Below are positions 1-31,196 of a stretch of DNA of 31,196 bases, one piece after another. The DNA is from a virus: IMG/VR virus record IMGVR_UViG_3300023215_000494, positions 1 through 31,196 of that record. One strand, written 5' to 3'. Made by a program: the position numbers and the translations under genes. The notes under the pieces were generated by a model. The model saw nothing but the letters and a program-made list of their open reading frames with translations. It had not been told where the DNA came from and did no database searches. Within the stretch, counting starts at the first letter, position 1. The number at the start of each line of letters is the position of its first letter.

Positions 1-246
1 GCTCGCAAGGCCGATGGCGCGAACACGAAGGGGCTGGAGAGCAAAATCGCGCACCTGAAGGCGAACACCGCGACGGTGCAGACCTTCGTGGATGCGCTGT
101 CGCCGAAGGCGAAGAAGGGCGTGAAGGCTACGGAAGCGGTCGTGCCGAGCGAGGATGGCGCGTTGTACGCCTTCCTGAGCGATCCCAAGATCACGCAGAA
201 GGCGAAGCTCGAAATCGTGAAGGCGATGACCGCCGCCAAAGCATAG
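1..246 (+). CDS. 3' end of an unrecognised gene (5' end outside window)
   Basis: Frame 1 is open from the left edge to a TAG at 244-246 and gives the last 81 residues of a protein. The fragment is rich in Lys, Ala and Val, is predicted mainly helical, and has no Cys and no motif I recognise. Almost every codon ends in G or C, which is stronger than in the genes to the right, so it may belong to a different, perhaps highly expressed, transcription unit. A strong terminator follows 18 bases later, so this is the last gene of its operon. Function unknown. Confidence 0.7.
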   Translation, partial: ARKADGANTKGLESKIAHLKANTATVQTFVDALSPKAKKGVKATEAVVPSEDGALYAFLSDPKITQKAKLEIVKAMTAAKA

Positions 247-263
247 GAACCTCCCTAAACTCG

Positions 264-298
264 CCCCTCACGGGTTCGCCCGTGGGGGGTATTTTTTT
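264..298 (+). terminator. Rho-independent terminator
   Basis: Left arm 264-274 and right arm 279-289 form an 11-bp stem with one G-U pair around a TTCG loop, followed by A and seven T at 291-298. It ends the operon of the partial gene at 1-246 and separates it from the small-gene block that starts at 362. Confidence 0.88.
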
Positions 299-361
299 GT
301 CTGGATGTCGGACCCATTCACGGGCGGCAGCAACAACGCAGCAACAAAGGAGAAAACCGCA

Positions 362-529
362 ATGACAAGGCAAATCCAACTGATGCGCTACGGCGAGGGG
401 TGGCGGGTCTCGTGGCTTCACCCTGTCCAAGAGGCAGACTTAACGACCATTTGCATGGCTCGCTCGTGGGAGTTTTTCAACACCCTGACCAAGGCGAAGA
501 AGTTTCGCAAGTGGTTGCGGGGGGTCTAA
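362..529 (+). CDS. Small phage protein, unknown function
   Basis: This encodes 55 residues. I chose the ATG at 362 over an upstream one in frame at 305 because AGGAGA at 348-353 sits 8 bases before it. The protein is basic and aromatic-rich, with four Trp and a C-terminal Lys/Arg cluster (KAKKFRKWLRG). No signal peptide or cysteine pair is visible. Its TAA overlaps the next ATG (TAATG), so the two are probably translationally coupled. I do not recognise a family. Confidence 0.6.
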   Translation: MTRQIQLMRYGEGWRVSWLHPVQEADLTTICMARSWEFFNTLTKAKKFRKWLRGV

Positions 530-735
530 TGGCAGACCTGTCGATGCCAAACGCCACGCCGGGGAAATGCTGCAAGTGTAGCGGCACCGGCGTCTATCGT
601 TGGGGCGCAACAATCAACGGCAAGAGCGAACATAGCGGCCCTTGCCACTCATGTCGGGGGACCGGTGAGCAGTCCTTCGCGCAGATCAAACGCAACGAGT
701 GCTACAACAAGCACAAAATCATTCACATGGGGTGA
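529..735 (+). CDS. DnaJ-type zinc-finger miniprotein
   Basis: The protein has 68 residues and two CxxCxGxG units, C14-x-x-C17-x-G-x-G and C39-x-x-C42-x-G-x-G, the paired signature of the DnaJ cysteine-rich zinc-binding domain. There is no J domain, so it is a free-standing zinc finger. In DnaJ this fold binds unfolded protein; here the role is unknown, and RNA or protein binding is possible. The start overlaps the preceding stop. A second, unrelated-looking miniprotein with the same motif lies on the minus strand at 12224-12373. Confidence 0.75.
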   Translation: MADLSMPNATPGKCCKCSGTGVYRWGATINGKSEHSGPCHSCRGTGEQSFAQIKRNECYNKHKIIHMG

Positions 736-739
736 CACA

Positions 740-1051
740 ATGCCAGTAGAACACAACTATTTCACATGCCAATGCGGCACACCGCACCATTTCTTGCACG
801 TGATGCGTTGGGTCGAAGAAGATCACGATGACCGTGAGGTTTATTTCACGGTCACCGACGATGGGTGCGGTTCGTTATGGAACCGCATCAAAAGCGCGTT
901 TCGCCACGTGTTTCGTGGTGGCGAATTGCGTATCAACGAGGTGTTATTGGACCCTGCAATGACATCGGACCTAATCGTAACGCTGAAGGTGATGTTGCGG
1001 CACATGAAGGAAGGGACAAAACCCAAAGAAGGGGCAAACCCCAATGAGTAA
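740..1051 (+). CDS. Conserved-type phage protein with CxC motif, unknown function
   Basis: This gives 103 residues. The ATG at 740 lies four bases after the previous stop; an upstream in-frame start at 665 would overlap that gene deeply and has no ribosome site. The N-terminus has a CQCGTPHH metal-binding-like motif, and the middle has a basic helix with the pattern LWNRIKSAFRHVFRG. I recall a similar arrangement (N-terminal Cys motif, then W-R-I-K-x-A-F and a short strand) in uncharacterised phage proteins, but cannot check this. The C-terminus is Lys-rich. It overlaps the next gene by 8 bases. Confidence 0.65.
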   Translation: MPVEHNYFTCQCGTPHHFLHVMRWVEEDHDDREVYFTVTDDGCGSLWNRIKSAFRHVFRGGELRINEVLLDPAMTSDLIVTLKVMLRHMKEGTKPKEGANPNE

Positions 1052-1259
1052 GCCTTACGACATCATGGTCGCCCGTTGCGTAACAGAAACGGGCTGGATT
1101 TACGTTAACGCCGACAGCGAAGAGGACGCGAAGAAAAAGGCGATGAAAACAATCGAGGACGGCGCAGACTTCTCGGCAGTCAGCAGGGAAGGGCCAGTGG
1201 ACGGAGAAGTTAGCTGGTTTGATGTCCTTGAGGTGAGAGAAAGCAGACTGACACCATAA
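1044..1259 (+). CDS. Small acidic phage protein, unknown function
   Basis: This encodes 71 residues. The start ATGAGTAA overlaps the end of the previous gene, implying coupling. The N-terminal half reads as strand-strand-helix: YDIMVARCVTETGWIYV, then ADSEEDAKKKAMK. That 'V-x-A-D-S-E-E-D-A' pattern recurs in small alpha/beta phage proteins of the DpnD/PcfM type; this is a resemblance only. The C-terminus is acidic (DVLEVRES). No membrane segment is present. Confidence 0.65.
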   Translation: MSKPYDIMVARCVTETGWIYVNADSEEDAKKKAMKTIEDGADFSAVSREGPVDGEVSWFDVLEVRESRLTP

Positions 1260-1278
1260 CCCTTACAGGAGAATTCCA

Positions 1279-1455
1279 ATGGCAAAACCAAACGAGAATC
1301 CACACGGCACTGCCACAATTTGGTCTTATGTCGAGATCGTACAACGCTTGGCAAATGGCGAAGAACCAGAGACGATTGTCACAGACGCACAAAGCTTGCT
1401 TGCCTACCTTCCGGTTGAAGACCTCAAGGGGGGAACCGACAATGACACCGAATGA
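1279..1455 (+). CDS. Small protein, unknown function
   Basis: This short gene of 58 residues begins at the ATG at 1279, with AGGAGAA about 8 bases upstream. The protein is acidic, has a central amphipathic helix (YVEIVQRLANGEEPETIV), and contains neither Cys nor a membrane segment. Its last 14 bases overlap the next gene in another frame, typical of a coupled operon. No family recognised. The ribosome site and the overlap are the main evidence that it is real. Confidence 0.6.
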   Translation: MAKPNENPHGTATIWSYVEIVQRLANGEEPETIVTDAQSLLAYLPVEDLKGGTDNDTE

Positions 1456-1690
1456 CAACACGATCAGGGATGCCTTGCGATACTACAAGGAAGCCATCCT
1501 TGAGTGCCTCGCAACCGAGACCCTCGCCTACCAGACAGGGGACAATGCTCTGGGCGTAGCCACTAAGCTTCGACGAGGCGGCTATCAGGAAAGGCGTAAC
1601 GCCGTGCGGTACATCCAGAAGACGGGCTGTTCGCAGTCAGAGGCATGGACCATGTACGGGATATCAGACAATGAGTTGACTGTTGTATGA
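1442..1690 (+). CDS. Small helical protein, possibly DNA-binding
   Basis: The ATG at 1442 follows an AAGGGGGGAA ribosome site; a longer in-frame version from 1328 would overlap the previous gene almost completely. The 82-residue product is helical. Its C-terminal half (YIQKTGCSQSEAWTMYGISDNEL) has a helix-turn-helix rhythm, so DNA binding is possible but unproven. The gene ends at 1690, and a promoter-like sequence overlaps its last codons, suggesting that a new transcript starts here. Confidence 0.6.
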   Translation: MTPNDNTIRDALRYYKEAILECLATETLAYQTGDNALGVATKLRRGGYQERRNAVRYIQKTGCSQSEAWTMYGISDNELTVV

Positions 1691-1703
1691 TATATGCTAC
1701 AGT
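1676..1703 (+). promoter_or_regulatory. Possible sigma-70 promoter
   Basis: TTGACT at 1676-1681 and TACAGT at 1698-1703 are 16 bases apart, matching 5/6 and 4/6 of the -35 and -10 consensus. The sequence between is AT-rich. It lies just upstream of the gene at 1732 and could drive the segment leading to the MoxR/VWA genes. Confidence 0.4.
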
Positions 1704-1731
1704 GGTGAAATCATAACCGAGGGGAAAATGC

Positions 1732-2175
1732 ATGATGAACCCAATTACACGGGCCTATCTCGTGATGATACGAGATGGCATCAACCAAATGATCGGGTTA
1801 GACAGCGACACGCTGGGCACGAATGAGTACCAGTTAAAACTCACTCATAAGCAGACGAAGAAGGGTAAAATCTCCGCCGACGTTGATGTTTTTGATACGC
1901 ATGCCGTATCACAGATAAAACCATTCAACGTATCGGGGGCGATGGTGCCATTCGAAATTATCAAGGCCACGCCAATGCCGGGGTGGGATGCGGTGTTCGA
2001 GGCGTTCGACGCGCAAAAAAACCTCATGTGCCCGGAGTGCGGACATAATCTTGAATCAATGGACGATCACGGGCACTGGTGTAGCTGGTGCAAGATGGGA
2101 TTTACCCTCAAAGACGGCGCATGGGTTGTCCTAGACGAGGCCGAGGGGGGTTTCTCCCGGCCAACAATCACTTAG
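1732..2175 (+). CDS. Zinc-ribbon-tailed protein, unknown function
   Basis: This encodes 147 residues. I chose ATG 1732 because GAGGGG at 1719-1724 is 7 bases away; an ATG at 1728 is in a closed frame. The N-terminal hundred residues are alpha/beta with no known motif. The C-terminus has C100-x2-C103, then HGHW, then C117-x2-C120, a compact treble-clef or zinc-ribbon-like metal site. It may bind nucleic acid or a protein partner. The next gene follows after a 13-base gap with its own strong ribosome site. Confidence 0.7.
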   Translation: MMNPITRAYLVMIRDGINQMIGLDSDTLGTNEYQLKLTHKQTKKGKISADVDVFDTHAVSQIKPFNVSGAMVPFEIIKATPMPGWDAVFEAFDAQKNLMCPECGHNLESMDDHGHWCSWCKMGFTLKDGAWVVLDEAEGGFSRPTIT

Positions 2176-2188
2176 ATAGGAGGTCACA

Positions 2189-2491
2189 ATGAACCCCAAA
2201 GGACCATTACATACACCGACGGGAATGATTATCGCGGACAGGCTCTACGTTGATACTCGCGGCAATCTCCAACCCATTCGTAAGACCCCGAAATACCGGG
2301 AAAGCAGACTGAAAAGCTTCGTGAAGGGGACCGCCATCATTCTGGGTCTCTGGGCAGTGGGCACCCTGATGGGCATCATGCTTATCGAATGGTTCATCGG
2401 GTGCGGCGGAGTCACGTACCACGCCGACCATACGTGGACTACCAACGAATGCGTAGTGCTGAAAAATACCATTGAGACCGGCGTATGGTGA
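2189..2491 (+). CDS. Single-pass inner-membrane protein
   Basis: This has 100 residues and a very strong ribosome site (AGGAGGT) 5 bases before ATG 2189. Residues 1-46 are basic and end in a Lys/Arg-rich stretch. Residues 47-70 are a clear membrane helix (GTAIILGLWAVGTLMGIMLI), and the last 30 residues carry Cys72 and Cys88. The charge distribution places the N-terminus in the cytoplasm and the Cys-containing tail in the periplasm, where a disulfide could form. Function unknown; superinfection exclusion or envelope association would fit but is a guess. Confidence 0.7.
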   Translation: MNPKGPLHTPTGMIIADRLYVDTRGNLQPIRKTPKYRESRLKSFVKGTAIILGLWAVGTLMGIMLIEWFIGCGGVTYHADHTWTTNECVVLKNTIETGVW

Positions 2492-2516
2492 CACGCCTCG
2501 CGTCACGCCCTTGTAT

Positions 2517-2538
2517 CTTAACTCAAAGAGTTAAGGAG
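2517..2538 (+). promoter_or_regulatory. Inverted repeat overlapping a ribosome site, with short leader ORF
   Basis: CTTAACTC at 2517-2524 and GAGTTAAG at 2528-2535 are a perfect 8-bp inverted repeat with an AAA loop. The right arm overlaps AAGGAG at 2533-2538. That ribosome site is well spaced for ATG 2547, which opens an eight-codon ORF (MMSKSILI) ending at 2573, 21 bases before the MoxR start. The structure could be an operator, or an RNA hairpin controlling translation. Confidence 0.4.
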
Positions 2539-2594
2539 AGCATTGGATGATGTCGAAATCAATTTTAATCTGACCATTACCGAAAGGCATAACG

Positions 2595-4754
2595 ATGACC
2601 GATAAAATACCACCATTTTCAGACGCCATATCGAACCCCGAAGCAGTAGCCACAAGGCTGAAAGAACTGAATAAGAAACCAGCGGCCCAACGCCGTGCTG
2701 GGCTGAAGAAACTATTCCTCGCCATCATCGACCACTCAAGGGGGCAAGCGTCCGTTGGCCCCCAGATACAAACGGTGGAGAAGGCGGCGGCGATGATGGA
2801 CAACGCCACGTGCAAAACCTTCAATCAACTCGTCCACCTGTTAAGCGCCGACCTCATGCGGGACGTTATCAAAACTGTTCTGGTGACCGGAACAAATCGC
2901 CTGTCCGCGATGGCTTGTCTGAGGGACCAGTTGATACTGATGGAAAGGGCCCTGCTGAACCCCGACGAATGCGTCAAGGCATCACGTAAGCCGTATGGCC
3001 CACTCATCGGGTATAACCGTAAAATACAACAACAGGCCACGAAGCTGACCACACCCAGCCCGAAACACTTGCCGGATTACAACCTCTGTCTGACAGGCAG
3101 GGCAGGGATCATCCCAACCAAGGGCAACCCCGGAACCACAAAGGTGGACACCGATATGAGTGACGACAACACCGAACTCGGGTTTGGTCTGGACCACATG
3201 ACCACCCTCGCACTGACCTTGGCCTACCTCCGGGCGAAGGAAGACGACATCGGCTTCCAGCATGACGGCGTAGAGGCCATCAAGGCAGAGAGCGAAGATG
3301 CCGTGCGGATGATTGGCGAGAAATTCAAGCTGACCGCCAAGCAGAGGCTTTCGTTATCATCCAGCGTCGAACTCACCACATCGTCCAATGCTGACCCCGA
3401 AGGATACGATGGGGGCTCCGCCATACACGAGATTCTAAAGAAGCAGGGCCTCTTGGGCGAAGGCGCACAGACAGAGGAGAAAACGGCAGACACCGCCGTA
3501 ACCGTTGCCGAACCCGTCACCGTGGACGCCAACGTCAGAGCGGCAATCAATACGATGGTCAAGCACGGGCTGGGCGACACCGCCACCGCAGAGGCTGGGT
3601 TTACGGACATTGAGGAAACCCTGACATCGATCAAGCAACTTCGCCTAAACGCCAGTGCCTTCGAGGAAGAGATCAAGTACCTCAAGGGGCGCACCTTCAC
3701 GGCACCCGTGCAGATATCGGGCAAGGCAGAAGTCGATGGAGATACCCTCACCTATGAGGTGGTACAGCGAAATGCCATGAAGTTGTTTAAGAACCCACGT
3801 ACCGGCAGGGCCATCAAGCAACTCAACTTCAACATACCGACGCTGGTATGGAAGAACGACAAGGGTGCTGTAACGCAACACCCGATGGTGCCGATGCCGG
3901 TTGATCACTACCAATTCCGGGCCACTCACCTGATCAAGTTCCTGACGGCCTTCATCATGGGCAAGAATGTGTGGTGCCACGGCCATACTGGCACCGGGAA
4001 AACGACACTGCCGGAACAGGTGGCCGCAGTCATTCAGTTCCCTGTCTTCCCGATCAACTTGGACGGCAACATTGAACGCGCTGATCTGGTTGGGCAGATG
4101 AACATCGTAAATGACGGTGGGACCAGCATAACCCAGTTCAAAGAAGGCATTCTGCCAAGGGCGATGGTTCAGCCCTGCTTCCTTGTCTTGGACGAGATCG
4201 ACGTAGGCAAGCCGGACGTAATGTTCGTAATCCAGCGAGCCACCGAGGGCAAGGGCCTACTGCTTACGGAAGACGGTGGCCGCTTGGTCAAGCCCAACCC
4301 GCTGTTCCGCTTCGTTGCCACCGCCAATTCTAGGGGGCAGGGAGACGAGTACGGCGTGTATGCGGGGGTCAGGCCGATGAACGGCGCGTTGCTCAACAGG
4401 TTCCCGATCTTCATCGAAGTCGATTACATGACGAAAGAGGAAGAGAGCGCCTTCCTCAAGAAGACCTACGGTATCGCAGACGAAGTGATCGACAACATAA
4501 CGACCTTCGCGGGGATGTGCAGAAAGGCATTCTCTGAAGGCGAGACAACGGTGCCGGTATCCCCACGTGACACGATGGCGATGTGTGAGATGTATAACTT
4601 CTTCGAGGGGATATTTCCTACCAAGGCACAGGCAATGGAGTTCGCGGTGACGACCAGCGTAATAGACAGAGCCCCGATGGATAACCGCCAGCGTATCGTA
4701 GAGTTGGCGGATCGTTGCTTCGCAAGCTGCAAGTTCACGGCGACAATATCTTAA
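2595..4754 (+). CDS. MoxR/CobS-type AAA+ ATPase
   Basis: The 719-residue product has an unknown N-terminal region (about 1-430) and a C-terminal AAA+ ATPase of the MoxR/CobS/NorQ group. Visible motifs are Walker A GHTGTGKT (463-470), Walker B LVLDEID with D533/E534, sensor-1-like ATANS around N578, and an arginine finger in LLNRF (R602). Family members form hexameric rings that remodel a target protein together with a VWA-domain partner, and such a partner is encoded 94 bases downstream. The N-terminal extension is far longer than in a typical 300-residue MoxR protein and may bind the substrate. The ribosome site is weak (GAAAGG), so translation may depend on the leader upstream. The target is unknown. 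Confidence 0.92.
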   Translation: MTDKIPPFSDAISNPEAVATRLKELNKKPAAQRRAGLKKLFLAIIDHSRGQASVGPQIQTVEKAAAMMDNATCKTFNQLVHLLSADLMRDVIKTVLVTGTNRLSAMACLRDQLILMERALLNPDECVKASRKPYGPLIGYNRKIQQQATKLTTPSPKHLPDYNLCLTGRAGIIPTKGNPGTTKVDTDMSDDNTELGFGLDHMTTLALTLAYLRAKEDDIGFQHDGVEAIKAESEDAVRMIGEKFKLTAKQRLSLSSSVELTTSSNADPEGYDGGSAIHEILKKQGLLGEGAQTEEKTADTAVTVAEPVTVDANVRAAINTMVKHGLGDTATAEAGFTDIEETLTSIKQLRLNASAFEEEIKYLKGRTFTAPVQISGKAEVDGDTLTYEVVQRNAMKLFKNPRTGRAIKQLNFNIPTLVWKNDKGAVTQHPMVPMPVDHYQFRATHLIKFLTAFIMGKNVWCHGHTGTGKTTLPEQVAAVIQFPVFPINLDGNIERADLVGQMNIVNDGGTSITQFKEGILPRAMVQPCFLVLDEIDVGKPDVMFVIQRATEGKGLLLTEDGGRLVKPNPLFRFVATANSRGQGDEYGVYAGVRPMNGALLNRFPIFIEVDYMTKEEESAFLKKTYGIADEVIDNITTFAGMCRKAFSEGETTVPVSPRDTMAMCEMYNFFEGIFPTKAQAMEFAVTTSVIDRAPMDNRQRIVELADRCFASCKFTATIS

Positions 4755-4779
4755 CCACGATCAACATAGGAGAAAGCAA

Positions 4780-4836
4780 ATGGAATTCGCATTGGGAACG
4801 GCAATAATCATATTGCTCACGTGGCTGTTAACCTAA
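4780..4836 (+). CDS. 18-residue membrane micropeptide
   Basis: A strong TAGGAGA ribosome site at 4768-4774 precedes ATG 4780. The ORF encodes MEFALGTAIIILLTWLLT and stops at 4836. Apart from Glu2 the peptide is entirely hydrophobic or small, long enough for one membrane helix. It fills the gap between the MoxR and VWA genes, and the VWA ribosome site begins at its stop codon. Function unknown; it could anchor or regulate the ATPase pair at the membrane. The ribosome site and composition are the only evidence that it is made. Confidence 0.55.
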   Translation: MEFALGTAIIILLTWLLT

Positions 4837-4847
4837 CGGAGAATGTA

Positions 4848-6989
4848 ATGGCAAACACCTTTTACCTACCGAAGAACGATCCCGATCTTGACCGGGATTA
4901 CATCAGGGGCAGTGAGTATATGGATGGCACCCGCACCGCCATCAGAACCATATCATCCGACTTCGATACCAAAGTTGTGTTCGAGGGCGAGGGTGCGGCG
5001 ACCAACGGCGACTACGTGATCATGCCCATGCAAGATCAGGACGCCATGATGACGCACAGACAAGTGAATGTCGGGCGTGGCTACGCCAACCACGAAAGTC
5101 TTCACAAACTACTGACCGACTTCGTGGTCGGTGCGAAATGGCTAACCGAAATGGCGAAGACGGGCCGTCACTTCACCGCCAGCATGGGACAGGCGATTGA
5201 GGACATCCGCATAGAGAGTGGTGGATGTAAGTTGTACCCCGGTATGCCGAAGAGCATCGACAAGACCGCCGAAGAGGTGTGCCGCCACTTCGCGGAGAAC
5301 CACAAGAGCGACATCGAAGGCGGCATACTGAACGATCCTTGGAAAATGTTGCCACTTGCGGTGACATGGATAGGCCGCATCAAGCTGGGCTATCCCAGTG
5401 AGGTGATACGCACGGCATTCGATCAGTTGGGCGAGGATGTTAAGCGACGGGCCACGCTCGTGGCTGACGCAGTGCTGAACGGCATCGAACATGGTGTCGA
5501 GGGGGTAGGCCAAGTCAATAAGAGCCTCGCCCATAAGGGATTCGCCCAAGGCATCAAACTTGCCGAGCGGGTAGCCGACGAACTCGCCAAGGAATTACCG
5601 CCGGAGAAGCCTGACGGCCCCGGAAAGGGCAAGACTAAGGGAACCGGCGCGGATACCGGCACGAGGAAGGGCGAAGGCACAGGCGAGGATGGTGATGACG
5701 CCGACGGCGACGGGCCCGGCGACGGCGGCAGTGGGGATCAAGACAAGGGCGATGGCGACGACGCTGACGACGCCGTTGAGAAGACCCAACACGGTGAGAA
5801 CGAGGCATCCGAGGGCGGCAAGGCTTCTAAGACAAAGGGCGATGGCAGTGACACAATCGGTCACGGTGCTTCGGAAGCAGACAGGGAAACGGCGCTGACG
5901 CCGGAGCCTACGCCAATGGACCACGATCTCAATATCGTGAAGGAACTGTTGTCGAACCATACGATGTCCAAGGAAACAGGCAGGGCGGTGAAGCAGACCG
6001 TCCACAAAGTACCGTTCACCACGGCTGACGATGTGATTGGTATACCGAAACACGCACTGAAGAACGCGGCTCATTACCGCAAGGAATACCACGCCGCCAA
6101 GAAGGTTCTTGGTAGCAGGGTTGCGACGATGAGGCGCAAGCTTGAGAGGGCGCTGATCGCCAAGGTTACATGTGACTACGAGACGGGGATCAGTGGACGA
6201 TTGAACGTCCGAAGCAAGGCCCCGAATATCATTATGGGCTCCGACCACATCTACCGCAGACGCATAGAGGGTGACGAGATCGATACGGCGGTTACCCTAC
6301 TCGTTGATTGTAGCGGGAGTATGCAGGGCGAGCCCATGAAACTTGCTGGGCATTCGGCGATTGCGCTGGCCGAGGCGCTTGAGAGCGGCAACGTGCCTTA
6401 CGAGGTAATCGGGCACACCACGATGTCCTTGTCTGGCGAAAGCTGGGAAAGATTAAGGAACATCAAGACGGTCTACGATGAAGAGGGCAAGTGTATCGCC
6501 ATGACCGGATACGCAAGGGAGTGCGCCATATACATGCCGGTATTCAAGCCCTTCGATAAGGCACTGCGCCAGTGTTACCACACGATGGGGATGATCCCCA
6601 CGAGTGCCGATGGTGCGAATGCAGATGCCTGTGCCTTGCGAGAGGCGGGTGATCGACTGCTCAAGCGGCATGAATCCAAGAAGGTTCTGCTGTTGCTGGC
6701 CGATGGATATCCAGCATGGTCAACGTCCTTCAACACTAAGGACAGGGACGCCTACACGAGGGATGCGGTGGCCAACCTTGAGGCACGGGGAATTACGTGC
6801 GTCGGGATTGGGATTGCGTCCGACTGCGTGAAAAGATACTTCCCGAAATGGGTTATCATCAACAGCATAGACGACCTGTCCAAGACCGTGCTGGACCAGA
6901 TCGCCAAGATGATTATCGGGGAACGCTTCACCGTAGATAATGCCAGCCTAATAGGGGGTGGCTATGGCTCACGAGCTAAAGCCTCGTAG
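4848..6989 (+). CDS. VWA-domain protein with N-terminal HExxH motif (CobT-like MoxR partner)
   Basis: This has 713 residues from ATG 4848 (GGAG at 4838-4841); an in-frame ATG at 4821 lies inside the micropeptide gene and lacks a site. The N-terminal domain holds HESLH (82-86) and EDIRIE (118-123), a zincin-like arrangement. Residues about 245-360 form a disordered linker rich in Gly, Asp and Lys. The C-terminal von Willebrand A domain has the metal-site motif DCSGS (487-491), a 'GANADACAL' segment and a late Asp619 in ADGYP, as in CobT and related MoxR partners. In that group the VWA protein binds the AAA+ ring and targets it. Peptidase activity is untested and might have been lost. Confidence 0.88.
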   Translation: MANTFYLPKNDPDLDRDYIRGSEYMDGTRTAIRTISSDFDTKVVFEGEGAATNGDYVIMPMQDQDAMMTHRQVNVGRGYANHESLHKLLTDFVVGAKWLTEMAKTGRHFTASMGQAIEDIRIESGGCKLYPGMPKSIDKTAEEVCRHFAENHKSDIEGGILNDPWKMLPLAVTWIGRIKLGYPSEVIRTAFDQLGEDVKRRATLVADAVLNGIEHGVEGVGQVNKSLAHKGFAQGIKLAERVADELAKELPPEKPDGPGKGKTKGTGADTGTRKGEGTGEDGDDADGDGPGDGGSGDQDKGDGDDADDAVEKTQHGENEASEGGKASKTKGDGSDTIGHGASEADRETALTPEPTPMDHDLNIVKELLSNHTMSKETGRAVKQTVHKVPFTTADDVIGIPKHALKNAAHYRKEYHAAKKVLGSRVATMRRKLERALIAKVTCDYETGISGRLNVRSKAPNIIMGSDHIYRRRIEGDEIDTAVTLLVDCSGSMQGEPMKLAGHSAIALAEALESGNVPYEVIGHTTMSLSGESWERLRNIKTVYDEEGKCIAMTGYARECAIYMPVFKPFDKALRQCYHTMGMIPTSADGANADACALREAGDRLLKRHESKKVLLLLADGYPAWSTSFNTKDRDAYTRDAVANLEARGITCVGIGIASDCVKRYFPKWVIINSIDDLSKTVLDQIAKMIIGERFTVDNASLIGGGYGSRAKAS

Positions 6990-7197
6990 GAAATCGATCA
7001 ATATCCCCAGTAAATGGTTTCATCTGCAACCGAGAATGACGCTGTTGTTCTGGGCCGAGGTGCATAGGCGGTGCAGAAAAGGCGGCGTTAAGCACATGAA
7101 CCTACCAAAAGTGCAACTTATAGCGAAGGAGATCATCCAACATGACTTCAAAAAATCCTATAGTCGTAGAATTAGAACGGCACATACTGGCCAGTAG
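6964..7197 (+). CDS. Small basic protein, unknown function
   Basis: This gives 77 residues. ATG 6964 follows AGGGGGTG at 6953-6960 and lies within the last codons of the VWA gene, so it is probably coupled to it. The protein is strongly basic (many Lys/Arg, pI clearly high) with an aromatic N-terminal half and a helical C-terminal half, which suggests nucleic-acid binding. The next gene starts 56 bases before its end, a larger overlap than usual here, so its true extent is less certain. Confidence 0.5.
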   Translation: MAHELKPRRKSINIPSKWFHLQPRMTLLFWAEVHRRCRKGGVKHMNLPKVQLIAKEIIQHDFKKSYSRRIRTAHTGQ

Positions 7198-7408
7198 CGA
7201 GGCGGACCCTGACTTCGCCTGTACGGTGGTGATGCAGTACCAATTCGAATTGAGCGTGGGGGGACAAGGCAAATTGCAACCATCCTTTGAGATCGATGGT
7301 GTGCTGGCCCTCAAGTTCACCTTCCCCGTAAGCAGTGCCGTTGAACTACAGCGGCGAGACGAGAACGTGGTCGTCCGTATGGGCGACATCGTTGGCTTCT
7401 ACAAATAA
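7142..7408 (+). CDS. Unknown protein in the MoxR/VWA cluster
   Basis: The product has 88 residues. AAGGAG is 10 bases upstream of ATG 7142. The sequence after residue 25 alternates hydrophobic and polar residues in several strands (CTVVMQYQFELSV, LALKFTFPV, NVVVRMGDIVGFY), suggesting a small beta sandwich. No Cys pair, signal or catalytic motif is evident. It sits between the VWA gene and four further unknown genes, all on one strand with short gaps. Confidence 0.65.
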   Translation: MTSKNPIVVELERHILASSEADPDFACTVVMQYQFELSVGGQGKLQPSFEIDGVLALKFTFPVSSAVELQRRDENVVVRMGDIVGFYK

Positions 7409-7424
7409 CCATTAGGAGAATACC

Positions 7425-8000
7425 ATGACCGACAACATCGAAAAGATCGCTAATAGCGAACTGGAAAAGCTGGGCATCACTAAGGAGGAACCCAAGCAAA
7501 AGACCCTGCATCTGCCGCCGAAAAAGTCACGCTCTACAATCGGCTCACCGGGTGGATACCGCACAACGCCAAGGCCGGGCGACCTGTTCTCATCCATGAA
7601 GGGTGAGATGGACGCAGACAAGGAGGACTTGATGGACATCCCCGACTTCCTCGTCAGGCCGGTTGATCCGCCGACACTGGAAGAGGTGGAAGACAAGGTG
7701 AATACCATCAGGACCGGCAGATCAACGCCCCAGAAACAGGATGCCATCTGCGCCGAGATGGAGCGGATCGCATCGAAGTGGAAGCACGATAAGAAGGCTA
7801 CCGAGGTGCCGGTTGGCGACCTCAAGCACATCACCGCAATCCTGGTTACGAATGTAGGCAACATCATCGAACACGGTGGGTTGATCTATAAGACAGACAG
7901 GGCACCGGATAACTTGGGGGCCATGCTCAAGAAATGGCTCGAACACGAGTGCAAGGTTCGGGACGGCGACGAGTACCGTGAGATGAAGGTCGTTAAGTGA
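7425..8000 (+). CDS. Unknown protein with charged, disordered N-terminus
   Basis: This gives 191 residues from ATG 7425, with TTAGGAGA 7 bases upstream. Residues 1-85 are rich in Pro, Lys and acidic residues and look disordered. Residues about 85-191 are helical (ICAEMERIASKWKHDKK, then LKHITAILVTNVGNIIEHGG) and may form the folded domain. I recognise no family. The stop overlaps the GTG of the next gene (GTGA). Its place in the run after the MoxR/VWA pair makes it a candidate partner or substrate. Confidence 0.7.
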   Translation: MTDNIEKIANSELEKLGITKEEPKQKTLHLPPKKSRSTIGSPGGYRTTPRPGDLFSSMKGEMDADKEDLMDIPDFLVRPVDPPTLEEVEDKVNTIRTGRSTPQKQDAICAEMERIASKWKHDKKATEVPVGDLKHITAILVTNVGNIIEHGGLIYKTDRAPDNLGAMLKKWLEHECKVRDGDEYREMKVVK

Positions 8001-8281
8001 GGAAGAAAAAGACCGACAAAGACCACGAGTACCAGAAGTGGCTTCGCGGCAAGAAGGTAACCACCATCACTCCCGAGGATGGCGAGGCCATACTACACTT
8101 TCGTAAGAACAAGACGGTTGAGATATGTCTGCTGTACGACGGAATCAGGCTCGACGAGGTGGGTCTTATGGCAGTGGGCGTGAAGATGTGTCTGGACGAC
8201 GATGCTTTTAGGAAAAAGCTCGTACTGAGGGCGCACACTTACATAACCAAGCTCTTGAAGGAGAGGAAAGACAATGGCTGA
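7997..8281 (+). CDS. Unknown small protein
   Basis: The 94-residue product starts at GTG 7997, overlapping the previous stop; the ribosome site is weak, so coupling is likely. The N-terminus is very basic (RKKKTDKDHEYQKWLRGKK). A middle alpha/beta part (TVEICLLYDGIRLDEVGLMA) and a C-terminal helix follow. Its last 8 bases overlap the next gene. No known domain is visible. The charge suggests contact with nucleic acid or with the acidic linker of the VWA protein, but that is speculation. Confidence 0.6.
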   Translation: MRKKKTDKDHEYQKWLRGKKVTTITPEDGEAILHFRKNKTVEICLLYDGIRLDEVGLMAVGVKMCLDDDAFRKKLVLRAHTYITKLLKERKDNG

Positions 8282-8795
8282 TATTTCAAATGTTGTAAAG
8301 AACCTACTTGGCGGGGCTGACGCCAAGACAATACGGTCCATTGCCACGGTGGTGGTGGCCGCAATTAGTAGGCTTGAGGGCGAGGAGTACACCCTGTTGC
8401 CGAAATCAAGCAAGTCCACCGAGACCAAGGGGAAAAAGGGGGGCGGCGGCGGAGCCGCCGTGAAGAAACCTAGACGTTGGGGCCGCTTGTTGGAAGGCGT
8501 TGACTACAAGGCGAAGAAGAACGGCTACGCCCTTGTCGGCAAGTGGGCTAACTGCTTCGATCTTTCCAAGCATCAGGAGGGAGCCCACGTATTGATATCG
8601 ATTCCCAATTGGGGGATGGTTGTCGGGAAGGTGGCCTACGATGCCGTATGGGATTTCACCTACAGCAACGGTGGGACCGGGGAGATCAAGCACTTTATCT
8701 GTATCGAAGACAAGCTTGAACCAGGTGACTATCCGGCGGTCATCGACATGTGCCAGAAACTGGGCTTACCACAGATGGAAGCGCCAGCATCCTAA
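8274..8795 (+). CDS. Unknown two-part protein with Gly/Lys linker
   Basis: This has 173 residues, and GAAGGAGAGG precedes ATG 8274. Residues 1-42 form a helical N-terminal piece. Residues 43-65 are a low-complexity Lys/Gly/Ala linker (KGKKGGGGGAAVKK), and residues about 66-173 are a beta-rich domain with several Trp and Gly (GYALVGKWANCF, GAHVLISIPNWGMVVGKVAY). The domain is reminiscent of small barrels but I cannot place it. It is the penultimate gene before the integrase. Confidence 0.65.
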   Translation: MADISNVVKNLLGGADAKTIRSIATVVVAAISRLEGEEYTLLPKSSKSTETKGKKGGGGGAAVKKPRRWGRLLEGVDYKAKKNGYALVGKWANCFDLSKHQEGAHVLISIPNWGMVVGKVAYDAVWDFTYSNGGTGEIKHFICIEDKLEPGDYPAVIDMCQKLGLPQMEAPAS

Positions 8796-8809
8796 CAAGG
8801 AGAACGATT

Positions 8810-8992
8810 ATGCCTGTACAGGTAAAGGGTTGGACGATCCTAGTGGCCCTAGACAACGGTACGATTACGAAGCTGTACGACTTGCCTAATTTTGTTACGG
8901 CAGCGGTCAACGAACACATCTCGCTGTTGGAAGGCGTTGGAACCTTTCAGAAGAATGAGGGGGTGACACCTTCACAAAATCGCAAAACGTGA
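8810..8992 (+). CDS. Unknown 60-residue protein
   Basis: ATG 8810 follows AAGGAG by 8 bases; an in-frame ATG at 8750 lies inside the previous gene. The peptide begins with two strands (VKGWTILVALDNGTITKLYDL) and then a helix. Its last codons overlap the first copy of the repeated element that precedes the integrase, and the stop TGA lies inside that repeat. It probably closes the MoxR/VWA transcription unit. No family recognised. Confidence 0.55.
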   Translation: MPVQVKGWTILVALDNGTITKLYDLPNFVTAAVNEHISLLEGVGTFQKNEGVTPSQNRKT

Positions 8993-9038
8993 ATGTATCC
9001 GCGAAACACATTCATGGAATCGGAAAACGTGAACATAT
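8971..9038. repeat. 28-bp direct repeats with dyad half-sites before the integrase
   Basis: Copies at 8971-8998 and 9011-9038 start 40 bases apart and share 22 of 28 bases, including a common AAAACGTGAA core. Each copy begins TTCA and has GTGAA near its end, so each is also an inverted repeat. TGAATGT and ACATTCA between them add further half-sites. The array ends just before the integrase ribosome site and looks like an operator or integrase arm-binding sites. Confidence 0.5.
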
Positions 9039-9050
9039 AGGAGAATCGAT

Positions 9051-10037
9051 ATGAGTCTGAAAGTGTCGGCGAGGGGCAACGTTCTGTATATACAGGGCAC
9101 CCTGCTGGGGAAAAGGGTGCGGATGTCTACGGGGTTGCCTAGGCACCGGAGAAAAGAAGCGGACGTTGTGCGTATACAAACGGAGAGCGCCATCCTTCGG
9201 GGTGGCGCTCTGCCCAACGAGCGTCGTTGCTTCGGAGATTTCATCGGGGCCTACTCGAAATCCCTGTCGGTGTCGCGGAATGCGGTGCCGGGAACGGAGG
9301 ATCGGGTGCTTGCGTTGCTGAAGCTTCATTGCGGCGGCATCAACGTGGATAGGCTGACGATCCGTTACATGTCACAACACATCGTCAGGCATTGGGATCA
9401 CCTCCAAGACAACTCGCGGCGGCGGTACATCAACGTGCTGAATGCGGTGATCAATCATGGTAACCGTGAGTTTGCCAGCCATGTGCCGACGTACCCCAAC
9501 AAGAGCATTAGGGACGAGCGAAGCGCCCACTTCAACGAGGACGAGGCCAAGAAGTTCTTGGCGGCTGTCCGGGGCGATGTGAACTATATGAACTTCATGT
9601 ACTTGGTGTACTTGGGGGTGCGGTTGGGAGAATTACGGCTCATGCAACTGGACCGGCCCAACAACAGCGTCTTTGTCTACTGCCCTTCGAGGCACACCAA
9701 GACCATCGACCGTGTTCTACCGATACCAGACAACTTGGGCTGGGCCATCGACAGGGAAGGGTTCGACCCGATGGGGGCGTATACGTCCGACAACAGGGCC
9801 AGCGCCGACATGAATAAAACGATGAAGAGGGTGACCAAGGCGATGGGCATCGGGGACAGGGGAATGCGGGTGCATGACTTGCGCCACACCTTTGCATACC
9901 TGACCGCCCAGAACGGAGCGGACCTTGCGGAGTTGCAGGGTTTGCTGGGGCACAAGGACATACGCATGACGATGCGCTATCGGGGATTTATCCCCTCGAA
10001 GGCACGGGACGCCGTGGCTGGACTACTTACGACTTGA
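9051..10037 (+). CDS. int: Tyrosine recombinase (phage integrase)
   Basis: This has 328 residues from ATG 9051, with TAGGAGA upstream. All catalytic positions of the lambda-integrase family are visible: Arg191 in GVRLGEL, Lys217 in RHTKT, His275-x-x-Arg278 in HDLRH, His301 in LLGHKD and the nucleophile Tyr310 in MRYRGF. The N-terminal 60 residues form a strand-rich arm-binding-like region, followed by a core-binding domain. It would join phage and host attachment sites, making the phage temperate. It lies between a repeated element upstream and a hairpin downstream, both possible att-site components. Confidence 0.95.
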   Translation: MSLKVSARGNVLYIQGTLLGKRVRMSTGLPRHRRKEADVVRIQTESAILRGGALPNERRCFGDFIGAYSKSLSVSRNAVPGTEDRVLALLKLHCGGINVDRLTIRYMSQHIVRHWDHLQDNSRRRYINVLNAVINHGNREFASHVPTYPNKSIRDERSAHFNEDEAKKFLAAVRGDVNYMNFMYLVYLGVRLGELRLMQLDRPNNSVFVYCPSRHTKTIDRVLPIPDNLGWAIDREGFDPMGAYTSDNRASADMNKTMKRVTKAMGIGDRGMRVHDLRHTFAYLTAQNGADLAELQGLLGHKDIRMTMRYRGFIPSKARDAVAGLLTT

Positions 10038-10043
10038 TTACCT

Positions 10044-10073
10044 GTCCGATCTATCATACATTGATGGACGGAC
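10044..10073. other. Hairpin just after the integrase
   Basis: GTCCG 10044-10048 pairs with CGGAC 10069-10073. The inner part continues as TCTATCA against TGATGGA with one bulged A, giving about 12 bp around a five-base loop (10057-10061). There is no T-run after it, so a simple terminator is unlikely. An attP core or a recombinase or repressor site would fit its place next to the integrase gene. Confidence 0.4.
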
Positions 10074-10101
10074 CTAACCTTAACCATAGGATAAATATAC
10101 G

Positions 10102-10548
10102 ATGATCAAATCAGAAACTCTGAGTGCTTCGAAGGGGCAAGAGGCCCTAGTCACTGCGAAGAGGCGGAACAACGGAGAACTTTTCAAGTTTCCCATTGAG
10201 ACAGCGAAGGAAATCATAGAGTTCTACGAGGCGGGGATCACCAAGGAAGAGATCGCCTCGCACTTCGATATTACGCAGGGCCAAGTGGATTGGGTGAGAG
10301 GTAGCCGCTTCTGGGGCGCGAATATTCTTGGCCACGAGGGACGCCAGCGTCGGCGTCGGGGAAACGGTAGCACCAAGGCGAAGATGGCCAACAAGAAATG
10401 CTCGGTCCAAATCAACTACGAGACCCATAAGTGGATCAGTGGGCTGGCCGTGGTGTTCGGGATTAAGCGTGGCGATGTGCTGGACCGTCTTGCGTCCGAG
10501 GCGAAAGGAGATGAAAGGTTCTTGTCGCTTCTGCTCAAGGAAATGTAA
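10102..10548 (+). CDS. HTH DNA-binding protein, possible excisionase or regulator
   Basis: The product has 148 residues, and AGGATAA precedes ATG 10102. Residues 33-70 have a resolvase-like helix-turn-helix pattern (AGITKEEIASHFDITQGQVDWV). Residues 78-100 are very basic. Residues 100-134 (SVQINYETHKWISGLAVVFG) resemble a ribbon-helix-helix unit with a leading strand and two helices. Two DNA-binding elements in one small protein next to the integrase suggest control of integration/excision or of the lysogeny switch. The specific role is an inference. Confidence 0.65.
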   Translation: MIKSETLSASKGQEALVTAKRRNNGELFKFPIETAKEIIEFYEAGITKEEIASHFDITQGQVDWVRGSRFWGANILGHEGRQRRRRGNGSTKAKMANKKCSVQINYETHKWISGLAVVFGIKRGDVLDRLASEAKGDERFLSLLLKEM

Positions 10549-10549
10549 C

Positions 10550-10744
10550 ATGAGTACGTTGGTGAAAGAGGTCTTCTCCGTCATCAAGACAAAGAACCTT
10601 AAACTGGCGGCTCTAGCGCAGACAGCGGGAATATCCTACTCATCGGCCAGATCGTGGAAGCGGCACGAGCCCCAGCTTGGGAACTTCGTGTCGCTGGTCG
10701 AAGCCATGGGGGGAAGGATCGTAATTGAGTGGGGGAAGCGGTGA
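10550..10744 (+). CDS. Small HTH regulator (XRE/Cro-like)
   Basis: This gives 64 residues from ATG 10550, one base after the previous stop. The pattern LKLAALAQTAGISYSSARSW is a helix-turn-helix of the XRE/Cro type, followed by a helix (LGNFVSLVEAMGGRIVIEW) seen in many small phage repressors, where the last strand mediates dimerisation. It is a candidate lysogeny or integration regulator, since no other classical repressor is seen beside the integrase. The end overlaps the next gene by 4 bases (GTGA). Confidence 0.7.
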   Translation: MSTLVKEVFSVIKTKNLKLAALAQTAGISYSSARSWKRHEPQLGNFVSLVEAMGGRIVIEWGKR

Positions 10745-11307
10745 ATATCTACTATCTGGATGTAGACCCCCAGAAGGCGGCGACATACCACTGCGATGCC
10801 CACCTGAGGAAGATGATAGTCGAGTACGCACAGATGTTGTGCGTGCATCACTGGATGTCCGACGATCAAGAGGATATTCAGAGGGCTATACAGGGTAGTT
10901 TCTTCAAGCCGACTCATACCACGCACGAGTCCACGAGATGGGTTGGGATGAATGCGTATACGTATGCGTATGTGTATACGATGTTCGAGGAACTACAGCT
11001 TCTGTATATCGAAAGGTACAAAAAGGAACACGGGACTATCGCACTTCGTGATCCGTTGCAGAGCTTGCCTTCGCGGTTGCACACCTCGTTGGTCGAGGAG
11101 GAAGACATCGTGGCTCCTCCTCCGCCAATGTGTTTCGGGAAGAAGTGGCGGCACTTGAGGGGAGGGGTGGATGTGGAGGACCACTTCGAAGTAGTTGAAG
11201 CGTACCGGTCTTACTACCGTGCGGCCAAGGGGCGATTTGCCACGTGGGGCGGTGACAGGAAGTTGCCTGGGTGGTGGTTGCAGACGGTGCCAGACAAAAT
11301 AGGTTAG
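10741..11307 (+). CDS. Conserved-type phage protein of unknown function (N-terminal DxDPxKAAxxHCDxHxxKM pattern)
   Basis: This has 188 residues from GTG 10741, coupled to the preceding gene. The N-terminus reads YYLDVDPQKAATYHCDAHLRKM, and further on come KPTHTTHES, WVGMNAYTYAYVY and a C-terminal AYRSYYRAAKGRFATW. I recall this order of motifs from an uncharacterised protein common in phages of marine bacteria. The His/Cys/Asp-rich N-terminus suggests a metal-dependent or glycosylase-like enzyme, but no activity is known to me. Bases 10951-10985 are a TATGCG/TATACG-rich stretch coding for alternating Tyr. Confidence 0.7.
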   Translation: MNIYYLDVDPQKAATYHCDAHLRKMIVEYAQMLCVHHWMSDDQEDIQRAIQGSFFKPTHTTHESTRWVGMNAYTYAYVYTMFEELQLLYIERYKKEHGTIALRDPLQSLPSRLHTSLVEEEDIVAPPPPMCFGKKWRHLRGGVDVEDHFEVVEAYRSYYRAAKGRFATWGGDRKLPGWWLQTVPDKIG

Positions 11308-11353
11308 CGGCGTGTTGGCGGTGTGTTTTTAGTATGGGAAAGGTGTTGTAAAT

Positions 11354-11722
11354 ATGTCACTGGATAAAATTATGGGAGAATTGGATCGTATGACTTGGGA
11401 GCGTGATTCGGCGAAGCGTGAGATACGTATTCTCAAGGACAGGGTATACGGCATGAACCGGGAGATCGCAGGGCTGAAGCGGGGCTCCGAGTCGGTGGAT
11501 GAGATGGACATCGAAGCGTTTACGAATGCGCGTACTTGGCTGGTCGAGGCCCTGAGGGACGGCGGTGCGGAGATCACTGACGGTGGCGTAGGGGTTGGTA
11601 GGGCTGATACGGGGTTTATTCTGGACGGGATGCCGTTCCAAGTTTCCTTGCGGCCTAGGCCCTTGGTCGAGTTAGAAGACAAGGCACGATTTATAAAAGA
11701 TGGGAAAATTTATAAGCTCTGA
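11354..11722 (+). CDS. Coiled-coil protein, unknown function
   Basis: The product has 122 residues. AAAGGTG precedes ATG 11354, though the spacing is long. Residues 1-45 form a charged helix with heptad-like spacing (LDKIMGELDRMTWERDSAK, IRILKDRVYGMNREIAGLK), probably a coiled coil. Residues 55-122 form a small alpha/beta region rich in Gly. It is the last plus-strand gene before a convergent gap, and its stop codon lies in the left arm of a small hairpin (11718-11737). No family recognised. Confidence 0.6.
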   Translation: MSLDKIMGELDRMTWERDSAKREIRILKDRVYGMNREIAGLKRGSESVDEMDIEAFTNARTWLVEALRDGGAEITDGGVGVGRADTGFILDGMPFQVSLRPRPLVELEDKARFIKDGKIYKL

Positions 11723-11900
11723 CTTATTTTAATCAGACGAGGGGGCTCTTGACCGTTAAAGGCGGGAACAGAAGGATGGCCCGGAACTACGCCGGAGGTC
11801 TGCCCAAGAGAGCGTCTGAAACTTGTTGGCGTACAACGCTTGAGACTTGTGATTGTACACAGGTGTTTTCAAAAAAATTTCAGATTTTTTAGGGCCGTGT
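11723..11900. other. Convergent intergenic gap with weak hairpins
   Basis: This gap separates the rightward gene ending at 11722 from the leftward lipoprotein gene ending at 11901. It holds a hairpin at 11718-11737 (TCTGA/TCAGA with inner TTA/TAA) and another at 11845-11864 (ACTTGTG/CACAGGT) followed by GTTTTC and A/T runs to 11891. Neither is a clean terminator. A 38-codon ORF at 11776-11892 is not convincing. Confidence 0.4.
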
Positions 11901-12227
11901 TCAGTGCGCCCCGGAATACGCGAGGGTTCGGCATTCTGGAAGGCCAAGGATATTCCATTTGTAGGTGTCGCAGTTCTTGGCCAGAAGATAATCTAGGTGT
12001 TCGCTCTGGGTCATGCAGAGTTTTGTGCCTAGGTCTAGGACACGCGACCACTGGCAATCCATTTTCGTGACTACGCCAATGAGGAGTTCGGTGGATGTTT
12101 TGCCTGTCTTTTGGTGAAGGGCAACGTCGGTAGCGGTGGATGTGGCGGAGACATACCACGGGATCGGGAGGATGCCGCACCCAGACAAGATGGCGAGAGC
12201 GGCGAGGATCAGGAGGAGTGCTTTCAC
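11901..12227 (-). CDS. Small secreted lipoprotein
   Basis: This encodes 108 residues from GTG 12227, overlapping the upstream stop (GTGA). The N-terminus is a classic lipoprotein signal: MK, a hydrophobic run, then LSGC with Cys17 as the lipid-modified residue. The mature part contains ATSTATDVALHQKTGKTSTE and three further Cys (CQW, KLCM, KNCD). The 'TGKT...' pattern recalls small lipoproteins seen in alphaproteobacterial genomes and plasmids; this is recollection, not a search. Possible roles include lysis (spanin-like), superinfection exclusion or lysogenic conversion. Confidence 0.75.
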   Translation of the reverse strand: MKALLLILAALAILSGCGILPIPWYVSATSTATDVALHQKTGKTSTELLIGVVTKMDCQWSRVLDLGTKLCMTQSEHLDYLLAKNCDTYKWNILGLPECRTLAYSGAH

Positions 12228-12373
12228 TCTTCAAGGATCGGTAATGGTGGGGGCTGAGATTCCATGCCGGTACAACAATCTTCTACGCCATTGCCTTGGC
12301 AGTCGGGGCATGGGGAGGTGACGAACTTGGGGTCAGATACCCACCCCGTACCATTACATTTCGGACATTTCAT
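12224..12373 (-). CDS. DnaJ-type zinc-finger miniprotein
   Basis: The ORF encodes 49 residues. The ATG at 12373 follows AAGGAG by 8 bases. MKCPKCNGTG opens the protein with a CxxCxGxG unit. A second pair, C22-x-x-C25-x-G-x-G, follows, then C33-C34 and a proline-rich tail. Two such units form the zinc-binding core of the DnaJ Cys-rich domain. It overlaps the lipoprotein start by 4 bases and the preceding Cys-rich gene by 20 bases. Function unknown. Confidence 0.7.
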   Translation of the reverse strand: MKCPKCNGTGWVSDPKFVTSPCPDCQGNGVEDCCTGMESQPPPLPILEE

Positions 12374-12599
12374 TGGCTGGCTCCTTCATCATAATTTGTT
12401 GCATGGTGCGAGGATCGTCGGCGCTGTAGCGGACGGCTCCGCATGGGCAGTGGGCGCTGTCGGAGTGCGTAAAGCCGTCCCCTTTGTCTCGGTGTTGGAC
12501 GAGGACGGCTTGAAGGCAACCCGTAGCTTGGCAAACTGTACGGCTTGGGCAGTGATGGCAGTGCGCGAGGCTTGGGACAAGCGACACAACGTTAGACAT
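12354..12599 (-). CDS. Cys/His-rich small protein
   Basis: This has 81 residues from ATG 12599; AGAGG lies about 8 bases upstream on the minus strand. The cysteines come as HCHHCPSRTVC, then C28 in ATGC, then HCPCG, enough for one or two zinc sites. The C-terminus is acidic and Met-rich. The gene lies between two accepted miniprotein genes on the same strand and overlaps the zinc-finger gene at its end, which supports it. No family recognised. Confidence 0.5.
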   Translation of the reverse strand: MSNVVSLVPSLAHCHHCPSRTVCQATGCLQAVLVQHRDKGDGFTHSDSAHCPCGAVRYSADDPRTMQQIMMKEPANEMSEM

Positions 12600-12648
12600 G
12601 GAGAACCTCTTTAATGGTAAGGGTGGTGGTCGGGGTAGCGGGGTTCTG

Positions 12649-12780
12649 TTACCGCATCAGGCTTTTACGCCTTGCGGAAGTCTGTTGCTTCTTGGAAGTG
12701 CGGATGGCCTTGGCCTTTGCGTAGGACGACACCGGCTTTTTCTTGAGGGTGAGGGCCTTTTTCTTGGTCGAGCGGATCAT
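12649..12780 (-). CDS. Lys/Arg-rich miniprotein
   Basis: The 43-residue ORF from ATG 12780 has AAGGGAG about 10 bases upstream. Nearly half of its residues are Lys or Arg (IRSTKKKALTLKKK, SKKQQTSARRKS) and there are no acidic residues. Such a peptide would bind DNA or RNA, or could act as a host-directed or packaging-associated factor. It belongs to the leftward block of small genes. The evidence is the ribosome site and the coherent basic composition. Confidence 0.5.
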   Translation of the reverse strand: MIRSTKKKALTLKKKPVSSYAKAKAIRTSKKQQTSARRKSLMR

Positions 12781-12801
12781 AGTGGTGGGTCTCCCTTCTG
12801 G

Positions 12802-13047
12802 TTATGGTTTGTCGCGCATGAAATAAGTGTCTAGCTTCTCTTCCAGCTTGTCAAACCGCTTCATAATATCGTCGGTGCGGTGGCCGAATTCAGTCTTGGA
12901 GACGTAGTTTTTTGCTATGTCTTCGCGGGTTTCGTAGGTCATCTTCTCCAGGTTTCGCTGGGATGAGTTTACGCCACGCATCCACCAAAGGAAACTACCA
13001 CAGACGAGGGACAAAACGCCATTCCAAATTAGTGCTGTGGGGTCCAT
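12802..13047 (-). CDS. TM plus coiled-coil protein (holin- or spanin-like architecture)
   Basis: I chose ATG 13047, which has AAGGAAG 9 bases upstream, rather than a longer frame reaching into the neighbour. The 81-residue product has one N-terminal membrane helix (about 5-23, ALIWNGVLSLVCGSFLWWM), then a long charged helix with heptad spacing (KTEFGHRTDDIMKRFDKLEEKLDTYF). This architecture is common among phage accessory-lysis and inner-membrane proteins, but a holin and endolysin are encoded elsewhere (21347-22739). Exact role unknown. Confidence 0.65.
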   Translation of the reverse strand: MDPTALIWNGVLSLVCGSFLWWMRGVNSSQRNLEKMTYETREDIAKNYVSKTEFGHRTDDIMKRFDKLEEKLDTYFMRDKP

Positions 13048-13061
13048 GACCAGTGCTTCCT

Positions 13062-13454
13062 TTATTTTTTGTAGGCTCTGTGGCGAGCCATCGCCTTGTC
13101 TAGCTTGGCTTCTTCGGCTTTGTTGAAAGCGGCCCGCTCGGCTAAGAATGCTTTCTTTGTCTTTGCCATCTTCTCTATATTTGCCTTGTTCCATTTTGCA
13201 TTGTCCTTATCGAACTTGGCCTTGAGCTTTGCGAGCTTGTCGGCTTCGACCTTATTCCATTTAGCGGAGCGGGCTAGAAATTTCGCTTTGTCTTCGGCGA
13301 GAAGCTGCGCCTCTGTCTTTTTCTTACGGGACTTCGTGTTGGCCTTGGACTTAACATGCTCTACGCCACCCGGCGTGTTCTGGCGTTGGGGCTTGCCCTT
13401 GGGGTGGGGTACGTTGCGTGCGCCTTTGGGGGTGTTTTCGCGGTAATGGGGCAT
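13062..13454 (-). CDS. Lys/Ala-rich repeat protein, probable long coiled coil
   Basis: This has 130 residues from ATG 13454 with AGGAGTACC just upstream. Residues 1-50 are basic and disordered. Residues 56-77, 78-99 and 100-121 are three consecutive 22-residue repeats, each starting K-A/K-K/A-F and carrying a W/F-N-K centre (AKWNKVE, AKWNKAN, AAFNKAE). A 22-residue period equals two 11-residue turns and suggests a straight or right-handed coiled coil. The protein has no Cys and is extremely Lys-rich. A structural or nucleic-acid-binding virion role is possible. Confidence 0.7.
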   Translation of the reverse strand: MPHYRENTPKGARNVPHPKGKPQRQNTPGGVEHVKSKANTKSRKKKTEAQLLAEDKAKFLARSAKWNKVEADKLAKLKAKFDKDNAKWNKANIEKMAKTKKAFLAERAAFNKAEEAKLDKAMARHRAYKK

Positions 13455-13463
13455 CGGGTACTC

Positions 13464-13883
13464 CTAGAACTTTACTTGGAATCTAGCGTTGATGGATTTG
13501 CTGAGGGTCTGCGGGTTGAAGGCGGCCCCGATAGAGTAATTTTTGTTGGATAAGCCTATGCCAAGGTTGGTGAAGCCTTGGTCACCGTACTTGATGGACG
13601 CGGGGGCACCCTCGTCTTGGAAGGCTTGGGGCAACTTGACCCTGCCGCCATAGGCATAGCCACCGGCCTTGAGGCGGAGGAGGGTATCCTGAAGAAGCTT
13701 GTCTATGGGAATTCGGGCTTCGATATCGCCTTCAACTTGGAAGTTGCTTTGGCGGACCCCTTCGGAGCCAGTGGGGCGCATGGCGTTGCCGGAGCCCTGC
13801 ATACGGAGAGTGATGTATTTGTTAATGGCCTTGGATATTGCGGAAGGGGAAGGCTTTGATCTGTTGGGGGCTTGGTGGTTCAT
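13464..13883 (-). CDS. Beta-rich protein with OMP-like C-terminus, unknown function
   Basis: I chose ATG 13883, which overlaps the previous stop (ATGA); the open frame extends further but without a start signal. The product has 139 residues. The N-terminal 45 residues are polar and basic. From about residue 70 it alternates polar and non-polar residues in Gly/aromatic strands (RLKAGGYAYGGRVKLP, NLGIGLSNKNYSIGAAF) and ends ARFQVKF. A terminal Phe after alternating residues is typical of outer-membrane barrels, but only about four strands fit here and no signal peptide is seen. A virion protein that inserts or assembles is one possibility. Confidence 0.65.
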   Translation of the reverse strand: MNHQAPNRSKPSPSAISKAINKYITLRMQGSGNAMRPTGSEGVRQSNFQVEGDIEARIPIDKLLQDTLLRLKAGGYAYGGRVKLPQAFQDEGAPASIKYGDQGFTNLGIGLSNKNYSIGAAFNPQTLSKSINARFQVKF

Positions 13884-14071
13884 GGGGTGCCGCCCATGTT
13901 CTGCATGGTGGGTTTTGGTAGGGGGTAGGAGCGGACATGGGACGTTTTGCCCCGCATGGTGGAGGAGCGTAAGACTTTGATCTTCGTGTCTGCGGCAGTG
14001 CCGCACTTGCAGTTGCCACCGCAATTTGCGGGGCTTTTACAGGTGGAGGATGCGTGGGTGTTACATGCCAT
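13880..14071 (-). CDS. Cys-rich small protein
   Basis: This has 63 residues from ATG 14071. The N-terminal third has six Cys (MACNTHASSTCKSPANCGG, NCKCG), resembling a small metal-binding knuckle. The rest is basic and Pro-rich. The ribosome site is weak, but its stop forms an ATGA overlap with the next gene, which supports coupled translation. No family recognised. Confidence 0.5.
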   Translation of the reverse strand: MACNTHASSTCKSPANCGGNCKCGTAADTKIKVLRSSTMRGKTSHVRSYPLPKPTMQNMGGTP

Positions 14072-14125
14072 GGTACTTGAGAACCTATAGGGGTTAGGGG
14101 GTGGAAGTCGTCCCCGGCGCAGGGG

Positions 14126-14512
14126 CTATGGTAACCAAATTTTAAGGGCGGTTCTATACATATTTAGCCAATCGTCTAGGCGCATTATGGTAAGGGAATC
14201 GCCGGTTTTCATGCGGGAGCGGCGGTTGATGACTACGGGGAAGTCGGGGCTACGAGCTTCGCGGATGCCTTTCTCGGCTTGGTGGAGGGCTTCGTAGAGC
14301 CGGAGTTTCTCGGTGCGTTTGGCTTCAACCCAGATATGGGGCGTGCCAGTTAGGTCTGCGGAACCGCCACCGGAGAGGTTGCGTCCGCCGCCGGAGAGGG
14401 GGGCTCTGAATATGACGTTGGAACCGTTGAAGAGACTTTCGTTGAAGTAGGTGGCAAGTTCCCGCTCGTAATTGTCACCCTTCCCTTTCGCACCACGGGG
14501 CTTTAAGGCCAT
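14126..14512 (-). CDS. PD-(D/E)XK nuclease, Holliday-junction-resolvase-like
   Basis: The 128-residue product starts at ATG 14512, overlapping the previous TAA (TAATG). The pattern GDNYERELATYF (Glu16/18), then SADLTGTP with Asp53, then Glu63-x-Lys65 in WVEAKR is the PD-(D/E)XK active site. Its size and order match Hjc-like resolvases and related phage endonucleases. A loop of GGG-rich sequence (40-51) precedes Asp53. It probably resolves branched DNA during replication, recombination or packaging, complementing the recombination cassette at 17502-20267. The C-terminal DDWLNMY helix is common in this group. Confidence 0.8.
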   Translation of the reverse strand: MALKPRGAKGKGDNYERELATYFNESLFNGSNVIFRAPLSGGGRNLSGGGSADLTGTPHIWVEAKRTEKLRLYEALHQAEKGIREARSPDFPVVINRRSRMKTGDSLTIMRLDDWLNMYRTALKIWLP

Positions 14513-14832
14513 TACCAATAATCTCCGTTGTTGTTGTGCTGTTCGTTGTATTCAGTACACTTCTTGCAGATATACTGCCACTTTGGGCGCGGTTGGTCGT
14601 CCCTACACCTTATGCAGGGCCGCTTCCACAACTCGGTCTTGCGAGAACTGGATAGAGAGACAACATATTTGGCTCCGTCAAAATCCTTTAATCCTTCTCG
14701 TTGTAAGATTCTTTTAACCGTATCGACACAGATGCCGAGGCGTCTGGCCATCTCTGTGTATGGTAACTTCTGTTTTAATGCTTTGACCAAATAGTTGATG
14801 TCGGACTTGGTGACAACAACCGACTTACCCAT
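14512..14832 (-). CDS. HTH plus C4 zinc-finger transcription regulator
   Basis: I chose ATG 14832, which has a near-perfect AAGGAGGT site; a longer in-frame version from 14877 lacks one. The 106-residue protein has an HTH (LPYTEMARRLGICVDTVKRI), then a C-terminal zinc knuckle RPCIRC...YICKKC. HTH followed by a C-x-x-C pair is a known layout of small phage and alphaproteobacterial regulators. It is the first gene of the leftward block and lies directly after a TATAAT box and a 22-bp element that recurs at 17409-17430, so it may regulate itself. Confidence 0.75.
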   Translation of the reverse strand: MGKSVVVTKSDINYLVKALKQKLPYTEMARRLGICVDTVKRILQREGLKDFDGAKYVVSLSSSRKTELWKRPCIRCRDDQPRPKWQYICKKCTEYNEQHNNNGDYW

Positions 14833-14852
14833 CGAACCTCCTTCCAATATCA

Positions 14853-14874
14853 GTGACAAAGTTTTAGCATTATA
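14853..14874 (-). promoter_or_regulatory. Leftward promoter -10 with operator-like element (copy 1)
   Basis: On the minus strand a perfect TATAAT (plus 14869-14874) is followed by TAAAACTTTGTCAC. The whole 22 bases match the element at 17409-17430 with two mismatches. No good -35 is seen, so activation or an alternative polymerase may be needed. The element stands directly before the HTH/zinc regulator gene at 14832. Confidence 0.55.
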
Positions 14875-14913
14875 CATATAAGTCCTTATAAATAATTAAC
14901 AAATACGATCAGC

Positions 14914-14938
14914 CGACCGGGGCGGAAGACCCCGGTCG
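14914..14938. other. GC-rich 9-bp perfect hairpin
   Basis: CGACCGGGG (14914-14922) and CCCCGGTCG (14930-14938) flank a seven-base loop. There is no T-run on either strand, although AT-rich DNA follows to the left. It could insulate the leftward promoter from read-through, or form part of an origin. Confidence 0.45.
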
Positions 14939-14962
14939 TTGGGTGTCTTCAGTTTTGTGTTG

Positions 14963-15106
14963 CGTTAACGGGTTGACAGGTCTACAACCCGCGTTGACGA
15001 TCCGTTAACGTATTAACGCAAACAAGAACTAAAGACAAACAAGGAGAATAAATGCTTCGCATTATTCTCCTTAGTGTTAAAGATTAACGTGTTAACGTGT
15101 TAACGC
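14963..15106. repeat. GTTAAC-type repeats; candidate replication origin or operator array
   Basis: The palindrome CGTTAACG occurs at 14963-14970 and 15003-15010, and the variant CGTTGACG at 14992-14999. Three tandem 8-bp units, ATTAACGT, GTTAACGT and GTTAACGC, fill 15083-15106 up to the stop codon of the primase gene. CGGGTTG/CAACCCG (14969-14975, 14985-14991) adds a 7-bp hairpin. AT-rich DNA lies to the left at 14875-14910. There is no credible gene between 14833 and 15106. Iterons beside a primase/helicase gene suggest an origin. Confidence 0.5.
15041..15072 (-). terminator. Long hairpin, probable leftward terminator of the primase operon
   Basis: Arms 15041-15055 and 15059-15072 pair over 14 bp with one bulged A and a TTC loop. 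On the minus strand the stem is followed by GTTTGTCTTTAGTT, a loose T-rich tail. On the plus strand the left arm reads as a ribosome site and ATG, opening an 11-codon ORF (15052-15087). A terminator is the simplest reading. Confidence 0.5.
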
Positions 15107-17134
15107 TCACAGACCATCAGCGTCCATCCCCAGCCACCTACGAATTTCATATTGCGGAACCTTCAGCAGTCTACTGATCTCGGAGGAGCCGAGGCCTTGT
15201 GTCTTGGAGATGTGAAGGGCCTGTTGCTTCCGGGATTTGGTGGAGACGATGAACTTCTTGCCGCTGATCAGGTGTTCGCACCAGCCGATGTAGTGAGTTT
15301 GGTGCAACTCCGTCTGTTGCCTGACCTTGCCGAAGCTGACCTGTGTAACCATTACGATTCTGCAATCGTTACCGGCTTGTGCGCCTAGGTAGGTATAGGG
15401 CGTGAACTCCCTGCCGTCGGATGTGTGGACGTATAGGTTAGCGTCGTCCAGACCGGCCTTTGCTTTGACATCGTTCTTGTCTTGGTAGACTTGGGTGATG
15501 AAAATCTGGGTATCGACATCGGTGAGTTGCGCCGTCGATCCGGCCTCACGACCTAGACCAGCGTCCCCTGGTTTGTTTCGGTGGTGGACCAAGACAACCG
15601 AGACCCCTTTGTTTCTGACCGTTTTTGCCACGAGGTTTACCTTCGCCCACTCGGTGGGGCTTGCTTCTTCGAGGCCACGGAAGGCGTTGCGGATTGTGTC
15701 GATGACAAGGATGTCAGGCTTAACAACTTCGAGCCATTCGCCGAGTAGGTTGAACCCCGCTTGCGACATCAGGTCCATCTCGCCACCGTCTTCGGGGGCT
15801 ATGAGGGTTGGTGACCATAGGGCGAAGTGTTCGTTGGTGTATCCGAAAGTGTTGTTGAAATCCTTCATCCTCCGCAGGGTGGTACGCCTTGGATTGTCGT
15901 AGTCTAGGTAGAATACCTTGGCCAACTTGCCCATTTCGTAGGGGCCGAAGCTAGGCCTACCGGCGGCGAGGGATGTCAGCATCGCAGACAAGAAATAGCT
16001 CTTACCGTGGCCGTTGAAGCCAACGACCTGAGTAATCGTTGCTTCGGGGATCAGTGGGTCAACCCAGAACGGTTCGTCTGACAGGTTAGCTATAAGGTCA
16101 TCGATAGCCGGGGCGTAGATGGGAACGAGGCGACTCGGTGGGACAATCGCCGTTTCCTGTCGCACTATGAGCTTGTCTTTGCGTATGCCAGCCTCGTCGT
16201 AGTCGTCTGGGTAGTTCCTTCTGTCCATATCTTGGGCAGATCGCATCTTCTGGAGCAGCCATAGCTTTAGTTCTTCGGCGGAGTAGGACTGAGGATCAAA
16301 AAAGGATTGATAATAGTTAGTTACGGTCTGTATTAGACTGTCTCCAACAACACCTTTTCGGACCATCTGACCACAAAACCGGACCATCCAATCATCTGTT
16401 CCGTCCCCATCCCGTAATTTTCGTCCCAGTATGGCGACACGGTTTTCGGTTTGCTCGCTGATGGACAGCGATTGCTCTGGGGTAGCTACGGAAATTGCAG
16501 AAAGGTTAAGGGTGTCGAAGCTGAATGCTTCCTCGGAGTCGGTAATTTCTGTAGGGTTTCCCTGCCACTCGTGGTCGGCGAGGTCATCGAAGCTGTGGTG
16601 TTCGGCTATTTCCCACTTGTATTGGTGGGTGACTTCACGCTTTTCGTTTAGCTTGACGGACGGTGGCATTACCACGTACCCGCCATCACCCCTAAGGTCT
16701 AGGCCTTGGATGTTTACCCATTCTCTGGCGGTGCCGCCAACCTTATTCCCGAAACGCTTACCCTGCATGGGGTGCGCGAAATAGTAATGGTGCCCCCTCG
16801 TGGTCTTGACGGCTATCGGTGTGGTCAGGTTCTTCTTTTTTACGTAAGCCTCTGCCTCGGCGTTGTCGCAATCTAATACGATCACGCCACTGATAGCGCC
16901 CGTGACTAGGGCCAGATTAAATATCTCTACCCTAGTGCCGCTTGATGTCGGTGCGCCATTATCGAACCAATCCTCTACCTCTTCCATGGTGGTGGATCGT
17001 GTTTGATATTCCTTCCAGCCAGCCAGGGGCTTCTTGCCGCTTACGGACAGGGGGATAATTGTCCATCCGCGATCTATTGCATCGACAGCCTCGTCATACA
17101 GAAGTGCCTTTAGTTCTTCTTTTCGATCCGTCAT
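15107..17134 (-). CDS. Bifunctional primase-polymerase / RecA-like helicase
   Basis: This has 675 residues from ATG 17134 (AGGATG 8 bases upstream); further in-frame starts lie above it but lack a site. The N-terminal prim-pol domain (about 10-200) shows GWTIIPL, the catalytic LDCDN (Asp88, Asp90), TTRGHHYYF with His115/116, and LRGDGGYVVMPPS. The C-terminal RecA-like ATPase (about 345-600) has Walker A GFNGHGKS (372-379), Walker B ILVIDT with Asp479, and VLVHHRNKPG. A final helical segment (SSEISRLLKVPQYEIRRWL) looks like an HTH. The fusion of primer synthesis and unwinding is typical of phage and plasmid replication initiators. Repeats directly after the stop may be its origin. Confidence 0.9.
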   Translation of the reverse strand: MTDRKEELKALLYDEAVDAIDRGWTIIPLSVSGKKPLAGWKEYQTRSTTMEEVEDWFDNGAPTSSGTRVEIFNLALVTGAISGVIVLDCDNAEAEAYVKKKNLTTPIAVKTTRGHHYYFAHPMQGKRFGNKVGGTAREWVNIQGLDLRGDGGYVVMPPSVKLNEKREVTHQYKWEIAEHHSFDDLADHEWQGNPTEITDSEEAFSFDTLNLSAISVATPEQSLSISEQTENRVAILGRKLRDGDGTDDWMVRFCGQMVRKGVVGDSLIQTVTNYYQSFFDPQSYSAEELKLWLLQKMRSAQDMDRRNYPDDYDEAGIRKDKLIVRQETAIVPPSRLVPIYAPAIDDLIANLSDEPFWVDPLIPEATITQVVGFNGHGKSYFLSAMLTSLAAGRPSFGPYEMGKLAKVFYLDYDNPRRTTLRRMKDFNNTFGYTNEHFALWSPTLIAPEDGGEMDLMSQAGFNLLGEWLEVVKPDILVIDTIRNAFRGLEEASPTEWAKVNLVAKTVRNKGVSVVLVHHRNKPGDAGLGREAGSTAQLTDVDTQIFITQVYQDKNDVKAKAGLDDANLYVHTSDGREFTPYTYLGAQAGNDCRIVMVTQVSFGKVRQQTELHQTHYIGWCEHLISGKKFIVSTKSRKQQALHISKTQGLGSSEISRLLKVPQYEIRRWLGMDADGL

Positions 17135-17333
17135 TGTTATCATCCTGTTCAAAGTAATCATCGATGTTGAGGGGGCCCTTAACGGCATTCTTTATCTCTT
17201 CGAAATGCCGCGTGGTCATGTACCGGGTGTTCATCATACGGTACGGCGCTGTCCGTGGCTTGCCCAGTAGCTTCGCGACCTCGTTGGGACCGCCACAATC
17301 ACTGATAAATCTCTTGGCGTTAAATTTCCACAC
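17094..17333 (-). CDS. Cro/XRE-like HTH regulator
   Basis: This has 79 residues from GTG 17333; AAGGAG at 17342-17347 gives an 8-base spacing. Residues about 12-45 (CGGPNEVAKLLGKPRTAPYRM) form a Cro-like helix-turn-helix, followed by a short recognition-like helix and an acidic tail that turns basic at the end. It is the first gene of the leftward replication operon, overlapping the primase start by 41 bases. A near-palindromic operator lies about 75 bases upstream, so negative autoregulation of the divergent control region is likely. Confidence 0.75.
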   Translation of the reverse strand: MWKFNAKRFISDCGGPNEVAKLLGKPRTAPYRMMNTRYMTTRHFEEIKNAVKGPLNIDDYFEQDDNNDGSKRRTKGTSV

Positions 17334-17408
17334 ACTCCTAACTCCTTCTGGTTATGGGTTCTTCCTTTTCTCACAAACCGGACAGCTAATCAACCTAGTC
17401 CCATAAAC

Positions 17409-17430
17409 GTGACAAAGTTTTATCACTATA
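17409..17430 (-). promoter_or_regulatory. Near-palindromic operator with leftward -10 (copy 2)
   Basis: GTGACAAAG/TTTTATCAC (17409-17426) is an 18-bp dyad with one mismatched pair and an unpaired centre. On the minus strand TATAGT (17425-17430) overlaps it. Twenty of the 22 bases match the element at 14853-14874. It lies between the Cro-like gene and the rightward promoter at 17436. Confidence 0.6.
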
Positions 17431-17435
17431 CCTAG

Positions 17436-17464
17436 TTGTCTTTTATTTCAGACTGATATATAAC
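17436..17464 (+). promoter_or_regulatory. Rightward sigma-70-like promoter
   Basis: TTGTCT (17436-17441) and TATAAC (17459-17464) are separated by 17 bases and match 4/6 and 5/6 of the consensus. The operator at 17409-17430 lies directly upstream. The promoter would drive the operon starting at 17502. Confidence 0.6.
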
Positions 17465-17501
17465 CAGCGGTGACGATAACCATAACCCTGAGGAGAATTC
17501 C

Positions 17502-17903
17502 ATGTCTGATTGGGATGCATTCGAAAACGATACCGCTACTTCGGGTATGCAGAAACTCTTGGAAGATTACACCGAGACCAAGGTCATCTTCGACGAGAGT
17601 AAGGAAAAGATGTCTACCTTAGAGGCCGGGATTATCGCTGAATTTGGTGATGATTTTGGTGAGCAGAGCAAAAAAATAGGCACCAGCATCGTCACGATCA
17701 ACCGTCAGGAACGGTATGATTGGGACCAGAAAATTCTCGAAGCCCTATTTCATTCTGGTGCGATACCGGAATATGTACGGAAGAGGCTTACCATCGATAA
17801 GCGTTCCTTCCACAAACTAACCAAAGCAGAACAAGCCCCGTTGCTCGCGGCACTTACCCGCAAGCCCGGACCTGTGTCTGTAAAAGTAACGAGGAGCAGT
17901 TAA
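17502..17903 (+). CDS. Recombination-cassette protein, unknown function
   Basis: The product has 133 residues from ATG 17502 with a GAGGAGAATTCC site. It is mostly helical and charged: an N-terminal helix (MQKLLEDYTETKVIFDESKE) is followed by EAGIIAEFG, and a basic C-terminus ends KVTRSS. Proteins of similar size often precede Sak4-like ATPases in phage recombination operons and are unnamed. The TAATG overlap with the ATPase gene argues for a linked function, possibly as a cofactor or host-nuclease inhibitor. That role is inferred from position only. Confidence 0.65.
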   Translation: MSDWDAFENDTATSGMQKLLEDYTETKVIFDESKEKMSTLEAGIIAEFGDDFGEQSKKIGTSIVTINRQERYDWDQKILEALFHSGAIPEYVRKRLTIDKRSFHKLTKAEQAPLLAALTRKPGPVSVKVTRSS

Positions 17904-18715
17904 TGGGATTCGCACCAATGAACACCTCGGACGAGAGAACCGCAAGACGCAAGGTTCTGTTGTACGGCCACCACGGTTGGGGAAAAACAACCCAGCTTAA
18001 ATATTTCCAAGAGGAGTACGGCAAGGGATTTATCTTCTCCGGCGAGAGTGGGCTGAGTTCCATCCGCCAAGCTAAGATCGACTACCTACCGTTTACATCT
18101 TGGGACGACGGATCGGACCCAGACAAAGAAAGCTACAGCTTCGTAGACATCTTCAAGTGGACCAAGACGGATGATTTCAAGAAGAAGAAGTACCTTTGGA
18201 TTGGCATCGACAGCTTGACCGAACTTTCTGACATGTCGTTTAAAAGCGCGGAGAAAGAGCAGAGGATGTTGGCGGAGAAGTCCGGCAAGAACAGTGATGG
18301 GTTTGCTGTCTGGGGTAACCACGCAAGCCAACTCATTGGTGCGTGTAAGGCTATACGCGATATGGATATGCATGTTATCGTGACCGCATTAGCCAAGGAA
18401 AGTACGGACGATAACGGCAACACGAATTACTGGCCTATGGTTGCTGGCAAACAAACCACACAACAGCTTCCGGGTATCTTCGACTGTGTATTTTGCGGAG
18501 TCAGAGTTACCGACGAGAAGAACGGTAGGCAAAAGGTTCTGCGCTATACAATCACAGACGAAGTGAAGGGGTGGCACGGAAAGGTCAGGGATGAACGTAG
18601 GCGTCTGAAGCCTGTTGAATTAACTGGTAATGTTGTGGAACTTCTCAAGCGCCTTGATATGGACGATGACGAGTTCAACAAAGCCATAACTAAGATCGTG
18701 AAGGAGAAAAAATAA
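17903..18715 (+). CDS. Sak4-like RecA-fold ATPase (AAA_24 type)
   Basis: This has 270 residues. Walker A is GHHGWGKTT (22-30), and Walker B is LWIGIDSLTE with Asp103. A GES motif after the second strand (FSGESGLSS) and the Gln/Thr-rich AGKQTTQQLPG segment are typical of the Sak4/AAA_24 phage family. These proteins are single-domain RecA-like ATPases that bind single-stranded DNA and promote annealing together with a phage SSB, which is the next gene. The start overlaps the previous stop (TAATG) and the end overlaps the next ATG. It probably acts in recombination-dependent replication or repair. Confidence 0.85.
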   Translation: MGFAPMNTSDERTARRKVLLYGHHGWGKTTQLKYFQEEYGKGFIFSGESGLSSIRQAKIDYLPFTSWDDGSDPDKESYSFVDIFKWTKTDDFKKKKYLWIGIDSLTELSDMSFKSAEKEQRMLAEKSGKNSDGFAVWGNHASQLIGACKAIRDMDMHVIVTALAKESTDDNGNTNYWPMVAGKQTTQQLPGIFDCVFCGVRVTDEKNGRQKVLRYTITDEVKGWHGKVRDERRRLKPVELTGNVVELLKRLDMDDDEFNKAITKIVKEKK

Positions 18716-19227
18716 TGGCGTTTAATTTTAAGGAACTAAGCCTGTCCGGGGTAGAGGTTTCGACAGCGGCCCCTATCTTGAGCCCCGGACGTTATGTCGT
18801 AACGGTTAAGAACGCCCAGTTGAAGGACACTAAGAACAAGGGCAACGCCGTTGAGTTAAGTATGACGGACACAAACGGCAGTGGATCGCTACGCGGTTGG
18901 CTGAATGTGTTCGTACCATCCTCGAAGGTGGCCACCCGCATTGGACGGGAGCAACTAAAGGCGTTGCTTACATTCGGCCAGCATCCCAACCCCGACAACC
19001 CCGGCGACATTAAGACCCTGATTGGTTTGACTGTCGGCATATCTGTTGGGCAAGACACCTACGAGAAGGATGGGGTGGAGCGCGTGGGATCAAAGTTAAA
19101 GGGATTCTTTGATCCAAGCGAAATCGAGCCGGATGCAAAAAAAAACCAATCATCCTCCCCACGGTCTACCGCCCCTACTGATGACGCTGAAGATGTAGAT
19201 GATTTGGTAGACGAGATACCGTTTTGA
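18715..19227 (+). CDS. SSB-like single-stranded DNA-binding protein (DUF669-type)
   Basis: The 170-residue protein has a beta-rich N-terminal domain (GRYVVTVKNAQL, NAVELSMTDTNGSGSLRGWLNV) consistent with an OB fold. A disordered Ser/Thr/Pro stretch follows, then an acidic tail ending DDLVDEIPF. An acidic tip ending Ile-Pro-Phe is the hallmark of SSB proteins, where it docks replication and repair enzymes. The pairing with a Sak4-like ATPase upstream matches known phage cassettes. A strong terminator follows 9 bases after the stop. Confidence 0.82.
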   Translation: MAFNFKELSLSGVEVSTAAPILSPGRYVVTVKNAQLKDTKNKGNAVELSMTDTNGSGSLRGWLNVFVPSSKVATRIGREQLKALLTFGQHPNPDNPGDIKTLIGLTVGISVGQDTYEKDGVERVGSKLKGFFDPSEIEPDAKKNQSSSPRSTAPTDDAEDVDDLVDEIPF

Positions 19228-19236
19228 TTGGTTTTA

Positions 19237-19263
19237 GGCGGGGGGGAAACCTCCCGTCTTTTT
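19237..19263 (+). terminator. Rho-independent terminator inside the early operon
   Basis: GGCGGGGGG (19237-19245) pairs with CCTCCCGTC (19250-19258) with two G-U pairs around a GAAA loop. Five T follow at 19259-19263. It would end or attenuate transcripts after the SSB gene and so lower expression of the nuclease, kinase and lysis genes beyond. Confidence 0.82.
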
Positions 19264-19271
19264 CCCCTGTG

Positions 19272-19309
19272 AGGTCGAAAATGCTTCGCACAGGTCGAAA
19301 AACCTTCGC
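19272..19309 (+). repeat. Tandem 18-bp direct repeat
   Basis: Copies at 19272-19289 and 19292-19309 start 20 bases apart and differ at two positions. Each begins AGGTCGAAAA and ends CTTCGC, with CGAA/TTCG small dyads. The repeat follows the terminator and contains the ribosome site and start of the next gene, so it may be a regulatory site. Confidence 0.5.
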
Positions 19310-19454
19310 GGAAATCGTGCGTAGGTATTTTGCGAAACTAATTCCTACGCCACCTCCGGCTTACCTAACCGGCAAGCCCATACTTCCTTACCCGAAGAGG
19401 CAGTGGATCAGGTGGTCTGACGGAACGTTGACGAGCGAGAAGTATGATAGGTGA
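19281..19454 (+). CDS. Small basic protein, unknown function
   Basis: This gives 57 residues. ATG 19281 follows GAGGT by 6 bases; an in-frame start at 19224 would place the terminator inside the gene and is rejected. The product is basic and Pro-rich (KLIPTPPPAYLTGKPILPYPKRQWIRW), with no Cys or membrane segment. It lies between the terminator and the nuclease gene, which starts 6 bases after its stop. Function unknown. Confidence 0.5.
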   Translation: MLRTGRKTFAEIVRRYFAKLIPTPPPAYLTGKPILPYPKRQWIRWSDGTLTSEKYDR

Positions 19455-19460
19455 CTTGAG

Positions 19461-20267
19461 ATGGATATCGCGGACCTTATAGAACACGCATATGATACGG
19501 AAAAATTAAGCAATAGACCGCCGCGTTCCTATATCGGCGCTAGTGTTATTGGTAACTCCTGTGAAGCAATGATCACGTATGCTTTGCGGGGTTACCCTGA
19601 CACGGACATCTCCGGTCAGCTTAGTAGGATATTCCGTGACGGTCATCGCATAGAGCGACAGGTTCTAGACGATATGAAGAAGGCTGGCGTGGCGGTCATG
19701 GAGAAAGACCCCATGAATAACCGGCAGTGGGCTTACCATTGCTATGGTGGTCACGCAGTTGGTCACGCCGATGGTGTGCTGGAGGGCCCCAATGGTGAAT
19801 CGTGGTTGCTTGAGATCAAGAGCATGAACGATGCCAGGTTTAAGCTGTTCAAGAAGAACGGGGTGAAGTCCAGCCACAACAACTATTATTCACAGATGCA
19901 ATTTATGATGGGCATGGCCCAGTTCGAGAAGGGTGTGCTTGTCTCGTATAATAAAAACAACTCGGAGTATCATTCTGAGATACTCGAATTTGATGAATTT
20001 CATTATCAGGCCTTACGTCAGAAGATTGAGAATGTACTTAATAACGAGGCACGAAAAATATCGGATGATTCCACCGATTGGAGATGTAAAAGTTGCTTTA
20101 AGAGGACAGCATGTTGGGATTCAGAAGAGCCAAAAGACAAAACGATGAGAACGTGCGCGAACTATCTACCGAAGCTGGACGGAACGTGGGCTTGCCCGAA
20201 GGGATGTCAACAGGAGTGCAGGGCGTGGAAGGTTTGGCATCCCAAGCCCAAGGCTTCGTCTATCTAG
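19461..20267 (+). CDS. Cas4/AddB-like PD-(D/E)XK exonuclease with predicted Fe-S cluster
   Basis: This has 268 residues from ATG 19461. The nuclease motif is GHADG with Asp104, then LEIKSM with Glu118-x-Lys120; His62 (DGHRIE) and the QMQFMMGM helix complete the RecB-like pattern. Cys34 and a C-terminal C209-x2-C212-x5-C218 match the four-cysteine 4Fe-4S site of Cas4/AddB nucleases. A further set, Cys232, 245, 249 and 253, follows and is not usual for the family. It most likely resects DNA ends for the Sak4/SSB annealing system. There are no CRISPR genes or arrays here, so an adaptation role is not supported. Confidence 0.87.
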   Translation: MDIADLIEHAYDTEKLSNRPPRSYIGASVIGNSCEAMITYALRGYPDTDISGQLSRIFRDGHRIERQVLDDMKKAGVAVMEKDPMNNRQWAYHCYGGHAVGHADGVLEGPNGESWLLEIKSMNDARFKLFKKNGVKSSHNNYYSQMQFMMGMAQFEKGVLVSYNKNNSEYHSEILEFDEFHYQALRQKIENVLNNEARKISDDSTDWRCKSCFKRTACWDSEEPKDKTMRTCANYLPKLDGTWACPKGCQQECRAWKVWHPKPKASSI

Positions 20268-20614
20268 CTTCACCGTATTCCCTAAACGACACCGCAGATG
20301 ATGCGGCTAGGAATCAGAGGTTCGAACAAATTACTCGTTGTTGCTACACCCTGATGAACACGGGTGTTAGTGTATATTCTCCTATTACACATCATCATGT
20401 CGTACAATCAGTTGGTGAAGCGATCAAAGGGGATATCAACTATTGGCTTAGAATGGACTTTGGAATACTTAAACATGCCAATGGGATGTACGTCTTGATG
20501 CTTGAAGGATGGGAGAAAAGTGTAGGCGTGTCTCGGGAAATAGAATATGCACGTGATACAATTAAGATACCCGTGATATTCATATACCCAGACAAGTACA
20601 TTAGGAGTGGGTAA
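20225..20614 (+). CDS. DUF1937/DUF4406-like protein (nucleoside deoxyribosyltransferase-type fold)
   Basis: I chose GTG 20225, which has AGGAG 8 bases upstream; the open frame extends to 20111 inside the nuclease gene. The 129-residue product shows VYLASPYS, RNQRFEQITRCCYTLM, VYSPITHHHVV, WLRMDFGILKHANGMYVLML, and GVSREIEYAR. This is the motif order of DUF1937 and of the wider family related to nucleoside 2-deoxyribosyltransferases, where the Asp and Glu side chains handle a nucleotide. The substrate is unknown. A role in nucleotide pools fits the kinase two genes on. Confidence 0.75.
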   Translation: MEGLASQAQGFVYLASPYSLNDTADDAARNQRFEQITRCCYTLMNTGVSVYSPITHHHVVQSVGEAIKGDINYWLRMDFGILKHANGMYVLMLEGWEKSVGVSREIEYARDTIKIPVIFIYPDKYIRSG

Positions 20615-20817
20615 TGGTTGCCAATTTACGCATCACAATCCTCCGGCTGGAACACGAGATCGAAAGCGTCCGTGATAGAGTTAAGGACTTGGAGTGGCGT
20701 ATGGATCATGGCGAAGAGGTCCATCGTGACGCAAGGACGAGGGCGGTAGACAAGCTTAGGCACCTTAACAAGGAACTGCTGCACCTAGAAGAAGATGAAT
20801 TATGCCAATCCTCGTAG
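20614..20817 (+). CDS. Small coiled-coil protein
   Basis: The 67-residue product follows AGGAGTGGGTA and overlaps the preceding stop (TAATG). It is almost entirely helical with a heptad pattern (LRITILRLEHEIESVRDRVK, KLRHLNKELLHLEEDEL), probably a dimeric coiled coil. Its end overlaps the kinase gene by 16 bases. Function unknown; it might scaffold or inhibit a partner. Confidence 0.6.
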   Translation: MVANLRITILRLEHEIESVRDRVKDLEWRMDHGEEVHRDARTRAVDKLRHLNKELLHLEEDELCQSS

Positions 20818-21344
20818 GAATTACTGGGTACATGGGCAGTGGAAAGACACTGGCCGCTGATCACTTGTGTTCGCAACGGGGATTTAGAAAGCTGAAGATG
20901 GCACAGCCCCTAAAGGATATGCTTTCTGCCGTTGGATTAACCACGGATGACCTTGAGGGTGCGAGCAAGGAAGAGGCCTCGACGTTGCTTTGCGGGAAGT
21001 CGCCACGCCATGCCATGCAAACGCTGGGGACAGAGTGGGGCCGCGAATTAATCGGGGAAGATATATGGATTAATCTCTGGGAACGTAAGGCCACTGGGCT
21101 TATGAGCTTGAACCATAACATTGTCGCTGACGATATCAGGTTTGAGAACGAGGTTAAACAGATACGTTTCATGGGCGGCGTGGTTCTACGGGTAAGCCGG
21201 AATGGCGTGGCGTCGGATCACCCGACTGAGGAACAGGACTTCCTAGTTGACTTCGAAGTGGTGAATAATGAAGGTACTGACTCCCTAATTGCCCAAGTGG
21301 ACGCTATTCTTTTTCATAATGTAGTCGCCGAGGAGGACACATAA
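20802..21344 (+). CDS. Deoxynucleoside monophosphate kinase
   Basis: This has 180 residues from ATG 20802, overlapping the previous gene. Walker A is GYMGSGKT (9-16). FRKLKMAQPLKDML, the 'WGRELIGEDIWINLW' segment, IVADDIRFENEVKQIR and a late HPTEE match the T4 gene 1 type of dNMP kinase, which phosphorylates dTMP, dGMP and modified dCMP analogues for phage replication. Length fits the shorter phage forms. It supplies nucleotides for the replication functions encoded around it. Confidence 0.82.
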   Translation: MPILVGITGYMGSGKTLAADHLCSQRGFRKLKMAQPLKDMLSAVGLTTDDLEGASKEEASTLLCGKSPRHAMQTLGTEWGRELIGEDIWINLWERKATGLMSLNHNIVADDIRFENEVKQIRFMGGVVLRVSRNGVASDHPTEEQDFLVDFEVVNNEGTDSLIAQVDAILFHNVVAEEDT

Positions 21345-21346
21345 AT

Positions 21347-21793
21347 ATGCTTAGTTTAATAGGATCGGTTCTTGGTTTTACCACTTCCTTTCTTCCAAAA
21401 ATATTAGGATTCTTCCAGGAGAAGAGGGATCAGGCGCATGAGTTGCGGTTGATGGACAAGCAACTCGAACAGCAAATAAAGCTTGGCTCACAAAAAATGC
21501 AGATGATGAATATCCAAGCTGACATCAGTGAAGTTGAGGCTCTCCACAAGGAACACGCCGCCGTCACCAAGAAGTCAGCCCAGTGGTGTATCAACCTTTC
21601 CTCGTCTGTCAGGCCTGTAATCACCTACCTGATATTCGCGGAGTTCGTGGTTCTCACTGGATTGCGAGCATCCGGGTATATTGATGATGCGGCCTATATG
21701 ATGATCTGGAGTGGTGAAGCAGAATTACTCTGGTCTGCCATCGTCTGCTTCTGGTTCGGTCAACGTACATTTAACCGTAAGGAAGCTGGGTAA
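21347..21793 (+). CDS. Holin (3-TM type)
   Basis: The 148-residue protein follows GAGGAGGACACATAAAT and is one gene cluster away from the endolysin. Residues 1-23 are a hydrophobic or amphipathic segment (LSLIGSVLGFTTSFLPKILG). Residues 24-75 are a charged helix. Residues 89-106 (RPVITYLIFAEFVVLTGL) and 125-141 (AELLWSAIVCFWFGQ) are membrane helices. The 'VRPVITY...' and 'FWFGQRTF' signatures match the 3-TM holin group. It would time host membrane permeabilisation and endolysin release. Confidence 0.78.
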   Translation: MLSLIGSVLGFTTSFLPKILGFFQEKRDQAHELRLMDKQLEQQIKLGSQKMQMMNIQADISEVEALHKEHAAVTKKSAQWCINLSSSVRPVITYLIFAEFVVLTGLRASGYIDDAAYMMIWSGEAELLWSAIVCFWFGQRTFNRKEAG

Positions 21794-21816
21794 ATGCCCT
21801 TTGTCTGGATTGAGAA

Positions 21817-22038
21817 ATGACAACAATGTTCTTCATACTATGGGTCCATACCATGACCAGTGATGGATGGTTCGCACACGAGTATTTTACAACGCAGTCA
21901 TCTTGTACGAGGGCGGTCTACCACTTGATTGCGACGATCCCTTGGGGCCCTAACTATGCCTACAAGTGCCTCGCTAAGGGCAAGAAGCCACCGGTGATTG
22001 ATATGAGGAAGGTGAGACAGGAGTTGAAGGGTATATGA
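21817..22038 (+). CDS. Small exported-type protein, paralogue of next gene
   Basis: This has 73 residues. ATG 21817 is preceded only by weak sequence; ATG 21826 is an alternative. An N-terminal hydrophobic strand or helix (MFFILWVHTMTSDGWFAHEYF) is followed by Cys30 and Cys50, which could form a disulfide. The pattern I-L-x-V-x-T-x2-G-x2-A ... C ... Y-x-x-K-C is shared with the next protein, so the pair arose by duplication. Its position between holin and endolysin suggests a lysis-accessory or envelope function; no family recognised. Confidence 0.6.
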   Translation: MTTMFFILWVHTMTSDGWFAHEYFTTQSSCTRAVYHLIATIPWGPNYAYKCLAKGKKPPVIDMRKVRQELKGI

Positions 22039-22289
22039 AGCCATTTCTTTTGATCCTACAAATTGTCGTTGTTACCCCGGAAGGGGGAATTGCAAATACC
22101 ATAGACAGGTTTTACATTCCGTCGAAGGCCATGTGTGAAGATGTCCAGAAGATAATGAAATCAGCATTCACTTGGCAACGCCATGAACGGAATGACCAAG
22201 GCCTTATTCAGAAAACCAGAGCCTACTCCATTGCTAAAATCCAATGCATCCCCATGCGTGGCGTACAGCATATGCCGGGGGATGAGTGA
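22035..22289 (+). CDS. Small exported-type protein, paralogue of previous gene
   Basis: The 84-residue ORF overlaps the preceding stop (ATGA). It starts with KPFLLILQIVVVTPEGGIAN, has Cys34 (AMCEDVQKIM) and a second Cys near the end (KIQCIP), and resembles its neighbour in order and spacing, with an inserted RHERNDQG stretch. The hydrophobic start is too short for a firm membrane-anchor call. The gene ends one base before the endolysin GTG. Confidence 0.6.
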   Translation: MKPFLLILQIVVVTPEGGIANTIDRFYIPSKAMCEDVQKIMKSAFTWQRHERNDQGLIQKTRAYSIAKIQCIPMRGVQHMPGDE

Positions 22290-22739
22290 GTGAAGATCAA
22301 TGACGCTGGGTTGGAGATCATTAAGCACTACGAGGGTTACTCTTCGTCTGTCTATCGTTGTCCAGCCTCGCGTCTGACGATAGGTTGGGGCTCGACATGG
22401 GACCATAACGGCGATCCCATACGGGAAGACCAGCCGGATATAGACGAGGAATACGCTGAAAAATTATTGCTGCGGGAAATTCACCATACTGAACACGCAA
22501 TTGCTAGGCTGGTTAAGGTTGGGATGACCGCGAATTCGTACTCGTCTCTTACTTCTTTTATATACAATGTCGGCAGCGGAAACTTTCAGTCCAGTACGTT
22601 GCGGATGAAGCTGAACCGTGGAAATTATTACGGTGCCGCCGACGAATTTCCTAAGTGGAGGAGGGGTGGTGGTCGTATTCTGAGGGGTCTAGTTAGACGA
22701 AGGAAGAGCGAGCGAGACCTATTTCTCTTAGACCTCTAG
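22290..22739 (+). CDS. GH24 lysozyme-type endolysin
   Basis: This has 149 residues from GTG 22290. The glycoside hydrolase 24 triad is present as Glu15 (HYEGY), Cys24 and Thr30, in the E-8-C-5-T spacing of P21-type endolysins rather than T4's E-8-D-5-T. LTIGWGS, SSLTSFIYNVGSGNF and a basic RGGGRILRGLVRRRKSE tail are typical. It cleaves peptidoglycan. There is no signal or SAR sequence, so it needs the holin. Its last 12 bases overlap the convergent thioesterase gene. Confidence 0.93.
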   Translation: MKINDAGLEIIKHYEGYSSSVYRCPASRLTIGWGSTWDHNGDPIREDQPDIDEEYAEKLLLREIHHTEHAIARLVKVGMTANSYSSLTSFIYNVGSGNFQSSTLRMKLNRGNYYGAADEFPKWRRGGGRILRGLVRRRKSERDLFLLDL

Positions 22740-23102
22740 GTCGCGAAGGGCATCCCTTAGGGTATCGGGTAGTTCAGTTGGCTTACCGTCGCGGGTGAAT
22801 ACGTTTACGCAAGTAGCGTGGGCCGCTTCCTCCCCCCTAACGAACACCTCGTAGTCTGTAGTAACTGACTTCCCGCCAATTTTTATGACCTTCGAGAAGA
22901 TCATCACGTTGCTGGGGTATGTAATCTCTGTCTTAAAGTCCATATCGATATGAACCATAACGTGATCCCATCGGCTACCTAGCTGTGCATACAATATAGC
23001 GTCATCGAATAATTTAACCCGCTCATGGGATACCCAGGCGGCTATGGCCAGATGGTTCGCGTGACCCTGCGAGTCGATGTCTGTGAACCTGACTTCAACC
23101 AT
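22728..23102 (-). CDS. Hotdog-fold acyl-CoA thioesterase (4HBT/YbgC type)
   Basis: This has 124 residues from ATG 23102, two bases after the preceding TAG. VRFTDIDSQGHANHLAIAAW carries the 4-hydroxybenzoyl-CoA thioesterase signature with a catalytic-type Asp10 and a GHxN turn. Length and the following strands (DHVMVHIDMDFKTEITYPSNV, FSKVIKIGGKSV) match single-domain hotdog enzymes that hydrolyse acyl-CoA. This is unusual for phage cargo. It lies between the endolysin and a lipoprotein; it might alter host lipids or be a recently acquired metabolic gene. The substrate is unknown. Confidence 0.82.
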   Translation of the reverse strand: MVEVRFTDIDSQGHANHLAIAAWVSHERVKLFDDAILYAQLGSRWDHVMVHIDMDFKTEITYPSNVMIFSKVIKIGGKSVTTDYEVFVRGEEAAHATCVNVFTRDGKPTELPDTLRDALRDLEV

Positions 23103-23104
23103 TT

Positions 23105-23617
23105 CTATAACGTGTTTGACGGATTATAAACCGGTCTCCCGCTCATCAGTTGTCTGGCGAATTGGGGTAGGATTTGGAACACGGACACTATGCACTTACC
23201 CTTAGCCAGAACCATTAACCACACCTTGTCAGTCTCACGGTAGGCAATGAATACTGTGTCTGCGTCAACGCTAGTTATGGGCGGAGAGGCGTTATGCGCG
23301 GCCACGGTCTGCATGGCATCGCCATCGGTAAGAAGCATGGTGGTGGCGTTTGGATGACGTTCCTTGATTTCAGCCATAATGAAGTCCAGATGGCGGTTGA
23401 CTTGACCGCATTCGGTACTCCATGTCGCTATTTGCTGATGGATGGTTAGCGGCGGTGGTTTTAAGAGAACCGCCTTGCCTGAGGGCGTGCTGGTGACACA
23501 CGCAGACACCACCAGGGCAAGGAGGACGGAAGCAAGGAACCTACCGCCTTTTCTTGGTGTTTCCCTGAGGTAACCCAACCCAGTTCGTTTTAGTAATCCA
23601 GCCACCAGAATTTCCAC
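23105..23617 (-). CDS. Lipoprotein, unknown function
   Basis: This has up to 170 residues from GTG 23617 (AGAGGAAG upstream), overlapping the end of the polyvalent gene by 77 bases; a later start is possible. A basic stretch (RETPRKGG) leads into FLASVLLALVVSAC, a lipobox with Cys40. The mature part has PPPLTIHQQIATWSTECGQV and a later Cys in AKGKCIV, so a disulfide is possible. It resembles no named family for me. Positions near lysis genes suggest a spanin-like or outer-membrane role, but coiled-coil content is low. Confidence 0.6.
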   Translation of the reverse strand: MEILVAGLLKRTGLGYLRETPRKGGRFLASVLLALVVSACVTSTPSGKAVLLKPPPLTIHQQIATWSTECGQVNRHLDFIMAEIKERHPNATTMLLTDGDAMQTVAAHNASPPITSVDADTVFIAYRETDKVWLMVLAKGKCIVSVFQILPQFARQLMSGRPVYNPSNTL

Positions 23618-26600
23618 TTCTACTTCCTCTAGTTTTAGCCTCTCCTCCAGCGAATTCAGCCGCGCTCTCTTGGAAACTCTTTATACCACCAAGGACGGGT
23701 ATCCGTCTTCCTACCGATCTGCCGAAATCTCGTGCCTTGCTGGGGTTGTCGATGTCCATCGCGGCGGAAACGCCCTTGAGAGCATCAACTCCGATACCGA
23801 CGGATGGTCCGGCGACGGCAGACAAGACCCGTATCTGGCCGTAGGAGCCATTGTCTGCCTGGGCTGCGGAGTTAAACGCCATCTCCGCTACCAGACCAAG
23901 GCCACCCATGGCCAATAGGCCTTCTACCCACCAACCGAGGAACTCATTTGGTGTGAAGCCGAGGGTGGCGAGGTTGTCTTCGTTCATAAACTGGCTGTTT
24001 TCGATGTCGCCGCCGAGGGCTTTGGCGATATCACCAACAAATGTTTTGTCTAGCCTACGTTCACGCAGCTTTCTTTCGGTGCCGGACTTGCCGCCACGGC
24101 CCAGTATCAGGTCTTTGGCGGCGTTGGCACCCATGCCGAAACCCGCGCCAGCCGTGAGGAGTAGGGCTAACGGGGCAACGTTTCCGTGTCCAGCTTCTTT
24201 TATGACATCCTTTGACATACGTCCCATCATTATCGGGAATGATTTAAGCTGGAATGCCAGGCCGCCCCACGGTGTCTGTGCCCACATGGGAACATCGTTG
24301 GGGTCAGGCGTGAAGATGGTCTCGTTTACGAAACGCATGATGGCGTAGCGTACTTTATCGTCGTTTACGTGGGATCGGATATCGTCCAGACGAGGGCCAC
24401 CGGCTTCGCCATACTCCTCTAGACCATACCTCTTCAGGAATCGCATGGCCTTTTTGTGGCGGAAATTTCCACCTCTGCCGTTAGAGACTTGCCGTCTGGC
24501 CGCGTCAGCCTCTGCCTTGAGGGCATTGAAGCCTACGAGTGCGGAGACTTCCCTTTGTAGGTTGGTCCATGGGGTAAGTAGCGTTGCGTTGAAGAAGGCA
24601 TTGGTAAATCGTTGGGAACCATCACCAGCCATGTAGGTCATGTTATCGTGGATCAGGTTTTCAATGCCAACGCCGATATCGCGTGCTGCTTGCTTGTATG
24701 AGGGGTCACCCATCCATCGTTGCGCCCAGCCCTTGCCCCAGGCTCCAAGCTTACCGCTTCTTACCAGCGGCAAGACAACGTCGGGGAAGGAAGTCAGGGT
24801 TGTCCAGGACAGCAGGGAAACCGAGTTGAATGTTTTGATCTTCCTGGTCGTGGAATAAGCTCTCTCCGAACCGAGTGGTTTACGGTTCAGGACGTTCAGA
24901 TACCTTACCATCCAATCAGTAGTGTCCTTGCTGGCGGGAACCTCGAAGTCAGCGAGGGCGTTCACGATGGCCTTCACCCGGATTTTATATTGGTCATATT
25001 GACCTTTGTTTAGAGTGGTTACATCCATCACCTCTAGGAGAAGGTTAATGGCATCCTGTTTATTCTTTGTCTTAGACTGCTTGGTCGAGCCGAGCATGTC
25101 GGAGACGCGGACTAACAAAGTGCCAGCATCATCCTCACTTAGGGCCAGCCGGGGAATAATCTCGTCTGTTATTTGGGCTTCGACGCCCATTTCCTTACGG
25201 CCAACACCGATTGTCTTATTTCTTAGTAAGATGTCTGCGGCCCCACGTAAGCCATGCTCGGAGACATGGATGTATGCGTCTGCGCCGTGGTTGTTGGTGC
25301 CGAACTCTTTCGCCATGTTTATGGTTCTAGTGGTTTTGTCGTAGTACCTAGACAAGATACCCTCTAGGTCAGTCACCATGTATTCGCCCATTTCAGGGAG
25401 TTCGTCTGGGGTAAGCTTCAGGAACCGCTGCATGAATGGGTTGGATGCGCTAGACATACGCCTGTGGAGAACGTTGTCTACGTCAATTCGACCATCCGTA
25501 TCGATCATCCTTTTAATGATCTCGGTTGATATGCGGTTGGCTTCCCTGGCGTCCATGTTGATACCGCTCGCTCTGGCTTCCCGCATGAAATGGGCGACCA
25601 GCACCCTGTTGAACTTGCCTGGGTTGGCCTGGATAGCACCCGTATCCCAAACCTGGGGGACGTAGTATTTCTGGTTGAGTTTTGCCGCAACGTCTCCGAT
25701 TGGAATGCCGAGTTCCATCATGGTATTGAGTTCGTCCTTAAAGGACTTGGCAATATCCATGGCCACTATGCGCTCTCGTGCGTTCAGTGTCGTTAAGTCC
25801 TGTGCCCGCATTGCACGGATAATTCTTTCGTGACTAGCGGGTACGGCTTGCGTGCCGAGTTTCTTGTTGACGGGATAGATGAGGCCTTGGTTCTTTAGGA
25901 GCCAGCGTTTGCCGGAGCCAACAGAATCAGGGAGCGACCTAAGGGCGCTGATGAGGGGAGCAACCTTCTTCGCAAGATCGGAGCTTTGTTTCTGAAACAG
26001 GCCAGCCCCGCCTTCTGGCTTTACGATGTTGCCGAACCAATGGGCACCGACTCTGCGTAGGTGGACGGAGTTCTCTCGTATCCAATTGCCGCCTTTCCCT
26101 TGGCCACTGTGGCGTTGGACTGCTGCGAAATCGTCCATTGTGGGCTCTTCGCGGCGAAGTGTTCGTCTGAGGAAGCCCTGTAATGCGTCAGGAACGCCGA
26201 GTCGCTGTGCTTCGGCACCTAGGCCTACCATGTCGCCTGGGTTAATGTTTCGTCCAAGATCGATCTGATCCATCATAACCTTGCCAGCCAGGGACGTATC
26301 GTCCATGCCGCCAATCATGTCTGCGAACATGTTGGGTAGGTCGCTGTCGAATACGTCGGCGTCAACGTGCTTAACGTGGGCTGGGTTGAATACGACTATG
26401 GCTTCAACCGCTGATCCATTCACGGGATCAAGGTCGGTGACCCTAAAGCTATCGTAGCCCAAGTCCCGCATGAAGCTGGTTAGGATGGTCTTGGCCTCTT
26501 CTTCTGAGGTTCCCCCGCGTTTGATGCTATCGATAATTATTTCGAAGAGATCGTCACCAGCAAAGAAGCCACCCGTCCGCAGTTCTTCGATGAGATTTTT

Positions 26601-29600
26601 GCCCACGTGTTGGGTGAACATTCTCTTGTCTGCCATGTCGGTGATAAGCCAGGTGATGTCGTTGTGGTTGCCCTTGATGGAGTAGAAGGTGTTGGCGTCG
26701 AAATTAAACGTATCTTCCATCCGTACCAGGAGCGGTAGAACTTTTGGCTGTCTTTGGATACCGGTTGTGTCTGCGAAGAGCGTCCATAAGACTTTCTCTT
26801 CCTGGTATAGGGCCGCCAATTTCTTTTGTACCTTGAAGAGGTTACTGGCTGGGCTGTCTACGACCTCATCAATGGACCCATCGGCTATGCTCGCTGCCCG
26901 CCTTTTGGTTGTCTCGCGGTAGTGGATGCCGTCTAGGTAGGACAAGAGGTCTGTAATTTTTATGCGGTTAGCGGCGATCTTGTCTGCGTACTCGTAGCCT
27001 ATGCCCTTCCTGTTCGAGCTAAGGTTGGCGTCGTCTACCATCTGTCTCATAGAGGTTCGATGGCCCGCTTCGCTATAATCGATAGCCAGTGAATTGGCTT
27101 TGGTGAGATATATTCCTTCGCCGAACAGGGCTTCAGGGCCTGAAGGCTCTAGGATTACATCTGGGTTGGTGGCGCGGCTGAACTTACCGCCGTTTGGCGT
27201 GCCGTGGTAGTACACGTAGTTCATAAGGTCTTCTGTTTCGTTTACACCCACGAATTCTCGTGCGTATACCTCGCGGGCAGGGCTGTAGTTTCCTATGGTC
27301 TCCTGTGCGTACTTTGGGGCGACCTCGTTCATCATGGAGAAGCTGCCGGTGTTCCGTACCGCGCTTCTAACGGGTGTGTTTACGGCAGATTTGTTGGCAA
27401 GCATATCGCCACCAAAGGTCAGGTAACGGTATTGCTGACGAAGTGTTTTGTTTCCCAGGAGACCGTTGACGAAGTAGCTGACCTGTTCGATTAGCTCATC
27501 GACCATGGTTTCGAGGCGGCCCTTCAGCTTAACCTTGCCGAAGTTGTCTGTCTTGCTGACCCGGTTACCGAGGTAGTTGGCGAAACCATCCACGAACCAT
27601 TCTTCCGCCAGCCTTTCTTGGACAGCCTGGGGCGGTAGCCCGTCCAGGGCACCGTAAGCCGAGCTACGCTTTGTGACCTCTAGGGCTCGTGGGTCTCCTA
27701 GGGTTACTGCTTCCTTGTACATGCCGTTGATGATCTGGCGTTGCTCCAGGGAGAAGTTGCCACGTACCAGGAGGTGGCCGATTTCGTGTATGACCGTGTA
27801 TTCCTGGCCCTTCGTGTTTGGACGGAGCCCTATGAAGTCCGCGCCACCGTCGCCCTTCTTGAGGGCCATGCCCATTTTACGCATGGTCTTGCGAAGCTGG
27901 TTGAATTCCGGGCCATCCTGGGCGTGCCGGAAGACACCGAAGCTACCGTCCTGGGCTTCTGTTCCGAATAGGCGCTGAACATCGTCGAGGCTCATAACGT
28001 TGGCCCTGTTCACCGCGTTTTGCTGGGTCTTGCCCATCAGGTTCATCATACGGTAGGCCAGAAGCCTTGAGTTTGATTCGACCTTCTTGTCTCGGTGGGT
28101 AATCTTTCTTAATATTTCCTTAACTTCTGCGGTAGCCCTGTTAGGAATGCCGTTTTCTTCGCCCGCACCCCTTGTCTGGGCGATCTCTACATCCATTGCG
28201 CGGTTGACCATGCTGGATTTGAATGAGATGTCTGGGTTTTCTTGCCAAACCCGCTTCAGGCCAGCCGCTGCGAGGTTCATCTCGTCTTCTTTGCCACGGA
28301 TGAAGGCGCTTACGATTGCATGTTGGAAGTCTTCGGGGGTTTCGGCTCGTTTTCCACCAACTATTAGCTCGGTCCCGGCGGGATAATCCAGTTCCGCTAT
28401 CTCCGGGGCGGTCAAAAGCTTCCTGTTTAGTGCAATGTTTAGGTCGCGGACACGTGCGTTGGGCGAATCGGTGCCTGAGGACAGTATCTCAGCTACGATT
28501 TCGGGCATCGACATCTCGTTGACAGACGAAAACTCGACGCCGGTTGGGTTGTCTGTGGCAACCGTTGTCTTTCCGCCAATGTCGGCGAAGATACCGTCGG
28601 CCTTGGCTACGAGTTTGGCGACGATGTCGTCGGCACCCTCTATTAATGCTTTGCGCTTGGCAAGAGCCCGGCGTTTGTGGAACTCGGATTGACGGTTCTG
28701 CGTGGCTACCATTTCGCCGTCTGGGCTAACGCGGATACCCTCACCAATCTTCGTTTTAGGTGTGTTGCGGCCAACCTGTTTACGCATATCCACCTGTACT
28801 TCGTGGATAATGTTCAGTACGCGGTTGGCTAGGGTAGTCAACCTATCGCTTACACCTTGGTCTGTCTTGTTGAGGGCCAGGTCTGCTATGGGATCATTGT
28901 ATCCCAGACCGTCGATGTCTGGTATCCCGTCGGAATCGCCGCTTAACAGGCTGTCGGCCAGGGCCTCTATTTCCTGTTGGCGGGCCAACTCGCTTTCGCC
29001 TGTTCGTCTGGTTGCCACGGCTTCCAGGGCTTCAGGTGTCAGGGTTCCAGCATAGCTTGGGTCTGGATTTTCAGCCTGGAAGTCCTGAACTTCTCTCATC
29101 GCCCTGAGAAGTTTGTTTCTAACATGGAACGAGTTCATGTACTGGAAGACTTCTCGTCCCTGGTCGTCTTCGCCTGTCTTTTTCCCCCGGTCCAATAGGC
29201 CCACTCGTGTTTTCGCCTGGCCCTTGGCGTTGTAGTATTTCTTGGAACCGTCCTTACCCTTATACGCAATGCTTTCCTGTACGAATGAATTTACCTCGGC
29301 CACGCCGGACGCTGTTACCTTCCGGCCACCAAGGGCTTCTCTTACCTTTTCGGGGTCTCCGTCGGCGAGAGCCCTTTCGATGTTGTTCTTAATGGTTTCC
29401 CAGTTAACAAGTTTGTCAGCGAGGAACTTGACGCGCCCAGGCTTTGAGCCAGAGGTGTTGCCCGCTATCTTTTTCTGCATGTCTAGGTACTTGTTAGCGT
29501 TGAAGTCCCTGTCGGGCAAGATGCGCTCGAACAGCGGGATTAGTTTAGGGTCTACGTTGTTGTCTGCCAGGAAGAAACGTTCCATGACGCTGCGGACTTT

Positions 29601-31196
29601 GACGGCAATTTTTTCCCATAGGGACATAAGTTCTGTTGGTGTCCCGGCCTTGCCGCGAGAGATTGCGAATTGGGAGAACTGCTGTGCGAAGAACTCGGCG
29701 GGACTATGTAGTTCGTTGTCTGCCGCACCCGGAAGACGCTTGGTGAGGCTTCCGATGTCCACGCCTTCGTCGGTGATATACCTTCCCATGGCTTCCCAGA
29801 ACATGCTCTTGTCTTTGGGTGTGAGGATGTTGGCGTAGGCCCAATGACCTATTTCGTGGATGACTTTCTGGAAGTCCGGTGTGTTGCTGGTTCCGTCGCC
29901 CGCCTCACCGATGCCGATGGTGTTGGCCGTGTCGGCGCTACGGGTGGATTGGGGCATGAAGGCGTAGCCAGTTGGGTCATTCCTGAACCGTGGCAGTGCG
30001 CTGTCTGCGCCACTAATGTTGCGGAGGACAGACATCACCGCGTTTAATTCACCGAGCGGACGCGCCCGCATGATCATGGCCAATTGCTGCATGGATGCAT
30101 TGCGGCTGGCGTTGTTCCATTTGATTCCATGAGGGGCGTTGTAGCTGATGATGTCGTTAAGAAGCTCCATGTAGCTGATGTAGCCCTTGTAGTCGTCTGG
30201 GGTTTTGAAGTGCGGGGAACTCCAGGCCATATTCTCGTAGGCCTGAAGTTCCTCTACGACATCCCCCAGATACTTAAATTTGCCCTGTAGGCTTTTGCCA
30301 GCAAAGGTGGGTAGGGTGGCTTGGTCGATCTCAATGTTTGCTGCCTGGGCGAAGCTGATTGGTCGCGTGCCGGGATCAACAATGTCTGGATCGTCCTTGA
30401 GCTTGCCTACTTTCTCTACGTTCTGTGGTTTCTTGACGGGCGCGTAATCGCCGCCGTCTATTGGTGAGAATGATGCGTCTCTGGCCCTGCCGCGTAGGCT
30501 TGGATCGCTCCAGCCAACGACGAAGCTTTCGCCCTTCTGTTTGCCAAGGATGGCCTTGACGGGGTTGTTCTCGCCAAGCTGCTTGGGTGATGCGTGCCTG
30601 AACTTGCCCTTATATTTACCGCTAGTGATGGCCAGGGCGAATGACATTCCGTCGGGGATATCATCGCCGAATTCGGACATGGCCATATGGACAGCCCTAT
30701 TCTCTGTATCGGCGCTCAGTTCCGCTTCGAGTACCGAGGCTTCGTCTACCGGTGTGGTGTCGGGCTCTTCGACGGCGTTTTTATAGGTGTTGGTGTTCTT
30801 GTGGTTCGGGTTGTGGAAGGCGCGTCCAGAGCCAGCCGGGGCCAGTGCAGAGGGTTGGAGGTGGCCTTGTTCCAGGGCCAGCTTAATCCTTTTGTTGAAT
30901 ATCTTTATTAACTCTCGTTTGATCTCGCTTTCGTATTCGACGACGACATCGTAATCCAGGTCGTCTGTCCTTATGACGAAATCGTCGCCATCTTTGGTTA
31001 CTTTGCCGACGGTTTTGCCCAGGAACTTGATTGTCTTGTTGGGGCCCTTGCCGGTTATTTTGAAGTGGTTGTTCAGGTCGATTTCCACGCCATCGGCTTC
31101 GATGACCATGGGCTTGGCTTTGGCGCGGGGCTTGGTGGCGGGCGCGGCGTTGGCCAGCATTTCGAAACGCTTCTGGATTTCAGTTAGTTCTCTTGT
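23541..31196 (-). CDS. Giant polyvalent virion-type protein with two zincin-like motifs and an ADP-ribosyltransferase-like domain (5' end outside window)
   Basis: The frame is open from the right edge to a TAG at 23541, giving at least 2551 residues; the Met at 31160 has no ribosome site and 12 more codons precede it. Numbers here count from that Met. A first HEIGH (435-439) is followed by Glu489 in PAEFF; a second HEIGH (1125-1129) is followed by EEWF (1186-1189). About 1310-1605 is ART-like: HGTP (His1319), FGEGIYLT and VEAIVVFNP with Glu1586. The C-terminal 230 residues have hydrophobic segments near 2328-2350, 2408-2428 and 2440-2462, and a basic tail ends TKKRR. Such multi-enzyme proteins (large polyvalent proteins) are thought to be injected with the DNA. 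Confidence 0.88.
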   Translation of the reverse strand, partial: TRELTEIQKRFEMLANAAPATKPRAKAKPMVIEADGVEIDLNNHFKITGKGPNKTIKFLGKTVGKVTKDGDDFVIRTDDLDYDVVVEYESEIKRELIKIFNKRIKLALEQGHLQPSALAPAGSGRAFHNPNHKNTNTYKNAVEEPDTTPVDEASVLEAELSADTENRAVHMAMSEFGDDIPDGMSFALAITSGKYKGKFRHASPKQLGENNPVKAILGKQKGESFVVGWSDPSLRGRARDASFSPIDGGDYAPVKKPQNVEKVGKLKDDPDIVDPGTRPISFAQAANIEIDQATLPTFAGKSLQGKFKYLGDVVEELQAYENMAWSSPHFKTPDDYKGYISYMELLNDIISYNAPHGIKWNNASRNASMQQLAMIMRARPLGELNAVMSVLRNISGADSALPRFRNDPTGYAFMPQSTRSADTANTIGIGEAGDGTSNTPDFQKVIHEIGHWAYANILTPKDKSMFWEAMGRYITDEGVDIGSLTKRLPGAADNELHSPAEFFAQQFSQFAISRGKAGTPTELMSLWEKIAVKVRSVMERFFLADNNVDPKLIPLFERILPDRDFNANKYLDMQKKIAGNTSGSKPGRVKFLADKLVNWETIKNNIERALADGDPEKVREALGGRKVTASGVAEVNSFVQESIAYKGKDGSKKYYNAKGQAKTRVGLLDRGKKTGEDDQGREVFQYMNSFHVRNKLLRAMREVQDFQAENPDPSYAGTLTPEALEAVATRRTGESELARQQEIEALADSLLSGDSDGIPDIDGLGYNDPIADLALNKTDQGVSDRLTTLANRVLNIIHEVQVDMRKQVGRNTPKTKIGEGIRVSPDGEMVATQNRQSEFHKRRALAKRKALIEGADDIVAKLVAKADGIFADIGGKTTVATDNPTGVEFSSVNEMSMPEIVAEILSSGTDSPNARVRDLNIALNRKLLTAPEIAELDYPAGTELIVGGKRAETPEDFQHAIVSAFIRGKEDEMNLAAAGLKRVWQENPDISFKSSMVNRAMDVEIAQTRGAGEENGIPNRATAEVKEILRKITHRDKKVESNSRLLAYRMMNLMGKTQQNAVNRANVMSLDDVQRLFGTEAQDGSFGVFRHAQDGPEFNQLRKTMRKMGMALKKGDGGADFIGLRPNTKGQEYTVIHEIGHLLVRGNFSLEQRQIINGMYKEAVTLGDPRALEVTKRSSAYGALDGLPPQAVQERLAEEWFVDGFANYLGNRVSKTDNFGKVKLKGRLETMVDELIEQVSYFVNGLLGNKTLRQQYRYLTFGGDMLANKSAVNTPVRSAVRNTGSFSMMNEVAPKYAQETIGNYSPAREVYAREFVGVNETEDLMNYVYYHGTPNGGKFSRATNPDVILEPSGPEALFGEGIYLTKANSLAIDYSEAGHRTSMRQMVDDANLSSNRKGIGYEYADKIAANRIKITDLLSYLDGIHYRETTKRRAASIADGSIDEVVDSPASNLFKVQKKLAALYQEEKVLWTLFADTTGIQRQPKVLPLLVRMEDTFNFDANTFYSIKGNHNDITWLITDMADKRMFTQHVGKNLIEELRTGGFFAGDDLFEIIIDSIKRGGTSEEEAKTILTSFMRDLGYDSFRVTDLDPVNGSAVEAIVVFNPAHVKHVDADVFDSDLPNMFADMIGGMDDTSLAGKVMMDQIDLGRNINPGDMVGLGAEAQRLGVPDALQGFLRRTLRREEPTMDDFAAVQRHSGQGKGGNWIRENSVHLRRVGAHWFGNIVKPEGGAGLFQKQSSDLAKKVAPLISALRSLPDSVGSGKRWLLKNQGLIYPVNKKLGTQAVPASHERIIRAMRAQDLTTLNARERIVAMDIAKSFKDELNTMMELGIPIGDVAAKLNQKYYVPQVWDTGAIQANPGKFNRVLVAHFMREARASGINMDAREANRISTEIIKRMIDTDGRIDVDNVLHRRMSSASNPFMQRFLKLTPDELPEMGEYMVTDLEGILSRYYDKTTRTINMAKEFGTNNHGADAYIHVSEHGLRGAADILLRNKTIGVGRKEMGVEAQITDEIIPRLALSEDDAGTLLVRVSDMLGSTKQSKTKNKQDAINLLLEVMDVTTLNKGQYDQYKIRVKAIVNALADFEVPASKDTTDWMVRYLNVLNRKPLGSERAYSTTRKIKTFNSVSLLSWTTLTSFPDVVLPLVRSGKLGAWGKGWAQRWMGDPSYKQAARDIGVGIENLIHDNMTYMAGDGSQRFTNAFFNATLLTPWTNLQREVSALVGFNALKAEADAARRQVSNGRGGNFRHKKAMRFLKRYGLEEYGEAGGPRLDDIRSHVNDDKVRYAIMRFVNETIFTPDPNDVPMWAQTPWGGLAFQLKSFPIMMGRMSKDVIKEAGHGNVAPLALLLTAGAGFGMGANAAKDLILGRGGKSGTERKLRERRLDKTFVGDIAKALGGDIENSQFMNEDNLATLGFTPNEFLGWWVEGLLAMGGLGLVAEMAFNSAAQADNGSYGQIRVLSAVAGPSVGIGVDALKGVSAAMDIDNPSKARDFGRSVGRRIPVLGGIKSFQESAAEFAGGEAKTRGSRSGNSGGWITKTNWVGLPQGNTKKRR

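Follow-up and report, generated by a model that had tools for sequence, protein, structure and literature searches.

Genes resembling cobS and cobT carry a vitamin B12 annotation in hundreds of phages. In phages of the CRP-810 type the pair has been published as 'cobST', its role being openly termed uncertain (PMC11288001), and phage cobT has been said to be 'mistakenly annotated as a peptidase' (PMC8651126). For jumbo phages, a pair formed by a MoxR ATPase and a vWA-peptidase was put forward in 2021 (PMC7824862). The protease site described below connects the last two of these papers, which do not cite each other and of which one treats the peptidase as a misannotation, while the other describes a MoxR-vWA system with a metallopeptidase. 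The pair is already known; its CobT protein carries an intact gluzincin-type motif in phages that is missing in cells.

The window analysed here is the whole 31,196-nucleotide stretch of IMG/VR record IMGVR_UViG_3300023215_000494, a partial genome of a CRP-810-type marine phage. Its two large genes encode homologues of CobS (a MoxR-type AAA+ ATPase) and CobT (a VWA protein), with 64-71% identity to close relatives, so that the pair is not a chance find. The ATPase is matched in 618 phage records. Wherever both genes are visible in a phage record they adjoin, so the wide separation or single occurrence that the preliminary description had named as speaking against a common module was not encountered. 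That description, made from the DNA letters alone, had proposed an adjacent MoxR ATPase and VWA protein, and motifs, fold and conservation among homologues bear this out. The published name 'cobST' was missed there.

The ATPase and the VWA protein

The CobS-like ATPase (719 amino acids, positions 2595..4754, plus strand) matches PHROG 249 with an E-value of 1.3e-59 and the solved CobS with 4e-45; it also matches midasin by sequence. Residues 1-436 (2595..3902, plus strand) form a mostly helical, poorly conserved and lineage-specific amino-terminal extension, with homology to the solved CobS starting near residue 437 and that to PHROG 249 near residue 348. An extension of about 430 residues had been called unusual; it is real, but characterises the phage clade as a whole. 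Full-length ATPases measure about 530-780 amino acids in most related marine phages, about 360-415 in distant phages (519 in Gordonia) and 331 in one cellular CobS.

The Walker A motif GHTGTGKT (residues 463-470, 3981..4004, plus strand) and the Walker B pair D533-E534 (4191..4196, plus strand) are located where they had been placed initially. All MoxR-type residues are present (Walker A, Walker B, sensor and arginine finger), and G463, G466, G468, K469, T470, D533, E534, N578, R602 and R658 are invariant in 29 viral homologues. Structure matches to the whole ATPase model are mostly AAA+ folds, and the MoxR fold is evident from Foldseek matches to CbbQ2 (E 3.5e-14) and NorQ (E 1.2e-12), with TMt values of 0.83-0.85.

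Between the two genes, a hydrophobic micropeptide of 18 amino acids, MEFALGTAIIILLTWLLT, is encoded at 4780..4836 (plus strand) behind an AGGAG ribosome site, and four relatives contain hydrophobic open reading frames of 22-24 amino acids in the same place. The micropeptide is probably genuine. Being confined to the closest relatives, it is not the constant third part of the module that it had been taken for.

The mechanical open reading frame of the VWA gene opens at GTG 4821, although its start is likely ATG 4848, which is preceded by a GGAGA ribosome site and gives a CobT-like protein of 713 amino acids with an amino-terminal HExxH domain (4848..6989, plus strand). The CobT domain architecture is present, with Pfam scores of 36.1 bits for CobT (PF06213, cut-off 26.1) and 89.8 bits for CobT_C (PF11775, cut-off 21). 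Within the CobT_C domain, the MIDAS motif DCSGS (6306..6320, plus strand) occupies residues 487-491 when numbered from ATG 4848, as originally reported; D487, S489 and S491, the residues of the VWA DxSxS pattern, are invariant.

The amino-terminal HExxH domain

Residues 1-256 of the CobT-like protein (4848..5615, plus strand) form a predicted gluzincin-like metallopeptidase domain, modelled by AF2 with a pLDDT of 94.2. In the model, the HExxH motif is located on a helix of residues 70-89 and is followed by an EDxxxE motif on a helix of residues 108-129. The best structural rows for the domain are gluzincins, with weak Z-scores of 4-5.6; Foldseek gave no significant match in the PDB and, among viral predicted structures, chiefly other CobT/VWA proteins. 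AcrIIA26 gave a profile hit that is weak (E 0.016), spans the ED..E helix, misses HExxH and is likely due to chance. The HExxH motif, named only in the title of the preliminary description, proved to be the informative feature.

In the window, the HExxH motif reads HESLH (residues 82-86, 5091..5105, plus strand), and the ED(x3)E motif (E118, D119 and E123; 5199..5216, plus strand) contains the predicted third zinc ligand. Both are invariant in an alignment of 47 viral sequences, making up six of the nine invariant positions in the domain. The complete gluzincin zinc-site pattern is present in 76/76 IMG/VR homologues covering the region, a sample slightly biased towards the first histidine because the search patterns included either this residue or the MIDAS motif, while the glutamate and the second histidine lay outside the patterns. 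Among the 135 cellular CobTs checked, the pattern occurs in none (0/135); mostly just the third-ligand glutamate is left and, in the solved cellular CobT, the equivalent positions align but the motif is gone. Three lineages of phages or phage-plasmids have retained the gene pair although their HExxH motif is degenerate, which indicates that proteolysis is dispensable in some lineages.

Function of the pair and its alternatives

Since the zinc-protease site is intact in phage CobT and lost in bacteria, a remodelling protease is preferred here over a vitamin enzyme. It is on balance probable that the pair is an ATP-driven VWA-metallopeptidase that remodels a protein early in infection. By analogy with NorQ, CbbQ and CobS, the ATPase would form a ring, onto which the CobT-like protein would dock via the MIDAS of its VWA domain, as in NorQ-NorD and CobS-CobT. 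The amino-terminal domain, a putative gluzincin-type zinc metallopeptidase for which motif and conservation suggest zinc binding and activity, would then cut the protein that the ring has opened. Gene position, near DNA replication genes, suggests that this may happen in early infection rather than in the virion. The preliminary description had envisaged a phage remodelling machine for virion assembly, host takeover or defence; early action on a host or phage protein seems to fit best, gene position favours virion assembly least, and neither window protein matches a PADLOC defence model.

Clear homology to both CobS and CobT invites another reading, as cobaltochelatase uses just such a pair and CobN-type genes exist in some hosts of CobST phages. 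Phage CobST would then act as cobalamin auxiliary metabolic genes, which together with host CobN raise B12 and hence nucleotide synthesis (an idea put forward in PMC8651126 and implicit in PMC11288001). Equivalog cut-offs of NCBIfam are missed widely, however: the window ATPase scores 166.3 bits against 558.55 for CobS (TIGR01650) and the VWA protein 101.8 against 759.05 for CobT (TIGR01651), while the Sinorhizobium CobST controls pass with 651 and 1166 bits. CobN (PF02514) was found neither in the window, a partial genome, nor in 14 other viral or plasmid records; the initial remark that a cobalt chelatase or other classic target is missing thus stands for CobN, but not for the pair itself, which is homologous to CobS/CobT. 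CHUG, the host lineage of CRP-810, the closest cultured relative, lacks de novo B12 synthesis, although the host of the window phage may differ. In the tree, the cellular CobTs form one clan separate from the viral family (with long branches to SynM01, ICP2 and Gordonia, whose placement is unsure), which gives no support to a recent host origin of viral CobT. Scanning bacterial genomes with a CRP-810-type CobT profile confirmed no relative, and hence gave no prophage hosts. With the invariant viral protease motif missing from cobaltochelatase CobT, a role in B12 synthesis is very unlikely. Of 90 CobT-bearing Alphaproteobacteria, 46 have no detected CobN, which puts the B12 label in question for cells too; a search of the Tn-seq literature on cobS/cobT returned nothing direct.

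The pair might instead be a non-proteolytic chaperone, with a structural or substrate-recognising zinc at HExxH and a target complex that is refolded or disassembled, like RavA-ViaA and NorQ-NorD. The ATPase-VWA pair is kept where the motif is degenerate, in the three lineages mentioned above and in all cellular CobTs, so the scaffold is useful without the HExxH site. Nevertheless, the catalytic glutamate E83 is as invariant as both histidines, which a purely structural zinc site does not require, and we consider this explanation unlikely. Maturation of a head or tail protein by the pair, the role suggested for its counterpart in group 2.2 jumbo phages (PMC7824862), is quite unlikely: proteolysis is frequent in phage maturation and jumbo phages with a similar three-part domain logic have been interpreted in this way, but in several unrelated phages the genes around the pair are early and replication genes instead of structural ones, and in the window a giant putative structural protein is encoded on the opposite strand, position being weak evidence in both cases. 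Replication genes make up most of the neighbours that the pair has in other phages, which favours the early role in the remodelling protease reading.

A broader form of the remodelling protease proposal can be put forward tentatively, as possible rather than probable: phage CobST would represent a virus-specific class of AAA+-driven VWA-metalloproteases cutting a host or phage protein early, cobaltochelatase CobT would be a related pseudo-protease, and the B12 label would be misleading. In the remodelling protease reading itself, which is on balance probable, cellular CobT is a sister lineage whose peptidase site is missing, probably through decay, whereas the scaffold for remodelling was retained, to serve cobalt insertion with CobN in some bacteria. 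The conserved viral protease site thus points to a kinship between bacterial CobT and a protease.

Comparison with known systems

Alphaproteobacterial cobaltochelatase CobS/CobT is homologous to the window pair in the ATPase, the VWA domain and the amino-terminal domain, but differs in the lack of HExxH (135 CobTs), a separate clan, a shorter ATPase and CobN as partner. NorQ-NorD, CbbQ-CbbO and midasin have the MoxR-type ATPase core in common with the window, NorQ and CbbQ2 being the best fold matches; unlike the window pair, they have known targets. To our knowledge, none of these three systems has an HExxH domain in its partner protein. Gluzincins (M32 carboxypeptidases, M48-like, M1 and thermolysin) combine HExxH with a glutamate on the next helix, as the window domain does; the structure match is weak and there is no sequence-level membership, and the window domain is joined to a VWA domain and paired with an AAA+ ATPase. 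The group 2.2 jumbo phages are described as having a MoxR ATPase and a VWA protein with a fused amino-terminal metallopeptidase, as in the window, a likeness (ASV44729.1 / ASV44728.2) that is by description alone; virion assembly is proposed for them and CobT is unmentioned (PMC7824862). Roseobacter phage CRP-810 (OR671924; PMC11288001) resembles the window in gene order, domains, HExxH and surrounding layout, at about 30% identity and with its two genes following each other without the micropeptide gap.

The CobS-like and CobT-like genes

By sequence comparison, the ATPase encoded at 2595–4754 is a CobS homologue. It matches PHROG 249 (E 1.3e-59) and the solved CobS (E 4e-45), its motifs are invariant among 29 viral relatives, and the top fold matches of its predicted model are CbbQ2 and NorQ. 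The gene for the VWA protein, which probably starts at ATG 4848, encodes 713 residues and contains both Pfam CobT and CobT_C; in this numbering the HExxH sequence, HESLH, comprises residues 82–86 and the DCSGS motif residues 487–491. Both genes agree with the preliminary description, which also stated that the window lacks a cobalt chelatase. This is true of the large subunit, CobN, for which the window, four further virus contigs and ten named records of phages or plasmids with the pair gave no match, but homologues of the small subunits CobS and CobT are present. Both window proteins score far below the NCBIfam equivalog cut-offs, which a Sinorhizobium CobST pair passes.

Across the annotated records examined, from phages and plasmids, the pair is adjacent, with at most one small gene in between. 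In the whole set, including the IMG/VR contigs, 82 loci have both in tandem, in one or other order; a further locus, L047, flagged owing to open-frame overlap alone, likewise has the CobS-like gene followed by the CobT-like one. Eight loci are without an ATPase match, and in all eight the CobT frame begins less than 0.8 kb from a contig end. Genes far apart or single would have spoken against a module; wherever both are visible, they lie together.

The 18-codon open reading frame between the genes is preceded by a strong ribosome site, and hydrophobic frames of 22–24 residues, also with strong ribosome sites, occupy the same gap in four other loci (L016, L017, L018 and L028). The codon differences between L016 and L018 (6 synonymous and 8 not, of 23) show no strong constraint, and the frame is absent where the two genes abut. 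We judge it to be a real, lineage-limited membrane peptide and not a constant partner. The long amino-terminal extension of the ATPase, helical and poorly conserved, is present as described, but rather than being unusual it is a trait of the phage clade of the window.

The putative metallopeptidase motif of the N-domain

In the amino-terminal domain of the phage CobT-like protein (N-domain, residues 1–256), HExxH is followed, 32 residues past the second histidine, by an ED(x3)E helix. Six of the only nine N-domain positions invariant in 47 non-redundant viral sequences (G78, H82, E83, H86, E118, D119, E123, G132 and T173) belong to this motif. It is present in all 76 IMG/VR homologues covering the region and in eight of 11 annotated records, the window included, being lost in the other three. 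These three, the phage or phage-plasmid lineages L010, L013 and L014, keep the pair with HExxH lost, and form natural controls for any catalytic function.

HExxH was not found in cellular CobTs from genome contigs (0/80), in plasmid-borne CobTs (0/5) or in CobTs from a wide draw of Alphaproteobacteria (0/50). Their residues at its three positions are mostly serine or alanine, hydrophobic, and arginine or lysine, with a glutamate kept at the position of E118. The same loss is seen in the solved cellular CobT in a PDB profile search, whose alignment does not depend on our own.

The N-domain model (pLDDT 94.2) places HExxH and ED(x3)E on two helices. Its structural matches are headed by DUF885, M48-like, M32 and M1 proteins; thermolysin ranks below these. 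A gluzincin-type fold is suggested, not proven, because the scores are low (Z 4–5.6) and a Foldseek search gave no significant match. The ED..E helix region also has weak profile similarity (E 0.016) to the anti-CRISPR AcrIIA26 (PDB entry 9zq6_B), probably by chance.

Viral and cellular CobT

In a CobT tree built with the motif columns removed and the root unplaced, a single fully supported branch splits all 24 cellular from all 41 viral sequences. This argues that the viral proteins are an old, separate family rather than genes lately taken from hosts. The HExxH state requires four changes on the tree. Decay in cellular CobTs would be the simpler reading, because a catalytic motif is more easily lost than gained; an ancestral protease state hinges on the root.

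CobT was present in 90 of 115 Alphaproteobacteria (one draw), and a CobN/Mg-chelatase match in 45, 44 of them also CobT-bearing; true CobN may be rarer still, because the model is also named for Mg-chelatase. Cellular CobST therefore often cannot be a cobaltochelatase partner, as 46 of the 90 CobT-bearing genomes have no match to the large subunit. The Caulobacter control genome and a Bartonella are examples of CobT without CobN. In Caulobacter, cobT disruption is reported to alter fitness under chelator stress, and cobT is listed among genes supporting copper-stress fitness (PMC12004947).

Possible function and phage type

The ATPase motifs, the MIDAS motif, the conserved HExxH...E and the pairing are established. 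The CobS-like ATPase would form a ring on which the VWA domain docks, and the N-domain may bind zinc and cleave a substrate that has been opened. Iyer and colleagues described a jumbo-phage MoxR-vWA pair with an amino-terminal metallopeptidase and proposed virion assembly (PMC7824862). Genes near the pair in other phages are often for replication or repair: DNA polymerase III alpha, DNA polymerase with primase/helicase, sliding clamp with clamp loader, and primase with DnaB helicase. These neighbours favour a role early in infection over one in virion assembly, although gene position is in itself weak evidence.

Others named the widespread phage pair CobST, judged the peptidase label mistaken and proposed hijack of host CobN (PMC8651126). 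The two labels can be reconciled: the protein is a CobT homologue that also keeps a peptidase site. The genes cobS and cobT occur in almost all CRP-810-type phages, with their function called uncertain (PMC11288001). For CRP-810 a role in B12 synthesis is less likely, because the CHUG lineage of its host has neither cobG nor cbiX and is incapable of de novo B12 synthesis. On our reading, the same paper assigns cobT the role of another enzyme of that name, lower ligand base activation; this confusion with the unrelated dimethylbenzimidazole phosphoribosyltransferase also occurs in some phage records (e.g. H93, OV696614).

On the minus strand, a giant frame of 2539 residues (23541–31160) has just faint matches to virion structural proteins and no Pfam domain, and a small 4HBT-type thioesterase gene (22728–23102), unusual phage cargo, adjoins the phage lysozyme gene. 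The 31.2 kb IMG/VR virus record also encodes an integrase, a prim-pol, a RusA-like resolvase, Sak4-like and Cas4-domain proteins and a deoxynucleotide kinase. These genes and the one for lysozyme share a large part of their arrangement with Roseobacter phage CRP-810, and the window is therefore read as a CRP-810-type phage.
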